Source of the DNA: Verrucomicrobiaceae bacterium
GTDB taxonomy: Bacteria > Verrucomicrobiota > Verrucomicrobiia > Verrucomicrobiales > Verrucomicrobiaceae
Length of the DNA stretch: 64,000 nucleotides
NCBI GenBank assembly: GCA_019694165.1
Contig: JAIBCL010000003.1
Location: 124,001 to 188,000, forward strand
Direction: 5' to 3'
The notes under the pieces were generated by a model. That model worked only from the letters and a program-made list of their open reading frames with translations. It did no database searches and was not told the DNA's origin. The position numbers and the translations under genes are program-made. Shown one piece after another: positions 1-64,000 of this stretch; positions within the stretch are counted from its first letter, which is position 1; each line of letters opens with the position of its first letter.

Positions 1-1
1 G

Positions 2-1078
2 CTCGGCGTGAAGTTCCGTGGCGATGAACTCTTCATCACCTGCCGTGATCAGATTGCACGGCTCCGTGATTTGAATGGCGATGGCGAGATCGACTTCATT
101 GAGTGCTTCAACGACGACGCGCAGGTCACCGAGCACTTCCACGAGTTCGCGATGGGCCTGCAAACCGATGCGGCGGGCAATTTCTACTATGCCAAGTCCG
201 GCCGCCATGCGCTCGACAGCGTCATTCCGCAGCACGGCACGCTGCTGAAGGTCAGCGCCGATGGCGCAAAGACAGAAATCCTCGCCACCGGCTTCCGCGC
301 CGCGAACGGCGTGTGCCTCAACGACGACGGCACGTTCTTCGTCACCGACCAAGAAGGCTTCTGGACACCGAAGAACCGCATCAATCGTGTGAAGGTCGGT
401 GGCTTCTACGGGAACATGTATGGCTACACCAGCGTCACCGACGAATCCGACTCCGCGATGGAGCAGCCACTCGTCTGGGTGACCAATGACAAAGACCGCA
501 GCCCTGCCGAACTGATCTGGGTGCCAAAAAACGCGTGGGGCAATCTCGGCGGCTCGTTGCTCAATCTCAGCTACGGCACCGGCCGCGCCTTCATCATCCC
601 GCACGAGGAAGTGAATGGAAAATGGCAAGGCGCCGTCTGCGAACTCCCCATGCCCGCCTTCGCCACCGGCATCATGCGCGGTCGCTTCGGCAGCGATGGA
701 GCCCTCTACACCTGCGGTATGTTCGCCTGGGCCGGCAACGCCACGAGTCCCGGTGGATTTCACCGCATCCGCCGCGGCACGCAGCCTGCGCAGGTGCCAC
801 TGGCCATTCATGCGGCGAAAGGAGCCATGAGCGTGACCTTTAGCGATCCCATCACTGACACCACGAGCGCCATCAAGGTGTGGTCATTGAAGCGCACGAA
901 GAACTATGGTTCCAAGCACTACGACGAGCACGAAGTGACGATTCACGGCGTGAAGCTCAGTGAAGACAAGCGCACCGTGACGCTCGACATCCCCGATCTC
1001 GCGCCGACGTGGTGCTACGAACTCAAGATCGGAGATCGCAATCTGCACGGAACCATTCACCAACTCGCCAACCCATGA
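2..1078 (+). CDS. C-terminal part of an exported beta-propeller (PQQ/sorbosone dehydrogenase-like) protein, 5' truncated
   Basis: The frame is already open at the first complete codon, so this is the 3' part of a gene that begins before the window; the GTG at position 8 is probably an internal valine. The visible 358 or so residues carry repeated beta-propeller-type strands (segments such as FAMGLQTDAAGNFYYAKSG, ATGFRAANGVCLNDDG and FVTDQEG) and a short C-terminal beta domain ending near LKIGDRNLHG. In PVC bacteria such propellers are usually the 'membrane-bound dehydrogenase' part of large exported proteins that also carry DUF6797 or a heme-binding CxxCH domain, but those parts would lie upstream and cannot be seen. 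The stop overlaps the next start as ATGA, so the gene is translationally coupled to the esterase that follows. The substrate is unknown. Confidence 0.75.
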   Translation, partial: LGVKFRGDELFITCRDQIARLRDLNGDGEIDFIECFNDDAQVTEHFHEFAMGLQTDAAGNFYYAKSGRHALDSVIPQHGTLLKVSADGAKTEILATGFRAANGVCLNDDGTFFVTDQEGFWTPKNRINRVKVGGFYGNMYGYTSVTDESDSAMEQPLVWVTNDKDRSPAELIWVPKNAWGNLGGSLLNLSYGTGRAFIIPHEEVNGKWQGAVCELPMPAFATGIMRGRFGSDGALYTCGMFAWAGNATSPGGFHRIRRGTQPAQVPLAIHAAKGAMSVTFSDPITDTTSAIKVWSLKRTKNYGSKHYDEHEVTIHGVKLSEDKRTVTLDIPDLAPTWCYELKIGDRNLHGTIHQLANP

Positions 1079-2292
1079 AATACATCCTCGCCTCACTCCT
1101 CCTCGCGGCATCACTCCAAGCCGCACCGCTCAAAGTCTTCATCCTTGCCGGCCAGTCGAACATGGAGGGGCATGCGAAGATCGAGACGTTTGATTACATC
1201 GGCGATGATCCGGCCACCGCACCGCTGCTGAAGATGATGCGCGATGACAAAGGCGAGCCGCGTGTGTGCGATCACACCTGGATTTCCTACTTTACCGGCA
1301 AATACGATGGCAGCGCGAATGGCGAGGGCACGGGGAAGCTCACGGCGGGTTATGGCGCACGCGACGACGCCACGAAGTCGAATGGCAAGATTGGCCCGGA
1401 GTTCACCTTCGGCCTCACGATGGATGCAGCGCTGAAGGAGCCGGTGCTCATCATCAAGACGGCGTGGGGCGGCCGGAGCTTGAACACGGAGTTTCGCCCG
1501 CCGAGCGCGGGGCCGTATGAACTCAACGACTACCAAAAGAAGCTCTACTACGGCCCGCCCGGCCATGGCGTGCCGAAGGACATGAATCAGTGGCTTGAAG
1601 AGAAGAAGCGCGAAACCGGCCGCTTCTACCGCTACATGGTCGAGCATGTGAAGCATGTGCTCGCAGATCCCAAGCGCGTTTGCCCGGCCTACAAGGCCAA
1701 GGACGGCTACGAGATCGCCGGCTTCGTGTGGCTCCAAGGCTTCAACGACATGGTGGACGGCCACACGTATCCCGACCGCGGCAAGCCGGGCCGTTTTGCG
1801 CTCTACAGCGACCTCCTCGCCCACTTCATCCGCGATGTGCGCAGAGATTTGGGTGCGCCGAGGATGCCGTTCGTCATTGGCGTGATGGGTGTTGATGGTT
1901 TGAAGGCGAAGCCGGACACCGTCGCCTTCCGCGAGGCCATGACCGCGCCATCGTTGCTTCCCGAGTTCAAAGGCAACGTCTTCGCCGTGCCCACCGCGCC
2001 TTTTTGGTCCGAAGAACTCGCCGCCATCGACGACAAGCGCGCCCAGGTCCGTCAGATGGGCCATTTCCTCAACTCAAAGCACAAAGACCACGCGAACGCT
2101 GACGGTCACATGACCGAAGCCGAGAAGCGCGAGTATCTCAAGAACTACGAAGCCAAACTCATCTCGCCCGCCGAGGAGGCGCTGTGGAAACGCGGTGCCT
2201 CCAATGCCGGCTATCATTACCTTGGCTGCGCAAAGACTTTCGCGCTCATGGGCAAACACTTCGCTGAAGCCATCCTGCAAAACTCGAAATGA
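1075..2292 (+). CDS. Exported SASA-family (sialate O-acetylesterase-like, DUF303) carbohydrate esterase
   Basis: A 405-residue SGNH-type hydrolase. The start at 1075 gives a clean signal peptide (MKYILASLLLAASLQA) and overlaps the previous stop as ATGA. The nucleophile motif GQSNMEG lies at residues 26-32 (Ser28), and GFVWLQGFNDM is the usual WxQGxxD block. SASA enzymes remove acetyl groups from sialic acid or from acetylated plant and algal polysaccharides. The sequence does not reveal the substrate, but the neighbours are further exported hydrolases. A C-terminal histidine block is present around GYHYLGCAKT. The stop at 2290-2292 overlaps the next ATG, so this is part of a tightly coupled operon. 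Confidence 0.88.
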   Translation: MKYILASLLLAASLQAAPLKVFILAGQSNMEGHAKIETFDYIGDDPATAPLLKMMRDDKGEPRVCDHTWISYFTGKYDGSANGEGTGKLTAGYGARDDATKSNGKIGPEFTFGLTMDAALKEPVLIIKTAWGGRSLNTEFRPPSAGPYELNDYQKKLYYGPPGHGVPKDMNQWLEEKKRETGRFYRYMVEHVKHVLADPKRVCPAYKAKDGYEIAGFVWLQGFNDMVDGHTYPDRGKPGRFALYSDLLAHFIRDVRRDLGAPRMPFVIGVMGVDGLKAKPDTVAFREAMTAPSLLPEFKGNVFAVPTAPFWSEELAAIDDKRAQVRQMGHFLNSKHKDHANADGHMTEAEKREYLKNYEAKLISPAEEALWKRGASNAGYHYLGCAKTFALMGKHFAEAILQNSK

Positions 2293-4700
2293 CGAACCCT
2301 CTCCTCATCTGCACCGTCTTTTTCGCCGCTGCATCGACCACTTTCGCAGCAGGTGAAGAGAAATTCCAGATTCCTGACTTCACCAAAGGGGACACGATCC
2401 CGAAGAACGCGAAGCATGACTGGAATCTCGGTGCCACGGGGCTGCGTGGGTGGATGCATTGCGACGAGATGGTGACTAGTGACGCGCGGCAGATCGCGAT
2501 CACGAAAGTGGAGCCGAAGTCGCCTGCGGAGGGCGTCATCGCGGTCGGTGATGTGATTCTGGGTGTCGGTGGAAAAGCGTTTACCTTCGATCCGCGCACG
2601 GAATTTGGTCAGGCGCTCACGTTGGCCGAAACGGAGGCCGGTGGTGGCAAATTGAAGCTCACACGCTGGCGTGCAGCAAAGACGGAAGAGGTTGTCTTGA
2701 AGCTGCCAGTGCTCGGCAGTTACTCGGCAACGGCTCCGTTTGAGTGCGCGAAGTCGAAACGTATCCTCGCGCAAGGTTGCAAGGCCATCGCAGCACGTAT
2801 GAGTGCGGCGGGTTATGACGATCAGGATCCCATCCCACGTTCGCTGAATGCGCTGGCGTTGCTGGCGAGTGGTGACAAGACTTATGCCCCTTTGATCAAG
2901 CGCGAGGCGGAGTGGGCGGCGGGCTTCACGACGGACAGCTACCCGACTTGGTATTACGGCTATGTGACGATCTTCCTCGGCGAATATGTGATTGCCACGG
3001 GTGATAAGTCGGTGCTGCCGGGACTGCGAAAGCTGATCATGGAGGTCGTGGAGGGGCAAAGCGCGGTCGGCTCATGGGGACACCATTTTGCGAGGCCAGA
3101 CGGACGCCTCCAAGGCTACGGCATGATGAACTCGCCAGGCATCCCGCTGACCATCGGGCTCGTGCTGGCTCGCAGCGCGGGCTTGAAGGAGGCGCGACTC
3201 GCCGAGGCGATCGAGCGCAGTGCGCGGCTGCTGCGTTTCTACATCGGCAAAGGTGCCATTCCGTATGGCGATCATCATCCGTGGATCCAGAATCATGAGG
3301 ACAACGGCAAGTGCGGCATGGCTTCGGTGCTCTTCAATTTGCTCGGTGAAGCCAAGGGCGCAGAGTTCTTCGCGCGCATGTGTCTGGCTTCTCACAGCTC
3401 CGAGCGCGACACCGGACACACGGGCAATTTCTTCAATCTGCTCTGGGCCATGCCCGGCGTGGCGCACAGCGGCCCGCAGGCCACGGGTGCGTGGATGCAA
3501 GAGTTTGGCGCGTGGTATTTCGATCTCGCACGGCAATGGGACGGCGGCTTTTCGCATCAAGGTCCGCCGGAAAAGGATAACGACAGCTACCACGGATGGG
3601 ATTGCACCGGCGCTTATTTGCTCGCTTACGCGATGCCGTTGAAGAAAATCCATCTCACCGGCAAAACGCCTGCCGTTGTGCCGCAACTCGACGCCAACAC
3701 CGCAAAGCGGATCGACTCCGATGGTCGCGACTGGACACCGAAGGCTCGCAACACGCTCTACGATGCGATGAGCGATGCGGAGCTGCTCAAGCGCCTGCAA
3801 AACTGGTCGCCCATCGTGCGCGAGCGTGCCGCGATGGCCTACGGCCGGCACAAAACTGCGTCCGCCGCACCATTGATCGACATGCTGGCCTCCCCGAGCC
3901 TCGACACGCGCTACGGTGCCTGCCAGGGCCTGATCTTTCTGCGCGAACGTGCCTCGCCTGCCATCAATGCCTTGCAGAAGACCCTAAGCCATCCGGATCT
4001 CTGGCTGCGCATCAAGGCAGCCGAAGCGCTCGCCGCCATCGGCAAGCCGGCGATGAAAACCGTGCCGCAACTCCTCGAACTGCTCGCCCAGGTGGATCAG
4101 AAAAACGATCCGCGCGGCATGCAGCAGCGGTATCTCAGCTTTGCCCTGTTCAACACCAACGACGAGCATGGCGACGGCATGCTGAGCCGCTCGCTCGATG
4201 GCGTGGATCGTCCCGCGCTCTACAAGGCCGTGCAGGCCGGTTTGAAGAACCAGGACGGCCGCGCCCGCGGCAGCATCGGCTCCGTGTATCGCCATCTCTC
4301 GTTCAATGAGCTTAAGCCGCTGCTGCCCGCCATTCTTGAGGCAGTCGTGCAGCCCGCTCCGAGCGGCGAGATGTTTGCTGACAGCATTCGCATCGAAGGA
4401 CTGCGAGTGCTTGCGCAACATCACGTTGAGGAAGGCATGGCCGCCCTGGTGAAATACACCCGTGACCAGAACCCTTGGGCGAGTCAGGACCGAACGCCGG
4501 AGCTGATGAAGATCCTCCTCACCTACGGCACGCATGCAAAAGTGTTCACCCCGGAGTTGGAGAAGATCGCCCACTACTTTGAAAAAGAAGAGCCGGACTT
4601 CCCACCGGAGTTCATGATTCAGAAAGCCAACTCGGTGCGCGATACGATCAAGGCCATCAATGCCAGCACGGAGACGCCGACACTCATCCGCATTCAATAA
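2289..4700 (+). CDS. Exported PDZ / DUF6288-like / HEAT-repeat protein
   Basis: An 803-residue protein with a signal peptide (residues 1-20, ending TTFAAG). Residues about 48-140 form a PDZ-like domain (segments ITKVEPKSPAEGVIAVGDVILGV in outline, then a KLKLTRW strand). Residues about 150-480 form an alpha-helical toroid-like region with a conserved GHTGNFFN...AMPGVA stretch, which resembles the DUF6288 family of PVC bacteria. Residues about 490-660 carry HEAT-like helical repeats (RERAAMAYGRH, DLWLRIKAAEALAAIG). No catalytic motif was recognised. PDZ and HEAT modules suggest protein binding or scaffolding in the periplasm. It lies between two SASA esterases, coupled to the first by ATGA and one base before the start of the second, so it probably works with them on the same polymer. 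The function is inferred from context only. Confidence 0.75.
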   Translation: MTNPLLICTVFFAAASTTFAAGEEKFQIPDFTKGDTIPKNAKHDWNLGATGLRGWMHCDEMVTSDARQIAITKVEPKSPAEGVIAVGDVILGVGGKAFTFDPRTEFGQALTLAETEAGGGKLKLTRWRAAKTEEVVLKLPVLGSYSATAPFECAKSKRILAQGCKAIAARMSAAGYDDQDPIPRSLNALALLASGDKTYAPLIKREAEWAAGFTTDSYPTWYYGYVTIFLGEYVIATGDKSVLPGLRKLIMEVVEGQSAVGSWGHHFARPDGRLQGYGMMNSPGIPLTIGLVLARSAGLKEARLAEAIERSARLLRFYIGKGAIPYGDHHPWIQNHEDNGKCGMASVLFNLLGEAKGAEFFARMCLASHSSERDTGHTGNFFNLLWAMPGVAHSGPQATGAWMQEFGAWYFDLARQWDGGFSHQGPPEKDNDSYHGWDCTGAYLLAYAMPLKKIHLTGKTPAVVPQLDANTAKRIDSDGRDWTPKARNTLYDAMSDAELLKRLQNWSPIVRERAAMAYGRHKTASAAPLIDMLASPSLDTRYGACQGLIFLRERASPAINALQKTLSHPDLWLRIKAAEALAAIGKPAMKTVPQLLELLAQVDQKNDPRGMQQRYLSFALFNTNDEHGDGMLSRSLDGVDRPALYKAVQAGLKNQDGRARGSIGSVYRHLSFNELKPLLPAILEAVVQPAPSGEMFADSIRIEGLRVLAQHHVEEGMAALVKYTRDQNPWASQDRTPELMKILLTYGTHAKVFTPELEKIAHYFEKEEPDFPPEFMIQKANSVRDTIKAINASTETPTLIRIQ

Positions 4701-4701
4701 C

Positions 4702-6327
4702 ATGAGACATCTCTTCCTCGCAGCCCTGCTGCTCCTGCCCATTGCAGCTCGCAGCGCTGACACCGACACCAAGACGTTGCGTGTTTTCATCTTCGCGGGC
4801 CAGTCAAACATGGTGGGCACGCATTCGCGGGTGAATGACATCCACCGCTTTCCGCCTTTCGCAGGACTGGATCTGCCGCAGAAGAACGTTTTGTTCTCCT
4901 ACAAGCTCGGGCGTGAGAACATGGAGACTTCGGAGGGCTGGATTCCGATGCAGCCGACGCGTGATTACTTCGGGCCGGAGCTGAGCTTTGCCAAAAAGGT
5001 GTCGCAGAGCATCGAGGCACCCATCGCGGTCATCAAAGTGGCCTCGGGCGGCACGACGTTGGGCAAGGACTGGAATCCGGACATGCCGGACGGCTTCAAG
5101 CTTTACCCGCTGGCGCTCGAGCATGTGCGTGCGTCACTGGCGGAGCTGGAGCGAAAGAAGATCGCGTATCGCATCGAGGGCTTCGTGTGGCATCAGGGGG
5201 AGAACGACATGTTCGACAAGGCCTTCAAACCGGCCTACGCGGCGAACTTGAAGAACTTCATCGCGTGCTGGCGTCGCGATTTGAAGCTGCCGAACCTGCG
5301 CTTCTACCTCGGCGAGCTTTGCACGAAGACAATCTGGGGCATGGACAACCGCGACAACATGCTCGCGATCCGCACCGCGCAAAAGGCGGTCGCAGAGGCT
5401 GATCCGCTCGTGGACTACGTGCCCACATCGCACGATGCGGTGGAGATCGGCGGCGAGTCGGGCCTTCACTATCACTACGGCACGCTCGGGCAGCTCGAGC
5501 ACGGCGTGAATCATGCGGACGCGTATCTGCGCACGCTCGGCATCGAAACCGGCCGCGACAGGCCGCTCAAAGCCTGGCCGTATGCCAAAGGCAGCTCGGT
5601 AAAGCTCTTCGTCCTCGCCGGACATCGCAACATGGAGGGCGAGCGTGCTTTCCAACAAGAACTCGGCGCGTCTGCGAGTGAGGATGCACAAATCGCCTTC
5701 AAATACAGCCTCGGTGGCGGCTTCAAGACCTCAAAGGCTTGGGAGCCGCACGGGCCAGCGGGCGCTTACGACACCTTTGGGCCTGAGTTGAGCTTTGCGA
5801 AGACGCTGCGAGCCACGGAGAAGGGCAACATCGCCATCGCGAAGTTCACGCACAGCGGCACGCAGATGAACGACTGGTCGCCCGAGGGCACGACGGCCAA
5901 GGACATGCATGTTTACCCCGCGTTCATCGCCTTCATCCGCAGCGCGATTCAGGAGCTGAAGGACAAAGGGCACACCGTGGAGCTGGCGGGCATCTTTTAT
6001 CACGCAGGCGAGAATGACATGGCCTTTGGCCCCTATCGCAAACAAGCCGCGAAGTGGCTGCAATCGACCGTAGCGCAAAGTCGCGTGGATTTGGCGGTGG
6101 CCGACTTGAAGTGGTTCGTGAGCCAGCAACCGCCGCCAGATCACAAAGGGGTCAACCAAATCGACATCACCGCCGATCTCGCAGCCCTCGCAGCGTCTGA
6201 CAAGGCGTTCATTCACATCAAAGCCTTCGATTTGCCGCCGCAGTCCGAGAAGCTCGTGCTCGACACCGCAGGCGTGTTGAAGCTCGGCGAGGTGATGGCC
6301 AAAAACTATCTCTCAACGCATGAGTGA
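4702..6327 (+). CDS. Exported tandem SASA-domain esterase with a degenerate second domain
   Basis: A 541-residue protein starting at 4702 with a signal peptide (MRHLFLAALLLLPIAARSA). It contains two SASA/SGNH domains. Domain 1 (about 25-285) is intact: GQSNMVG with Ser35, HQGEND at 164-169 and a late SGLHYHYG block. Domain 2 (about 295-541) retains the fold signature (AGHRNMEG, YHAGEND at 434-439), but the nucleophile position is Arg309 and the terminal histidine block reads DTAGVLKLGE. The second domain is therefore probably catalytically dead and may bind substrate. It is the fourth gene of the exported-hydrolase run, one base after the previous stop, and overlaps tspO by eight bases (ATGAGTGA). 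Acetylesterase activity is inferred from the family. Confidence 0.85.
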   Translation: MRHLFLAALLLLPIAARSADTDTKTLRVFIFAGQSNMVGTHSRVNDIHRFPPFAGLDLPQKNVLFSYKLGRENMETSEGWIPMQPTRDYFGPELSFAKKVSQSIEAPIAVIKVASGGTTLGKDWNPDMPDGFKLYPLALEHVRASLAELERKKIAYRIEGFVWHQGENDMFDKAFKPAYAANLKNFIACWRRDLKLPNLRFYLGELCTKTIWGMDNRDNMLAIRTAQKAVAEADPLVDYVPTSHDAVEIGGESGLHYHYGTLGQLEHGVNHADAYLRTLGIETGRDRPLKAWPYAKGSSVKLFVLAGHRNMEGERAFQQELGASASEDAQIAFKYSLGGGFKTSKAWEPHGPAGAYDTFGPELSFAKTLRATEKGNIAIAKFTHSGTQMNDWSPEGTTAKDMHVYPAFIAFIRSAIQELKDKGHTVELAGIFYHAGENDMAFGPYRKQAAKWLQSTVAQSRVDLAVADLKWFVSQQPPPDHKGVNQIDITADLAALAASDKAFIHIKAFDLPPQSEKLVLDTAGVLKLGEVMAKNYLSTHE

Positions 6328-6802
6328 GTCTTCTTCACGTGGACATTCCATGATTGCCTTGATGGGCTGGCTGCTGCTGTGCTTCATGGCACCTGCGCTT
6401 GGTGCCTTTTCCTTACCTGGCGAATGGTATGCGTCGCTTCGCAAGCCGTCGTGGAATCCTCCAGGCTGGCTGTTCGGTCCGGTGTGGACCGCGCTTTACA
6501 CGATGATGGCCGTGGCCGCATGGATGGTGTGGAAGCGTGGAGGGTTCATCGTGCAGCGTGTGGCTTTGACGCGGTTCCTGGTGCAGCTCGCACTCAATGC
6601 GGCGTGGACGCCCTTGTTCTTCGGCCTGCATCGCCCCGACTGGGCCTTGGTGGACATCGCGTTGTTAGGGCTGGCCGTGGCGATGACCATCGCGGCCTTC
6701 CATCGTGTGCATCGTGGGGCGGCGTGGATGCTGGTGCCGTATCTCGCGTGGGTCAGCTTCGCCACAGTGCTGAACTTCACCTTGTGGCGGTTGAATGCAT
6801 GA
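6320..6802 (+). CDS. tspO: TspO/MBR-family membrane protein
   Basis: A 160-residue polytopic protein with five predicted membrane helices. Family signatures are clear: WYASLRKPSWNPPGWLFGPVWTALY near residues 34-58 in outline, a central LNAAWTPLFFGLHRP, and a C-terminal SFATVLNFTLWRLN. TspO binds tetrapyrroles and other hydrophobic ligands in the membrane and is linked to porphyrin and redox stress in bacteria. The start at 6320 overlaps the preceding stop; an internal ATG at 6350 is an alternative that removes ten residues of non-membrane leader. It is probably co-transcribed with the upstream esterase, although the functional link is not obvious. Confidence 0.93.
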   Translation: MSESSSRGHSMIALMGWLLLCFMAPALGAFSLPGEWYASLRKPSWNPPGWLFGPVWTALYTMMAVAAWMVWKRGGFIVQRVALTRFLVQLALNAAWTPLFFGLHRPDWALVDIALLGLAVAMTIAAFHRVHRGAAWMLVPYLAWVSFATVLNFTLWRLNA

Positions 6803-6860
6803 GTCTCATCCTTCGATATTGCCTTCAAAATACACGGCTGAAACCGCCGTCACTCTCGTC

Positions 6861-8972
6861 ATGAAGCTCTGCTTTCCTCTCTTCGCTTTCGCCATGTCCA
6901 TCGCCGCTGCCGTTCCACCGACCGAGAAAAAGCCTGTCACCGACGAGTATCACGGCGTGAAGGTGGTGGATGAGTATCGCTGGCTGGAAGACTCCGGTTC
7001 GCCAGCGGTCAAAGCATGGACTCGCGCGCAGAACGACTACTTGCGCGCGTGGCTCGACTCGCGTGCGGACCGCGCGGAGATCGAGGCAAAGCTGAAAGCG
7101 CTGTATGCCAAGGACACGCCATCGCACACCGGCATCAAGGAGCGCGGCGGGCGATTGTTTGCGCTGAAGTTCCAGCCACCGAAGCAGCAGCGGTTGCTCG
7201 TCACGCTGGCCTCGGCGGATGATCTCGCGTCGGAGAAAGTCGTGCTCGATCCGAATGAGATCGAGCCGAAAGGCCAGGTGGCGATGGATTGGTATGTGCC
7301 GTCGCCGGATGGAAAGCTGATCGCGGTTTGTCTCTCCGAGAATGGCAGCGAGGACGGCACGCTGCACTTTTATCGCACCGACACGGGAGAGCATTTGCCC
7401 GACAAGGTCGCTCGTGTGCAATACCCGACCGGCGGGGGCAGCGCGGCGTGGATGCCAGACAGCTCGGGCGTTTTCTACACGCGCTATCCTCGCGCAGGCG
7501 AGCGACCGGATGCTGATCTGAACTTCTTCCAGCAGATCTATTTTCATCAGCTCGGCTCGCCCGTGAGCAGCGACGAATACTCAGCGGGCAAAGACTTCCC
7601 GCGCATCGCCGAGATTGAGCTGCACACCTCGGACGATGGCCGGTGGCTGCTCGCGAGCGTGGCGAATGGCGATGGCGGCGAGTTCTCGCATCACATCCGC
7701 GAAACCATAGCTGGCGCAGCCTGGCGGCAGATCACGAAGCATGAGGACGGCATCAAAGAGATCGCATTCAGCCACGACGGCGCGAGCCTCTATCTGCGCA
7801 GCGTGAAGGACGCACCGCGCGGCAAGGTGCTCCGCTTCGCCACGGAGCGCACGCTTGCTGACGCGGAGGTCGTGGTGCCGGAAAGCAATGCGGTGATCGA
7901 AGGCGTCACGCTCACTTCGGAGTTTCTCTTCGTGACGGACATGATCGGCGGGCCATCGCGACTGCGGCAGTTTGATCTGAAGGGCAAGCTCGTGGGCGAA
8001 GTGCCTTTGCCAGTCGCCACAGGCATCGCGGGCGTGATCGCTGTGAAGGATCGCGTGTTGTTTCGTCAGTCGAGCTTCGTCGAGCCTGCTGCCTGGATGC
8101 TCTATGATCCTGTTGCGAAGAGCGTGAAGAAGACGGCGCTCTACAACACATCGCCAGTGGACTTCAGCGACATCGAAGCCGTGCGCGAGTTCGCCACCAG
8201 CAAAGACGGCACGAAGGTGCCCGTGAACATTTTGCGACGCAAAGGCACGAAGCTCGATGGCAGCAATCCCACGCTGCTCTACGCATATGGCGGCTACGGC
8301 CACTGCATGAGGCCGACGTTCAACTTCGAGCAGCGACTCTGGTTTGATCGCGGTGGCATCTACGTCGTCGCAAACATTCGCGGCGGCGGCGAATACGGCG
8401 AGGAATGGCACCTCGCGGGCAATCTCACGAAGAAGCAGAATGTCTTCGATGACTTCGCCGCGTGCGCGGAGCATCTCATCAAGCGCGGCTACACTCGCTC
8501 CGACAAACTTGCGGTCGAGGGCGGCAGCAATGGCGGCTTGCTCATGGGCGCGTTCCTCACGCAGCATCCGCAGCTCGCGCGCGCAGTCGTCGCCCATGTC
8601 GGTCTCTACGACATGTTGCGCGTGGAGCTGGATCCGAATGGCGCATTCAACGTCACCGAGTTCGGCACGGTAAAGGACCCCGCGCAATTCCGCGCGCTGC
8701 ACGCCTACTCGCCCTTTCACAACGTGAAGGATGGCACCGCGTATCCCGCCGTCTTCTTCCTCGCCGGTGAAACCGATGGCCGAGTGAATCCCGCGCACTC
8801 GCGCCGCATGACGGCACGACTTCAGGCTGCTACGTCTTCGCAGAATCCGATCCTCGCGCGCTTCAGCTCCGCCTCCGGTCACGGCATGGGCACCGCGCTC
8901 TCCGAGAAGATCGCGCAGAAAGCCGATGTCTTCGCCTTCCTCTTCGATCAGCTCGGCATGTCATCAAGGTAG
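6861..8972 (+). CDS. Exported prolyl oligopeptidase (peptidase family S9A)
   Basis: A 703-residue serine peptidase. The ATG at 6861 was chosen because it opens directly into a signal peptide (MKLCFPLFAFAMSIAAAV); an in-frame ATG 66 bases upstream adds an unlikely leader that overlaps tspO. The N-terminal motif DEYRWLED is typical of S9A. A seven-bladed propeller (about 75-425) precedes the alpha/beta-hydrolase domain. The catalytic triad is visible as Ser556 in GGSNGG, Asp639 in GETDGR and His674 in SGHGMG. S9A enzymes cut after proline in short peptides. The signal peptide points to periplasmic peptide degradation. It is 58 bases downstream of tspO. Confidence 0.93.
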   Translation: MKLCFPLFAFAMSIAAAVPPTEKKPVTDEYHGVKVVDEYRWLEDSGSPAVKAWTRAQNDYLRAWLDSRADRAEIEAKLKALYAKDTPSHTGIKERGGRLFALKFQPPKQQRLLVTLASADDLASEKVVLDPNEIEPKGQVAMDWYVPSPDGKLIAVCLSENGSEDGTLHFYRTDTGEHLPDKVARVQYPTGGGSAAWMPDSSGVFYTRYPRAGERPDADLNFFQQIYFHQLGSPVSSDEYSAGKDFPRIAEIELHTSDDGRWLLASVANGDGGEFSHHIRETIAGAAWRQITKHEDGIKEIAFSHDGASLYLRSVKDAPRGKVLRFATERTLADAEVVVPESNAVIEGVTLTSEFLFVTDMIGGPSRLRQFDLKGKLVGEVPLPVATGIAGVIAVKDRVLFRQSSFVEPAAWMLYDPVAKSVKKTALYNTSPVDFSDIEAVREFATSKDGTKVPVNILRRKGTKLDGSNPTLLYAYGGYGHCMRPTFNFEQRLWFDRGGIYVVANIRGGGEYGEEWHLAGNLTKKQNVFDDFAACAEHLIKRGYTRSDKLAVEGGSNGGLLMGAFLTQHPQLARAVVAHVGLYDMLRVELDPNGAFNVTEFGTVKDPAQFRALHAYSPFHNVKDGTAYPAVFFLAGETDGRVNPAHSRRMTARLQAATSSQNPILARFSSASGHGMGTALSEKIAQKADVFAFLFDQLGMSSR

Positions 8973-8982
8973 TTCAGCCCCG

Positions 8983-9714
8983 ATGAAATCCTTGTATGCC
9001 CGATCTCAACTCTTCCGGTGGACGGTGGCCTTCGTCTTCATGAACGTCTTCCTGGTGCTCCACCTGATGGTTACACTGAGCGCCGCTCTGGCGCTTGATT
9101 TGCAAATCGATCAGCCCGCGCAGCTAGCGCTGGCGATGGGTGTTCAGATCGTTGTGCTCCTGCCACTGTGGATGCTGCTCGTCAGCGTGTTGCTTGCACC
9201 GCTTTTGCGTCTCGTCGGCGTGTTGCGGTATTACTCGCCCTATCTCGTCGTTACCCGTGCAGGGCGTGGAAAGCTGGACCTGCACGGTGCGACGATCTTT
9301 GACTACTTTCTGCTGTTTCGCTGGAGCGACCGGGGGCCTACTGCGGTTCGCAAGATTCTGATGTGGTATATCGACGGACTGCTGTCGCTTGCCCGTGAAA
9401 TCAAAGAGGGGCAGCTCCCCGCAGACATCAGGCTTACCGGGACTTCATACATCTTCAGCGCGAGCACTGCACGTCGCTACGGATTCGACCTCGAGCGTGC
9501 CGCCAGGTTTTCATGGGGTGGACTCCTCACCTATCCCACCCAAATCCTGACGTATAGCATCGCCAGAGGTCGCTGGGCGTTCCCACCTGTGCTCCGTGCC
9601 AAAAGGGCCACCATCGACGGTGCAACGCTCTGTTCTCAAATCTCCCGCTTGGAGCGGATGCGAAAGCGTTTGGGTTCCATCAACGGGGAGACTCCCAGGC
9701 AAACAATCGCATGA
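8983..9714 (+). CDS. Integral membrane protein of unknown function
   Basis: A 243-residue protein. The start at 8983 (MKSLYARSQLFRW) lies ten bases after the prolyl oligopeptidase stop. Two long hydrophobic segments (about residues 11-39 and 48-78) form an N-terminal membrane hairpin. The rest is a predicted cytoplasmic domain with many aromatic and basic residues and a TSYIFSASTARRYGFDLERA stretch. No family was recognised. Reading frame, GC-rich third positions and close spacing argue for a real gene. It is followed by 158 bases of non-coding sequence in which no clear terminator was seen. Confidence 0.6.
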   Translation: MKSLYARSQLFRWTVAFVFMNVFLVLHLMVTLSAALALDLQIDQPAQLALAMGVQIVVLLPLWMLLVSVLLAPLLRLVGVLRYYSPYLVVTRAGRGKLDLHGATIFDYFLLFRWSDRGPTAVRKILMWYIDGLLSLAREIKEGQLPADIRLTGTSYIFSASTARRYGFDLERAARFSWGGLLTYPTQILTYSIARGRWAFPPVLRAKRATIDGATLCSQISRLERMRKRLGSINGETPRQTIA

Positions 9715-9872
9715 CCGTCGCGCTCATACATTCTCTGGCACGATTCGCATCTGGTCACCCGTTCTCACGCCAATCTAACAGCCATCACGGTCGCGAAGCG
9801 CGAGACATGCACTGACCTAGGAATAGAAGTTCGGTCCGCCTTTTCCCCCAACTCGACAGCTCAACTACCATT

Positions 9873-11471
9873 GTGAAATCCATCGTTTCTCTCCTCGCCA
9901 TCGTCCTCTCCTCATCATGCCTTTTGTCCGCTGAGATTCAGGAAGGCGAGATGGCGGGCTATCTCTTCGCTCCCACCGAGCGCGTGCCGGAGGAGTTCAA
10001 CGGCGGCTTCTCGCTCTATGCGGCGGCGTGGCCGCTCGTCGGCACGTATCCGGGGCATCGGTTTCAGACAGGGCTCTGTGGCACGTGGATGCATCCGCAG
10101 TGGTCGGAGGCGGAGAAGCCGAAGGAGAAATGCTACACGGACATCGAGGGCGGGCTCGGCTGGTGGCGCGACACGCATTTTCCGACGATCACACCGAAGT
10201 TCATCATGGGCGGCGTGGGACCAAACTTCTCGGTGATCGCCAACGGTCCCGGTTATGGCGCGGGCACTTGGGAAAAGCCGCGCGGTCAGTATGGCGTGGC
10301 GCAACTCAGCCCATGGCTGCTGATGCCGCTGGATGGTTTGAACCTCAAGCAAGGCACCAGCGGCGAGTTGTTTGGCTATGGCTATCTGCCGTTGCCGCTC
10401 ACGAACAAGAAGAGCACCACCGCAGGCAAAAATGTGCCGACCGGCAACCAGTGCTGGACGCTGTTTTTGAGCACCGGCAACTTCAAAGGCCCCGTGGCTT
10501 TCTTCACGCCGTTCTTCTGGTCGCAGGCGCTCATCGAGCATCCCGAGTGGACCGGCAAGCTGCTCGACTCCTGCCCCGCGGGCCCGAACAAGCCGATCCA
10601 AATGGAGACGCAACATGTGCCCGCGATTCTGACCGACAAGCAGGCACGCGTCGCGCCCACACGCTTCCCGATTGGTGCCGATGGCACCTCCGCCGTTCTG
10701 CATCGACTCACCGCGTATAAAAAGGAAGCGCTGTGGGAGGATGTGCAGCGTTGGTTCGCTGGCGGCGCCGTGGCCGATGGCAAGATCAAGATGGAAGCGG
10801 CAGTGATCCATCCCTTCAAAGAAGGCGGTGGTTCGAACTGGAGCATCTACCCGCCGAACACGAAACGTGACGACAAGATTCCGCTCACCTGGAATGCTTT
10901 CGCGACTTCGTTCACGCCGGACCCGATCACCTTTGGCTACAAGTGGAACGAACAACTCACGCGCCGCGAAGGTTCACTCGTCGTGCTTCCAGAGTATTAT
11001 CAACTCGGCACCAATCCGCGTAACAGCAAACCGCAGTGGCAGGTCATTGATGCGAAGCAAGTCTCCGACGTGAAGCTGACCGAGCATCGATTTGAAACGC
11101 CGAAGGAGAATGCGCAGGAGCCACGCACGACACCAGATGATGCTAATAGCTGCTGGAAGACGCCCGGCCCAAAGGCGGGGCCGTTCAAAGCCAAGCTCGG
11201 CGATGGCAGCACGGTCACGTATTACTGGTATCGCTTCGCCGATCAGCCCGCGATGCTGAATGCCGACCTCACACCTGAAGAACGCGAGCAGGTGCAGCAA
11301 CGCGTCGAAAAACTGCATCGCGCGTGGACGAAGGATCGCAATTACCTTGCCCCGCCCGACCTCGGCAAGCTGGCGGATATTGACCCAGCGCTGGTCCTCA
11401 CGCCGCCGAAGGGTTTTGAAGTCGGCTACGTGCCCATCGCGACGCGGCAGGAATTGGACGGCCCGCAGTAG
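9873..11471 (+). CDS. Exported protein of unknown function, conserved-hypothetical type
   Basis: A 532-residue protein starting with GTG at 9873; this start gives a signal peptide (KSIVSLLAIVLSSSCLLSA). A cysteine at residue 16 sits within the hydrophobic segment, but the preceding residues do not form a good lipobox, so signal peptidase I cleavage is more likely than lipidation. The mature protein is rich in Trp, Tyr, Gly and Pro (GGLGWWRDTHFP, GYGAGTWEKPRGQYG), as in secreted beta-rich proteins. No known domain or active-site motif was recognised. It stands alone between an unannotated 158-base gap and the SNF2 helicase gene. Confidence 0.65.
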   Translation: MKSIVSLLAIVLSSSCLLSAEIQEGEMAGYLFAPTERVPEEFNGGFSLYAAAWPLVGTYPGHRFQTGLCGTWMHPQWSEAEKPKEKCYTDIEGGLGWWRDTHFPTITPKFIMGGVGPNFSVIANGPGYGAGTWEKPRGQYGVAQLSPWLLMPLDGLNLKQGTSGELFGYGYLPLPLTNKKSTTAGKNVPTGNQCWTLFLSTGNFKGPVAFFTPFFWSQALIEHPEWTGKLLDSCPAGPNKPIQMETQHVPAILTDKQARVAPTRFPIGADGTSAVLHRLTAYKKEALWEDVQRWFAGGAVADGKIKMEAAVIHPFKEGGGSNWSIYPPNTKRDDKIPLTWNAFATSFTPDPITFGYKWNEQLTRREGSLVVLPEYYQLGTNPRNSKPQWQVIDAKQVSDVKLTEHRFETPKENAQEPRTTPDDANSCWKTPGPKAGPFKAKLGDGSTVTYYWYRFADQPAMLNADLTPEEREQVQQRVEKLHRAWTKDRNYLAPPDLGKLADIDPALVLTPPKGFEVGYVPIATRQELDGPQ

Positions 11472-11612
11472 CCGGCAACCAACCCACACACCCATTGCAG
11501 TCTCAACTATCGCAGCTTCAGCTTTGTCCGTCGGACAGGCCGTAGCAAAGCATGTGCTGCGATTCGTGCGGACTTGCATTCCCCTGCCCTCCCCGGCACC
11601 CTCGGCACTACC

Positions 11613-14300
11613 ATGCCTACCAAGCCCTCCGCCCAGCTTACGCTCCACGACAAGCTCTCGCGTCTGAACATCATCCAGGCAAAGAAACTGCTCGGCCCCG
11701 CAGCGGCTGCGCTTCTGCCAAAGGCCGGTCGCGAGGAGATCGACATCGCTTCGCAGGTGCTCTTCACGGCGGATCAATTCCAGATCGTGTATCCCGTGAA
11801 GCAGTTCGTCGTGACGCTGTCCTTGCATCCGAGCTACCGCGACCGTTTGCAAGTCGTGTGCAGTCATGAGGGCGAGGCGGCGGACTACTATCGGGCTGCG
11901 ACCATTGCTTTGATTCTGGAAGAAAAGCTGGCGCTCGGCCTGTCTGCGCCGCCGAATGAGAACACGCCGTGGGAACTCATTCCCGAGCACGAGCTGGAGA
12001 ACCGCGCCATCGCCGAGCGCATCAAACGCGCTGCCGAGGAAGTGATGAAGATAACCGCAGCGGACAACGCCACGCCGTGGACCGACTACACCGTCACCAG
12101 CGCAACGAGTGGGAAGTCGTATCGCGTCACCCTGCGTGGAATGCAGCGCGGGCAGAGCTTCTGCACCTGCCCGGACTTCCGCAAGAACCGCCTCGGCCTG
12201 TGCAAGCACGTCATCAAAGTGCAGGAGCACGCGAAGAAGAAGTTCGATGCTGCGGCGCTGAAGAAGACGCCGAAGCCAGAGCGCCTCGGCGTCTTCGCGC
12301 GCTACGATGGCGACGTGCGCCTCGCTTTCGAAGTGCCCGCTCGACTCCACGACAACGTGCAGAAGATCATCGCGAAATGGGAGGACAAATTTGCGCAAAC
12401 TGATGCTGAGATCACCGCGCTGTTCGACACGATTCGCAGGCTCTCGCAGGCCGATGCTGACTTCGTTGTTTATCCCGACGCCGAGGAGATCATCAATCAA
12501 GCCGTGCATCGTCGGCACTTGACTGACTTGGTCGCTGAGATTCGCAAAGCGCCCGCGCAGCATCCGTTGCGAAAGGCACTGCTGCACACCGAGCTGCTGC
12601 CGTATCAAATGGACGGCATCGCTTTTGCCGCCGCCGCTGGACGCGCCGTGCTCGCGGACGAGATGGGTTTGGGCAAAACGATCCAGGGTGTCGGCGTCGC
12701 CGAGTTCATGGCGCGCTTCGCGGGTGTGCGGCGCGTGCTCGTGGTGTGTCCTGCTTCGTTGAAAAGCCAGTGGCTGGCGGAGATCCGGCGCTTCTGTGAC
12801 CGCAGCGTGCAAATCGTCGCAGGCAAGACCGCCCAGCGCACCGGGCAGTATGCGACGGGCGCGTTCTTCACCATCGCGAACTACGAGCAAGTGTTGCGCG
12901 ACTACCTCGACATCGAGCGCGCGTCGTGGGACCTCATCATTCTCGATGAAGGCCAGCGCATCAAAAACTGGGAGGCCAAGACGAGCCAGATCATCAAGAC
13001 GTTGCGCAGTCCCTTCGCGCTCGTTTTGACCGGCACACCGCTGGAGAACCGGCTCGATGATCTCTACAGCGTGGTCGAGTTCATCGACGACCGACGCCTC
13101 GGCCCCGCGTATCGATTCGTGCATGGGCATCGCATTGTGGATGATCACGGCAAGGTGCTCGGCTACAAGAACCTCGACGCCCTGCGCGAGCGCCTGCGCC
13201 CCATTTTGCTTCGACGCACGCGACAAAGCATCCAGCTCGATCTCCCGCCACGCAGCACTGAGATCGTGCGCATCCCAGCCACCGACGAGCAGAAGTCGCT
13301 GCACGATTCGCACATGCAAATCGTCGCGCAGATCACCAGCAAGGCATTCATCACCGAGATGGATTTGCTGCGCTTGCAGAAGGCCTTGCTCATGGCGCGC
13401 ATGAGTGCCGACAGCACGCAGCTCGTGGACAAGCAGCCGCCCGGCTTCTCCAGCAAGCTCGACCGCCTCGCTGAATTGCTCGAACAACTCATCGCCGAAC
13501 CGCAGCGGAAGATCATTCTCTTCAGCGAGTGGACCAGCATGCTCAATCTCATCGAGCCGATCTTGAAGAAGCTGAAAGCCAGCTTCGTGCGGCTCGACGG
13601 CCAGGTGCCGCAAAAGCAGCGCCAGCAGCTCGTGCATCGTTTTCAAACCGACGCGCAGTGCCGCTGCTTCCTCACCACGAATGCCGGCAGCACCGGGCTC
13701 AATCTGCAAGCCGCCGACACGGTCATCAATGTCGATCTCCCGTGGAACCCCGCGCTGCTGGAGCAACGCATCGCCCGCGCGCATCGCATGGGCCAGAAGC
13801 GAAAAGTGCAGGTCTATCTGCTCATCACCGAGACCACCATCGAAGAGAATCTGCTCGCCACGCTCAGCGCGAAACACGAGCTCGCCGCCGCCGTGCTCGA
13901 CCCCGACAGCGACTTGCGCGAAGTGCAGCTCCAAAGCGGCATGGACCAATTGAAGCGCCGCCTCGAAGTCCTCCTCGGCGCCAAGCCCGAAGCCGACCGC
14001 GACGTGACGCAGGAGCAAATCGTGCAGCAACAAATCACGACGCTGCAAGCCGAGCAAAAAGCCAAAATCGCCGAAGCCAGCGGCACGCTGCTGACAAGCG
14101 CCTTCAGCCTGCTCACGCAAGCCCTGCCGAACGCAAGCGCACCGGATGAAGCTGTGGTCACGGCGTTGAAGACGAGCCTGAGCCAATGCCTTGAACCCGC
14201 CGAGAACGGACAAACGAGACTGTCGATCACGCTGCCCGGACAGGAAGCCCTGGAAACCATGGCCCGCGCGCTGGCGACGTTGATGGCTGCAGCAAAGTAG
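11613..14300 (+). CDS. SWIM zinc-finger SNF2-family DNA helicase/translocase
   Basis: An 895-residue protein, taking the ATG at 11613 (MPTKPSAQL); an in-frame ATG 39 bases earlier is less likely. A SWIM zinc finger (CxC...CxH) is visible with Cys184, Cys186, Cys197 and His199. The SNF2 ATPase follows: motif I DEMGLGKT with Lys355, motif II DEGQ at 445-448 (Snf2 variant of DEAH), LTGTPLENR motif III, and the C-terminal helicase lobe with GSTGLNLQ and QRIARAHRMGQ (motifs V and VI). Such proteins translocate on double-stranded DNA and remodel protein-DNA complexes; bacterial SWIM-SNF2 proteins are linked to transcription or repair. The C-terminal 100 residues are a helical tail rich in Gln, Ala and Lys. 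It ends at the start of a palindromic repeat patch. Confidence 0.93.
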   Translation: MPTKPSAQLTLHDKLSRLNIIQAKKLLGPAAAALLPKAGREEIDIASQVLFTADQFQIVYPVKQFVVTLSLHPSYRDRLQVVCSHEGEAADYYRAATIALILEEKLALGLSAPPNENTPWELIPEHELENRAIAERIKRAAEEVMKITAADNATPWTDYTVTSATSGKSYRVTLRGMQRGQSFCTCPDFRKNRLGLCKHVIKVQEHAKKKFDAAALKKTPKPERLGVFARYDGDVRLAFEVPARLHDNVQKIIAKWEDKFAQTDAEITALFDTIRRLSQADADFVVYPDAEEIINQAVHRRHLTDLVAEIRKAPAQHPLRKALLHTELLPYQMDGIAFAAAAGRAVLADEMGLGKTIQGVGVAEFMARFAGVRRVLVVCPASLKSQWLAEIRRFCDRSVQIVAGKTAQRTGQYATGAFFTIANYEQVLRDYLDIERASWDLIILDEGQRIKNWEAKTSQIIKTLRSPFALVLTGTPLENRLDDLYSVVEFIDDRRLGPAYRFVHGHRIVDDHGKVLGYKNLDALRERLRPILLRRTRQSIQLDLPPRSTEIVRIPATDEQKSLHDSHMQIVAQITSKAFITEMDLLRLQKALLMARMSADSTQLVDKQPPGFSSKLDRLAELLEQLIAEPQRKIILFSEWTSMLNLIEPILKKLKASFVRLDGQVPQKQRQQLVHRFQTDAQCRCFLTTNAGSTGLNLQAADTVINVDLPWNPALLEQRIARAHRMGQKRKVQVYLLITETTIEENLLATLSAKHELAAAVLDPDSDLREVQLQSGMDQLKRRLEVLLGAKPEADRDVTQEQIVQQQITTLQAEQKAKIAEASGTLLTSAFSLLTQALPNASAPDEAVVTALKTSLSQCLEPAENGQTRLSITLPGQEALETMARALATLMAAAK

Positions 14301-14415
14301 TGCTGCGCTTTAGCGCGCACCAACTCCGCCGGGTCAGGAGACTTCGAGATCACAACACGAGGATCAAGTTTCTCAGACTGCCAGGCTCTCACGCGCTAAA
14401 GCGCATGACTACTTT
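14294..14415. repeat. REP-like inverted repeat pair downstream of the SNF2 gene
   Basis: Two 24-base arms, 14294-14317 and 14392-14415, are reverse complements except for two adjacent mismatches; the 14-base core contains GCGCTTTAGCGC, itself nearly palindromic. The arms are separated by 74 bases and overlap the last codons of the helicase gene. A further partial copy begins at 14439, where a 12-base stretch repeats 14289-14300 exactly and is followed by a related ACTTTAACTCGC core. The arrangement resembles REP/BIME-type extragenic palindromes. No neighbouring RAYT-type transposase is present in the window. Confidence 0.6.
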
Positions 14416-14688
14416 TGAGGGCGCACGTCGAAGCGGCGGCAGCAAAGTAGCTCCGAACTTTAACTCGCACAGCCTTCGTTATGCGGAAGAAGTCCGCCGC
14501 GCCGTCAGTGATTTCTGCGTTGCCGAAGCCGACCACAAAACTCGACAAGCAGATTCAGACGCCGAACCTGATCAGGAGAAGCGATGCAGGACTACGTCCC
14601 CGCACCTTGCAAAATCGTGATGGCGGCAGCACCAGCTCCGCGTTTTTCTTGGCACTCGTCGGCGAGACTACGGAAATACAAGCAGCCC
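14416..14688. other. Intergenic region before the ECF sigma factor gene, no gene supported
   Basis: This 273-base stretch includes the third repeat copy (from 14439) and open frames on both strands. The open frames give low-complexity Arg/Ser/Pro-rich translations without a recognisable start context. It presumably contains the promoter of the sigma factor operon, but no convincing -35/-10 pair could be picked out. Confidence 0.4.
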
Positions 14689-15219
14689 ATGAACGACACA
14701 TCCACAGGCACCGAAGCACTGATCCTGCTGCTCACTCAGCATCAGGAGGCGTTGTTTCGTTACATTTTCAGCCTCGTGCCGTGCGAGGCGGATGCGCGCG
14801 ATGTCTTGCAGGAGACGAGTGTGGCGCTGTTTCGGAAGTTCGATCAGTATGATGTTTCGCGGCCTTTCCTGCCGTGGGCTTACCGGTTTGCGTATCTGCA
14901 GGTGCAGAAGCATCGCGAGAAGTCGGCGCGATCGCCTCTGCTCTTCAGCGAGGATGTGATGGACCTGCTGGCGAACGAGCGCGCGCATCTGGAGCCGATG
15001 CTGAATGAGCGCCTGCGCTGGCTGGACAACTGCCTGGCCAAACTGTCGCCGTTGCACAAGGACCTCGTCACCAGTCGCTATGGTCTGCGTCAGGGCGCGG
15101 AGGAGTTGATGAAGCGATTCGCGATGAGCCGTCGCACATTGTTTCGCAATCTGGAACTGCTGCGTCAGCAGCTCCACGAATGCGTGTCGCAACATATTGC
15201 CGAGGAGAGTCCGTCATGA
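14689..15219 (+). CDS. ECF-type RNA polymerase sigma factor (Rhodopirellula/Verrucomicrobium family)
   Basis: A 176-residue sigma-70 family protein. The start at 14689 (MNDTSTGTEAL) was preferred to an in-frame upstream ATG because it fits the family length. Region 2 is visible as LLTQHQEALFRYIFSLVP...DARDVLQETSVALFRKFDQYD followed by PFLPWAYRFA; region 4 is the C-terminal helix-turn-helix with MKRFAMSRRTLFRNLELLRQQL. It directs RNA polymerase to a dedicated set of promoters. Its stop overlaps the start of the FecR-LamG gene as ATGA, the usual arrangement of this sigma family with a membrane regulator, which suggests that the downstream surface-protein genes belong to its regulon. Confidence 0.9.
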   Translation: MNDTSTGTEALILLLTQHQEALFRYIFSLVPCEADARDVLQETSVALFRKFDQYDVSRPFLPWAYRFAYLQVQKHREKSARSPLLFSEDVMDLLANERAHLEPMLNERLRWLDNCLAKLSPLHKDLVTSRYGLRQGAEELMKRFAMSRRTLFRNLELLRQQLHECVSQHIAEESPS

Positions 15220-16763
15220 ATGCCGAGTTGCTTCGCTCCCTCATCCACGCGCAGCTCGATGGCGAGATTACGCCCGAGCAGCACGCGCAGCTTGAGATCC
15301 TGTTGCGCGATGACTGGCAGGCGCGTCGTCTCTATCTCGAACTCGCGGATCAGCACGCGCGTCTGCTGCATCAGCCAGTGGTAAACACGGGCCGTCTGCA
15401 CGAAGCTAGCGCGCCGCGTGTCGTGGCTCGCTGGCATCGGTGGATCGCACCACTCTCGGCGGCAGCAGCAGTGATCGTGCTCACGGCAGTGCTGTGGCCT
15501 CGCATGTCAGCGACGGTCGTGGCGGATAAAGAAGCCACGGCCACCGGCGTGGCGATGCTGAGCCAGACACTCGATGCGGAGTTTGAGCAGACGCCAATGA
15601 TCCGCGGCGATGCCATCGTGCCTGGCAAGGTCAAGCTATCGAAGGGGCTCGCGCAGATTGATTTCTTCAGCGGTGCCACGGCTTTGATCGAGGGTCGCTG
15701 CGAGATCGAGATCGTCTCCGCGTGGGAGGCCCGTTGCCTCAGCGGTCGCGTGCGCGTGCATGTGCCGCCAGCGGCGAAGGGATTTATTCTTCATGCGCCG
15801 GACATGAAGCTCGAAGACCTCGGCACCGAGTTTGCGCTCAATGTTCAGGACCAAACGAGCGCCGTGCATGTCTTTGAAGGCGAAGTCATCGCGCACACCG
15901 CGCAGCCGCCCGCGAGCCTGAAGCAAGGCATGACGCTCGGCTCCACCGCGCAGGAGTTCCTGCCCGTGAGCGAACTGCAATCGCTCGTGAAGCAACGCGA
16001 GGCGCAGCGTTTTGCGGAGTGGCAGCAGTGGTCAATGGAGATGCGCAAGGACCCGCGACTCATCGCTTACTACACCTTCAAGCACTGGGAGGATGATCGC
16101 TGGGAGCGGCTGGTGAACAACTTCACTGAGCCACGTCGTCCGAGCCGCGCGGGCGGCATTGTCGGCGCACGTTGGACGCGGGGTCGCTGGCCAGAGAAGG
16201 AAGCGCTGGAGTTCAAGCGACCCGGCGATCGCGTGCGTCTGAACCTCGATGGCAGCTATCAAGCGCTCACGCTCGCCTGCTGGGTGAAGGTGGACAGTGT
16301 GGACAAAAAATACAGCGGCCTGCTGCTCACCGATGGCTACGACAACGGTGAGCCACACTGGCAGATCTATGAGGACGGTAGCCTCATGTTCTCCGTCATG
16401 TATCGGCCCAAAGGCGATGCGTCTGGCAAAGGCTGGAATCAGATGTATTACTCCAAGCCCGTCTTCAGCGCCGACAGCCTCGGACGCTGGCATCACATCG
16501 CCGTGACGTATGACAGCGAGACTGGAGAGGTGATCCAATACTTCGATGGTCAGGAAGTGAGCCGCGAAATCTCGCCGCTGCACAAACCGGGACGTCCCAT
16601 CACCTTCGGCCCCTGCGAGATTGGCAACTGGGGCCTGCCCACCGAGCGTCATCCCTTCCCCATCCGCAATCTCAATGGCGCGATCGATGAGTTCGCCATC
16701 TTCGACACAGTGCTCAGCGCCGCCGAACTCCGCGACATCTACCAGCACGGTGCGCCACAATGA
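15216..16763 (+). CDS. FecR-domain / LamG-domain membrane regulator
   Basis: A 515-residue protein, coupled to the sigma gene by ATGA. Residues 1-70 form a cytoplasmic helical segment (MNAELLRSLIHAQLDGEITPEQ) resembling anti-sigma domains that bind ECF factors. One membrane helix lies at about 78-96. Residues about 120-240 form a FecR-like domain (LSKGLAQIDFFSGATALIEG, DLGTEFALNVQ, VHVFEGEV). Residues about 330-505 form a LamG/concanavalin-type sandwich (LTLACWVKVD, GRWHHIAVTYDS, GAIDEFAIFD). The likely role is to sense an extracellular carbohydrate or surface cue with LamG and release the sigma factor. This is inferred from architecture and gene order. Confidence 0.88.
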   Translation: MNAELLRSLIHAQLDGEITPEQHAQLEILLRDDWQARRLYLELADQHARLLHQPVVNTGRLHEASAPRVVARWHRWIAPLSAAAAVIVLTAVLWPRMSATVVADKEATATGVAMLSQTLDAEFEQTPMIRGDAIVPGKVKLSKGLAQIDFFSGATALIEGRCEIEIVSAWEARCLSGRVRVHVPPAAKGFILHAPDMKLEDLGTEFALNVQDQTSAVHVFEGEVIAHTAQPPASLKQGMTLGSTAQEFLPVSELQSLVKQREAQRFAEWQQWSMEMRKDPRLIAYYTFKHWEDDRWERLVNNFTEPRRPSRAGGIVGARWTRGRWPEKEALEFKRPGDRVRLNLDGSYQALTLACWVKVDSVDKKYSGLLLTDGYDNGEPHWQIYEDGSLMFSVMYRPKGDASGKGWNQMYYSKPVFSADSLGRWHHIAVTYDSETGEVIQYFDGQEVSREISPLHKPGRPITFGPCEIGNWGLPTERHPFPIRNLNGAIDEFAIFDTVLSAAELRDIYQHGAPQ

Positions 16764-16812
16764 AGCTCATCATCGACATCAAGGTGCAAGGCCGCCGCCA
16801 CGTTTGACTCTC

Positions 16813-16989
16813 ATGCCCTCCAATCGCAACACCGCAGACCTCGACGAACTCGGCTACACGCCCCAGCAGCATTATCAAAAGCATCGGATCCGCCCCGAGG
16901 TGCAGGCCACGTCGTCACCCGAACTCCACGCACTGCTGGCTCTCGATGATCCGCGCAACGACGAGCTGGCCCGATCCGACATGCCATGA
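16813..16989 (+). CDS. Possible small protein of unknown function
   Basis: A 58-codon frame (MPSNRNTADLDELGYTP at its start) between the FecR-LamG gene and the DUF1549/DUF1553 gene. Roughly three quarters of its third codon positions are G or C, as in neighbouring genes, and the composition is soluble and acidic. No domain, signal peptide or metal motif was recognised. A 15-codon frame beginning at 16760, overlapping the upstream stop as ATGA, precedes it and may be a leader. Evidence for expression is indirect, so it could be chance. Confidence 0.4.
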   Translation: MPSNRNTADLDELGYTPQQHYQKHRIRPEVQATSSPELHALLALDDPRNDELARSDMP

Positions 16990-17028
16990 AGCGGCTTCCC
17001 TCCCTCCAAAGCATCGTAACCGATCCCC

Positions 17029-19893
17029 ATGAAAGCACTTTCATCGTCTCTCCTCGCTCTCGCGATCACGGCTGTGTCACTCCCCACCAGCGCAGCCGAC
17101 GATGCCGCGCAGTTGTTCGTGCGTCGCGTGAAGCCCTTGTTCAGCGAGAAATGTCTCGGCTGCCACGGGAAGGACCCGCAGAAGATCAAGGCGGACTACG
17201 ACATGCGCACGCGCGAGTTGGCCTTCAAAGGTGGCGAGAGCGGTGAGGCTGCGATAGTGCCTGGCCAGCCGGAGAAAAGCCCGCTTTATCTCTCGGTGAC
17301 TCGCGCCCACGAAGACGAGTGGAAGCCCATGCCGCCGAAGGAGCCGGATAAGCTCTACGCGGAGCAGATCGCGTGGATCAAAGACTGGATCGCTGGCGGT
17401 GCGCCGTGGCCGGATGAAGCGAAGGCTCGTGAGATCGCGAAAGCGAATGCGGACAAATGGGCAGCGGAAGATGGCTCGGCAGTGAAGACAAGCGGCGGCT
17501 TGTCGGCTGACTGGACGAATCGCAAATACAAGCCGGAATCGCTGTGGGGATACGCCGCGGTGGTGAAGCCCGAATGTCGAATGACGAATGACGAAAACCC
17601 TGTCGATGAGCTTCTAGCAAAGCAAATGCCGGAGGGGTTGAAGACAGCGGGTGATGCGGACGCGCGGACGTTCATCCGCCGCGCGACCTTTGATCTCACC
17701 GGCCTGCCACCGACGCCTGAGGAAGTGGCGGCTTTCGAATCCGACTCAATCCGCAATCCCCAATCCGCAATCCGCAATCTGGTGGATCGCTTGCTCGAAT
17801 CCCCTCACTACGGCGAGCGCATGGCGCAGCATTGGCTCGATGTGACGCGTTATGCCGACAGCAGCGGCTTCGCGAACGACTTCGAGCGCGGCAATGCCTG
17901 GCGTTTCCGCGACTACGTCGTGCGTGCGTTCAACAGCGACAAGCCCTATGACCAGTTCATCAAGGAACAGATCGCCGGCGACGAGATCGATCCGAACGAT
18001 CCGGAGAAGCTAATCGCCACCGGCTTCCTTCGCATGGGACCGTGGGAACTCACAGGCATGGAGGTGGAGAAGGTCGCGCGGCAGCGCTTTCTCGATGATG
18101 TGACCAACAGCATCGGTGAGACCTTCCTCGCGCACGCACTGCAATGCGCGCGCTGCCACGATCACAAGTTCGATCCCGTGCCCACGCGCGACTACTACTC
18201 GATCCAGGCCGTGTTTGGCACCACGCAACTCGCCGAACGTGCCGCTCCTTTCCTTCCCGTGGAGAACACGAAGGGCTTCGAAGAGCGCAAGTATCTGGAA
18301 CAAACCCGCGCCGAATACGAAGCGACATTGTCGAAGCTCGATGCCGTGCTGCTGGAGAACGCGCAGCGTTGGTTCAAGGACAACGGCAAGGACCCGGCAA
18401 AATGGAATGCGACCGTTGTCTCGGCACGCACGCAACCCAAGACGGGCAAGGGCATGAAGAACAGGCGTGCCAGCTATGCCAACGTCTTCGAAAGCACGCG
18501 CAAGCTGCTCGCCGACCAAAACGTGCCAGAGGGCGACTACCCGCCGAAGCTGGTGGGCTTCACGCCGGAGCAGTTCGGCATGGAACGCGTAGCGCGCAAA
18601 GGTCTCGAGCGCCTGAAGTGGGAGATGGAGCGCTACGATCCGTATGCGCTTGCTGTCTATGATGGCCGCACACCGACCTATCGCACCGTGTTTACTCCGT
18701 TGCGGATGCCCGCACAGCGCATGACGGATGGCGAACTGGAGAACCCATGCATTCATATCGGTGGCGATCCGTTCTCAGAAGGACCAGCAGTGAAGCCTGG
18801 CGTGCTGAGCATGATCAGCAGCGTGAAGACGACGCCGATCCCCGAAAGCATCGAAGGCCGTCGCAAAGCCTTCGCTGAATGGGTGGCCAATGCGGACAAT
18901 CCGCTCACCACGCGCACCATCGTGAACCGCATTTGGATGTGGCACTTCGGCCAGCCCATCGCGGGCAACCCGAACAACTTCGGCAGCACGGGCAAGAAGC
19001 CGACGCATCCTGAGCTGCTCGACTGGCTCGCGGCGACGTTCGTGGAGAAAGGCTGGTCATTCAAAGCCATGCACCGCATTCTCATGACGAGCGCGGCGTA
19101 TCGTCGCAGTGCCACGCATCCTGATCTGAAGACGCTCAGTGAGAAGGATCCTCTCGGCACCAGCTTTGCCGTCTTCAAGCCACGTCGTCTCACCGCGGAA
19201 GAACTGCGCGATGCGATGCTGTCGGCGAGCGGTGAACTGAACCTCACGCTTGGCGGCATTCCGAATCGTCCCGAAATCAATCTCGAAGCCGCTCTGCAGC
19301 CACGCCAGGTGATGGGCACCTTCGCCGCCGCCTGGGTGCCAAATCCGAAGCCTGAGCAGCGCAATCGCCGCTCGATTTACGCGCTGAAGCTGCGCGGCCA
19401 GAGCGATCCAGCGATGGAGGTCTTTAACGCACCCGCTCCCGACTTCTCCTGCGAGCGACGTGAAGCCAGCACCGTCACGCCGCAGGTCTTTGCGCTCTTC
19501 AACAGCAAGGCGAGTCAGTCGCGTGCGCTGGCATTGGCAACGCGCGTCTTGAAGGAAACAAAGGACGACAAGGCGGCGATCGATCGGTGCTTCGCGCTCG
19601 TGTTTGGCCGAACGGCGAAGGACGACGAAGTCGCGAGTTGCCTCACGCATTGGCGAGAGATGGAAGCGGTGCAGTCGAAGATCAAACCCACCGCGACGAA
19701 GCCGCCGCTCGAAGTTCGCCGCGATGCCGTTGAAGAGAACACGGGAGAGAAGTTCTCCTTCAGCGAGAAGCTTCACGCCAACGCTGACTTTGTCCCCGAT
19801 CTCCAACCAAGCGATCGCGATGCACGCACGCGCGCGCTCGCCGATGTATGCCTGGCTTTGCTGAACACGAACGAGTTTGCTTATGTGTATTGA
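17029..19893 (+). CDS. Exported planctomycete-type cytochrome / DUF1549 / DUF1553 protein
   Basis: A 954-residue protein with a signal peptide (residues 1-22). A PSCyt1-type heme-binding motif CLGCH sits near residue 45, followed by DUF1549 (about 190-390; DLTGLPPTPEEV, RLLESPHYGERMA, and a second CARCHDHKFDPV heme-type motif) and DUF1553 (about 620-900; NPLTTRTIVNRIWMWHFG, PTHPELLDWLA). These large proteins are abundant in PVC bacteria and usually pair with DUF1501 genes, as here; their reaction is still unsettled and proposals centre on oxidative or glycan-related surface chemistry. Two linkers (residues about 181-190 and 237-251) consist of short DNA repeats read in frame (see findings). 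The stop is only four bases from the stop of the convergent toxin gene. Confidence 0.92.
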   Translation: MKALSSSLLALAITAVSLPTSAADDAAQLFVRRVKPLFSEKCLGCHGKDPQKIKADYDMRTRELAFKGGESGEAAIVPGQPEKSPLYLSVTRAHEDEWKPMPPKEPDKLYAEQIAWIKDWIAGGAPWPDEAKAREIAKANADKWAAEDGSAVKTSGGLSADWTNRKYKPESLWGYAAVVKPECRMTNDENPVDELLAKQMPEGLKTAGDADARTFIRRATFDLTGLPPTPEEVAAFESDSIRNPQSAIRNLVDRLLESPHYGERMAQHWLDVTRYADSSGFANDFERGNAWRFRDYVVRAFNSDKPYDQFIKEQIAGDEIDPNDPEKLIATGFLRMGPWELTGMEVEKVARQRFLDDVTNSIGETFLAHALQCARCHDHKFDPVPTRDYYSIQAVFGTTQLAERAAPFLPVENTKGFEERKYLEQTRAEYEATLSKLDAVLLENAQRWFKDNGKDPAKWNATVVSARTQPKTGKGMKNRRASYANVFESTRKLLADQNVPEGDYPPKLVGFTPEQFGMERVARKGLERLKWEMERYDPYALAVYDGRTPTYRTVFTPLRMPAQRMTDGELENPCIHIGGDPFSEGPAVKPGVLSMISSVKTTPIPESIEGRRKAFAEWVANADNPLTTRTIVNRIWMWHFGQPIAGNPNNFGSTGKKPTHPELLDWLAATFVEKGWSFKAMHRILMTSAAYRRSATHPDLKTLSEKDPLGTSFAVFKPRRLTAEELRDAMLSASGELNLTLGGIPNRPEINLEAALQPRQVMGTFAAAWVPNPKPEQRNRRSIYALKLRGQSDPAMEVFNAPAPDFSCERREASTVTPQVFALFNSKASQSRALALATRVLKETKDDKAAIDRCFALVFGRTAKDDEVASCLTHWREMEAVQSKIKPTATKPPLEVRRDAVEENTGEKFSFSEKLHANADFVPDLQPSDRDARTRALADVCLALLNTNEFAYVY
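17568..17597 (+). repeat. Mini-repeat insertion in linker A of the first DUF1549 protein
   Basis: The sequence reads as near-tandem copies of GAATGACGAAT-type units in frame, translating to ECRMTNDEN just before the conserved NPVDELLAKQ start of DUF1549. On the minus strand the same DNA reads SSFVIRHSGF, the usual appearance of dispersed intergenic mini-repeats. The boundaries are approximate. Confidence 0.6.
17737..17779 (+). repeat. AATCCGC tandem mini-repeat in linker B of the first DUF1549 protein
   Basis: The heptamer AATCCGC or a one-base variant occurs five times, directly or nearly directly repeated, translating to SIRNPQSAIRN. It lies in frame immediately before the conserved LVDRLLESPHYGERMA helix, where related proteins normally have a short loop. 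It looks like an expanded or inserted repeat that the protein tolerates. Confidence 0.7.
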
Positions 19894-19897
19894 GTGG

Positions 19898-20311
19898 TCA
19901 GCCTGGAAGGCGAATCTCAAAGTCGTCACTTCGAACGAGATGAATGAAATCACCCGTGTTCAGTGTGATGATGGCGTCCACGCCAGCTTTCCCGGCTGCG
20001 ACGAAGTGCATGTAGTCGTAAACACCTCCGCCTCGAACACCAAGTTTTTGCGCTGCGGCGAGAGCTTCAAGAATTTCAAAGTCAGTCAGGTGAATGATCT
20101 CGACTCTTGGACGGATAGTCTTGTTCAGCAGTTCGCTCGCCGCGTCGGCACTGGCTTTGATCTTGCCTGTGAGAGTCGAGAAGGTTTCAAGGAGCGCGTG
20201 AGAGTAGATCACATGCTGACCGGACAAAAGAACGGCCTTGCTCTCGTCATGCCGTCGTTCGTCCGGGCAAAGAGCCGCAACGAGAACGGAACTATCCAGC
20301 AAGCACCTCAT
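19898..20311 (-). CDS. vapC: PIN-domain ribonuclease toxin (VapC family)
   Basis: A 137-residue PIN-fold protein on the strand opposite to its neighbours. The first acidic residue Asp6 lies in MRCLLDSSVLVAAL. Later acidic residues follow in HALLETFSTLT, GVYDYMHFVAA and ITLNTGDFIHL, the typical four-acid magnesium site. VapC toxins cleave tRNA or rRNA and are neutralised by a tightly bound antitoxin. Here the antitoxin gene overlaps the toxin start (ATGA at 20308-20311), confirming a bicistronic toxin-antitoxin module. The module sits between the DUF1553 and DUF1501 genes, facing the former tail to tail with a four-base gap. Confidence 0.9.
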   Translation of the reverse strand: MRCLLDSSVLVAALCPDERRHDESKAVLLSGQHVIYSHALLETFSTLTGKIKASADAASELLNKTIRPRVEIIHLTDFEILEALAAAQKLGVRGGGVYDYMHFVAAGKAGVDAIITLNTGDFIHLVRSDDFEIRLPG

Positions 20312-20586
20312 CGACCGAAGGCACGGCTGGCCAGTTCATCACGATCCGCGCGGATGGCTTCTGCGGCGTCCAGCGGAATGCCTCGCTTGGGCAGCAGCAG
20401 CACGCCCGAGTCTTCCACAAGCTGGTCAACGCCGACAACATCGGCCTCTGCGTCACTCACAATCTCCATCCGCCCTTCACTGACCTCGGCACGAAGGGGC
20501 ATGCCAGGCTTGATGCCAAAGACACGCTTGAGTTGCTCGGGCAGCGTGAGCCGTCCGTCGTCGTCAATGGTGAGTGTCGCAGTCAT
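20308..20586 (-). CDS. AbrB/MazE-type antitoxin of the VapC pair
   Basis: A 92-residue protein. Residues 1-48 form an AbrB/SpoVT swapped-hairpin DNA-binding domain (TIDDDGRLTLPEQLKRVFGIKPGMPL), and the C-terminal 40 residues (DSGVLLLPKRGIPLDAAEAIRADRDE) are the likely toxin-binding tail. It should bind and repress its own promoter, which must lie in the 75 bases between it and the divergent DUF1501 gene. Its coupling to the toxin gene by an ATGA overlap supports the assignment. Confidence 0.85.
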   Translation of the reverse strand: MTATLTIDDDGRLTLPEQLKRVFGIKPGMPLRAEVSEGRMEIVSDAEADVVGVDQLVEDSGVLLLPKRGIPLDAAEAIRADRDELASRAFGR

Positions 20587-20661
20587 GGCGCTGAGTTTGC
20601 CACCGACAGATCAGACTCGCAAGTCCCAGCCCTTTGCCCCAAACCACAAATCCCTCATGCC

Positions 20662-22068
20662 ATGAACCTTTCCTTCTTCCCCTGCGCCGGAGCCCGCGCG
20701 TTGCATGCGCCCACGCGCCGCGAGTTTGTTTACAGCCTCGGTGCGTCACTGGGCAGCGTGGCGTTCACATCACTGCTTGCTGAGACGAAGCAAGCGCACT
20801 TCCCCAACGCGAAGGCGAAGAACGTCATCTTCCTCATGATGGAGGGCGGGCCGTCGCACATCGACACCTTCGATCCGAAGCCGATGCTCGAGAAGATGCA
20901 TCTCAAGGAGTTCGTGCGTGAAGGGAAGCAGAAGTCTGCGATGGAGAGCGGCAAGCGTTACTACGTGAAGAGTCCGTTCAAGTTCATCAGGGCTGGCAAG
21001 AGCGGTGCGGACATGGCGGAGAACTGGTCGCACCTCGCGAATGTGGCCGATGACATCTGCTTCTTCCGTGGCTGCACCGTGGATAGCGTGAATCATCCGA
21101 CCGCGATGTATCAGATGAACTGCGGCAATCGCTTCGGTGGCGATCCCGGCATTGGCGCGTGGGTGAACTATGGCCTCGGCACCGTGAACGCGGACCTGCC
21201 CGGCTTCATCGTGCTGCCCGAGGTGAGCTATCCGCAAGGCGGTGCGGCGAACTGGAGCAACGGCTACCTGCCCGCGCGCTTCCAAGGCACACCATTGCGC
21301 GCGAAAGGCTCGCCCATTCTCGATCTCACGCCGGGTGAGGGCATCACGCCCGAGCATCAGCGGAAGAACCTCGATTTGATTGCCAAGCTTAACACCGCAC
21401 ACGCCGCCGAACATCCTGGCCACGACGAACTCAGCGCGCGCATGGACAGCTACGAACTCGCCTTCCGCATGCAGATGCAGGTGCCCGAGGTGCTCGATCT
21501 TTCGAAGGAGGATGCAAAGACCAAAGAACTCTACGGCATTGGCAAGGACGCGACGGATTCGTTTGGTCGCAAGTGCCTGCTCGCGCGCAAGCTCGTGGAG
21601 AAAGGCGTGCGCTTCGTGCAGCTCTACAACGGCTCCTGGGACAGCCACGACTACATCGAGCGCGCGCACGGCAATCTCGTGCGCGGCGTGGACCAGCCCA
21701 TCGCTGCGCTCATCACCGACTTGAAACAACGCGGCCTGCTAGACAGCACTCTCATCGTCTGGTGCGGCGAATTCGGACGCACACCTGACAACGGAGTGCG
21801 CGGCGGCACCGCGTATGGTCGCGATCACAACCCCAACGCGATGACCATCTGGATGGCAGGCGGCGGTTGCAACGCCGGCCAGACCATCGGCTCCACCGAC
21901 GAACTCGGCATGGCCGTCGCCGAAGGCAAAGCACATGTGCGCGACCTCCACGTCACGCTGCTGCGTCTTCTCGGACTCGACGACAACAAGCTCACCTTCT
22001 ACCACGGCGGCCGCTTCAAGCAGCTCTCGCAAATTGGCGGACATGTGATCAAGGACCTCGTGGCGTGA
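20662..22068 (+). CDS. DUF1501 protein (exported, sulfatase-like fold)
   Basis: A 468-residue protein, starting at 20662. The N-terminus contains TRREFVYSLGASLGSVAF, a twin-arginine-like leader typical of DUF1501. The family core is clear: VIFLMMEGGPSHIDTFDPKP, then GIGAWVNYGLG, LYNGSWDSHD, LIVWCGEFGRTP and the terminal LRLLGLDDNKLTFYHGGR. DUF1501 proteins share the alkaline-phosphatase/sulfatase fold and are almost always encoded next to DUF1549/DUF1553 genes; the joint activity is not established. Here the partner gene ends at 19893, separated only by the inserted toxin-antitoxin module. Confidence 0.92.
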   Translation: MNLSFFPCAGARALHAPTRREFVYSLGASLGSVAFTSLLAETKQAHFPNAKAKNVIFLMMEGGPSHIDTFDPKPMLEKMHLKEFVREGKQKSAMESGKRYYVKSPFKFIRAGKSGADMAENWSHLANVADDICFFRGCTVDSVNHPTAMYQMNCGNRFGGDPGIGAWVNYGLGTVNADLPGFIVLPEVSYPQGGAANWSNGYLPARFQGTPLRAKGSPILDLTPGEGITPEHQRKNLDLIAKLNTAHAAEHPGHDELSARMDSYELAFRMQMQVPEVLDLSKEDAKTKELYGIGKDATDSFGRKCLLARKLVEKGVRFVQLYNGSWDSHDYIERAHGNLVRGVDQPIAALITDLKQRGLLDSTLIVWCGEFGRTPDNGVRGGTAYGRDHNPNAMTIWMAGGGCNAGQTIGSTDELGMAVAEGKAHVRDLHVTLLRLLGLDDNKLTFYHGGRFKQLSQIGGHVIKDLVA

Positions 22069-22115
22069 TGCACCCGAGATTTGACGCCATTCATGCCCCC
22101 GCTTGATTCGGCGCA

Positions 22116-23273
22116 ATGCCATCAGTTCTCGAACCTCTCCCTCAACACCGGTCCCTCGCCGATTGGCTGCGTGGGGAGGAAAACGAAGTCTGGAACTGGT
22201 TCGCGGACGAAGAACGCACGGCCATGGATGCGGAACAGGTCCGGCTGTCGCTGTTGCGTGACACCTACCGATTGGATGCGGAAGCCCATCCGGAGGTGTT
22301 TCGTGAGATTGAGGCCGCTTGCGAGGCGCTCGGCATTCAGGCGAAAGTTTTTGCCTATCAGGCACAGGACTCCACCGCGCCGAATGCGGCTGTTTGTCAT
22401 CTTCCCGGCGAGGCGCATGTCATTTTCTCCGGCCCGATCCTTTCGCTGCTTTCGGCGGATGAGTTGCGCGGCGTCATCGGACATGAGCTGGCGCATCATC
22501 ACCTCTGGCAGATGGACGACGGCGCGTTTTATCTAGCGGATCGCATTCTGCACTCGGCAGCGTCGCATCCGGGGGCGGAGCCAGCCCATGCGCAAAGCGC
22601 GCGCGTTTGGCGGCTCGCCACCGAGCTGTTTGCGGATCGTGGCGCGTATCTCGCGACGAACAGCCTCGAAACTGCCGTCGCAGGTTTGGTCAAAACGACC
22701 ACCGGCCTCGCTCAAGTCAGCGCCAAGAGCTACCTAGCCCAAGCGGAAGAGATTTTCTCCAAATCGAAGCCGAAGACCGATCAGCTCACCCATCCCGAAA
22801 CTTTCATCCGGGCACGCGCGCTCCAGCTTTGGGTCGAAGAGGACGAGACACTCGAGGAGACCATCGCCAAGATGCTCGACTTCGATGAAGGGCTCGATGA
22901 TCTCACGCTCGTGCAGCAGGCGGAGATGTCCGCACTCACTCGGCGTTTCCTCGCACACCTGCTTGAGCCTTCGTGGTTTCAAACGGAGGCCGTTCTCGCT
23001 CATGCGAGGCTCTTCTTCCGCGAATTCAAACCCGCAGCCGATGCCGCCATCCTCACTGAACTCGTCGAGCGTCCTGCCTCGCATCGCGAATACTTCGCCC
23101 AGCTGATGCTAGACTTCTGCGCCGTCGATCCCGATCTCGAGGATGCGCCCATGGAACGTTGTCTGGAGTTCGCTCGCGACCTGGAGTGCCTCGGAGCCTT
23201 CGAAAAACTGCTCACCAAGGAGCTGAAGGTGAAAGCCAAAGACCTCAAAAAACTCAAGGAGGCACTGGCATGA
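22116..23273 (+). CDS. M48-type zinc metallopeptidase coupled to the giant helicase
   Basis: A 385-residue protein with no signal peptide or membrane helix, unlike the membrane-bound HtpX/Oma1 forms. The zinc site is complete: HELAHH with His123, Glu124 and His127, and the third ligand Glu170 in ELFADRGAY. Before it lies the FSGPILSLLSADELRGVIG segment typical of M48. The C-terminal half (about 200-385) is helical and acidic, with no known domain, and may bind a partner. The stop overlaps the next start as ATGA, so the peptidase and the 1783-residue helicase-nuclease are made together. The likely role is a cytosolic protease acting on or activated by the helicase. This is inferred from coupling only. 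Confidence 0.85.
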   Translation: MPSVLEPLPQHRSLADWLRGEENEVWNWFADEERTAMDAEQVRLSLLRDTYRLDAEAHPEVFREIEAACEALGIQAKVFAYQAQDSTAPNAAVCHLPGEAHVIFSGPILSLLSADELRGVIGHELAHHHLWQMDDGAFYLADRILHSAASHPGAEPAHAQSARVWRLATELFADRGAYLATNSLETAVAGLVKTTTGLAQVSAKSYLAQAEEIFSKSKPKTDQLTHPETFIRARALQLWVEEDETLEETIAKMLDFDEGLDDLTLVQQAEMSALTRRFLAHLLEPSWFQTEAVLAHARLFFREFKPAADAAILTELVERPASHREYFAQLMLDFCAVDPDLEDAPMERCLEFARDLECLGAFEKLLTKELKVKAKDLKKLKEALA

Positions 23274-26200
23274 GCGAGTTCATCACTTTCCTCACACAAG
23301 GCATCGACCGCGGCGGTTTTGAGACCGAGGACGTGCTCGCCGCCGTGCTGCCGTTGATGCACGAGGTGCTCACGATTCACGAAAGGGGTGATGTCGCGCC
23401 ATTGCGCGGTCTTTCTGGCCTTCGGGTGATCGAGGATCGTTCCCTCGGTCTGGGTTCGCCTGCTGGCGTGCCATCGGAGCGAAACGACAGCCGTTTGCGT
23501 GAGCTGCTGGCCACGCATTCGCGCGGACTCGAAGTCATCGGCGAATCGAAGCGCGAGACAGACATCAATACCTTTGCGCAGAACGTCACGAATCTCGATG
23601 TCGGCAGTGCAGACGCGGAGATCACGCGGCCGGTTTATTTGCCAGGCTACACGACTTGGGAGCATGTCATCGGTCATCATGATGAATTGACCGATGTGCT
23701 CTCGCTCGGTCTCATCCTTGCCAGCGTGGCCTGCGGGCTGGATTTTACCGATGCGGAGGACGTTTCGCTCTTCACAAATTCGCGCACGAATCTCTTCGCG
23801 CTGTCGCGTCGGCTGCACCCCGTGCTTGCCAGTGTCATCACGGAGATGACGGAGCTGCATCGTGGCAAGCGGGCGCAGGATTTGCCCTCGCTGATCCGCA
23901 GGCTGGAGACGTATCGCGATCAGCCGGTGGACATCGACATCACCTCGCTGCCCGGGTTGGAAAAAGGCAGCAAGAAAGACAAACGCGCCGTCATCCAGAC
24001 CCACCTGCGAGATCGCCTTTTCGAAGTCTCGCGGCGCAACAAGCTGCTCTACTTCAAGAGCACGCAGTCCACGCTGAACCTCACCATCGCCAGCGTGCCG
24101 CTCGTGCTCGATTACCGGAATGTGAAGCCGGAGGACTTGCTCTACTGGCATCCATCACTCGCGCAGGACATCAGCGCTGGAAACACGCTCGCGCTGAACC
24201 GCTGGCTGCGCATGGAGGAAGCTCCGTATCTGCCGGGCCAGCTCGACAAGCTCATTAGCGAGGCCCGCCGAGACCGCGCGGAGTATGGCTTCTCGCAGCT
24301 CCGCCTCGTGCTGACCTTTCTGCGCTGGCACAATCTCAAGGAGGCACCGCAGGAGCGCATTCACTCGCCATTGCTGCTGCTGCCGGTCGAGTTGACGAAG
24401 AAAAAAGGCGTCAAAGACCACTACACCCTCGAACCGAGCGACACCGTGGCCGAGGTGAACCCCGCGCTGCGCCATCACCTGAAGCAGCTCTACAATCTCG
24501 ACCTGCCGGAGACCATCGACCTGCGCAGCACTACGCTCACCGCCTTTCACGAGCAGTTGAAGGCGCAGATTCACGCCAGCGAGCCCGGTGTGAGCCTCAC
24601 GCTCACTGAGAAACCGCGCATTCAGCTCTTCCACGAGAAGGCCAAGCAGCGTGTCGATCAGTATCGCCGTCGCATGGCACGCACTGGTCGCCGCATCACG
24701 GCAGCGAAAGTGGACTACAGCTACGACAAGGCCGACTTTCGCCCGCTCGGCCTCCAGGTCTTCCAAAAGAAGATCGTGCCCGCGCCGCTGCCGCTGCGTG
24801 ATCTCGCCGGAGCACCACCGCTGCCGCGCCAGTTGAACATGGTGGCAGAGACTGAGCGCAAGACCTTCTCCATCGTCGAGGACTCGCTCGGCAATCCTTA
24901 CTCGTGGGAGTTCGACCTCTGCTCGCTCACGCTGGCAAACTTCAACTACCGCAAGATGACGCTCGTGCGGGATTACTCGCAGCTCATCGCCAGCGATGTG
25001 CCGAACGCTGCATTTGATCGCGTCTTCTCGCTAGAACCACGCGCCGTCGAGGCCCCGCCAATCCCCGTTTTGCCGCCCTCGCAGCAGCATCTGATCATCG
25101 CGGCGGATGCCACGCAGACCGGTGCCATCGCACGAGCACGCACCGGCGAGAGCTTCATCATTCAAGGCCCGCCCGGCACCGGCAAATCGCAAACCATCAC
25201 GAATCTCATCGCCGACTACGTGGCGCTCGGGAAACGTGTGCTTTTCGTGTGCGAAAAGCGTGCCGCGATCGATGTCGTCTTCCATCGCCTACGTCAGCAG
25301 GGCCTGGATGAGCTGTGCTGCCTCATCCACGACTCGCAGACCGATAAGAAGGAGTTCATCCTCAATCTGAAGCAAACCTACGAGCAATGGCTCGACACCG
25401 GAACCGCCGCCGATGCGAGCGAGTCGAAGCGAAATGCCGCTTTGAGCACTTTGGAGGCCGAACTGGTTGCTTTGGAAAAGTTCACCCAATCGAGCGCCGC
25501 AGCCAATCCGTTGCTTTTGCGCCTCATCGAGCTAAGAAACGGCTTTGAGGCCGCTGAACCGCCTCTCGATGAAAATCTGCCCGATTACACCGAATGGCAG
25601 CAAGCTGGCGACAGCGTGCTCCGGCTCGTCAACGCCCTCGAAGACCTCGGCGCGGCTCCAATTTTTGCCAAACATCCGCTGCGCTGGCTCAATGATCTCG
25701 AAACCACTCCAGCACGTCTCGAAGACCTCGAACAACGCCTCAGCGACCTCGATGATGCGCTTCAGCAAACGGGTCTGCCTATGGAGCATTGGGACACGCT
25801 GGACGAAGTCGCCCAGCTCCTCGAATCGACGACGCGTCTGCTCCCGCTCGCCCGCAAAAACCTCCTCGGCCTGCTCGATGCCAACAGCAGCACCAGCGGA
25901 GCCTTTGCGAAACTATGCGCCGACTACGCGAAGAAGCGCAAAGCTCTCGAAGTCGCGCAAAAGAAGACTGCCAACTGGCGCGAGAAGCTGCCTGCGGATG
26001 AAACCGCCTCCGCCTTGTCTCAAGCCGAAAAGCTTCAAGGCTTCCTCGCCTTCCTGAACCCCGCCTGGTGGCGGCTGCGCAAGGTGCTGAATGCCTCGTA
26101 TGACTTCAGCAAACACGCGGTGAAACCCACCTGGACCAAAGTGCTCTCCGAACTCGCCGCCGAGCACGCGGCGAAGGCCGAAGTGGAAGCCGTGCAGGAT

Positions 26201-28621
26201 CAATGCGAGCAGCAATTTGCCTCCGACGATCCCGAGACGCTTCGCAGCCAGCTCGCCACGCTCTCCGCCAGCGATGCCTCGCCTGCTGCGCTCGCGCTTC
26301 GCGAAAAACTGCTCTCTTCGCAGGAAGGCGCGGCCCTCGTCGAAATGCTCGCCGCCCTCGCGCCGGGCTTTGCACAGCTTCGCCGCGATCTGAGCAGCAC
26401 GCTCTATGAACCTGAGCACCACAGCCTCGCCGCACTCGCCGCCGCCATTCGCGAGATGCTGGAGGACATGGATGCTCTGCCGGAGGTTCTGCCATCCCTG
26501 CGCGATCTTGCCACCGCTCCGCCAAAGCTCGCCCGCGCCGTTCGCACCCGCGACTGGACTGCCACGCAACTCGAGTCCGCCTGCGCCGCGAAGTCTCTCG
26601 CCGAGCTTTATCGCGCCGACCGCAGCTTGCAGCGCTTCGACGGGCATGTGTTGAAGCAAAAACTCGACCGCGTGGCCAGATCGCATCGCCAGTGGCTCGA
26701 TCACAATGCCGGGTGGATTCGCTCCCAGTCTCGCAAACGCTTCATGGATCATGTGCAGCTCGCGAATCAATCCGCCACCGTGCTCACGCCTGAACAGAAG
26801 CTCTTCAAAAAGACCTTCACCACCGGCCGACGCGAGCTGGAGCATGAGTTTGGCAAAACCATGCGCTACAAAAGCATCCGCGATCTCGCCGCTGGCGACA
26901 GCGGTGAGGTGGTGCGCGATTTGAAGCCCATCTGGCTCATGAGCCCGCTCTCCGTCTCCGACACGTTGCCGCTGGATGCCTCTTCCTTTGATGTGGTCAT
27001 CTTTGACGAGGCCAGCCAGATCCCCGTCGAGGAGGCCGTGCCCGCCGCGTATCGTGCGCAGCAGGTCATTGTCGTCGGCGATGAGATGCAGCTCCCGCCC
27101 ACCAGCTTCTTCAACACCAGCAGCGATGAAGACGATGAGATCACGCTCGAAGAAGAGGGCGAAAAAATCAGCGTCCTCATGGATGCCGACAGCTTCCTCG
27201 CCCAAAGCGCCCGCAATCTGCCCAGCACCTTGCTCGCCTGGCATTACCGCAGTCGCTACGAGGCCCTCATCAGCTTCAGCAATGCCGCCTTCTATGGCGG
27301 CGAGCTTTACACCATCCCGGACCGCCAGCTTGCCCTTCGCGACAGCGGCGAAACCCGCATCAAATCACCTGAAGAGGCCGCCGCGCTCGTTCCGCAGCTT
27401 TTGAGCCGTCCCATCAGCTTCATCCACTGCGAGGCCATGCCGTATGAAAACCGTCGCAATGCCGGCGAGGCCGCTAGCATCGCACAAATCGTCCGCACAC
27501 TGCTTGCGAACGAAACAAAACTCAGCATCGGCATCGCTGCCTTCAGCGAGGCCCAGCAAGGCGAGATCGAAAGTGCGCTCGATTCGCTCGCCGAGACCGA
27601 TCCGGCCTTCGCCTCGCTTTTGGAGGCCGAATACGTCCGCGAGGAGGATGACCAGTTCTGCGGCTTGTTCGTGAAGAACCTCGAAAACATCCAGGGCGAC
27701 GAGCGCGACATCATCCTCATGTCCGTCTGCTACGGCCGCGATGTGAATGGCCGCATCTTGATGAACTTCGGCCCCATCAACCAACGCGGCGGCGAAAAGC
27801 GGCTCAACGTCATCTTCAGCCGCGCCCGCCAGCACATGGTCCTGCTCAGCAGCCTGCGCCACAGCGACATCACCAACGACTACAACGATGGTGCCAACGC
27901 CCTGAAAAACTTCCTCCACTACGCCGAAAGCCTCTCGCGTGGTGACGTCGCACTCGCTCGTCAGGTGCTCGACGGCCTCAATCCGCTCAAACGCGCTGCG
28001 TTGAGCCTCGAACAAACCTCCGTCGCTCTCGCCAAACAGATCGCCACCGCTCTCAAAGCTCGAGGCTGGGACGCCGATACGCAAATTGGCCAGAGTCGCT
28101 TCCGCTGCGATGTCGCCGTGCGAGCGAAAGGAGCCACACAACATCAAGTCGGCCTCCTGCTCGATGTCACCGGTCAAACCGGCGTGCTCGAGCGCTTCCA
28201 TACTCAGCCCAGCATACTCAAAGCCTTCGGCTGGCAGGTGCTGGTGGTGCTGGCAAAGGACTGGTGGAACGACCCATCGGCTGTCATTGAGCGCGTGGAG
28301 CGCTTGTTGAGAAATGAGGTGGAAGAAGTGACCGAATTGACCGAGCTGACCGCATTGCCCGAGCCAACAGAGTCACCACCAGCGCCACCTCCTCAACAGC
28401 CTGTTGCCACCACGCTCCGCCGCTTCGAGTTCATCGAAGGCGGCTCACAGAAGTTCTGGGAGATCGGCCAAACCGGCTGCGACATGACCGTCCGCTACGG
28501 CCGCATCGGCACCAACGGCCAAACCCAAACCAAAACCTTCCCCGACGAAGCCCGCACCACCCGCGAGGTGCAAAAGCTCATCACTGAGAAGGTGAAGAAG
28601 GGCTACGTCGAAGCATCTTAA
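23270..28621 (+). CDS. Giant kinase-like / DUF4011 / SF1 helicase / endonuclease-like / WGR protein
   Basis: A 1783-residue cytosolic protein. Residues about 22-232 resemble the C-lobe of a protein kinase (IHERGDVAPL in place of the catalytic loop, LDVGSA at 109-114 in place of DFG, then DVLSLGLIL) but lack the catalytic HRD acid. Residues about 245-600 match DUF4011-type helicase leaders (LRDRLFEVSRRNKLLYF). The SF1 helicase has Walker A GPPGTGKS (Lys639) and Walker B DEAS at 1246-1249, GDEMQLPP motif III, and C-terminal motifs IQGDERD and NVIFSRAR. Residues about 1578-1680 resemble the MTES_1575/DUF3320 endonuclease region (SRFRCDVAV...GWQVLVVLAKDWW), with the usual second acid replaced by LLLDV. 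A repeat-like TELTELTAL linker leads to a WGR domain (about 1715-1780, VRYGRIG). Related helicase-nucleases act in anti-phage defence. Confidence 0.85.
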   Translation: MSEFITFLTQGIDRGGFETEDVLAAVLPLMHEVLTIHERGDVAPLRGLSGLRVIEDRSLGLGSPAGVPSERNDSRLRELLATHSRGLEVIGESKRETDINTFAQNVTNLDVGSADAEITRPVYLPGYTTWEHVIGHHDELTDVLSLGLILASVACGLDFTDAEDVSLFTNSRTNLFALSRRLHPVLASVITEMTELHRGKRAQDLPSLIRRLETYRDQPVDIDITSLPGLEKGSKKDKRAVIQTHLRDRLFEVSRRNKLLYFKSTQSTLNLTIASVPLVLDYRNVKPEDLLYWHPSLAQDISAGNTLALNRWLRMEEAPYLPGQLDKLISEARRDRAEYGFSQLRLVLTFLRWHNLKEAPQERIHSPLLLLPVELTKKKGVKDHYTLEPSDTVAEVNPALRHHLKQLYNLDLPETIDLRSTTLTAFHEQLKAQIHASEPGVSLTLTEKPRIQLFHEKAKQRVDQYRRRMARTGRRITAAKVDYSYDKADFRPLGLQVFQKKIVPAPLPLRDLAGAPPLPRQLNMVAETERKTFSIVEDSLGNPYSWEFDLCSLTLANFNYRKMTLVRDYSQLIASDVPNAAFDRVFSLEPRAVEAPPIPVLPPSQQHLIIAADATQTGAIARARTGESFIIQGPPGTGKSQTITNLIADYVALGKRVLFVCEKRAAIDVVFHRLRQQGLDELCCLIHDSQTDKKEFILNLKQTYEQWLDTGTAADASESKRNAALSTLEAELVALEKFTQSSAAANPLLLRLIELRNGFEAAEPPLDENLPDYTEWQQAGDSVLRLVNALEDLGAAPIFAKHPLRWLNDLETTPARLEDLEQRLSDLDDALQQTGLPMEHWDTLDEVAQLLESTTRLLPLARKNLLGLLDANSSTSGAFAKLCADYAKKRKALEVAQKKTANWREKLPADETASALSQAEKLQGFLAFLNPAWWRLRKVLNASYDFSKHAVKPTWTKVLSELAAEHAAKAEVEAVQDQCEQQFASDDPETLRSQLATLSASDASPAALALREKLLSSQEGAALVEMLAALAPGFAQLRRDLSSTLYEPEHHSLAALAAAIREMLEDMDALPEVLPSLRDLATAPPKLARAVRTRDWTATQLESACAAKSLAELYRADRSLQRFDGHVLKQKLDRVARSHRQWLDHNAGWIRSQSRKRFMDHVQLANQSATVLTPEQKLFKKTFTTGRRELEHEFGKTMRYKSIRDLAAGDSGEVVRDLKPIWLMSPLSVSDTLPLDASSFDVVIFDEASQIPVEEAVPAAYRAQQVIVVGDEMQLPPTSFFNTSSDEDDEITLEEEGEKISVLMDADSFLAQSARNLPSTLLAWHYRSRYEALISFSNAAFYGGELYTIPDRQLALRDSGETRIKSPEEAAALVPQLLSRPISFIHCEAMPYENRRNAGEAASIAQIVRTLLANETKLSIGIAAFSEAQQGEIESALDSLAETDPAFASLLEAEYVREEDDQFCGLFVKNLENIQGDERDIILMSVCYGRDVNGRILMNFGPINQRGGEKRLNVIFSRARQHMVLLSSLRHSDITNDYNDGANALKNFLHYAESLSRGDVALARQVLDGLNPLKRAALSLEQTSVALAKQIATALKARGWDADTQIGQSRFRCDVAVRAKGATQHQVGLLLDVTGQTGVLERFHTQPSILKAFGWQVLVVLAKDWWNDPSAVIERVERLLRNEVEEVTELTELTALPEPTESPPAPPPQQPVATTLRRFEFIEGGSQKFWEIGQTGCDMTVRYGRIGTNGQTQTKTFPDEARTTREVQKLITEKVKKGYVEAS

Positions 28622-28672
28622 ACATGTCAGCCTGCCGTTTTGACAAGCAGGTAGCGCACCCCAGATTCACCG

Positions 28673-29653
28673 ATGCTCATTCCCTATTTTTGGGCCGAAT
28701 CGCGCCTCCAAACGAAATCATCGTCCAAACAAGTCACGGTGAAACGCTGGGGCTGGTCCGACATCAGCCAGAATGATGCGCAAGCTTTGGCGGACAACCG
28801 GGCACGAGAGGCGATGGACAGGATTCTCGGTGGTGAAGATGTCCGACGCCGCGAAATCAAGGATGCCTACGGGACAGAGGATGGCGTTCCGATTCGCGAA
28901 GAAGTGGTCTCTCGGCATGGGAACATCGCCATCACTCGGAACAGCTACGGCTCGCTCTGCCTCAACACTCCCAACGTGTTCTTTGCGGACGTGGATGCCC
29001 AGTGGCGTGGTGCTTTGAAGATTCAGCCTCCGGGATGCCTGCTCATCGTATTGGCGGGCATCGCCGCAGGTGTTTGGCAGCGCTCGTTTCTTCTTGGTGT
29101 CGGTCTCATCATCGGCCTGCCTTGGCTGTGGTCCCGTTTCAACCATTGGATCAATCTCAAGCGTCGGCCCATTGGCGAGGCGAAGGCAAAACAACAAAAC
29201 ATGGAGGCAATCCACGCGTTTGCGGCCAAGCATCCCGAGTGGCATTTGCGTGTTTACGAAACTCCGGCCGGATACCGCCTTCTGGCAATGCATGATGTTT
29301 TTGATCCGCAGAGCGATACGACACGGAAAGCTCTCGAAGAGATGAACTCGGACCGGCGTTTTGCGACCCTTTGTGCCCTCCAGTCCTGCTTCCGTGCCCG
29401 AGTCAGTCCCAAATACTGGCGCACCGGCTACAAACCCAGGGAGGTGCTGCCAAAGTCCAAGTGGCCGTTTCCTCCCGAGCATCTAGCCCGCCGCCAGCAA
29501 TGGGTGCATGGCTATGAAGCAGCGGCTTCCCGCTTCGCGTCCTGCCGATTCGTGGAGCGACTCGGAAGCACTCTGGTTCACCCGGATGCAGAGGCAGTCC
29601 GAGAGCTTCACGATAGGCTTTGTCAGGTCGAACGACCGCTTCCCCTTGCTTAA
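28673..29653 (+). CDS. Membrane protein of unknown function downstream of the helicase
   Basis: A 326-residue protein starting 51 bases after the helicase stop. Residues 20-110 form a soluble N-terminal domain (VKRWGWSDISQNDAQALADNRA at its start). A hydrophobic hairpin follows at about 120-155 (PPGCLLIVLAGIAAGVW and GVGLIIGLPWLW). A C-terminal soluble domain (about 165-326) contains HLRVYETPAGYRLLAMHDVF and a Cys/His-poor basic tail. No family was recognised. The position could make it a membrane-attached third member of the M48-helicase set, but a separate promoter cannot be excluded. Confidence 0.55.
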   Translation: MLIPYFWAESRLQTKSSSKQVTVKRWGWSDISQNDAQALADNRAREAMDRILGGEDVRRREIKDAYGTEDGVPIREEVVSRHGNIAITRNSYGSLCLNTPNVFFADVDAQWRGALKIQPPGCLLIVLAGIAAGVWQRSFLLGVGLIIGLPWLWSRFNHWINLKRRPIGEAKAKQQNMEAIHAFAAKHPEWHLRVYETPAGYRLLAMHDVFDPQSDTTRKALEEMNSDRRFATLCALQSCFRARVSPKYWRTGYKPREVLPKSKWPFPPEHLARRQQWVHGYEAAASRFASCRFVERLGSTLVHPDAEAVRELHDRLCQVERPLPLA

Positions 29654-29672
29654 AGCTGTGGAACTTCATCCC

Positions 29673-31178
29673 ATGCGTTCCCTGGCTACACTCGCCTCGT
29701 GCCTCCTCATATCCCTCACTGGCTTTGCGGGTGCTGTATCTCAGAAGCCGAATGTCATCTTGATCCTCGCGGATGATATCGGGTATGGGGATCTGGGTTG
29801 CTACGGCTCAAAGGTGATCGCGACGCCGAGGCTGGATCGCATGGCTCGCGAAGGAGTGAGGTTCACGGACTTCTATGTCGCGTCGGCATTTTGCAGTCCA
29901 TCGCGTGCGGCGTTGCTGACGGGTCGGCTGCCGATGAGATGTGGGGTGCCGTATGTGTTGTTTCCCTCTGAGCACACGGGGTTGCCGTCGAGTGAAGTCA
30001 CCATTGCCGAGATGTTGAAGCCGGTTGGTTACGCGACGGCATGTGTCGGCAAGTGGCATCTCGGCTGGCGCAAAGAACTGCGACCGCAGCAGCAGGGGTT
30101 CGACGAATACTTTGGCCTGCTGCACACGAACGACACGGAGGAGTGGACTGAAGGCAAAGCCTTCCATCAGCTCAGCACCTTCGAGCCGATGCAACTGCGT
30201 GATGGCGATCGCGTGGTGGAGTCGCCGGTGGATCTCTCGACGATCACGCAGCGCTACACCGAGCGCGCCTTGGACTTCATTCGTCGGCAACGAGAGAACC
30301 CGTTCTTCCTCTACCTCGCACACACGATGCCGCACATCGCGCAGTATGCTTCGCCTGCGTTTGTGGGGAAGTCGAAGGACGGACTCTACGGCGACTGCGT
30401 GGAGGAGATCGACGACAGCACGGGGCGCATTCTTGATCTGCTCAAGGAGCTAAAACTCGATGAGCGCACGCTGGTGATCTTCACCTCGGACAACGGCGCT
30501 GGAATTCGTGGCGCGAAAGCGAAAGCTGATGAGCGATTCCCTGGTCGCTCATTCTTTGGCAGCAATGGCGCACTGCGCGGCGGTAAGGGCTCGACGTTCG
30601 AAGGCGGCGTGCGCGTGCCGTGCATCGCGTGGTGGCCGAGGACGATTCCAGCGGGCCGCGAGGACGCAACGCCGTGGTCGGTCCTCGATTTCTTGCCGAC
30701 GTTTGCTGCGATGGCTGAGGCGAAGACTCCCAAAGTGGACGGTATTGACTTCGTTGACGGTTTGAAGGGCAAGCCGATGGGAGAGGAGCCTCGAATGTTG
30801 CTTCACTACTTCGGTGTGCAGCTTCAGGCTGTGCGTGAAGGTAATTGGAAGCTGTTCATTCCGGTGACGAAGGTGCCTGACATTCGTGTGCCGAGTCTGT
30901 GGTTCGAGCACCAGCCCGGCTTGTTCGAGAAACAACATCGATTGTGGCCGAAGCCGACGCTTTACGATTTGTCGAAGGACAGCGGTGAGAAAAGCGATGT
31001 CGCTGCTGATCATCCAGATGTCGTCGCAAAGCTGCTGCAAAAGGCGCTGGCGTTTGACGATGAATTTCAAAAGACCATGCCATCCGTGCAGTATTTGCCT
31101 GGACCGAAACCTCCGGCTCCCGGACAAGTTCGCAGCGCCTCCGACAATATGGATGAATGGCTCCTGCTCACCCGTTAG
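29673..31178 (+). CDS. Exported sulfatase (formylglycine type)
   Basis: A 501-residue arylsulfatase-family enzyme. The start at 29673 (MRSLATLASCLLISLTGFAGA) gives a signal peptide. The metal-binding LADDIGYGDLGCYG motif is followed by the maturation signature C-S-P-S-R with Cys74, which is oxidised to formylglycine by an SUMF1/AtsB-type enzyme not present in this window. GKWHLGW, FTSDNGAG and VRVPCIAWWP complete the family core. It releases sulfate from a sulfated carbohydrate; the specific polymer cannot be read from the sequence. The following esterase gene begins six bases after the stop, so the two are probably co-transcribed and act on the same decorated glycan. Confidence 0.93.
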   Translation: MRSLATLASCLLISLTGFAGAVSQKPNVILILADDIGYGDLGCYGSKVIATPRLDRMAREGVRFTDFYVASAFCSPSRAALLTGRLPMRCGVPYVLFPSEHTGLPSSEVTIAEMLKPVGYATACVGKWHLGWRKELRPQQQGFDEYFGLLHTNDTEEWTEGKAFHQLSTFEPMQLRDGDRVVESPVDLSTITQRYTERALDFIRRQRENPFFLYLAHTMPHIAQYASPAFVGKSKDGLYGDCVEEIDDSTGRILDLLKELKLDERTLVIFTSDNGAGIRGAKAKADERFPGRSFFGSNGALRGGKGSTFEGGVRVPCIAWWPRTIPAGREDATPWSVLDFLPTFAAMAEAKTPKVDGIDFVDGLKGKPMGEEPRMLLHYFGVQLQAVREGNWKLFIPVTKVPDIRVPSLWFEHQPGLFEKQHRLWPKPTLYDLSKDSGEKSDVAADHPDVVAKLLQKALAFDDEFQKTMPSVQYLPGPKPPAPGQVRSASDNMDEWLLLTR

Positions 31179-31184
31179 ACTCTC

Positions 31185-32111
31185 ATGAAAACCACCGCTT
31201 CTATCGTCCTGCTTTGCAACCTTTCTCTGCTTCTCAACGCCGAGCCCCCCGCAGCGAAGCCGCAGCGCACGATCATTCCTGCTGAAACACTGGCGAAGCT
31301 GGATGCTCACACAGGTGTCACCTTCGCACGCTACGGCACACGCGAGATGCAGCTCGATTTGTATCGGCCCAAGGAGGCGACGAAGTCCTTGCCCGCTATC
31401 ATCTGCATTCATGGCGGCGGCTGGTATAAGGGCGACCGCACGGCGATGACGAATCTCGCGCAGGCGCTGGCCTCGAAGGGCTTCGTGGCCACGACGATCA
31501 GTTATCGTCTGAGCGGCGAAGAAAAATTCCCCGCTGCCATTCAGGACTGCAAAGCAGCGGTGCGCTTTCTGCGAGCGAACGCGGCGAAGTTTGGCATCGA
31601 CTCGTCTGCCATCGGCGTGACGGGACTCTCGGCTGGCGGTCATCTCGCGGCATTGCTGACGACGAGTGGCGGCATCAAGGAACTCGAAGGCGATGGTGGA
31701 AACGCAGAACAATCCAGCGCCGTGCAGGCAGGCATTGCGATGGGTGCGCAGAGCGATCTGGAAAGTGCGCGCATCGGTGAACTGAGCAGCAAGACGGATG
31801 ATCCATTCTACCGCACCTTCCTCGGCGATGCGCAGTCGGTCATTCCGAAGACGTATGCGCTCGCTTCGCCCCGCCATCACCTCGACAAGAAAGACCCGCC
31901 GCTGTTCTTCATGGCAGGCGAACTTGATGACGCCAGCACGCACGCGGATGATACATGCGTTGATCTGGAGAAGCTGGGCATTCCCACAGGGCTGAAGCTC
32001 ATCCCCGCCGCACCGCACGCATTCCTCGGTCAGCAGAAGGACTTCGATTTGGCGGTGAGCACTTGCGTGGAGTTCTTCAGCCGACACTTGGTCAAAGCGA
32101 CAAGTCCGTAG
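31185..32111 (+). CDS. Exported alpha/beta-hydrolase carbohydrate esterase (BD-FAE-like)
   Basis: A 308-residue alpha/beta hydrolase with a signal peptide (residues 1-19). The oxyanion loop HGGGWYKGDR and the nucleophile elbow GLSAGG with Ser149 are present. The acid lies in GELDDASTHADDT and the histidine in PAAPHAFLG. The HGGGW type is shared by bifunctional feruloyl/acetyl esterases and related enzymes acting on decorated plant or algal polysaccharides. It directly follows the sulfatase gene, supporting removal of ester groups from a sulfated glycan. The substrate is not determinable. Confidence 0.88.
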   Translation: MKTTASIVLLCNLSLLLNAEPPAAKPQRTIIPAETLAKLDAHTGVTFARYGTREMQLDLYRPKEATKSLPAIICIHGGGWYKGDRTAMTNLAQALASKGFVATTISYRLSGEEKFPAAIQDCKAAVRFLRANAAKFGIDSSAIGVTGLSAGGHLAALLTTSGGIKELEGDGGNAEQSSAVQAGIAMGAQSDLESARIGELSSKTDDPFYRTFLGDAQSVIPKTYALASPRHHLDKKDPPLFFMAGELDDASTHADDTCVDLEKLGIPTGLKLIPAAPHAFLGQQKDFDLAVSTCVEFFSRHLVKATSP

Positions 32112-32276
32112 CGCGCTCTTTCCTGGCAATGCAGCTGGGGTCGCGTTGACTTCCTCCCGCCCTGAAGGAGGCAATAAACGCCAGCTCCGACTGTGCTGCA
32201 TTTGTGACTCTCCATGATAAGACTCCACAAGACGAAGAGAGCGCAGTGATGATTAACTGAGGCTGGTCCACTCAAC
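32112..32276. other. Intergenic leader of the GH128-like gene
   Basis: This 165-base gap contains a CCTCC...GGAGG hairpin near 32152-32170 without a following T-run and a 15-base element (32219-32233) that recurs exactly at 37299-37313. No promoter boxes or ORF were convincing. Confidence 0.35.
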
Positions 32277-35200
32277 ATGATTCGCGCCAACCTCATCGCT
32301 GTTGCCTTGCTTGCCACGACCACTGGTCATGCAAACGCCGCCACCTTTGTGAAGGCGGATGTGACCACGCTGCTCGGGCCTTCCTTCTTCGTCGATGATG
32401 CAGCGACGGGTGGCACGGATGCGACGGTGAACCAGCCGTCGAGCGGCTCGTATGTGCGCAGCTTTTCGGGCCTGCTGACGGCGAATCAAGGGAGCACGAC
32501 GGTGACGATCACGGGGCTGGGTTTTGCGACTTCGACGAGCGTGACGAACAATGACGCGACCAGTCTGACGGTGACGATCACCTACCTCGGCGCGGATGGC
32601 GCGGCGGGGGGTGGCGATGATGTGGTGATCGGCTCGGCGACGGGAGCCTACGTCTATGCATCGAGTGGTGAATATGGCTGCGTGTTCGACACGCCGCTGA
32701 CTGCCACGCTGAACATCACGGCGGTGAAGTTCCTCGTCGCGATCGCGCCGTCGAACGCGAGCAGCAATGGCTCGGTGCTTTTCAAGGTGGCGACGATCCC
32801 GTTCGACGGCATCACGGGGCCAAAGCTGAGCGTGGCGGGCACGACCTCGGCCTCGCTGCCCATTCGCGCACGTCGGCTGAACGTGGCGAAGTATCAGGCG
32901 GTGACGGCTTCATCGGAAAATGGCAACTACATCGCCGACTACGCCACCGATGGCATCGTGGGCAATGAGAACAGTTGGCGCACCGTCACGTCCACCGATC
33001 CACACACGGGCGAAATCTCGCTGCCGGTAACCATCTCGGTGCGCAGTGCGCATTTGTATCTCGGTGTCGATGACGGCCTCACGCCGGGCAATTTCAAAGT
33101 GCAATACTTCACCGGCGGGAGCTGGGTGGACGCGCCGGGGTCCTTCATCACGGGCAACACCGCCACGGAGGTGAATGTGATCTTCACCAGCGCGGTCACG
33201 GCGAGCCGTTTCCGCTTTTACTCGGATGTGGATGGCAGTCCGCGCGTGAAGGAGATGGCGCTGTTCCGCACGAATCCCGCGCCCGGCACCGGCACGGAGC
33301 TGGGCTATCCCATCGGCACGGATGTGGAGCTGAGTGTGGCGAAAAAACGCCCCGCGGTGGCCAGTGCGGTGAATGGCACAAACTACGCTAAGCTCGCTGT
33401 CGATGGCTATGTGAGCACATCGTCGAAATGGCAGACGACTACCGTTGGAACGAACACGCTCGACATTGATCTGCGTGTCTCGACGAAGATCGGCAGCGCC
33501 CATCTTTACTCCGGCGATGGCAGCATCGCACCGCTGAGCGACTTCACGCTGCAATACTGGAACGGCACCGCGTGGGCAGACATCTCCGGTGGTGTGATCA
33601 CGGGCAACACGAGCGCAGCACGCGTGATCCCCTTCACCACCGCGCCGACGACCTCGCAGGTGCGGCTCACGTTTAACAATCCCGGCACCAGCGCGGTGCG
33701 CGAGCTGTGCATCTTTCCCGCGAACGGTGGAGCAGGTTATGCGCTTGGTCAGGATGTGATCGGCTCGGCACCACCGACGCAAAAGTTTGAGGACTACAAC
33801 GATGGATTTTATCAGGTGATCAATCGTGCGGCTGGTCTGGCGATGTCGGTGAATGGCGCCGCGCCCACGCTTGATCCCGGTGCCCTCGATGCGGAGTTGA
33901 GCCAGTATCAGTTGCTGCTGAATGTCGGCACGAACACCTATCGTCTGCGCAATCGCAGCACGGGGAAATGCCTCGCGGGAGCCACACTCACCACCACGGC
34001 AGGTGCGGCGCTCGTGGATCAAAACTACACCTCGATGCCGCATCAAAACTGGCGGCTCGTCCCGGTGGACGGCACGGATTTTTATCTCGTGAACGACTGG
34101 AGCGGCCTCGTCGTCGATACCGCATCGGCTGCCACCACTGCGGGCACCGGTCTCGTGCAACAAGTGATGAACGGCAGCACCACTCAGCACTGGCGCTTCG
34201 CGTTTCAAACCCACTATCCGAAGAAGGGTCTCGCGGGCGCTCTCAACAAGTGGTCGGAGTTCAAAGGCTCGTGGGGCTACAACTGGGGGCGCACTACGAC
34301 GACGAGCCTGCCGACGAGCGTCATCTTCCACCCGATGCAGTGGGGCAACTTCAACTGGAACACGTTGGAGCAACTCGTGCCCGGCTGGAAGCGGGAGGAC
34401 AAGCCCTTGCATGTGCTCGGCTTCAACGAACCCGATGGTGCCAGCCAGGCAAACATTACCGTGGCGGATGCGATCACACTCTGGCCGCGACTGGAGCGCA
34501 CCGACATGCCGCTGGCAAGCCCCGTGACGGTGAATCCTGGCAACGCCTGGATGGATGATTTCATGACGCAGGCGCAATCCCTCGGCTACCGCACGGATGT
34601 CATCGCCACTCACAAATATCCGGGTCCGAACAGCGGTGACCCGAGTGCGCTCATCTCGGAACTGCAGGGACAATACAACGCCTGGGGACGCCCCGTGTGG
34701 CTCACGGAATTCTCCACCGTGGACTGGGCTGGCACCAGCACCTGGACCGAGGAGGACAATTACAACTGGCTCGCGGAGTTCATGTGGCGCGCGGAGTCAC
34801 TGACATGGCTGCGACATTACTCGCTCTTCCTTTTCAGTGGCGCGGAGGAAACGAATCCCTGGGATCCCACCGGCCCGCGCTCGAACGCCTACAAGGCGGA
34901 TGGCACCACACCCACTGCGTTTGGCGAGCTGTATTTCGCGTGGGACGGCGATGCCACCGTTCGCGGCGACAAGGCCTACTTCCTCCACAACAAAGCCGAG
35001 CGAAAGCGCCTGCAAAACGCGGTCAGCTCGACAGGACCGAGCGAGCAATGGATTCGCGAGGGCACCAACCTCACGCAATGGGTGCTGCGGCCCTCACCCA
35101 CCGCCGGGCAGTATTACATCACCTCGCTGCGCGATGGCCGTCGTCTGCGCTACACCGGCAGCGCTCTGAACTTCGCCCCCGCGCACACCACCGGCACTGC

Positions 35201-35885
35201 GGTGCAGTGGAGCCTGGTCGAGGATCAATACGGCTGGTTTTACATCGAGAACCCTGCCGCCGCCGCGAGCACGCGTCGTCTGCGCGATCTCGCCGGCAGC
35301 TTCAGCATGGTCAGCAACACCAGCACCGGCGACAACGTGAAGTGGCGCTTCATCGTGCCCTATGCGCCGGTGGAAACCAATGCGCCCGATACTCTCACCG
35401 GCCTCGCGCCCACCGCTGGCGACACGCAGGTCACGCTCAACTGGACTGCGAGCACCAACACCGACTTCTCCTTCTACAAAGTCTATCGCAGCACCACGCC
35501 CGGCGGTCCTTTCACGCTCGTCTCCGGCAATCTCACGACGACCAGCTTCACCAACACCGCGCTGACGAACGGCACAGTGTATTACTACACCATCACCGCC
35601 ACCGACCTCACCGGCTACGAATCCATCCAATCCACCGCCGCCACCGCCACGCCGGTCATCGCCACGTTGCCTCCAACTTCATCGTTCACCGTTGCGACTC
35701 CCACACCGTCGAACTTCACAATCACCTGGCCCTCAACGCATCTCGGCTGGATTCTTGAATCGCAAACCGGCAGCCTCTCCGCCAACGGCTGGACCGCTGT
35801 GCCTAATAGCACGATCACCACGAGCTACGCCGCGCCCATCACGCCAAGCACACCAGCGACGTTCTTCCGGCTGCGAAAGCCTTGA
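32277..35885 (+). CDS. Large secreted multidomain glycoside hydrolase (GH128-like catalytic core with lectin modules)
   Basis: A 1202-residue protein with a signal peptide ending at residue 21 (HANA). In order it has an N-terminal beta domain (25-200), two discoidin/F5-8C-type domains (about 203-325 and 345-480), a ricin-B-like trefoil (about 495-645, NRSTGKCLAGATL, QNWRLVPVDG), and an Asl1/GH128-type barrel (about 650-905). The barrel has candidate acids Glu718 in GFNEPDG and Glu811 in LTEFST. A second trefoil-like region (about 950-1045) and a fibronectin type III domain (about 1050-1130) follow, then a C-terminal beta tail. GH128 enzymes cleave beta-1,3-glucans. Binding modules suggest attachment to an insoluble polysaccharide. 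The family assignment of the catalytic core is from motif pattern and fold order only. Confidence 0.82.
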   Translation: MIRANLIAVALLATTTGHANAATFVKADVTTLLGPSFFVDDAATGGTDATVNQPSSGSYVRSFSGLLTANQGSTTVTITGLGFATSTSVTNNDATSLTVTITYLGADGAAGGGDDVVIGSATGAYVYASSGEYGCVFDTPLTATLNITAVKFLVAIAPSNASSNGSVLFKVATIPFDGITGPKLSVAGTTSASLPIRARRLNVAKYQAVTASSENGNYIADYATDGIVGNENSWRTVTSTDPHTGEISLPVTISVRSAHLYLGVDDGLTPGNFKVQYFTGGSWVDAPGSFITGNTATEVNVIFTSAVTASRFRFYSDVDGSPRVKEMALFRTNPAPGTGTELGYPIGTDVELSVAKKRPAVASAVNGTNYAKLAVDGYVSTSSKWQTTTVGTNTLDIDLRVSTKIGSAHLYSGDGSIAPLSDFTLQYWNGTAWADISGGVITGNTSAARVIPFTTAPTTSQVRLTFNNPGTSAVRELCIFPANGGAGYALGQDVIGSAPPTQKFEDYNDGFYQVINRAAGLAMSVNGAAPTLDPGALDAELSQYQLLLNVGTNTYRLRNRSTGKCLAGATLTTTAGAALVDQNYTSMPHQNWRLVPVDGTDFYLVNDWSGLVVDTASAATTAGTGLVQQVMNGSTTQHWRFAFQTHYPKKGLAGALNKWSEFKGSWGYNWGRTTTTSLPTSVIFHPMQWGNFNWNTLEQLVPGWKREDKPLHVLGFNEPDGASQANITVADAITLWPRLERTDMPLASPVTVNPGNAWMDDFMTQAQSLGYRTDVIATHKYPGPNSGDPSALISELQGQYNAWGRPVWLTEFSTVDWAGTSTWTEEDNYNWLAEFMWRAESLTWLRHYSLFLFSGAEETNPWDPTGPRSNAYKADGTTPTAFGELYFAWDGDATVRGDKAYFLHNKAERKRLQNAVSSTGPSEQWIREGTNLTQWVLRPSPTAGQYYITSLRDGRRLRYTGSALNFAPAHTTGTAVQWSLVEDQYGWFYIENPAAAASTRRLRDLAGSFSMVSNTSTGDNVKWRFIVPYAPVETNAPDTLTGLAPTAGDTQVTLNWTASTNTDFSFYKVYRSTTPGGPFTLVSGNLTTTSFTNTALTNGTVYYYTITATDLTGYESIQSTAATATPVIATLPPTSSFTVATPTPSNFTITWPSTHLGWILESQTGSLSANGWTAVPNSTITTSYAAPITPSTPATFFRLRKP

Positions 35886-35942
35886 GCGTGGTCAGACGAT
35901 ATGAGTTGGGTGCTTGCTCACGAAAGCAAACATGCCCCGCCT

Positions 35943-37190
35943 TCATGGCGCGATGACTTTGAAGGGAAAGTTCGCCGTCGCAGCGCGCTGGCGACTATCG
36001 GTCACACGTAGATGCACGCGATACTCGCCGGGCTTCTTCGGTGCGCGAAAGGTCGCGTGGTCTCCTTCGGATTTCATTACGCACTCTGCCATCGGTGCCG
36101 TGATGCGCTCTTTACCGTGGGCATCTCGGCCAGCTTTTTCAGCAGTGACTGTCCAGTGCCACGACAGCGCATCGCCATCGAGATCGCTCGCTCTGGCTTC
36201 GGCAGTGAACTCGCTTCCGGCTGCGATTTCCTTCTTCGCCGCATCGCTCGTGAGGGTCGCGATGTCCGGCGCTCGTTCGGGCGGAGGCGTGCCTTTCCAA
36301 AGCTCGTGCATCAAGTCGCGCACGGCAGTGGATTCGCCGTGATCAGTGAAGATGCCGAACCACGTCAAGGTCGCCTCCTGCTTTTGGCCCCAGAGAAACA
36401 CATAGCCCCCCCAACAATCGGTGCCGGGCTGAATCGCGGCTTCGTAGCCTTTGCGGATTGTCTTGGCCTTCTCGCCGCTCGTCTGCTCGATCGGCGCTCC
36501 CCATGGCGCACGAGGGCTTTCCCAAAATCCACGTGCACCATATTCGGTCACCACCCACGGGCGCTTCCATCCGACCTTCTCCAGATGCTTTCGCAGCGAT
36601 GGCAGAGCGGCATAGGTATTGATGCCGACGAAGTCGAGACTCGGCGTGTGTTCGTTGAGTCCCTTCGCTTTGTCGGGCGACAGCCCCGCCACGGCGGTGA
36701 AGGTCGGATGCGCCGGATCGACTTCCTTCACCATCTTCGCCAGCGCTTCGAGTTGCTTCCAATACACAGCGTTGTTGCCATCGCCCTCCGCTTCATTGCC
36801 GAGGCCCCAGAACAGCATCGCCGGATGATCTCGAAACTCCATCACCTCCTTTTTTACGCGCGCCAACTGCTTCGCGCACTGCTCCGCGTTCGCATAGGAG
36901 AACCAGTTGCACTCCGGCTCCAGCCAGGTGCCCGCGCACACCGTGAGCCCGTGCTTCTGCGCTTCATCAAGGATCTCGCCCAAGCCATTTGTCGTCCACG
37001 TGCGGATGCTGTTCCCACCCGTGGCCACCACTTCGTCCAGATGCTTGTCACCGCCCGCACCTTTCACGAAGTAAGGCTCGCCACCTCGCGTGATGCCTTT
37101 GCCAGGAACGATCTTCACCGGCACCGCCTCGGCCAATGCCTGCGTGGCCATCGCGAGAACGAGGAGACAAAACGTGATGGAGTGTTTCAT
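35943..37190 (-). CDS. Exported clan GH-A glycosidase (GH2/GH5-like TIM barrel)
   Basis: A 415-residue protein. The start at 37190 (MKHSITFCLLVLAMATQALA) gives a signal peptide; a longer frame upstream translates a repeat-like leader and was not used. Clan GH-A acids are visible: acid/base Glu133 in GLGNEAEG and nucleophile Glu216 in VVTEYGARG, 83 residues apart as expected. The barrel runs from about 25 to 315 and a PKD/cadherin-like beta domain fills 320-415 (DLDGDALSWHWTV). It hydrolyses a beta-linked glycan in the periplasm or outside; the linkage is unknown. It converges with the GH128-like gene, 57 bases apart, without a clear terminator between them. Confidence 0.87.
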   Translation of the reverse strand: MKHSITFCLLVLAMATQALAEAVPVKIVPGKGITRGGEPYFVKGAGGDKHLDEVVATGGNSIRTWTTNGLGEILDEAQKHGLTVCAGTWLEPECNWFSYANAEQCAKQLARVKKEVMEFRDHPAMLFWGLGNEAEGDGNNAVYWKQLEALAKMVKEVDPAHPTFTAVAGLSPDKAKGLNEHTPSLDFVGINTYAALPSLRKHLEKVGWKRPWVVTEYGARGFWESPRAPWGAPIEQTSGEKAKTIRKGYEAAIQPGTDCWGGYVFLWGQKQEATLTWFGIFTDHGESTAVRDLMHELWKGTPPPERAPDIATLTSDAAKKEIAAGSEFTAEARASDLDGDALSWHWTVTAEKAGRDAHGKERITAPMAECVMKSEGDHATFRAPKKPGEYRVHLRVTDSRQRAATANFPFKVIAP

Positions 37191-37298
37191 GCGCGGCATT
37201 ACTCGCCACATCGGGAGCACGCGCAAAAGGATTCCGTGAAGCGCATCGGCTCCTTTGGATGAAAGGGAAACTGTGCAACTTTTGCCCGCCAAAACACC

Positions 37299-37313
37299 AA
37301 GACTCCACAAGAC
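37299..37313. repeat. 15-base element shared with the GH128-like leader
   Basis: The sequence AAGACTCCACAAGAC at 37299-37313 is identical to 32219-32233. Both lie in the spacer upstream of exported glycosidase genes, but in opposite orientation relative to those genes. It may be a dispersed mini-repeat or a binding site; a flanking GTCTTGATGG at 37323-37332 could pair with CACCAAGAC nearby. Confidence 0.4.
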
Positions 37314-37374
37314 CACCGAAGTGTCTTGATGGCATGTTATTGACCCGTCACATCTTCTCTATTTGAACTCGACC

Positions 37375-38970
37375 ATGACACCCGTCTCCATTTTCAACGA
37401 CGTCATCGGTCCCGTGATGCGCGGCCCGTCCAGTTCACACTGCGCCGCCGCGCTGCGCATTGGACGACTGGCGCGTGATTTGATGGACGGCGAGATTGGC
37501 GAAGTGCTCGTCGAGTTTGACCGCTCGGGCTCGCTGCCAACGACGCACGAGAGTCAGGGCAGCGACATGGGATTGTTTGGCGGGTTGCTCGGTTGGGATG
37601 CCGATGATGAGCGGCTGCCCAACTCCGCGCAGGCTCTCTCCGATGCTGGCATCAAGCTCCGCATCGAAACCGTCGATGTCGGCGATCCGCACCCGAACAC
37701 GTATCGGCTCACGCTGAAGAACACGCGTGAATCGCACACGCTCATCGCCATCTCGAATGGTGGCGGCATGATCGAGGTCATCGAGATCGACGGCGTGCAG
37801 ATGCACATGGACGGCGGGTATCATGAGACGCTGATTTGGGTCCCAAGCCCGGAAAGACAAAAAGATGAGAGACAAAAAAAGGACTCCGAATCTTTTTGTC
37901 TGTCATCTTTTTGTCTTCCTGACTCTAAAACCATCATTCACGACTTGGGCAACCAACAGCTCCTCCAGGTTAAAGCGGCTCAATTTGCCGCCACTGCCGA
38001 TTTAAAACCCATTTCGATCAAAAAGCTCTCTCCCGTCCTCCCCGTCCCTTCCCGCGAAGACATTCGAGTGCCCTTCACGAGCTGCGCAGCCATGCTCGCC
38101 CACGACGGAACCAAAAACACGCCGCTGTGGCAACTCGCCATCGACTACGAGCGTGCTCGCGGCAACTTCATGGAGCGTGAAGTCATCGACAAGATGATCG
38201 AGATCGTCCGCATCCTGCGCAAATCCATCGCCAGCGGCATCGCGGGCACGAGTTACGAGGATCGTGTGCTGCATCATCAGAGCGGACGTTTTGCCGAGAT
38301 GATGAATGCAGGTCGCCTGCTCGATGGCGGCACGCTGAACCGCATCATCCTCTACGTCACCGCTTTGATGGAGGTGAAGAGCAGCATGGGCGTCATCGTC
38401 GCAGCACCAACGGCGGGCGCGTGTGCAGCTTTGCCCGGAGCCGTCATCGCCATGGCCGAGTCGATGCATCAAAGTGAGGAGGATATGGCCAAGGCGATGC
38501 TGGCCGCCGGATTGATCGGCGTGTTCATCGCCACGCGCTGGACTTTTGCGGCGGAAGTCGGTGGCTGCCAGGCCGAAGGCGGAGCCGCGGCGTGCATGGC
38601 TGCTGCCGCGCTTGTCACGCTCGCAGGTGGCACGCGCGATCAGGCCATTGCTGCGTCATCGATGGCCTTCCAGTCCATGCTCGGTCTCATCTGCGATCCC
38701 ATCGCGAACCGCGTCGAAGCGCCGTGCCTCGGCAAGAACGTCATGGCCGCCAGCAACGCACTTTCCTGCGCGAACATGGCCCTCGCCGGCTACGATCCCC
38801 TCATCCCGCTCGATGAAGTTATCGACGCCGCCAAAGCCGTCGCTCACGCCATGCCCCGTGAGCATCGCTGCACCTCGCTTGGAGGTCTTGCGGTGACGCC
38901 CACGTCTTTGAAGATCGAGGAACGTCTCGCGTCGCTGAAGAAGAACTGCGGCTCCTGCGCTTGTCGTTGA
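37375..38970 (+). CDS. sdaA: L-serine dehydratase, iron-sulfur dependent (single-chain)
   Basis: A 531-residue L-serine ammonia-lyase starting at ATG 37375 (MTPVSIFNDVIGPVMRGPSSSH). The N-terminal beta (ACT-like) domain carries the GPSSSH motif and the C-terminal alpha domain carries the [4Fe-4S] ligands in GGCQAEGGAA, LICDPIANRVEAPCLGKN and the C-terminal tail SCACR. It converts L-serine to pyruvate and ammonia in the cytosol. An unusual insert of about 23 residues (near 160-182), rich in Arg, Lys, Asp, Ser, Phe and Cys, is encoded by a long hairpin in the DNA, placed just before the interdomain linker. The gene is divergent from the GH-A glycosidase and stands alone. Confidence 0.94.
   Translation: MTPVSIFNDVIGPVMRGPSSSHCAAALRIGRLARDLMDGEIGEVLVEFDRSGSLPTTHESQGSDMGLFGGLLGWDADDERLPNSAQALSDAGIKLRIETVDVGDPHPNTYRLTLKNTRESHTLIAISNGGGMIEVIEIDGVQMHMDGGYHETLIWVPSPERQKDERQKKDSESFCLSSFCLPDSKTIIHDLGNQQLLQVKAAQFAATADLKPISIKKLSPVLPVPSREDIRVPFTSCAAMLAHDGTKNTPLWQLAIDYERARGNFMEREVIDKMIEIVRILRKSIASGIAGTSYEDRVLHHQSGRFAEMMNAGRLLDGGTLNRIILYVTALMEVKSSMGVIVAAPTAGACAALPGAVIAMAESMHQSEEDMAKAMLAAGLIGVFIATRWTFAAEVGGCQAEGGAAACMAAAALVTLAGGTRDQAIAASSMAFQSMLGLICDPIANRVEAPCLGKNVMAASNALSCANMALAGYDPLIPLDEVIDAAKAVAHAMPREHRCTSLGGLAVTPTSLKIEERLASLKKNCGSCACR
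37851..37919 (+). repeat. Long hairpin mini-repeat inside the serine dehydratase gene
   Basis: Arms 37851-37880 and 37891-37919 are reverse complements with one indel and about two mismatches, separated by a ten-base loop. Each arm is itself two copies of a GACAAAAAGAT-type unit. It is AT-richer than the surrounding gene, keeps the frame, and adds about 23 residues. It resembles dispersed intergenic palindromes. Confidence 0.8.
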
Positions 38971-39056
38971 TCAAGCAACTTTGCGAGTGATTCGCTCGGA
39001 TGCAGCCCCGTTGAACGCATGATCACTCATTCCCCTGCTCTCAATGACTTAGTTCT

Positions 39057-40481
39057 CTATTTGGCCTGGGCTTTGCCTTTCACCTTCGCCTTGGTCGCGG
39101 CAGGCTTTGGATTGTCGAAGACGGGGGCGATGTTCAGCTTGTCCCAAGCCGCGACGGCGGCAGTCATCTTGGCGAGGATGCCAGGGTTCTCGGCGGCCAG
39201 ATTCCTCGTCTCGCCAATATCGGCGGCAAGGTTGTACAGTTCGGGCTGTTCCTTGCCGAGCCGCACAAACTTCCAGTCGCCCATCCGTGCGGCGTAGTTT
39301 CCACCGGGGCCGTTCGCGCGCCAGAAGATCGTCTCATGTGGAACTCCGGTGTTTTCGCCGGTCAGGTAAGGAATCAAGTTCACGCCGTCGAACTGAGGCA
39401 ACGCTGTTGAAACCCCGCCGCCAAGTGACCCGGCGTGACCAGCTGCTGCCGGATTTCCAGGAGCGATGCCCGCTGCGGCGAGTGCCGTTGGCAGGAAGTC
39501 GAGAGAGATCACCGGCTTTTCAAACACCCCGGGCTTGAGTTTCGCAGGCCAGCTCACGAGGAACGGCACGCGGATGCCGCCGTCATGGACCTGGCCCTTG
39601 TAACCACGGAGCGGTGCGTTGCTCGTAAAGCACGGCTTTCCGGTGCGGGCTTCCAAATTCGGTCCGCCATTGTCGCTGATGAAAAACACGAGGGTGTTCT
39701 CCCTCTGCCTCGTAGCATCCAGCCGGGCGAGCACCACGCCGACGGCGGTGTCCAATGCGCTGACCATCGCAGCATAGGTGCGACGTCCTTCGTCGGCAAT
39801 GTGGGCAAACTTCTCCAGCAGCTCCGGAGGTGCGCTCAACGGCGTATGCGGGGCGTTGAAGGCCAGATACAGAAGCCACTTCGCGCTCTGATGGCGCTCG
39901 ATGAAGCCGGCGGCCTCGCGTCCGAGGATGTTTGTGAGATAGTCGTCAAAGGGCCGCTCCTGACCGTTGAACTCGAGCGGAAGATTGTACTCCTCGCTGG
40001 CTTTGGATCCCGGCATGTACTGATGACCGCCCCCACGAAAACCAAAGTAGTCGTCAAAGCCGCGCTGATTCGGATGGAATTGCGGGTGCGCGCCCAGGTG
40101 CCATTTGCCGACGGCACCGGTGACGTAGCCCGCCTTCTTGATGAGCTGTGGCAGGGTGATCTGGCTGAGCGGCAGCCCCGCCTTGGTATCGCCGGGCAGC
40201 CACGCGGGATTGTTCTCGTGGCCGAAGTGCTGCTGGTAGCGCCCCGTCATCAAGCCCGCGCGGGTGGGGCTGCAAAACGGATGTGACACGTAGCCGTTCG
40301 TGCAGCGGACGCCTTGCTTGGCAAGCGCGTCGAGATTCGGCGTCGGGATGTCCCGCGCACCTTGGAAGCCCAAGTCGGCGTAACCGAGATCGTCAGCCAC
40401 AATGACGAGCACGTTGGGTTTGTCAGCAGCGAGAGAAGCGGTGCTGATCAAGGTACAGACGAGGGCGGTCAGTCGGTTCAT
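39057..40481 (-). CDS. Exported sulfatase (formylglycine type)
   Basis: A 474-residue arylsulfatase-family enzyme starting at 40481 (MNRLTALVCTLISTASLAA, signal peptide). The metal site is VADDLGYADLGFQG, and the maturation motif C-S-P-T-R contains Cys70. GKWHLGAHP, FISDNGGPN and IRVPFLVSWPAKL are also present. The final 15 residues form a Lys/Ala-rich tail (KPAATKAKVKGKAQ), which may anchor the protein to the envelope. It removes sulfate from an unidentified glycan. It converges with sdaA and is followed upstream by more than 700 bases without a recognised gene. Confidence 0.93.
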   Translation of the reverse strand: MNRLTALVCTLISTASLAADKPNVLVIVADDLGYADLGFQGARDIPTPNLDALAKQGVRCTNGYVSHPFCSPTRAGLMTGRYQQHFGHENNPAWLPGDTKAGLPLSQITLPQLIKKAGYVTGAVGKWHLGAHPQFHPNQRGFDDYFGFRGGGHQYMPGSKASEEYNLPLEFNGQERPFDDYLTNILGREAAGFIERHQSAKWLLYLAFNAPHTPLSAPPELLEKFAHIADEGRRTYAAMVSALDTAVGVVLARLDATRQRENTLVFFISDNGGPNLEARTGKPCFTSNAPLRGYKGQVHDGGIRVPFLVSWPAKLKPGVFEKPVISLDFLPTALAAAGIAPGNPAAAGHAGSLGGGVSTALPQFDGVNLIPYLTGENTGVPHETIFWRANGPGGNYAARMGDWKFVRLGKEQPELYNLAADIGETRNLAAENPGILAKMTAAVAAWDKLNIAPVFDNPKPAATKAKVKGKAQAK

Positions 40482-41150
40482 GGCGCGGCGGGAACGGCAT
40501 GTGCATGCGGTGTCTTTCGAACCGGATGCCGGTGCGGCTTGATGCAGTGTCATGTCACTTGGGACAACATCCCGTTGTGGAGTTGAAACGACGGGCCGAA
40601 GAGCAGGCGCGATGTACCCGGATGCCACCGCATCCGGAGGCATCATCGCATGATTCTCCTACACGCAAGCCCCTGCGTGAAATCAATCACACCGGCACCT
40701 CGCGCGTGCATGTGGAATCCGAGCAGCGCATCGTGCATCCCGTCCAGCGCTCGATCATTCTGCCAGGCATTGATCCCCGCGTTTTCCGTCACGGCGGACT
40801 CAGCTACTACCCTTCCTCGAAAGCCGTGTTGCGATCTCGGAAAATGCACTGGTCTTGTATCTGTCGAGCCACGAGCCGAAGCAGCTCGTGGTGATTTGAT
40901 GCATCGACATGTTCAGCGCTTAGTTTCCACGCATGAACTACGGCGAGCCGCTCCACATGTAGGAGCCGACCACTTCCGCCTCCCCTCCGCCTCACGGTCA
41001 CATGCCGCGCCATGCCGTGCCATGAGACTGCCGAGCTTGGCATAGCCAGCCGACAAGCGTCACGGCTGGGTACCGGCGTCAGCGCCCTATCTTTTTGGAC
41101 GGTCGGCCAAATGCGCTGCGGCCTGTGGCGGGAACACAACTGCGATCGCC
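40482..41150. other. Long intergenic region, no gene supported
   Basis: About 670 bases between the minus-strand sulfatase start and the terminator of the outer-membrane protein gene. Open frames occur on both strands, but none has a family resemblance or consistent codon pattern. Visible elements are a CCGGATGC...GCATCCGG inverted repeat near 40618-40638, a tandem CATGCCGYGC decamer near 41001-41020 and a GGCGTCAGCGCC hairpin with a T-rich tail near 41076-41096. A decayed gene cannot be excluded. Confidence 0.45.
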
Positions 41151-41188
41151 AAAAACAATGCGGGGGAGCAGATTGACTGCCCCCCCGC
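41151..41188 (-). terminator. Rho-independent terminator of the outer-membrane protein gene
   Basis: On the minus strand a 12-base stem (GCGGGGGGGCAG paired with CTGCTCCCCCGC, one mismatch) with a five-base loop is followed by ATTGTTTTT. It lies 34 bases after the stop codon of the minus-strand gene ending at 41222, in the correct orientation. Confidence 0.8.
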
Positions 41189-41221
41189 GGGTTTGGTTGA
41201 AGATTGAGTGGACGATCCGTC

Positions 41222-41749
41222 TTACTTGAGCGGGATCTTCACACCGAGGCGGACGATGGTGTAGTCACCTTCGTTGGCCCAGTGATAGGCACCATCGGCG
41301 AAGATGCCGGTGCAGCCTGTGAGGCGAAGATCGACACCGCCACCGACGTGGAAGTTGCCTTCACTGGTGGAGTTCACGCTGTAGCCGCCGCCGGCGAGTA
41401 CGTAGGGCGCGAGGCAAAGGCTCTTGATCGGAGCGCGCAGCACGAGGCTGGCGTCGAAAGCGTGGTGCTCACTGTGCGTGGCATACACGCCGTAGCTGCC
41501 CTGAAGGCCAATGTTCTCCGTGAAGAAGTATTCACCGAGGATGCCGCCGCCGAGGGCGTCATCTCCACCGCGATTGCCGTCCGGCAGGATGGCACCACCG
41601 AAAATGCCCCATGCGGCGCCCGGCGCGAAGCAGTCGCATCCGGCAGGAGGCGGCATCACTGGAGCCTTGGGATTCTTCGTGGCGATAGGACCGGCAAACG
41701 CGCTGGAGGCGAGTGCCGCTGTCATGAGGAGGGTTGTCAGTAGTTTCAT
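41222..41749 (-). CDS. Small outer-membrane beta-barrel-type protein
   Basis: A 175-residue protein starting at 41749 (MKLLTTLLMTAALASSAFAG, signal peptide). The mature part alternates hydrophobic and polar residues in short strands with Gly-rich turns (GGGILGEYFFTENIGLQGSYG, APYVLAGGGYSV, FHVGGGVDLRL) and ends in a strand closing with IPLK. This is the pattern of OmpA-like or OmpW-like eight-stranded barrels. It has its own terminator at 41151-41188. The role is probably envelope structure; no ligand can be named. Confidence 0.75.
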   Translation of the reverse strand: MKLLTTLLMTAALASSAFAGPIATKNPKAPVMPPPAGCDCFAPGAAWGIFGGAILPDGNRGGDDALGGGILGEYFFTENIGLQGSYGVYATHSEHHAFDASLVLRAPIKSLCLAPYVLAGGGYSVNSTSEGNFHVGGGVDLRLTGCTGIFADGAYHWANEGDYTIVRLGVKIPLK

Positions 41750-41861
41750 GGTTGATGTAGGAACGAGCATGGAAAGTAGCTTCCACATCCGGCATGGCAA
41801 GCCGGAATTCCATTGTCTCCAGACTATTTTTTGAAGCTGCCTTTCAACCCAGGCAGCCGCA

Positions 41862-42578
41862 TCACTCATTGAGCCTCACACGGATCTCGCCGCTCTTGAT
41901 CTGGAATTCACGGATGCCGGCGAGAAAACGCTTCACCACGGGATCCCTGCCGGTTTTATCCGCAAGAAGGTTCACTCCTTTGAGATCGCCGAGCCATGCA
42001 TTCGGAACGGGCACACCGCCGATGCTTACGTCGCTGACAGCCAGTGACACGCTGCCGTCGGCTTTGGCGCCGGTGGCCAGACCCACCCTGATGCGAAAGG
42101 TCTTGCCGCCAATCACCGGCACATCCTTGTCCACCGGGGCGATAAGCGTGGCAGCCGCGCTGCCGTCACCGAGATCCACCTTTATCTGGTCGCCAAGGCC
42201 CTGCGTGGCAATCCAGGCGTTGATCTCCTTGTCGGTCACCACCAGCGTGCGCTTGTCGTCGGAGGCCGCGTTCTTGTCGCCGTTGGTGCTGATCGTCGCG
42301 GTGCTGCCGCCCGCATTCAGCACGCCGACTTTTTCATCATAGGCCTTTTGCTCGGCCTGGGTAAGGCTCACGGGTTTGAAGGGCGAGGCGTACACGTTCC
42401 GCTTCACCCACCACGCGGTGGCAGCGGCGGTGATGCCGCAGCAGGCGAGGAGGACGAGCAGGACGATGAGCAATTTCTTCCCCCAGGAGCTTCCCGGGCG
42501 GGGAGAGGGAGCGGACGGGCTTGATGCGGACGGAGTGTTCATGGTGTGCGTTTTGGGTTTGGCGTTGCTCTCTGACAT
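41862..42578 (-). CDS. Membrane-anchored protein resembling DUF2140/LmeA-type lipid-binding proteins
   Basis: A 238-residue protein if started at 42578 (MSESNAKPKTHT); an ATG at 42542 shortens it by 12 residues and neither start has an obvious ribosome binding site. A Pro/Ser-rich head is followed by one membrane helix (about 35-57, KLLIVLLVLLACCGITAAATAW). The rest is a periplasmic domain with VVTDKEINAWIATQG, SLAVSDVSIGGVPVP and a final FQIKSGEIRVRLNE. That order resembles the YpmS/DUF2140 class, thought to bind lipids, but the match is by eye. It follows the UbiA-type gene by 44 bases on the same strand. Confidence 0.6.
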   Translation of the reverse strand: MSESNAKPKTHTMNTPSASSPSAPSPRPGSSWGKKLLIVLLVLLACCGITAAATAWWVKRNVYASPFKPVSLTQAEQKAYDEKVGVLNAGGSTATISTNGDKNAASDDKRTLVVTDKEINAWIATQGLGDQIKVDLGDGSAAATLIAPVDKDVPVIGGKTFRIRVGLATGAKADGSVSLAVSDVSIGGVPVPNAWLGDLKGVNLLADKTGRDPVVKRFLAGIREFQIKSGEIRVRLNE

Positions 42579-42622
42579 GAAACGAATGCGCACGTTGCGA
42601 GGAAAGCCTTTTCCACCTCGGC

Positions 42623-43582
42623 TCAGAGCGTGAGAGGCCCGAGGAGGTGCAGGGCCTTGGCGTAACCGCCATTCTGCCAGAGCAGCCACAGGGTCAGCCC
42701 GCCAGCCAGCAGCGTGCAACCCACCACCCAGGGATTTTGCAGCAATTGCTCGGGCTCCAACCGCGCGGTCTCGGCTTTCATGGCGTGATTGAAGTACGCC
42801 AGCACGGCCAGCACGATGAGCGGGAACACGAGCACGAGGTCATTGAGCCGCGGATACACCGCCATGGCCACGCCCGTGCAGAAGCAGAAAAGGTTTGCGT
42901 AAGCGATCATCGCCAGCACCAGCGTCTTCTCCGTGTAGATTTGAAACGAGCGGCGGTATTTCCCGCTCAGCTCTACATCGCCGATGAAGCGGAATTCGGA
43001 ATACCGCTTTCCCGTCATCAGCAGCGCGCCAAAAAACCACCACGCCAGCACGATCGAGAGCGGCGGCACATGGCGGGGGCTCACCAGCGCGTAGTAGCCG
43101 AGCCAGAGGCGGATGGGATTGTTGAACGACTCGGCGATCACGTCCAGAAAAGCACGGTCCTTGAGCCGGAGTGGCGGCACATTATACACCATGCCGCTGA
43201 CCAGCAGCAGGCCGAGGGCGGCGTGGTAGGCCCGGTTGAACCCGCACAGCCACGCAAATGCGAACGCCGCTACGATCAGCCCGCCCTTCATCCACCAGAG
43301 CACCGGCACGCGCACCTTCCCCGCCGGAATGCCCCGGTGCCGTTTGGTGGGATGCATCGCATCGAACGGCGCGTCGAGAATCTCGTTAAGGATGTAGTTC
43401 GCCGATGCGATCAGGCATGCGGGCACGAGGGACAGCACCGCGAGCCGCACATGTGCCCATTCGACTTGAAAATCAAGCACCAGCGCCACAGCCACCACAT
43501 GGCCGAAGAGGATGAACACATTCTTCAGCCAATGATCCGGCCGGCCGATTTTCACATACTCAATCACCCTGCCACCTAGCAC
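42623..43582 (-). CDS. UbiA-family prenyltransferase, close to decaprenyl-phosphate phosphoribosyltransferase
   Basis: A 319-residue polytopic protein with about eight membrane helices, starting with GTG at 43582 (a second GTG lies at 43567). The first aspartate-rich motif is present as Asn66-x3-Asp70-x3-Asp74 followed by HPTKRHRGIPAG, and KIGRPDHWLKN precedes it. Both patterns are characteristic of the DPPR synthase branch (Rv3806c type), which transfers phosphoribose to polyprenyl phosphate. A second motif, YSEFRFIGD, lies near 215-225. If correct, the product would be a lipid-linked pentose donor for an envelope polysaccharide, which fits the GT-C glycosyltransferase encoded nearby. Confidence 0.85.
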   Translation of the reverse strand: MLGGRVIEYVKIGRPDHWLKNVFILFGHVVAVALVLDFQVEWAHVRLAVLSLVPACLIASANYILNEILDAPFDAMHPTKRHRGIPAGKVRVPVLWWMKGGLIVAAFAFAWLCGFNRAYHAALGLLLVSGMVYNVPPLRLKDRAFLDVIAESFNNPIRLWLGYYALVSPRHVPPLSIVLAWWFFGALLMTGKRYSEFRFIGDVELSGKYRRSFQIYTEKTLVLAMIAYANLFCFCTGVAMAVYPRLNDLVLVFPLIVLAVLAYFNHAMKAETARLEPEQLLQNPWVVGCTLLAGGLTLWLLWQNGGYAKALHLLGPLTL

Positions 43583-43647
43583 ACGAAATCCGCGCGCTCA
43601 AATGCTCTGCCGGACGGAGGGCCGGGTGCTCTTCCGGGACACGAATC

Positions 43648-46600
43648 TCAGGGCCGGGTGACGGCCTCGTCGAGGTTTATGATGAGTCCGCACACGACGG
43701 CGAAAGCTGCGTGATCCACGGCATCGAGATTCTCGTCGAGCGGAGACTCGCCAGCCCCGAGCAGCGAACGTGCGGCGGCGGGATCGCGACGGAAGCGGGA
43801 GAGCTGATCGTCCATGCCCGCAAGCAGCACCCCCAGCTCTTCCGCCTTCGGCTCCCGCGCGAGCACCAGGCGGAAGGCGTGTCTCACGCGGCCCGCCGCC
43901 GTTGCTTCTTCACGCATCACCCGCTGGGCCAGCGCGCGCGCCGCCTCGACGAAGGTGACGTCATTCATGAGCGCGAGCGCTTGCAGCGGAGTGTCCGTTC
44001 GCGTGGGCCGCACACTGCACATTTCCCGGCCCGGCGCGTCGAAGGCGGTCATCGTCGGCTGCGGACTGGTGCGTTTCCAGAAGGTGTAGAGGCTCCGACG
44101 AAAAAGTTTTTCGCCGTGATCTAGATCGATGTCGGTGCCGCTGAGTTCCTTGCCAAGACCCGGCGGTTGATATGGCTTCACCGACGGCCCGCCGAGATTC
44201 TCCACAAGCAATCCGGCCGCGGAGAGCGCCTGATCGCGGATCATCTCGGCGGGGAGCCTCACGCGCGGCCCATGAGAGAGGAGGCGGTTGTCGGGATCGG
44301 CGAGCAGCGCGCTTGGGGCGGCAGGCAGGGAGCGGGATCCATCCGCACCGGCCGCAGCATCCACATGCTCCACGCGCGATGCCTGCCTGTACGTCGCGCT
44401 CGTGACCATCAGGCGCAATATGCGCTTCACGTCCCAGCCGGTGCGCATGAACTCGTCGGCCAGCCAGTCGAGCAGCTCGGGATGGCTCGGCGGTTCACCC
44501 TGAGATCCGAAATCCTCGGCAGTTTTCACCAGCCCGGCGCCAAAGATCATCTGCCAGAGCTGGTTCACAGCGACGCGCGCTGTGAGCGGGTTTCTCCCGC
44601 TCACGAGCCATTTTGCGAAGCCCAGACGGTTGATTTTTTCGTTCGCAGGCGGTGCCGTCAGACTCGCGGGGGTGGCGGGAAAGACGCGCTCGCCGCGCTG
44701 GTCATAGACGCCGCGTTTCAGGATGAATGCCTCCCGCGGCACCGGCATTTCCTCCATCACCATCACGGTCGGAATGGACTCGATGAAAGCGGTGCGCCTC
44801 TCACGCAACGTGACCGCGTCCGCCCTCGCCTCACGCAGCGCGCCGTCCGCACCCGACTCGAAGAAGCAGGCGCGCAGCTTGACCGCCTGCTGCGGCGTGC
44901 GTTTCTCCGCAGGGATCGCGGCCAGCGCGCTCACATTCCCGCTCGCCGCGATGGCGCCCACATCTTCGGAGGTCAGCACACGCGCATACACGCGCACGTC
45001 GCGAATCTGGCCGCGGAAACGGCCGCCCTGGCTGCCGCCGCTGCCGATGCGGAATGGCTGCTTCGTCGCAAAGGTTTGATTCAGCATGTCGAGCAGCACA
45101 CGCAGCTTTTGCGGCCGGCCGTTCACAAAGATCTTCACGCCCGCCGCCATCCGCGAGCCGTCGTAGCTCACGACGATGTGCTGCCAATCGCCGACGGGAA
45201 TCCGCTCCTCAGTCTCGACGCGCAGCGCATCATCGAGCCAGCGTTTTGTGAGATGAAGCTGCACGCGTCCGTCCTTCAAATACACGCGATAACCTTCGTC
45301 GATGGACGCGAAGGCCGAGTCCTTCGGGTCCTCAACCATGCGCGAGAGGATCGCCCCATCGGCGCCCGCTTGCGGCTTGATCCAGGCGGCGAGCGTGAAT
45401 TTGTCAAAGTACCCGAAGTCCCCCGCGTCACCGCCATCCACGAAACGCGTGCCATCGAAGTCCTCCGTCCTGGCAAAGCGCGCCTGCATTGAGCGCGTCA
45501 CCGTCCACTCATTGGCGGCACCGCCGATGAGTGCCTTCTCCCACGCGGCTTGTGCCGCTTCGATCCGCGGCTCCATCTGCTTCAATCGTGACTCCGCGGC
45601 AGCGAGGTCGCGTTCAATTTGCTCCAGCTCGCGCTCCTGCGCCTTCGTCGGCGCAGGCATCGCAGGCACCGAGTTGCCGACTTTGATGGCCTTGCCTTTC
45701 TCGGGCACATTGTTAAAACAGGCGAAGATCGAGTAGAAGTCCCGCTGCGTGAAAGGGTCGTATTTGTGATCGTGGCAGCGCGCGCAGCCCATGGTGAGGC
45801 CGAGCCATACCGTGCACGTCGTGTCCACGCGATCGACGACATACTCCACCGCGAACTCCTCTGGCACGATGCCGCCCTCAGCGTTGCCGCGATGATTGCG
45901 ATTGAAGCCGGTGGCGAGCCGCTGCGACATCGTGGCACCAGGCAAAAGATCGCCGGCGATCTGCTCGATGGTGAACTGGTCGAAAGGCATGTTCGCGTTG
46001 AAGGAGTCGATCACCCAGTCGCGCCAGCGCCACATCCAGCGCTCGCCATCGGTCTGGTAGCCGTTCGTGTCCGCGTAGCGCGCGGCATCAAGCCAGCGGA
46101 TGGCCATGCGCTCGCCGTAGCGCGACGAGGACAGGAGTCGGTCGGCCAGGCCGGAATAGACGGAAGACAAGAGACGGGGAGACGGAGGACCGGAAACTTT
46201 CCCGCCGCCCGAAGCGCTGGCGGTCTTCGCAACTTCCGCCTTCCAGTCTCCTGTCTCGCGCACAAGCGCGTCCACCTCATCCAGCGTGGGCGGCAGGCCG
46301 GTGAGGTCGAGCGTCATGCGGCGGATGATCGTTTCCGGAGAGGCTTCAGGTGCCGGTGCCAGCCCGTGCCCCGTCATCTTTTTCAAAATGAAGCCGTCGA
46401 TGGGATTCACGCCCCAGTCCGACCATCCGTCCTGTCCGTTCCTCCAACTCGTCGCCTGCAATCCGCAGTCCGCGACTGTCGGCACGTCTGGCCGCTGCGG
46501 CGGGATGAACGCCCAGTGCGCCTGCCACTGCGCGCCTTGCACGATCCAATCCCTCAGCAGGGCGATCTCCCGCGGGTTGAGCTGCCGCTTCGAATCCGGC

Positions 46601-46923
46601 GGAGGCATCTGGTCGTCTTTATCGTCCGTTGTGATTCGGCGCATCAGTTCACTGTCCGCCGGTTTGCCCGGCGTGATGACAAAGCGCCCGTCGTGCTTTG
46701 CCTTGGCATCGCGCTCCACATCGAGGCGCAGGTCCGCTTTGCGCCGGTTCTTGTCCGGACCATGGCATTGGTAGCAGGCGTCTGAGAGGATGGGGCGGAT
46801 GTCGCGGTTGAATTCGATCTTGTCCGGCAGTGTTCCGTCCGCGAAACCTGCGCCCGCCGCGGCGCACAGGAGAGGGACGAGTGCGCGGCCGCGGTGCATG
46901 GATGCGGAGACGATCGGGTTCAT
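43648..46923 (-). CDS. Exported planctomycete-type cytochrome / DUF1549 / LamG / DUF1553 protein
   Basis: A 1091-residue protein taking ATG 46923 (MNPIVSASMHRGRALVPLLCAAAG, signal peptide; ATG 46899 is possible). PSCyt1 motif CYQCH is near residue 48. DUF1549 (about 170-400) has DLTGLPPTLDEV, RLLSSSRYGERMA and CARCHDHKYDPF. A LamG sandwich (about 485-690) has FTLAAWIKPQ and WQHIVVSYDGS. DUF1553 (about 775-1060) has NPLTARVAVNQLWQMIFG and PPSHPELLDWLADEF. Unlike the 17029 paralogue it has no adjacent DUF1501 gene. Two repeat-derived linkers occupy the same two DUF1549 positions as in that paralogue. Confidence 0.92.
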   Translation of the reverse strand: MNPIVSASMHRGRALVPLLCAAAGAGFADGTLPDKIEFNRDIRPILSDACYQCHGPDKNRRKADLRLDVERDAKAKHDGRFVITPGKPADSELMRRITTDDKDDQMPPPDSKRQLNPREIALLRDWIVQGAQWQAHWAFIPPQRPDVPTVADCGLQATSWRNGQDGWSDWGVNPIDGFILKKMTGHGLAPAPEASPETIIRRMTLDLTGLPPTLDEVDALVRETGDWKAEVAKTASASGGGKVSGPPSPRLLSSVYSGLADRLLSSSRYGERMAIRWLDAARYADTNGYQTDGERWMWRWRDWVIDSFNANMPFDQFTIEQIAGDLLPGATMSQRLATGFNRNHRGNAEGGIVPEEFAVEYVVDRVDTTCTVWLGLTMGCARCHDHKYDPFTQRDFYSIFACFNNVPEKGKAIKVGNSVPAMPAPTKAQERELEQIERDLAAAESRLKQMEPRIEAAQAAWEKALIGGAANEWTVTRSMQARFARTEDFDGTRFVDGGDAGDFGYFDKFTLAAWIKPQAGADGAILSRMVEDPKDSAFASIDEGYRVYLKDGRVQLHLTKRWLDDALRVETEERIPVGDWQHIVVSYDGSRMAAGVKIFVNGRPQKLRVLLDMLNQTFATKQPFRIGSGGSQGGRFRGQIRDVRVYARVLTSEDVGAIAASGNVSALAAIPAEKRTPQQAVKLRACFFESGADGALREARADAVTLRERRTAFIESIPTVMVMEEMPVPREAFILKRGVYDQRGERVFPATPASLTAPPANEKINRLGFAKWLVSGRNPLTARVAVNQLWQMIFGAGLVKTAEDFGSQGEPPSHPELLDWLADEFMRTGWDVKRILRLMVTSATYRQASRVEHVDAAAGADGSRSLPAAPSALLADPDNRLLSHGPRVRLPAEMIRDQALSAAGLLVENLGGPSVKPYQPPGLGKELSGTDIDLDHGEKLFRRSLYTFWKRTSPQPTMTAFDAPGREMCSVRPTRTDTPLQALALMNDVTFVEAARALAQRVMREEATAAGRVRHAFRLVLAREPKAEELGVLLAGMDDQLSRFRRDPAAARSLLGAGESPLDENLDAVDHAAFAVVCGLIINLDEAVTRP
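46151..46262 (-). repeat. Imperfect palindromic mini-repeat in linker B of the second DUF1549 protein
   Basis: A stretch of AGACGG/GAGACG-type units at about 46158-46190 is partly reverse complementary to the TCTCCTGTCTC stretch at about 46246-46258. Translated on the minus strand it gives RETGDWKAEV ... SPRLLSSVYSG just before the LADRLLSSSRYGERMA helix. Boundaries are approximate. Confidence 0.6.
46411..46482 (-). repeat. Mini-repeat-like linker A of the second DUF1549 protein
   Basis: On the minus strand the DNA reads GGACTGCGGATTGCAGG and then GGACAGGACGGATGG-type units, translating to ADCGLQATSW and NGQDGWSDWG immediately before VNPIDGFILKKM, the start of DUF1549. The first part is similar to the AATCCGC repeat of the other paralogue. 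The assignment rests on pattern and position. Confidence 0.5.
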
Positions 46924-47008
46924 GGCAGGTGCGCAGATGCTACGGGCCGGCGCGTGCGTGTCGAGCGAGGAAGTCACTGGGGTGCGCGCAGCGGCTGCAC
47001 TCCGGTGC

Positions 47009-48961
47009 TCACGGCTGACGTGTCGCAACCTCGCCGCCGTGTGCCGCAAGGCTGCCGGAGCGGTAGCGGAAAACTTTGAGCGTGTTCTGCGGCAGTTGGG
47101 CCCAAAAGGTGTGCTTCTTCTCAAAGAATGCCGGATTTTCGAGCACAGGCATGACCTCGGGATGGAGAAGTTCGGTAAGGGTGGGATAGCCGCTGATGAG
47201 GTAGAAGTCGAGGCCCGCCGCATCCGCGGTGCGCATGTAGCCTTGCAACTGCTCCACGGACTCGGCCTTCGTGCTGCCGCGCGGATCGTACACGCGCGGA
47301 TGCCGCCAAAGCCAGATCGTCATCACCTTGCTGGACGTCACATCCTCGAATGGTCGATAGCCCGTGCTCCGCGCGATCTCAAGAGCGCCGCGCAGATCCT
47401 CCGTCGCGTGACTCGTGAGGCGAACACACATGGGCCAGCTGATCACTACCACCGCCGCGAGCACTACGGCGGAGGCTGCCACCCGCAGCACGCGCCGCCT
47501 GCCCGCGAGTGCGGCTCCAGCCGCCGCGAGCAGCGCGATCACAGGTGTGAGGAAGAACCAATACCAACGCAGCAGCTCAATGTGCAGCCCCAGCTTGAAA
47601 TGCACGGCCGCGACCATGCCGCCGACGGGTATGGCGACCATGAAAGCGGCAAACACACGGCTTTTCCGCGTGAGCTGGATGAAGCCCGCCGCCAATGCGA
47701 CAGCCACCACGACAAGTGCCGCCGGCACCATCACGGGATGCATCGCAGCCCATCGATGAAGGAAGATTTCCTCGGGGTTCGTCACGTCGAGCTGCCACGC
47801 CTGGCAGCCCACGATCGTCTCACTCACCAGGTTTTTCAGCCACGGCCAGTCCATCGGCAGGTTCCCCATCTTCGCGATGCGCGGCAGCATCTGGATCATC
47901 TGGATCTGCGCCGCCGCCACCAGCGGGATGAAAGCGGCCGCGGCAATCACATTGCACACCAGCCACCTCCCCAGCGCCACCAGCCTGCTGCCCTCGCCGC
48001 GGGCGAGCCAGATGGAGCCCGGCGCCACCACATTGATCGCGAAAAGCGGGTACATCACACCCTTCCACGACCAGAGCGCGAAAAACTGGCACGCGGCCAC
48101 GGCCGCCCAGTCACGCCAGCGTCCGCGCTCAAGTGCGTTAACCCACGACCACAGCGTGAGGATGAAGAAGAAGATCATCAGAGCATAGCCACGCGCCTCG
48201 GTGGAGAAGCGCAGATGCCAAGGATGCAGCGCCAGCAGCGCCGCAGCCAGGATGCCGCCCCAAGGCAGGCCAATGCGCCGCATCAGTCCCGCCAGGGCCG
48301 CCAGCGAGGCGAGACCGAAGATGAGCGGCCACACTCGCAACAGCGGCTCGGTGAACGCCCCCTTTGGCTGGTGAGTTTTCGCGCGCCAGAACTCGAGCAG
48401 CGAGCGCGAGAGGATGCTGTAAAGGAAGTGATTGTTGCCGCCGCCGTCGTCCGAGAAGACCGTGGCCGTCCACGACGTGGCCACGTATTTCATCGCACCC
48501 TGGTGATCATCCGCGTCACGCGGTTTGAAGCGCCCGATGACGTAGGAGTTCAGGCAGAGCGACTCGTCACCCCAGAATGACTGCGTCATGCGTGGCAGCC
48601 GTTCCGCCAGCGCGCCGGCCAATACCAGTGCCAGAGCCAGCCACCACAGCACGCCCGCCCGCACAGGCGGCTCCGCCAGCGCGATCTGCAACCGCACCTG
48701 TCCCTCGCCCCTTCTCCACCACAGCCGATGTGTGGCGACAAGCACAGCACCCAGCACCATGTGCGCAAAACCCGTCAGCCCCAGCGCCGGCCGCAGGAGG
48801 GTGGTGACCGGTGGCAGATTCAGGAACCCCGCCTTGTCCGCCATGGTGCGGAACCACTCGTCCCTGAAAAGCGCGAAGACCACTGCGGACACCAGCGTCC
48901 ACACTCCGAGTCCGACGATCAACCAGCGAGCATGGCGTCGTGGCTGGGCAGAGTCTGGCAT
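47009..48961 (-). CDS. GT-C fold membrane glycosyltransferase (ArnT/PMT-like)
   Basis: A 650-residue polytopic protein with about 11-12 hydrophobic helices (from LIVGLGVWTLVSAVVFAL at residue 14 to VVLAAVVVISW near 540). The first long loop has the acidic FWGDESLCLNSYVIGRF motif typical of GT-C enzymes such as ArnT and protein O-mannosyltransferases, which take sugars from polyprenyl-phosphate donors. The C-terminal 110 residues form a soluble alpha/beta periplasmic domain (YLISGYPTLTELLH). It ends 86 bases before the start of the second DUF1549 gene and, with the UbiA gene, may belong to an envelope polysaccharide pathway. Acceptor and sugar are unknown. Confidence 0.85.
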   Translation of the reverse strand: MPDSAQPRRHARWLIVGLGVWTLVSAVVFALFRDEWFRTMADKAGFLNLPPVTTLLRPALGLTGFAHMVLGAVLVATHRLWWRRGEGQVRLQIALAEPPVRAGVLWWLALALVLAGALAERLPRMTQSFWGDESLCLNSYVIGRFKPRDADDHQGAMKYVATSWTATVFSDDGGGNNHFLYSILSRSLLEFWRAKTHQPKGAFTEPLLRVWPLIFGLASLAALAGLMRRIGLPWGGILAAALLALHPWHLRFSTEARGYALMIFFFILTLWSWVNALERGRWRDWAAVAACQFFALWSWKGVMYPLFAINVVAPGSIWLARGEGSRLVALGRWLVCNVIAAAAFIPLVAAAQIQMIQMLPRIAKMGNLPMDWPWLKNLVSETIVGCQAWQLDVTNPEEIFLHRWAAMHPVMVPAALVVVAVALAAGFIQLTRKSRVFAAFMVAIPVGGMVAAVHFKLGLHIELLRWYWFFLTPVIALLAAAGAALAGRRRVLRVAASAVVLAAVVVISWPMCVRLTSHATEDLRGALEIARSTGYRPFEDVTSSKVMTIWLWRHPRVYDPRGSTKAESVEQLQGYMRTADAAGLDFYLISGYPTLTELLHPEVMPVLENPAFFEKKHTFWAQLPQNTLKVFRYRSGSLAAHGGEVATRQP

Positions 48962-49200
48962 CGTGGCTGGTTTCTGAGATTCGCGGCTTCAACCGGCCGC
49001 TCTGCCCGCCACTCAATACAGGATGCGTGCCCCGTCAATGCGCAGAGCGGATCGAAGGCTGCCGAGCATCTTGAAAATGCCGTGACGGTACGCCTTTCGA
49101 TCCGGCAAGTGATTTCCCTGAGAACGCCGGACGATTCTTTTCATGGAGGTTCTTGCACATGGATTCACGGCGACTATTTTGGGCCTCCCAAAAACGCACT
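48962..49200. promoter_or_regulatory. Spacer before the tRNA-Gln gene with a candidate promoter
   Basis: No gene is supported in this stretch. A TTGCAC box at 49153-49158 and a TATTTT box at 49175-49180, spaced by 16 bases, place transcription start about 14 bases before the tRNA. The boxes match a sigma-70 promoter only partly, so this is a tentative assignment. Confidence 0.35.
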
Positions 49201-49274
49201 TACCTCGTGGTGTAAGGGTAACACAGGAGATTTTGGATCTCTTATTCAAGGTTCGAATCCTTGCGAGGTAGCCA
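49201..49274 (+). tRNA. tRNA-Gln (anticodon TTG)
   Basis: Folds into a full cloverleaf. The acceptor stem TACCTCG pairs fully with CGAGGTA. The D arm is GTGT/ACAC, the anticodon stem GGAGA/TCTCT encloses the loop TTTTGGA with anticodon TTG, and the T arm CAAGG/CCTTG has the loop TTCGAAT. The 3' end CCA (49272-49274) is encoded. It reads CAA, and CAG by wobble. Confidence 0.95.
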
Positions 49275-49434
49275 CGACCTTCTGCGACCGTGGCACCCCC
49301 TGAAGGTGGCATGGCCACTGCGGCCGTGAGACGGCGTCGGAGCGCGCCGCACACGCGTGAAAGCCCCCGAAAGCTCAAACTTTCGTGGCGCACAGGTTGG
49401 GCTGCCGCTATCTTTTCCGGCACCGTGCTGCCGC

Positions 49435-49974
49435 ATGAGCCGCATCCTTCCAGTTTGGGCCACGGCCCTGTGTTTCTGCATCGGCACCGGATGCAGTTGG
49501 ATGCCGTGGTGCGATCGGAAGCAACCCAGGCAGTTCGGCGTCCTGGAGATCCGGCTGAAGAAGATGCCCTCCAAAGAGAAACGGGCAACGTATGCGGCGG
49601 TCTCTCCCCACGAATCTAAAGGGCGCGAGCGTGCCGGATTCCAGCGCCTCACCAATGATGGCCGGGCCGTCTTTGTGCTCCCCATCGACGCGTCGTACGA
49701 TGTGAGAATATTCTGTGACCTCAATCGCAACCAGGCGCTGGATGCAGGCGAGCCCAATGCGCTGGCGGAAAGCCTTGCTCCGGTGCCTTCGACGGCGACC
49801 CAGGTAATCCCTGTCACCCTCGCATTTGGAGTCGTGGGTCCGGTGGCCGGAGGAACACAAGGCGCACCGCCGGCTGCCTCCTCCCCGAGGATTCAGACGC
49901 TCGAAATCCCCTCGGAAGCGCTCCCCTACATGAAGTACGTGCCGGAGTGGGTGCAGGACAGGTTTCGCCAGTGA
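49435..49974 (+). CDS. Putative lipoprotein of unknown function
   Basis: A 179-residue protein starting at 49435 (MSRILPVWATALCFCIGTGC). The segment IGTGC gives a plausible, though not ideal, lipobox with Cys20. The mature part contains a short acidic loop (DLNRNQALDAGEP) of the EF-hand/dockerin-like kind seen in proteins with a beta-sandwich 'transthyretin-like' fold, here preceded by a YDVRIFCDL strand. No enzyme motif was seen. It stands alone between the tRNA and the CHAD gene and was started at 49435 rather than at the earlier in-frame ATG because only this start opens into the leader. Confidence 0.6.
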   Translation: MSRILPVWATALCFCIGTGCSWMPWCDRKQPRQFGVLEIRLKKMPSKEKRATYAAVSPHESKGRERAGFQRLTNDGRAVFVLPIDASYDVRIFCDLNRNQALDAGEPNALAESLAPVPSTATQVIPVTLAFGVVGPVAGGTQGAPPAASSPRIQTLEIPSEALPYMKYVPEWVQDRFRQ

Positions 49975-50051
49975 ACGCATCGCTCATCTTGTGACGACGC
50001 GATGCCACAACCCGCGAGCGCATCAAAACCAAAAACGGGGACAGTTCGTAT

Positions 50052-50882
50052 TCATAGCGACCGGAGGCGACGACGAACGAGCTTCCTCATGCCTGCAGTG
50101 GCCTCCTTGCGATCAAGCGCACGCCCTGCCCGAAGCGCTTTTCTGGTCAACTCAGCCTTGCGATGGTTGATTCGCGAGCGGGCCCGTTTGTCAACCGTCG
50201 TGCGTTTGCCTGACAGGCACCGCGAGAGCATTTCCAAATCGTTGATCTGCCCCAGCCAGTGGCCCGACCGGTCGGCGACATCGAACATGCGCCGCATTCT
50301 GGCACCGTGCGGATGAAGGAAAAGCAACTGAAAGCACACGGTCTTCAGCCGTTTCCGCCATTCATGAAGATTCCTGGCGTCGGGGCTGGCGGCCGCGAGC
50401 CGCCATGCTTTCACGGCCTTCCGGCATGCGCGGGCAAAACTACGCGCCACATCATCGCAAGTCACATCGCCGCAGGGCAGCTGCTCCAACAGAACCATCA
50501 GACAGCGAAGATCCCTGCGATGCCCTGACAACTGCGGCGCGTTGCGGTTCCGAGGTGGTCTTCCGAGAGATCGGACCAACGTGACTCCACCGATGTCAGC
50601 GGCGAGGCTGGCCGTTGCATCAAGATCGCGGCGGCTGCCGAAACTGCGCTTCAACCGACGAATGTGTCTTTTTAACTCCGTCATCGCAGCAGCGGGCACG
50701 CGGTCACCGGCCAGCAAGAGCACCGAGCGCAGCTTCTTCATGCGCCGCCGGAAAGCATGTATGGCGGCGACAGGATTCACCTGAATTCGATCGAGATCAT
50801 CGCCGGCCCTGGCCACGATCCCAGCGACGACTCGCCGCAACCGCAGGCCAGCCCGGTTGTCGCTCTTGACGGAATTATGCAT
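50052..50882 (-). CDS. CHAD-domain protein
   Basis: A 276-residue basic, helical protein starting at ATG 50882 (a GTG at 50948 would add 22 residues). Two CHAD signatures, IHAFRRRMKKLRS and LHEWRKRLKTVCFQ, place the conserved histidines and arginines in the two four-helix halves. CHAD domains bind polyphosphate, which suggests a role near polyphosphate granules or phosphate storage. There is no CYTH/ppk partner in the window, so the protein may act alone. The gene is divergent from riboflavin synthase with about 100 bases between the starts. Confidence 0.88.
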   Translation of the reverse strand: MHNSVKSDNRAGLRLRRVVAGIVARAGDDLDRIQVNPVAAIHAFRRRMKKLRSVLLLAGDRVPAAAMTELKRHIRRLKRSFGSRRDLDATASLAADIGGVTLVRSLGRPPRNRNAPQLSGHRRDLRCLMVLLEQLPCGDVTCDDVARSFARACRKAVKAWRLAAASPDARNLHEWRKRLKTVCFQLLFLHPHGARMRRMFDVADRSGHWLGQINDLEMLSRCLSGKRTTVDKRARSRINHRKAELTRKALRAGRALDRKEATAGMRKLVRRRLRSL

Positions 50883-50983
50883 GCGACACACAGCTTCATG
50901 CGGATCAGGTGGTTTGCAATGCGCCCCGTCCCCAAGCGCCGTGTCCACTTGAAGTCCCTGCCCCCCTGACCGAATTTCACCTT

Positions 50984-51583
50984 ATGTTCACTGGTCTTGT
51001 AGAATCCACCGCCCGTGTCACTGCTCTCGATCCCCGCGGGGACGGTGCCCGTCTCATGCTGGAAGCCGCGCCTGGCATGGCAGACGTTACAGAAGGAGAC
51101 AGCGTAGCGGTCAACGGTTGTTGCCTCACGGTCACCTCCTTCGACGCCTTGAGCCGTGTCCTTTCATTCGATCTCCTCGGCCAGACACTCCGCGTCACCA
51201 ACCTGGGCAATCTTCGCCCTGAAGCCGAGGTCAACGTCGAACGCGCCCTGCGTGTCGGCGACCGGCTGGGGGGCCATTTTGTGCAAGGTCACGTCGATGC
51301 TACCGCCACAATTCTTCACTGGGGACCTCAAGGTGCCGACTACAAGCTCACTCTCGAAATGCCGGACGAGGCAAATGGCCTCGTGATTCCGAAAGGGTCG
51401 GTTTGCCTCGACGGCATTTCGTTGACCGCCGCGGAAGTCACCCCGGGTCAAATCTCATGCTGGATCATCCCGCACACGCGTGCAGTCACAAATCTGCGTA
51501 GACGCGTCGTCGGAGAGCGTGTCAACGTAGAGTTCGACATGCTAGGCAAGTATGTCCGCCAGCTTCTGGCGGCCGCCCGTTGA
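50984..51583 (+). CDS. ribE: Riboflavin synthase, alpha subunit
   Basis: A 199-residue enzyme with the usual two lumazine-binding barrels. The N-terminal MFTGLVES opens the first, which has NGCCLTVT; the second has GHFVQGHVDATATI and GSVCLDGISLTA. It dismutates two 6,7-dimethyl-8-ribityllumazine molecules to riboflavin and the pyrimidine product in the cytosol. The start at 50984 fits the invariant MFTGL beginning. No FMN riboswitch is recognisable upstream, where the divergent CHAD gene lies. A GCCAGCC...GGCTGG-type hairpin follows the stop (about 51583-51604), with a T-run only 12 bases later. Confidence 0.96.
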   Translation: MFTGLVESTARVTALDPRGDGARLMLEAAPGMADVTEGDSVAVNGCCLTVTSFDALSRVLSFDLLGQTLRVTNLGNLRPEAEVNVERALRVGDRLGGHFVQGHVDATATILHWGPQGADYKLTLEMPDEANGLVIPKGSVCLDGISLTAAEVTPGQISCWIIPHTRAVTNLRRRVVGERVNVEFDMLGKYVRQLLAAAR

Positions 51584-51913
51584 CCAGCCGGTCTGGCGGG
51601 CTGGCCATGTGGCATCTTTTCACCTCCCGCAGGCTCTTGCTGAGAGCGCGCCGATTTTCGGTTATCGGCTCGGATGGAAGGTGATTCCGCTGCTTTAACG
51701 CATTGCCAGGGAATCACATGGTCGATGGTCGGAGCGGCTCCCGACATCGTTGCGTCGTGTTGTTTTGGTTTGTCGCCGCGAATCTAAAAATTTTTAAAAC
51801 AAAGATTGCCTTGTTTTGTAATTCCCGATAATAAGGATGAATTAATCTGTGGGTTTTAACAGAAATTGCTTCTGGCTGCTGTTGCCGCAGAGAATCATTG
51901 ATGTGTTTGAATT
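51584..51913. promoter_or_regulatory. AT-rich leader of the dcw cluster with candidate promoter
   Basis: A 330-base spacer with no supported gene. The part from about 51780 to 51870 is much richer in A and T than its surroundings and contains AAAAATTTTTAAAA. A TTGCCT box at 51806-51811 pairs with TAATAA at 51829-51834 (17-base spacing) or with GATAAT at 51827-51832 (15-base spacing). This is the likely promoter region for the division and cell-wall operon; the exact boxes are uncertain. No mraZ binding repeats or mraZ gene were found here. Confidence 0.4.
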
Positions 51914-53116
51914 ATGGAAACCGCTGTAGCTGCTCACTGGCTTGGTTTTCCCAAGTCGCAAGTCCATGGTGTGTCGTTGTTTGGTGAGATCGAGCGCCTC
52001 ATTGCAGACTGGGTGGAACAGGCACGCCAGTGGTCTCACACGGGAAGTTGGCCGTGGTTCGACATGGCTGAGCCGACCGGAACCATCGCCGGAACTTTTC
52101 GCGGGAGCTGCCACTCCAGGCCGCAGGCCCTGAATGGAGGAGGACTCGGCGGCGAGCACGGCCCGCTGCCCGTATCCCGTGAATCTGGATTCTACCATGA
52201 ACCGGTCATGGTGAACGAGATCGTGGAGTTCCTGGCACCCGCTCCTGGCCGGCTGATTTTCGACGGCACACTCGGCGGTGGCGGACACTCCGAAGCACTG
52301 CTCAGGCGGGGGGCACAGGTCGTTGCCATGGACCAGGATGCACATGCAATCCGCCACGCGTGCGAACGCCTCAAGACTTACGAAGAGCGCTTTTGCGCAC
52401 TGCATGGGAACTTCCGGCGCTTCCCTGAAATACTCGCCGAAACGGGTGTCCTGGGCTTTGATGGCATGCTGGTCGATCTCGGGGTCTCCAGTCATCAGCT
52501 CGACGAACCGGAGCGCGGATTCTCGTTTCAGAAAGACGGCCCGCTGGACCTGCGGATGGACCAGCAGGCGCTGCGCACCGCCGCCGACCTGGTCAACATG
52601 GAGAGCGAGGAGGAACTGGAGCGAATCCTCCGGGAATTCGGCGAGGAACCGCAGAGCCGCCGTATCGCCCGCACCATCGTCAAGGCGCGCGCCAAGAAGC
52701 CGATCAGGACCACATCGGATCTGGCGCGAATCGTCGAAGGGGTGACTGGACGAAAAGGGCGCAGGCATCCGGCCACGCTCACCTTCCAAGCCATTCGTCT
52801 GGCAGTAAATGATGAACTGGCGGCGCTGCGTCAATTCCTGGAGCTGGCTCCCCGCTGGCTCAAGCCCGGCGGGCGGCTTCTCGTAATCTCGTTTCACTCT
52901 CTCGAGGACAGGATCACCAAGCAGGCATTCAATCACCTCGCCACGCCGTTCTGTGACCGGCCCGAGTGGCCCGAGCCGCGGCCGAATTCCGATTTTTGCA
53001 TGACCCTCGTCACGCGGAAGCCCGTCGAACCTTCCGCCGAGGAAATCGCTCGCAATCCCCGCGCCAGAAGCGCCCGCCTTCGCGTGGCACAGAAGCTGTC
53101 GAAGACCACCGCATGA
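51914..53116 (+). CDS. rsmH: 16S rRNA m4C1402 methyltransferase RsmH with N-terminal extension
   Basis: The family core starts at residue 93 with YHEPVMVNEIV. SAM-binding residues follow in FDGTLGGGGHSEALL and AMDQDAHAI, with LVDLGVSSHQLDEPERGFSF and LLVISFHSLEDRITK, covering the whole family. The first 90 or so residues (METAVAAHWLGFPKSQ at the start) are unlike other RsmH proteins and could be genuine or a misplaced start, as the next in-frame ATG is at residue 51. RsmH methylates N4 of C1402 in 16S rRNA. It heads the dcw cluster and its stop overlaps the ftsL start as ATGA. The cluster shows no mraZ upstream. Confidence 0.93.
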   Translation: METAVAAHWLGFPKSQVHGVSLFGEIERLIADWVEQARQWSHTGSWPWFDMAEPTGTIAGTFRGSCHSRPQALNGGGLGGEHGPLPVSRESGFYHEPVMVNEIVEFLAPAPGRLIFDGTLGGGGHSEALLRRGAQVVAMDQDAHAIRHACERLKTYEERFCALHGNFRRFPEILAETGVLGFDGMLVDLGVSSHQLDEPERGFSFQKDGPLDLRMDQQALRTAADLVNMESEEELERILREFGEEPQSRRIARTIVKARAKKPIRTTSDLARIVEGVTGRKGRRHPATLTFQAIRLAVNDELAALRQFLELAPRWLKPGGRLLVISFHSLEDRITKQAFNHLATPFCDRPEWPEPRPNSDFCMTLVTRKPVEPSAEEIARNPRARSARLRVAQKLSKTTA

Positions 53117-53415
53117 GACACAACCGCTATCGAAACTCCGTCAAGCTCACCACCGTCTCGGCCTTCATCGCTGTCACGCTGGTCGTCCTTTTCATCGCGC
53201 TCTGCCGCGTGGCGGATCGCAACCGCATCCACGCCTTGGGCGACGAGCAGCGCCAGGTGGAAAAGGAGATCGGTGCGCTCAGGCAGGAACTCACCCAGCT
53301 CGATCTCCGCATCGAGAGCCTACTCACGCGCGACAAGGTGCAGCCCCGCCTCGCGGGCGCCCGCACCATGCTGCGCCCCATCAGCAAAGACCGCCTCATC
53401 GAACTCTCCCCGTGA
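53113..53415 (+). CDS. ftsL: FtsL-like septal protein
   Basis: A 100-residue bitopic protein starting at 53113. A basic cytoplasmic head (MRHNRYRNSVKL), one membrane helix (about 10-32, VSAFIAVTLVVLFIALC), and a periplasmic coiled coil (about 38-72, EQRQVEKEIGALRQELTQLD) match FtsL in size and layout, although FtsL is poorly conserved in sequence. It would bridge FtsB/FtsQ and FtsI in the divisome. The gene lies at the ftsL position and its stop overlaps ftsI as GTGA. Confidence 0.82.
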   Translation: MRHNRYRNSVKLTTVSAFIAVTLVVLFIALCRVADRNRIHALGDEQRQVEKEIGALRQELTQLDLRIESLLTRDKVQPRLAGARTMLRPISKDRLIELSP

Positions 53416-55286
53416 AGAACCAACTCCGTTTCGCAAACCCGGGCCTCGCCGGCACGGATCACCAGACCTGCGCCCGCATCGGCGCGGCTTCGTGCGCCCT
53501 CGTGCTCGCCTTCACCGGCATCACCTGGAGGCTCGCCTGTCTTCACATCGACCAGCATCAGCGCGCGTCGACCATCGCCGATCAGATGCGCCAGGTCCAC
53601 CAGGTGCTGCCTGCTCAACGGGGTTCGATTCGCGACCGCAACGACGAGCTTCTCGCCCATGACCGGGCGTTCTTCGACTTGTACGCGGACCGGTTTCAGC
53701 TCGCCGAGGTCCACCCCATCATTCGCAGGCTCGCCGCCATCCACGGCGTCGAAGCGTCCGCCATTCGGAAGGGACGCAGCGACGGACAGATCATCGAAGA
53801 ATACCATCGCCATGTCGCAGCCGTTCTAAGCCCCGTTTTGGAAATGCCGCTCGAGCCGGTGCTCGCCCTCATCGAGTCGCCCAAGCCCGAGACCATCCTC
53901 CGCAAGGACATCACCGACGACCGTGTCGATGACTGGCGGAAGCTCATCGAGAAAAACGAGATCACCGGCATCCACCTCCGTGCCTCGGTCAAACGCGCTT
54001 ATCCCGCCAAAGACCGCCTCACTCATGTACTCGGCGACGTAACCTTCGCCAACGAAGGCAACTGGGGTGTCGAAGCGATGATGGACGCCGACCTCCGGGG
54101 CACCGACGGCGAACAATGGATCGAGCGCGACAACAAAGGCCGCGAACTGCCCGCCTACCGGGGCAAGGTCGTCGAGCCACGCCACGGCAGCGATGTTCAT
54201 CTCACCATCGACATGCACCTGCAGGATGAAATCGAGCATGTGCTCGAGCAGCAGTGTGAGATTTACCATCCGCGGAAGGCCGTCATCGTGCTCACTGATC
54301 CCAACACCGGCTCCGTGCTCGCCATGGCCAGCCGCCCGCACTACGAACGCGAGGAGAAGACCGGCATGTGGCGCAATCTCGCCATCTCCGATCCCTACGA
54401 ACCCGGCTCGACATTCAAGATCGTCACGCTCTGCGCCGCGCTCGATCTCGGGAAGGTCTCACTGGACACCGAGATCTTCTGCAACAACGGCCTGTGGGAA
54501 GATTCCGCATTGAAGCTCAAAGTGCGCGACGACGAGTCCTTCGCCACATTGCGCGTCGAGGACGTCTTCGCGCACTCCAGCAACATCGGCACCTTCAAAA
54601 TCGCCCGTAACGTCGGCTCGGATGATTTTCTGGCCTACGCCTGGCGTCTTGGCTTCGGGCAGAACACGGGAATCGGACTCAAGGGCGAGAAGCCCGGTTA
54701 TCTGAACAGCGAAAACTGGACCGGCTCAACCTTCTCCCGCATGGCGATGGGATACGAAGTCTCCGTCACTCCCATCCAGCTCGCCATGGCCGTGGGAGCC
54801 ATCGCCAACGGCGGCGTGCTCCTCAAGCCGCGCATCGTGGACCGTGTCGTCTCCGCCGACGGAACGGACGTGCGCTCGCTGCCGCCAGTACCGAAGCACC
54901 AGATTTGCAAGGCGCGCACCACGGAGCTGGTGAAAAAGGCCATGATCCGCGTGGTCACCCACGGCACCGGCAGGCTGGCGGCCATCGATGGCATCGAAGT
55001 CGCCGGCAAGACGGGCACATCACAGCGCTACGACGAGAAGCTCCATCACTACGAAGAAGGGCACTACATCACCTCCTTCGCCGGCTTCGCACCCGCGAAT
55101 GAACCCAAGCTCGCCTGCGTGGTGATGATGGACGATCCAAAAGCGGACAGGCACGAGCTGTATGGCGGCAAGGTCGCCGCCCCCATTTTTGCCGAAGTCG
55201 TGCGCGGCGCCCTCGATCATCTCGCCGTGGGTTTCGAGCGTCCTGTCAAAGTCCGCCTCGCCGACAAAGGAGGCTCCCGCCCGTGA
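53412..55286 (+). CDS. ftsI: Septal penicillin-binding protein (FtsI/PBP3)
   Basis: A 624-residue class B PBP starting at GTG 53412, overlapping the ftsL stop. A single N-terminal membrane helix (about 26-45) is followed by a pedestal with RGSIRDRNDELLA near 74-86 and a transpeptidase domain. The catalytic motifs are SxxK at 333-336 (STFK), SSN at 389-391, and KTGTS from Lys533. It cross-links septal peptidoglycan during division and is the target of beta-lactams. There is no PASTA domain. The stop overlaps murE as GTGA. Confidence 0.96.
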   Translation: MKNQLRFANPGLAGTDHQTCARIGAASCALVLAFTGITWRLACLHIDQHQRASTIADQMRQVHQVLPAQRGSIRDRNDELLAHDRAFFDLYADRFQLAEVHPIIRRLAAIHGVEASAIRKGRSDGQIIEEYHRHVAAVLSPVLEMPLEPVLALIESPKPETILRKDITDDRVDDWRKLIEKNEITGIHLRASVKRAYPAKDRLTHVLGDVTFANEGNWGVEAMMDADLRGTDGEQWIERDNKGRELPAYRGKVVEPRHGSDVHLTIDMHLQDEIEHVLEQQCEIYHPRKAVIVLTDPNTGSVLAMASRPHYEREEKTGMWRNLAISDPYEPGSTFKIVTLCAALDLGKVSLDTEIFCNNGLWEDSALKLKVRDDESFATLRVEDVFAHSSNIGTFKIARNVGSDDFLAYAWRLGFGQNTGIGLKGEKPGYLNSENWTGSTFSRMAMGYEVSVTPIQLAMAVGAIANGGVLLKPRIVDRVVSADGTDVRSLPPVPKHQICKARTTELVKKAMIRVVTHGTGRLAAIDGIEVAGKTGTSQRYDEKLHHYEEGHYITSFAGFAPANEPKLACVVMMDDPKADRHELYGGKVAAPIFAEVVRGALDHLAVGFERPVKVRLADKGGSRP

Positions 55287-56758
55287 ACCTGCGTGATCTC
55301 ATCTCCGGACTCGACAAGCCGGTCGCATCGGGCAGCCTCGACACCGAAATCAGCGGCATCGCCTACGACTCGCGCAAGGTCGCGCCCGGCACCGCCTTCG
55401 TCGCCATGCGCGGCGTCGCTGCTGACGGTCATGATTTCATTCCGCAGGCTCTTGCCGCCGGAGCGGCGGCCATCGTCGCGGAAACCGCGCCGCCAGATGA
55501 CGCCAGCGTACCGTGGGTGCATGTGAAGCAGTCACGCGTGGCGCTCGCGGAGATCGCCGCCGCGTTTTACGATCATCCCGCGCGCGCGCTGCTCATGTCC
55601 GGTGTCACGGGCACGAATGGCAAGACCACCATCGGCTTCGTGCTCCATCACCTGCTGAACTCGGCGCAGATGCGCGCAGGGTTGCTCGGCACGGTGCTCT
55701 ACGATCTCGGCGGCGAGCAGAAGCCGGCCACGCACACCACCCCGGAGTCACTCGAGATTCAGTCCCTCCTGGCTGCCATGCGTGGCAACGGCTGCCGCGC
55801 CGGCGTGATGGAGGTCTCCTCCCATGCGCTCGCTCAGGATCGTGTCCACGGCATCGACTTCGCGGCGGCGATCTTCACCAATCTCACGCAGGACCACCTC
55901 GACTACCATGGCACGATGGAGGAGTACTTCCGCGCCAAGAGCATCCTGTTTGAATCTGTCGCCGCCGGCGGCAAAGGGCAGATGATCATCAATGCCGACG
56001 ACTCCTGGGGCCGGAAGCTCATCGCGCAATTCGAGTCCACGGGCCGCGTCAGCCGCTACGGTTTCACCACCGGGGCCGACTTTCACGCAGGCGATGTGCG
56101 CTACGATCTCACCGGCGCCGGCTTCAATCTCACGGCGCGCGGCCGCTCGTTCCTCGTGCGGATTCCCCTCATCGGCGACTTCAACGTTTACAACGCCCTG
56201 GCTTCCATCGCAGCCGCGCACGCCCTCGGACTGAATTTGCGCGAGACCATCCAGCATCTCAAAGCCGTGCCGCAGGTGCCCGGCCGCCTTGAGCGCGTCT
56301 CGGAAAGCGCACGCTTCCACGTCTTCGTCGATTACGCGCACACACCGGACGCGCTGGTGAACGTACTGCGCACCCTCCGCGCGCTGCGCCCACGCCGCAT
56401 CCTCACCGTCTTCGGCTGCGGCGGCGACCGCGACCGCACGAAGCGCCCGAAGATGGCCCGTGCCGCCGAGGATGGCAGCGACATCTGCGTGCTCACCTCC
56501 GACAATCCGCGCACCGAGGAGCCCAATGCCATCATCGCGGACGCACGGAAGGGTTTCACACGCTCCGGCCATCTGGAGATCGCCGACCGCAAGGAGGCCA
56601 TCCGCGCCGCGATCGAGAGCGCGTGGGACGGCGACATCGTCCTCATCGCCGGCAAAGGGCACGAGACCTACCAGGAAGTGCACGGCAAGCGCTCGCCATT
56701 CGACGACCGCAAGATCGCGCGCATCTGCCTTCAACAACTCCGCGCCGCCCGGGAATGA
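55283..56758 (+). CDS. murE: UDP-MurNAc-L-Ala-D-Glu ligase (meso-diaminopimelate type)
   Basis: A 491-residue Mur ligase with GTG start. The ATP loop GVTGTNGKTT (near 107-116), HTTPESLEIQ, and EVSSHALAQDRVHG are diagnostic. DNPRTEE near the C-terminus is the meso-diaminopimelate recognition motif, which predicts Gram-negative-type stem peptides. It adds the third residue to the peptidoglycan precursor in the cytosol. It is coupled to ftsI by GTGA and to murF by ATGA. Confidence 0.97.
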   Translation: MNLRDLISGLDKPVASGSLDTEISGIAYDSRKVAPGTAFVAMRGVAADGHDFIPQALAAGAAAIVAETAPPDDASVPWVHVKQSRVALAEIAAAFYDHPARALLMSGVTGTNGKTTIGFVLHHLLNSAQMRAGLLGTVLYDLGGEQKPATHTTPESLEIQSLLAAMRGNGCRAGVMEVSSHALAQDRVHGIDFAAAIFTNLTQDHLDYHGTMEEYFRAKSILFESVAAGGKGQMIINADDSWGRKLIAQFESTGRVSRYGFTTGADFHAGDVRYDLTGAGFNLTARGRSFLVRIPLIGDFNVYNALASIAAAHALGLNLRETIQHLKAVPQVPGRLERVSESARFHVFVDYAHTPDALVNVLRTLRALRPRRILTVFGCGGDRDRTKRPKMARAAEDGSDICVLTSDNPRTEEPNAIIADARKGFTRSGHLEIADRKEAIRAAIESAWDGDIVLIAGKGHETYQEVHGKRSPFDDRKIARICLQQLRAARE

Positions 56759-58137
56759 AAGCCATCACGCTCAGCACAGTCGTGGCACTCAGCGGCGGCA
56801 CGCTCCGTTGCGGAGATGGTGCGCTCATGGTCACGAAGGTAAACACCGACTCGCGCAAGATCGGCGCCGGCGACGTCTTCTTCGCGCTCGCTGGCGAGAG
56901 ATTTGACGCGCACGATTTCGTCCCTCAGGTCGCAGCCGCAGGCGCAGGCGCAGTGGTGGTCGGCAAAATGGATTCCGCATGGACCGCGTTGAGCTGCGCC
57001 GTGATCGAAGTTCCGGACACGCTCGGCGCGCTGCAAAGGCTGGCCCGGGGCTACCGCGCGCTGCACGACCCGCTCGTCATCGCCATTACCGGCAGCAACG
57101 GCAAGACATCGACGAAGGACTTCACCCGCGTGGTCATGTCGAAAAAGTTCCGTGTCTGCGCCACGGCCGGGAACCTCAACAACCACATCGGCCTGCCGCT
57201 CACCATCCTCAGTCTTGCGGAGGGCGACGACTGTGGTGTCTTCGAGCTGGGGATGAACCACCGGGGCGAGATCGCCCCGCTGGCGGACATCGCCCGGCCG
57301 GACGCAGCGATCATCACGAACGTCGGTGTGGCCCACATCGAGCATCTCGGCACGCGCGAAAACATCGCGCTTGAGAAGGGCGATCTCGCCGTCGCCGTGC
57401 CGAAGGAAGGATTCGTCGTGCTGAATGCAAACGACGACTTTGCCGCGTCGATCGCCGCCCGCTGCACGGCGACGATCGTCACCGCCGGCATCGGTCGCGG
57501 GGATGTGGCGGCCACCGACTTGAAGGCGGATGCCGACGGCACCTCGTTCACGCTCGACTTCGGCGGCGAAAAGATCGCCACGCATCTGCCGGTGCCGGGC
57601 GAGCACATGGTCGGCAATGCCGCGCTTGCCGCCGCCGCAGGATGGAAGCATGGCATCCCGCCGGCGGACATCGCCCAGGCCTTGCGCGAGGTGAAGCTCA
57701 CCGGCGGCCGCCTGGAGACGAAACACATGGGTGGCGTCACCTTCCTGGACGATTCCTACAACGCCAATCCCGACTCCATGCGTGCCGGCCTGCGCACGCT
57801 CGCCGCCCTCGGCTGTGAGGGCCGGCGGGTCGCGGTGCTCGGACGCATGGGCGAACTGGGGCCGCACGCGGTGAACGAACACCGCGCTCTCGGCCGGTTC
57901 GCCGCCGAGGCGAACCTCGGCGCGCTCTTCACCGTGGGTGATGCCGCCGGCGAGTCCGCGCTCATCACCGCCGCAGCGGCATCTGAGAACCCATCGCTCA
58001 TCACGCATCACTTTCCCACGCACTCCGACTGCGCCGCGCATCTGCGCGCATTCCTCAAGGCCGGCGATGTCGTGCTCCTCAAAGGCAGCCGCTCCGCCGG
58101 CATGGAGAGGGTCCTCTCCCACTACCAGGCATCATGA
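56755..58137 (+). CDS. murF: UDP-MurNAc-tripeptide D-alanyl-D-alanine ligase
   Basis: A 460-residue Mur ligase. The ATP loop ITGSNGKTSTKD, FELGMNHRGEIAPLA, the substrate-binding TNVGVAHIEHLG and DDSYNANPDSM are family hallmarks. It adds D-Ala-D-Ala to the precursor. In the C-terminal domain a short segment, ENPSLITHHF near residues 413-422, reads like an intergenic mini-repeat (the DNA CTCATCACGCATCAC recurs reverse-complemented near 61780). The stop overlaps mraY as ATGA. Confidence 0.96.
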   Translation: MKAITLSTVVALSGGTLRCGDGALMVTKVNTDSRKIGAGDVFFALAGERFDAHDFVPQVAAAGAGAVVVGKMDSAWTALSCAVIEVPDTLGALQRLARGYRALHDPLVIAITGSNGKTSTKDFTRVVMSKKFRVCATAGNLNNHIGLPLTILSLAEGDDCGVFELGMNHRGEIAPLADIARPDAAIITNVGVAHIEHLGTRENIALEKGDLAVAVPKEGFVVLNANDDFAASIAARCTATIVTAGIGRGDVAATDLKADADGTSFTLDFGGEKIATHLPVPGEHMVGNAALAAAAGWKHGIPPADIAQALREVKLTGGRLETKHMGGVTFLDDSYNANPDSMRAGLRTLAALGCEGRRVAVLGRMGELGPHAVNEHRALGRFAAEANLGALFTVGDAAGESALITAAAASENPSLITHHFPTHSDCAAHLRAFLKAGDVVLLKGSRSAGMERVLSHYQAS

Positions 58138-59264
58138 TTTACTGGCTCTACGAACATCGCGACCTCTTCTCCGCACAGGACGGCTTCATCTACAAGCTGC
58201 TGAACCTGTTCCGCTATCACACCTTCCGCGCGGGCGGCGCGGCGGTCACCGCTTTCGCGATCTCATTGCTGTTTGGCGAGCGGTTGATTCGCAAGCTCAT
58301 CTCGCTCAAGATCGGCCAGCCCATCCGCACGGCGGAGGAGGTGAACAAGCTCTTCGAACTGCACGGCAAGAAGGCGGGCACGCCGACGATGGGCGGCATC
58401 CTCATTCTCGGTTCCCTGGTCATCGCGACGCTGCTGTGGTGCAAGTGGGAGAACCCGATGGTGTGGACCGTCCTCTTCACGACCGCCGGCCTCGGAATGC
58501 TGGGCTTTTACGACGACTACCTCAAGATCAGCAAGAGGAACTCCAAGGGTGTGAGCGCGCGCCTCAAGCTCGCGTGGCAGGGCAGCGTGGCGCTCATCGC
58601 AGCCCTCGTCTTCGCCTACGTGATCCCTGGCGAGGACGGCGGCCACCTGCGCGCGCTGCACGTGCCCTTCCTCAAGGACGCGCTCTTTGCCGACATGAGC
58701 TTCGTCGCCGTCATTCTCTTCACTCTGATCATCGTCGGCGCGTCGAATGCGGTGAATCTAACCGACGGTCTCGACGGTCTGGCGACCGGCTGCTCCCTCA
58801 CGACCGCTCTCGCGTATGCGGCCTTCGGCTACGTCGCAGGCAATGCAAAATACTCCGGCTACCTCGATGTGCCCCATCTCTCGCTCGCGGCGGAACTGCC
58901 CATCGTCGCGATGGCGCTCGCCGGTTCTTGCCTGGGCTTCCTCTGGTGGAATGCGCACCCCGCCAAGATGTTTATGGGTGACACTGGAAGTCTGGCACTT
59001 GGCGGCTGCATCGCCACGCTGGCCATCGGCTGCAAGCAGGAGGTGGTGCTGGTGCTCGTCGGCGGCGTGTTCGTGACCGAGGCGCTGAGCGTGATGCTCC
59101 AGGTCGCGAGCTTCAAATCTCGCGGGAAGCGCATCTTCCGCATGTCCCCCATTCACCACCACTTCGAACTCGGCGGGTGGCACGAGAACCAGGTCATCAC
59201 CCGCTTTTGGATCGCCTCCCTCATCTTCGCACTGCTCGGACTCGCCACGCTGAAACTTCGCTGA
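58134..59264 (+). CDS. mraY: Phospho-MurNAc-pentapeptide transferase
   Basis: A 376-residue protein with about ten membrane helices. The family motifs are GTPTMGGILIL, GFYDDYLKI, the catalytic NLTDGLDGLATG, MFMGDTGSLALGG and the histidine-rich FRMSPIHHHFEL. It transfers phospho-MurNAc-pentapeptide to undecaprenyl phosphate, giving lipid I on the inner face of the membrane. It overlaps murF by ATGA and precedes murD by five bases. Confidence 0.97.
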   Translation: MIYWLYEHRDLFSAQDGFIYKLLNLFRYHTFRAGGAAVTAFAISLLFGERLIRKLISLKIGQPIRTAEEVNKLFELHGKKAGTPTMGGILILGSLVIATLLWCKWENPMVWTVLFTTAGLGMLGFYDDYLKISKRNSKGVSARLKLAWQGSVALIAALVFAYVIPGEDGGHLRALHVPFLKDALFADMSFVAVILFTLIIVGASNAVNLTDGLDGLATGCSLTTALAYAAFGYVAGNAKYSGYLDVPHLSLAAELPIVAMALAGSCLGFLWWNAHPAKMFMGDTGSLALGGCIATLAIGCKQEVVLVLVGGVFVTEALSVMLQVASFKSRGKRIFRMSPIHHHFELGGWHENQVITRFWIASLIFALLGLATLKLR

Positions 59265-59269
59265 CTCAC

Positions 59270-60577
59270 ATGGGCAAATTTGACGGACAACACTTCGCCA
59301 TCCTCGGCGCCGGACGCAGCGGTCTAGGCGCGGCGAGGCTCGCGCGCCTGCACGGCGCGAAGGCGACGATCTTCGACGAAGGCGATCCCGCGAAGATCAA
59401 AACGGCGGAATTTCCTTCGGTGCTCGGCGACTCCGCAAAGTCGCTGTTCGTGCGGCCCGGCGAATACGACCTGGCGATCATCAGCCCCGGCCTCGACGCG
59501 GGCTGGCCGCTGCCGAAAAAGTTCACCGATGCCGGCGTGCCGCTCACCGGGGAGATGGAGTTCGGCTTCTCGCTCACCGACATGCCGATGGTCGGCATCA
59601 CCGGTACCAACGGCAAGAGCACCTGCACCGAACTGGTGGCCGCGCTCTTCAACGGCGCGGGCCGGCGCTCCATCCCGTGCGGCAACCACGGCCTCGCCCT
59701 CTCCGAACTCGTCGCCGGTGGCGAGCACTACGACGTGCTCTCGCTCGAGATCAGCTCCTTCCAGCTCGAAACCATCTCCACGCTGCGCACGAAGGTCGCC
59801 GTCTGGCTGAACTTCGCGCCCGATCACCTCGACCGATACCCCGACGTGGAAGCCTACTACAAGGCAAAGGCGCGCATCTTTGAAAACCAAACGCCAGACG
59901 ACTATGCAGTCATCCGCGCCGGCGAAAATGTCGGCCAGATCAAGGCAAAGCGCGTCACCTTTTCATCGGAAACCGACGCTGATTTCACTTGTCGAGGCGG
60001 CAAGTTCTTCCACGCGCAACAGCAGATCGGCGATGCCGCGCGCGTGAAGCTGCGTGGCCGGCACAACATGGAGAACATCCTCGCCGCGCTCGCCGCCGGC
60101 TGGCTGATGGGCCTCTCCTTCGACGGCATGATGCGCACGCTCGAGAGCTACGAGGCGCCGCGCCACCGCTGCGAGCTGGTCCTCGTGCTGCGCGACCGCG
60201 AGTACATCAATGACTCGAAGGCCACGAATCTCCACGCACTCGAGAGCTGCATTCGCTCGCAGGACCGGCCCATCGTCCTGATCGCCGGCGGAAAGGAGAA
60301 GGGCCTCAATTACACGCCGCTGCGCCAGACGATTCCGGGGCGCGTCCACGCCATGGTGCTCATCGGCGAGATCGCGCAATCGCTCGAGCGGGGCTTCGGC
60401 GATCTCGTCACCTGCCGCCGTGCCGCGGACATGAACGAGGCCGTGCGCGTCGCCACCGAACTCTCCCGCGCGGGCGACGCCATCGTGCTCTCCCCCGGCA
60501 CTTCCTCCTTCGACATGTACACCGGCTACGCCCAGCGCGGCGACGTCTTCTGCGCCGCCGCGCGCGCCCTTGTTTGA
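59270..60577 (+). CDS. murD: UDP-MurNAc-L-alanine--D-glutamate ligase
   Basis: A 435-residue Mur ligase. The N-terminal Rossmann part opens with FAILGAGRSGLGAARLA; the ATP loop is GITGTNGKSTCTELV; SLEISSFQLE, NFAPDHLDRY and NDSKATNLHA (with GGKEKGLNY) are MurD-specific. The start at 59270 (MGKFDGQHF) follows the mraY stop by five bases. It adds D-glutamate to UDP-MurNAc-L-Ala. It lies after mraY, the usual dcw order. Confidence 0.96.
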   Translation: MGKFDGQHFAILGAGRSGLGAARLARLHGAKATIFDEGDPAKIKTAEFPSVLGDSAKSLFVRPGEYDLAIISPGLDAGWPLPKKFTDAGVPLTGEMEFGFSLTDMPMVGITGTNGKSTCTELVAALFNGAGRRSIPCGNHGLALSELVAGGEHYDVLSLEISSFQLETISTLRTKVAVWLNFAPDHLDRYPDVEAYYKAKARIFENQTPDDYAVIRAGENVGQIKAKRVTFSSETDADFTCRGGKFFHAQQQIGDAARVKLRGRHNMENILAALAAGWLMGLSFDGMMRTLESYEAPRHRCELVLVLRDREYINDSKATNLHALESCIRSQDRPIVLIAGGKEKGLNYTPLRQTIPGRVHAMVLIGEIAQSLERGFGDLVTCRRAADMNEAVRVATELSRAGDAIVLSPGTSSFDMYTGYAQRGDVFCAAARALV

Positions 60578-61747
60578 ATGAAACACCTTAAGAAACCCCG
60601 AACCCCCAAGACACACATGAAAAAGCCCAAGCTCCTCACCAACCTCATGGGCGGTGAAAAACGCCGCCATCACGTCACCGCCTTCATCACCCAGGAGGGC
60701 GACTGGAACCGGCAGGAACCCAACACCGGATTCGCGCGCGTCTTCATCGCGATGCTGATCCTGCATGTGTTCATCATCGGCGGCATCATACTCTCCGACT
60801 TCCGCGGCAGCTCGAAACCCGTGCCACGCGCGCCCGCGGTGACTGCCGCGATGCTCACGAAGTCCAGCGCCGAGCTGAGCGCCTCGCACACCCCGCCGGC
60901 AGCTTCGCCCGGAAGCAGTGACGATGCGAACTACGAGAAGTACACCGTCGCCTCCGGCGATTCGTTGCCGACGATCGTCGCCCGCTTCGGCGTGGACAAG
61001 GACGAGTTCGTCCAGCTCAACCACCTCGACCAGGGCGGCGGCTTCTCCGCAGGCACCGTGCTGCTCATTCCGAACCGGAAGGTGGCCGAGCCGATGCTGA
61101 TCACTGCGGCGCGCACCATGCCGGAGATCGGCGTGAAGCCGCCCTCGGATGACGCCCCGGCCACTACCTCAGCGACGACGACGGATGCGGCCGGGACGCC
61201 GCCACCTGCGGATGACGCTGCCGCAGTGGCGGCTGCCGCCCCGGACTCTGCTTCGACTTCGTCATCCACGTCCGGCACTGATACCGCCGCGCCGGCATCC
61301 GCCGCGGACAGCACGACGGCGCTCGTGCCTCTGCCAGAGATGCCCGCCGATTCTGTCGCGGTGCAGGAGCACACACAGGCCGACGCACCGCCGGAGACGG
61401 CCAAACCCGTGGAAAGCAAGACGGACACCGTGGCGAAGGAACCCGCGCGGCAAAAAAACACGTCGAAAAAAGTCGCGACCGCTGCGCCGGCTCCGAAGCC
61501 CGTGCCGCCACCCAGTGAGATGAAGTCACGCCCCATCACCAAGGCCGACTCGCCTCCGAAAGCGCAAAACAAGACCTCACCCGCCAAGGCCGCCGGAGGC
61601 ACGCACGTCCTGGCAAAGGGCGAGACCCTTTACCGCCTCTCCGGCATGTACGGCGTCTCCGTCGAAAGCCTCATGAAGGCCAACAACGTCAAAGACGCCG
61701 CGAAGCTCCGCGACGGCACCAAGCTCATCATCCCCGCGAAGAAGTGA
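60578..61747 (+). CDS. Membrane-anchored twin-LysM protein inside the dcw cluster
   Basis: A 389-residue protein immediately after murD. A basic head is followed by one membrane helix (about 57-76, RVFIAMLILHVFIIGGIIL). LysM domain 1 (about 111-156, YTVASGDSLPTIVARFG) and LysM domain 2 (about 345-388, VLAKGETLYRLSGMYGVS) are joined by a low-complexity Ala/Pro/Ser/Thr/Asp linker of about 185 residues. LysM binds peptidoglycan, so it probably links cell wall to divisome or marks septal wall. The first 13 residues derive from repeat-like DNA and ATG 60617 is an alternative start. Such a gene between murD and ftsW is not standard in dcw clusters. Confidence 0.85.
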   Translation: MKHLKKPRTPKTHMKKPKLLTNLMGGEKRRHHVTAFITQEGDWNRQEPNTGFARVFIAMLILHVFIIGGIILSDFRGSSKPVPRAPAVTAAMLTKSSAELSASHTPPAASPGSSDDANYEKYTVASGDSLPTIVARFGVDKDEFVQLNHLDQGGGFSAGTVLLIPNRKVAEPMLITAARTMPEIGVKPPSDDAPATTSATTTDAAGTPPPADDAAAVAAAAPDSASTSSSTSGTDTAAPASAADSTTALVPLPEMPADSVAVQEHTQADAPPETAKPVESKTDTVAKEPARQKNTSKKVATAAPAPKPVPPPSEMKSRPITKADSPPKAQNKTSPAKAAGGTHVLAKGETLYRLSGMYGVSVESLMKANNVKDAAKLRDGTKLIIPAKK

Positions 61748-61901
61748 CCGGGTGATGAGTGCCCGGCTGCGGGTCATGAGTGATGCGTGATGAATCCGCT
61801 CTGTCCGCGTTGCCTCATCCGCATCGTGGCTCGCCCTCACACCCGTCGCCGGTCTCCCGCTCCCTCCGACACTCTCGACCCCTGACCCATCCCCCGCTCC
61901 A
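61748..61901. other. Spacer between LysM gene and ftsW
   Basis: A 154-base gap in a cluster where most genes overlap. It has a GTGATGCGTGATGA-type mini-repeat (61780-61793), related to the murF segment, and several CCTCATCCG/CCGTC motifs. No promoter is clear. Confidence 0.4.
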
Positions 61902-63047
61902 ATGCGCAAAGTCCTCCCCCTGCTGCTCATTCTCGCCGTCTGTCTCCTCGTGGCTTTGGGGCTGACGATGCTGGCGAGCACCAGCTACTTTGTGAAGGAA
62001 TGCGGTGGCGAGCAATACTCCGCGTTGCAGAAGCAGATCATCAGCGCCGTCATCGGCGCGTGTGCGTGCGCGTTCTTCGCCCTGCTGAATTACCACCGGC
62101 TGCTCCGGTTTCGGTGGTGGCTGCTCGGTCTTTCGTGCGTGCCGCTCGTGCTGGTGCTGGTGCCAGGCATCGGCATCGAGATCAAGGGCGCCATGCGCTG
62201 GCTCCCGCTCGGTCCGTTCAATGTGCAGCCCTCCGAGTTCGCCAAGATCGCGCTGGCCATCGCTGTGGCCGGCTGGTTTGCCACCAACGAATCCGGGACG
62301 ACGACCATGAAGCGCGGCTTCCTCATCCCGGGCCTCATCATTGCGCTGCCCGTGGTGCTCATCGGCTGCGAGGTCGATCTCGGCAATGCCCTGCTCGCCG
62401 CCATGGTCGGTGCGGGCATCATGTTCGTGGCAGGCACGCGGCTGGTCTTTCTGTGCACCGTGCTCGGTGGCGCGGCCGCCTCTCTGACGGCGGCGGTGCA
62501 TTTCGTGCCAAACCGCCTGGAGCGCATCGCGGCGGTGTATCATCTGGAGCAATACAAGGACACATGGGGCCTCCAGCAGTGGATCTCGTCGCTGGCCTTC
62601 GGCTGCGGCGGCGTGGACGGCCGGGGACTCGGCGCCAGCCGCATGAAGCTGCACTACCTGCCCGAGTCGCACACCGACTTCATTTTTCCCATCGTCGGCG
62701 AGGAACTCGGCCTCTACGGCACGGCGGGCGCCGTCCTCATGTTCGTGCTCATCGTCCTCACCGGCATGTGCATGGCTGCGTACGCGCCCGACCGCTTTGG
62801 AAAGCTGCTCGGCTTCGCGCTCACGCTGATGCTCGGACTTGAGGCGCTGCTGAACATGGGCGTCACCACCGCACTGCTGCCAAACAAGGGCTTGCCTTTG
62901 CCGTTTGTCAGCTACGGTGGCTCCAGCATCGTCGCTGCCATGATCGCCGTCGGCATTCTCATCAACATCCATCGCCAGGGAGTCCACCTCAGCCGTGGCG
63001 ACCTGCCCGTCATCCGCAAAACCCGGCGCTGGACCCCCCAACTCTGA
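61902..63047 (+). CDS. ftsW: Septal peptidoglycan glycosyltransferase FtsW
   Basis: A 381-residue SEDS protein with ten membrane helices, starting at 61902. Diagnostic residues are MRWLPLGPFNVQPSEFAK, the DLGNALL segment, the LPESHTDFIFPIVGEELG block after the large loop, and the C-terminal LPFVSYGGSS. With FtsI it polymerises and cross-links septal glycan strands. The position between the LysM gene and murG matches the usual ftsW-murG order. Confidence 0.95.
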   Translation: MRKVLPLLLILAVCLLVALGLTMLASTSYFVKECGGEQYSALQKQIISAVIGACACAFFALLNYHRLLRFRWWLLGLSCVPLVLVLVPGIGIEIKGAMRWLPLGPFNVQPSEFAKIALAIAVAGWFATNESGTTTMKRGFLIPGLIIALPVVLIGCEVDLGNALLAAMVGAGIMFVAGTRLVFLCTVLGGAAASLTAAVHFVPNRLERIAAVYHLEQYKDTWGLQQWISSLAFGCGGVDGRGLGASRMKLHYLPESHTDFIFPIVGEELGLYGTAGAVLMFVLIVLTGMCMAAYAPDRFGKLLGFALTLMLGLEALLNMGVTTALLPNKGLPLPFVSYGGSSIVAAMIAVGILINIHRQGVHLSRGDLPVIRKTRRWTPQL

Positions 63048-63052
63048 CCGTC

Positions 63053-64000
63053 GTGGCGAAGGGCAAAAAGCAGCGGCTGCACGTCATCATCGCGTGCGGC
63101 GGCACCGGCGGGCATCTCTTTCCCGGCATCTCCGTCGGCGAGGTGCTCTCCGCGCGCGGGCACGATGTAACGCTGCTCATCAGCGAGAAGAAAATCGACA
63201 GCCTCGCCGCCTCCGGCCATCCGAACCTCAAGTTTGAGCGTCTGCCGTTTCTGGCGATGCCGAAACCGTGGTCGCCGAAGATGCTGTCGTTTCTCACCGG
63301 CACCTTCAAAGGCATGAACGCAGCGCGTGCCATCATCCGCGGGCATCAGGCGCAGGTCGTGCTCGGCATGGGAGGCTTCACCTCTCTCGCTCCCATCGTC
63401 GCCGGCCGGCGGGAAAAATGCCGCACCCTCATCCACGACTCCAACGCCGTGCCCGGCAAGGCCAACCGCCTCACCGCGAAATTCTGCGACGTCGTCCTCG
63501 TCGGCCTCGAAGCCTGCAAGGAACATTTCCCAAAACACCCCGATGTGCGCGTCGTCGGCACGCCCGTCCGCTCCAGCCTGCGCCAGAAGGTGAAGGACGA
63601 TCCGCACGCCTTCTTCAAGCTCGACAAGAAAAAGAAGACGCTCGTCGTCATGGGCGGCAGCCAGGGCGCGCGCGGCGTGAACCGCGTCGTGTGCATGGCG
63701 CTCGATCAGTTTGAAAAGCTCGGCATCCAGGTGCTTCACATCGCCGGTCCCACCGACTACGAAGAAGTACGCGACGCCTACGCGAAGCACCCGCTCCTTG
63801 CCCAGCACGTCGCCGCCTTCTGCCACCGAATGGAGCTGGCGTATCAGATCGCCGACCTCGCCATCGCCCGCTCCGGTGCCTCCACGCTCACGGAGCTGGC
63901 GTGGTTCGGCATCCCGAGCATCCTCGTCCCCTACCCCTTCGCCGCCGACGATCACCAGACGAAAAACGGCGTCATCTTCGAGAAAGCCGGAGCGGCGAAG
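63053..64000 (+). CDS. murG: UDP-GlcNAc:lipid I N-acetylglucosaminyltransferase, 3' truncated by the window
   Basis: The frame starts at GTG 63053, five bases after the ftsW stop, and is still open at the window end (316 codons). CGGTGGHLFPGISVGE at about 14-29, GMGGFTSLAP, HDSNAVPGKANR, the MGGSQGARGVN sugar-nucleotide loop, and RSGASTLTELAWFGIPSILVPYPFAADDHQ in outline are MurG signatures. It adds GlcNAc to lipid I, making lipid II on the cytoplasmic face. The remaining 40 or so residues lie outside the window. Confidence 0.95.
   Translation, partial: MAKGKKQRLHVIIACGGTGGHLFPGISVGEVLSARGHDVTLLISEKKIDSLAASGHPNLKFERLPFLAMPKPWSPKMLSFLTGTFKGMNAARAIIRGHQAQVVLGMGGFTSLAPIVAGRREKCRTLIHDSNAVPGKANRLTAKFCDVVLVGLEACKEHFPKHPDVRVVGTPVRSSLRQKVKDDPHAFFKLDKKKKTLVVMGGSQGARGVNRVVCMALDQFEKLGIQVLHIAGPTDYEEVRDAYAKHPLLAQHVAAFCHRMELAYQIADLAIARSGASTLTELAWFGIPSILVPYPFAADDHQTKNGVIFEKAGAAK

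What the first reader, a model, noticed from the sequence alone, without database searches (positions are those of the whole stretch)
37851..37919. A 69-bp DNA hairpin encoded in frame inside L-serine dehydratase
Two arms of about 29 bases are almost perfectly reverse complementary with a ten-base loop, in a gene for a conserved metabolic enzyme. The insert is AT-rich and adds about 23 residues (with two Cys) just before the linker between the beta and alpha domains. The mRNA would carry a strong stem-loop in mid-gene.
Basis: seen in the sequence. Interest (0 to 1): 0.58.

Follow-up and report, generated by a model that had tools for sequence, protein, structure and literature searches.

The report
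In-frame mobile hairpin in serine dehydratase
The hairpin inside this enzyme gene looks like a stray copy of a small mobile DNA palindrome found across this bacterial family; it inserted without breaking the gene, and its relatives sit on both sides of an otherwise obscure nuclease gene that may help spread it.

Summary
The hairpin is real (25-nt arms, 96% complementary; z -5.7) and lies in frame in an intact sdaA under purifying selection. It is not peculiar to sdaA: it is a solo copy of a dispersed palindrome (model R1 matches in 38 of 68 family genomes). It adds a net 17 residues. 18 of 30 family SdaA, including the same-genus one, have the short form; other hairpins occupy the same site in five more. 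The same palindrome mostly sits at gene starts, where its purine arm encodes a basic stretch and its pyrimidine arm a hydrophobic one, often within signal peptides of exported enzymes. Unexpectedly, such hairpins flank a 262-aa GxxExxY (PD-(D/E)XK, Cas4-like fold) gene: both ends in 22 of 59 loci against 0 of 265 control ORFs, the same hairpin type at both ends each time, mostly in direct orientation. One cassette has an empty counterpart site in a relative. The SdaA hairpin shares 25 identical nt with one cassette's terminal hairpin. Best reading: a REP/RPE-like mobile palindrome with an unusual partner gene; in SdaA a tolerated passenger. That the nuclease moves it is inferred; no coupling was seen outside the family (0 of 24).

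The parts
37375..38970 (+). sdaA-like L-serine ammonia-lyase gene (beta part first, alpha part second) that carries the hairpin
   Evidence: Pfam SDH_alpha 1.7e-61, TIGR00718/00719/00720 matches below their curated cut-offs; Ka/Ks low on both sides of the insert
37851..37919 (+). whole hairpin element, in frame, encoding about ERQKDERQKKDSESFCLSSFCL
37854..37878 (+). 5' purine-rich arm, two tandem units (GACAAAAAGATG at 37856, GACAAAAAAAGG at 37871)
37879..37892 (.). loop
37893..37917 (+). 3' pyrimidine-rich arm; its 25 nt are identical to part of the 3' terminal hairpin of the GxxExxY cassette in L253/L254

Best explanation
The hairpin is a solo copy of a mobile palindrome (about 65-75 bp; two tandem purine-rich units, a loop, and their complement) that entered sdaA in the codons between the last beta-domain strands, in frame and with loss of some local sequence. 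It stayed because the palindrome has no stop codon in the frame used and because that loop tolerates insertions (other palindromes entered there in relatives). In SdaA it is a passenger: a flexible 20-odd residue loop and a stem in the mRNA. Full-length relatives are cassettes: hairpin, a 262-aa GxxExxY PD-(D/E)XK nuclease gene, hairpin, mostly in direct orientation. Solo hairpins may arise by recombination between the two direct copies or by separate mobilisation. Shown: the hairpin, its dispersal, its absence from sister SdaA, the flanking of GxxExxY genes, one filled/empty site pair for a cassette, 25 identical nt shared with a cassette end. Inferred: that the nuclease recognises and moves the hairpin, the direction of events, and the lack of function in SdaA.
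For: Dispersal: pattern search 23 of 68 family genomes, model R1 38 of 68, several sites in the own genome. Absent from sister SdaA: 18 of 30 have a 39-aa segment, same-genus G009 among them. Same site used by other hairpins: 5 further SdaA of the 30. Cassette: of 59 long-type GxxExxY loci with both flanks read, 40 have a hairpin on at least one side, 22 on both, all 22 of the same type; controls 7 and 0 of 265 ORFs (Fisher). Orientation direct 17, inverted 2, tie 3 of 22. Hairpin and protein divergence correlate, Mantel r 0.56, 0 of 5000 permutations. R1 copy number and number of long-type genes correlate over 68 genomes, Spearman 0.66. Filled versus empty site: G051 (L183) versus G056 (L379). 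SdaA hairpin versus cassette L253/L254: 25 identical nt, score 39-44 against at most 13.5 for 300 shuffles. Invariant E41, D75, E85, K87 in 30 cassette proteins. SdaA under purifying selection both sides, Ka 0.03-0.12, Ks 0.5-1.5. Insert modelled as low-confidence segment, pLDDT 47-51.
Against: Outside the family none of 24 long-type GxxExxY loci has flanking hairpins, so the gene does not need them. 19 of 59 loci in the family show no hairpin by my cut-offs. 10 of 32 genomes without a long-type gene still have R1 matches. The own genome holds no cassette of the exact SdaA hairpin type; its two long-type cassettes carry cousin hairpins. Mantel correlation is expected from joint inheritance alone. 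No target-site duplication was worked out, and at both the SdaA and the cassette site some native sequence is replaced rather than simply interrupted. Loci from near relatives are not independent.
Confidence: 0.72

Rival explanations
1. The palindrome is a REP/MITE-like repeat moved by some other enzyme (a Y1 HUH transposase of the RAYT kind or an IS transposase), and GxxExxY genes are hitch-hikers that became enclosed between two hairpins.
For: REP/RAYT units are known in Verrucomicrobia (Opitutus terrae; PMC3733652, passages and sections read). GxxExxY genes outside the family lack hairpins. A GTAG-bordered palindrome pair exists in this very window (14294-14415). Many solo hairpins occur in genomes with no long-type gene.
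Against: No GTAG or CGTC tag was seen at the ends of the R1 family (alignment A1). Same hairpin type at both ends in 22 of 22 two-sided loci, with a short, regular distance to start and stop codon, for many different hairpin types, is hard to get by chance enclosure. RAYT-flanking REPs are inverted (PMC2817692 abstract), these are mostly direct.
Confidence: 0.2
2. The hairpin was kept because it does something in sdaA: a translation pause between domains, an RNase III site, or a new protein loop.
For: Strong fold in mid-gene; place near a domain boundary; several lineages carry different hairpins at the same place.
Against: Most family members lack any insert there (18 of 30); the inserts differ in sequence and length; the insert is predicted as disordered; the same palindrome is scattered over unrelated genes.
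Confidence: 0.05
3. The palindrome arose in place by template switching or foldback copying, in the cell or in the assembly.
For: Long near-perfect inverted arms are what such events give.
Against: The same sequence exists at many other places and in many genomes, with 25 nt identical to a cassette end in another species; arms carry differences.
Confidence: 0.02

Closest known systems
Rickettsia palindromic elements (RPE)
   Same: Short palindromic repeats inserted in frame inside conserved protein genes, tolerated in loops (reviewed in PMC2229807 and PMC3733652, passages read).
   Different: Other phylum, other sequence; here hairpins also enclose a nuclease gene, and most high-scoring copies lie at gene starts rather than inside genes.
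REP/REPIN with RAYT (TnpA-REP) units
   Same: Palindromes that flank a nuclease-type gene and occur as many solo copies; hairpin and gene diverge together (PMC2817692 abstract and passages).
   Different: Partner is a PD-(D/E)XK GxxExxY protein, not a Y1 HUH protein; hairpins mostly direct, not inverted; no GTAG tag seen.
GTAG/CGTC-tagged repeats of Opitutus terrae and others
   Same: Verrucomicrobial intragenic palindromes encoding 20-30 residues (PMC3733652, section 15 read).
   Different: Tags not present in this family; arms here are 25-30 nt of two tandem purine-rich units, far longer than the 5-13 bp stems listed there.
Yersinia YPAL/RU-2 repeat in YPO1552
   Same: A repeat element encodes part of a signal peptide (PMC2759123, passages read).
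   Different: There a single case in a 168-bp element; here it recurs in several exported enzyme families and a filled/empty site pair shows the replacement.

Membership tests
REP/RAYT | GTAG (or CGTC) tetranucleotide unpaired at one end of the palindrome | tested here: not met
   Alignment A1 of 12 copies: consensus ends are CGAC...GTCG/GTCT, no GTAG or CGTC tag
[quoted passage not shown]
   Flanked gene is PDDEXK_3/GxxExxY; orientation direct 17, inverted 2, tie 3 of 22. A separate RAYT acting in trans was not looked for
Rickettsia palindromic elements | in-frame insertion of a palindrome in conserved protein genes | tested here: met
   SdaA here and 7 other internal sites of 115
Rickettsia palindromic elements | sequence of an RPE family | not tested
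   RPE sequences were not compared
MITE | terminal inverted repeats with target-site duplication, moved by the transposase of a related IS | tested here: inconclusive
   Empty site compared but about 90 nt differ there, so no duplication could be defined; no IS searched
GxxExxY (TIGR04256 / PF13366) | score above the curated cut-off | tested here: met
   L254 49.2 against 35 and 50.5 against 22 bits; L265 64.2 and L282 71.3 against 35
GxxExxY (TIGR04256 / PF13366) | PD-(D/E)XK active-site residues | tested here: met
   E41, D75, E85, K87 invariant in 30 sequences; N half matches Cas4 SSO0001, Z 9.4, rmsd 3.2 over 97 residues

The most novel reading that the evidence does not exclude
A new class of bacterial mobile element: a cassette of hairpin, Cas4-like GxxExxY nuclease, hairpin in direct orientation, whose nuclease acts on its own hairpin and seeds solo hairpins into coding sequence. 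Because a purine/pyrimidine palindrome reads the same on both strands, any insertion yields a basic then a hydrophobic stretch without stops in the frames seen, so the element doubles as a portable signal peptide; SdaA carries a copy in a loop.
Probability: 0.4. Interest if true: 0.85.

Novelty: new variant of a known kind. Interest (0 to 1): 0.62.

Why it matters
It would give the widespread but functionally unassigned GxxExxY family a first genomic role, as partner of mobile palindromes, and provide a second system beside REP/RAYT in which a gene and its palindromes can be studied together. It also gives a concrete route by which a repeat element creates or replaces signal peptides, with a filled and an empty site. 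For sdaA itself it is an ordinary, tolerated insertion.

Tried and rejected
Artefact: rejected because the same palindrome is in dozens of assemblies and the arms differ.

An sdaA-specific function: not supported (18 of 30 family SdaA lack any insert).

REP membership: no GTAG/CGTC tag in A1.

GxxExxY as a defence gene: no PADLOC match at E 0.1 for three proteins.

Internal duplication of GxxExxY: the order of helices and strands repeats in the model, but profile comparison of the two halves gives probability 1.5%, P 0.034, so I do not claim it. The C half alone was not searched against PDB.

Coupling beyond the family: 0 of 24 loci, a result against a general rule. Short-type PF13366 loci: both-sided same-type hairpins in 6 of 33 read (3 own, 3 relatives; two more gave no ORF), controls 0 of 370.

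Signal-peptide claim: my score is a crude rule, not SignalP; 49 of 76 N-terminal sites pass, against 54 of 162 control ORFs, and in only 25 of the 49 does the hydrophobic window overlap the element by 9 nt or more. Nine or so of the 12 seeds of R1 were N-terminal copies, so the 50 of 59 N-terminal count is biased upward; the random-position null is itself 29% N-terminal. Rows dropped before that count: of 230 matches, opposite-strand doubles and repeats of one place in two loci (L128, L154) were removed to give 115.

Literature: GxxExxY in 2 papers, neither about repeats; PF13366/PDDEXK_3/TIGR04256 in 1 (listing only); Prosthecobacter with palindromic repeats 4, none on point (listing); Verrucomicrobia palindromic in-frame 2. 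Subscription papers are not held.

Full report
What is there. Window 37851-37919 is a near-perfect hairpin inside sdaA (37375-38970, +). Arms 37854-37878 and 37893-37917 are 96% complementary with 14 nt between; the fold is far more stable than shuffles. The gene is intact, matches SDH_alpha and L-serine ammonia-lyase models, though below their curated cut-offs, and evolves under purifying selection on both sides of the insert (Ka 0.03-0.12, Ks 0.5-1.5 against six relatives). Each arm holds two tandem units of the kind GACAAAAAGATG.

It is an insert at a tolerant site. The best 80 of 307 relatives of SdaA were fetched and show a variable-length segment at this place. In the own family 42 of 68 genomes have a close SdaA. 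Of the 30 for which loci were given, 18 have a 39-aa segment there, among them the same-genus genome G009 (L370); the own protein has 56; 11 others have 45 to 54. Six of 30 carry a strong hairpin in this segment against 4 of 206 control windows elsewhere in those loci. They fall in three groups: the own one; L355 with a cousin of the same build; and four with GTGATGCAGACACTC...GAGTGTCTGCATCAC, itself a dispersed repeat (GCAGACAAGAGTGTCTGC, one mismatch, in 25 of 68 genomes, no control match). In a model of the own SdaA (mean pLDDT 76.4) residues 161-180 have pLDDT 47-51 between two strands.

It is a dispersed repeat. A pattern from the arm, two mismatches allowed, matches in 23 of 68 family genomes. 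A covariance model R1 from 12 copies matches in 38 of 68 at E 0.01. The own genome has, besides sdaA, sites on contigs C46, C3 and C1 at E 0.01, and weaker ones on C57 and C23. One on C3 lies in the signal-peptide region of a sulfatase gene.

Where copies sit. 115 non-redundant sites were classified with a codon-usage score: 76 N-terminal, 8 internal, 1 C-terminal, 30 none; random positions in the same loci give 29, 49, 14 and 8.5%. Of the 59 sites of 55 bits or more, 50 are N-terminal, 3 internal (SdaA, L135, L177), 6 none; R1 was seeded mostly from N-terminal copies, so this leans high. N-terminal products read like M-K-N-R-N-P-F-F-C-L-x-S-F-C-R followed by a hydrophobic run and AxA: the purine arm gives basic residues, the loop often the ATG, the pyrimidine arm hydrophobic residues. 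Since a palindrome reads the same on both strands, this order does not depend on orientation. Hosts include sulfatase, sulfatase-modifying factor, GSDH, GH43, DPP IV, M20 peptidase and planctomycete cytochrome families. A crude signal-peptide rule passes 49 of 76, against 54 of 162 control ORFs.

The partner gene. Pairs of R1 hairpins about 800 bp apart enclose a 258-266 aa protein that belongs to GxxExxY (TIGR04256, PF13366). The own genome has 7 PF13366 matches in 6 genes; hairpins were seen beside 5 of these, each gene with its own hairpin type. Long-type genes above 100 bits number 68 in 36 of 68 family genomes. Among 59 loci with both flanks read (of 62 examined), a hairpin lies within 220 bp upstream in 32, downstream in 30, either in 40, both in 22, and in all 22 the two share sequence; control ORFs: 7 of 265 either, 0 both (Fisher 2e-29 and 1e-18). 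The loci include near relatives, so the P values are too small. The two hairpins are direct in 17, inverted in 2, tied in 3. Hairpin types differ widely between genes but keep the two-unit arm, and their divergence follows that of the protein (Mantel r 0.56, 0 of 5000). R1 copy number follows the number of long-type genes (Spearman 0.66). Against a general rule: 0 of 24 loci outside the family have hairpins, where 27 of 387 phylum genomes carry the gene.

Structure. Thirty proteins share E41, D75, E85 and K87. The AF2 model is confident (pLDDT 95.9, pTM 0.88). Its N half matches the Cas4 protein SSO0001 (4ic1; Foldseek E 6e-4; Z 9.4, rmsd 3.2, 97 residues). A nuclease is thus likely; its substrate is unknown.

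Filled and empty site. In G051 (L183) a cassette (1538-2508) stands between two genes; in G056 (L379) the same two genes are joined by about 90 nt that hold a native signal peptide for the downstream cytochrome-type gene; in G051 the 3' hairpin encodes the new N-terminus. G031, G041 and G037 share the collinear, filled arrangement. So the cassette is variable and its hairpin replaced a signal peptide.

Link to SdaA. The SdaA hairpin scores highest against the terminal hairpins of the cassette in G031/G051 (39-44, median over 64 hairpins 11, shuffles at most 13.5) with 25 identical nt in the 3' arm. The own genome's two long-type cassettes have other hairpin types, so the source cassette is not in this assembly (96% complete).

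Mechanism, ranked. Most likely the SdaA copy is a solo hairpin left by, or copied from, such a cassette. Direct orientation of the two ends would allow solo copies by recombination, as with solo LTRs (that comparison is recalled). Whether GxxExxY cuts the hairpin is untested. The REP/RAYT system is the nearest in behaviour (PMC2817692 abstract and passages; PMC8266576 passages), RPEs the nearest in effect (PMC2229807, PMC3733652 passages and sections 15, 17). The idea that a repeat can form part of a signal peptide is in print for one Yersinia gene (PMC2759123 passages). I found no paper that links GxxExxY to palindromes (open-access library only).

Noticed in passing
window 14294-14415: Second-listed inverted repeat of the window: two GCGCTTTAGCGC-type palindromes bordered by GTAG and its complement, like a REPIN of the GTAG class.
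   Followed up: no
L353, L356, L359, L367 (SdaA genes): A different palindrome (GTGATGCAGACACTC.../...GAGTGTCTGCATCAC) occupies the same SdaA loop in four relatives; its core is dispersed in 25 of 68 family genomes.
   Followed up: partly
L349, L350, L351, L357 (SdaA genes): Four relatives carry an 11-residue extension there with two small palindromes (GCGACTTTAGTCGC, TCGGCTAAAGCCGA).
   Followed up: no
L217, L239, L236, L238 (short-type PF13366 genes): Short GxxExxY genes flanked by hairpins of the CCACGGAAnGCACGGAA type, on one or both sides.
   Followed up: partly
L094 around 1420-1525: Run of 14-nt units GGCGTCAGAAAGATT in tandem beside one hairpin, as if hairpin units can multiply.
   Followed up: no
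L055-L064, L073 (SdaA loci): SdaA relatives of 72-75% identity sit on contigs labelled Trueperaceae and other phyla; transfer or mislabelled bins.
   Followed up: no
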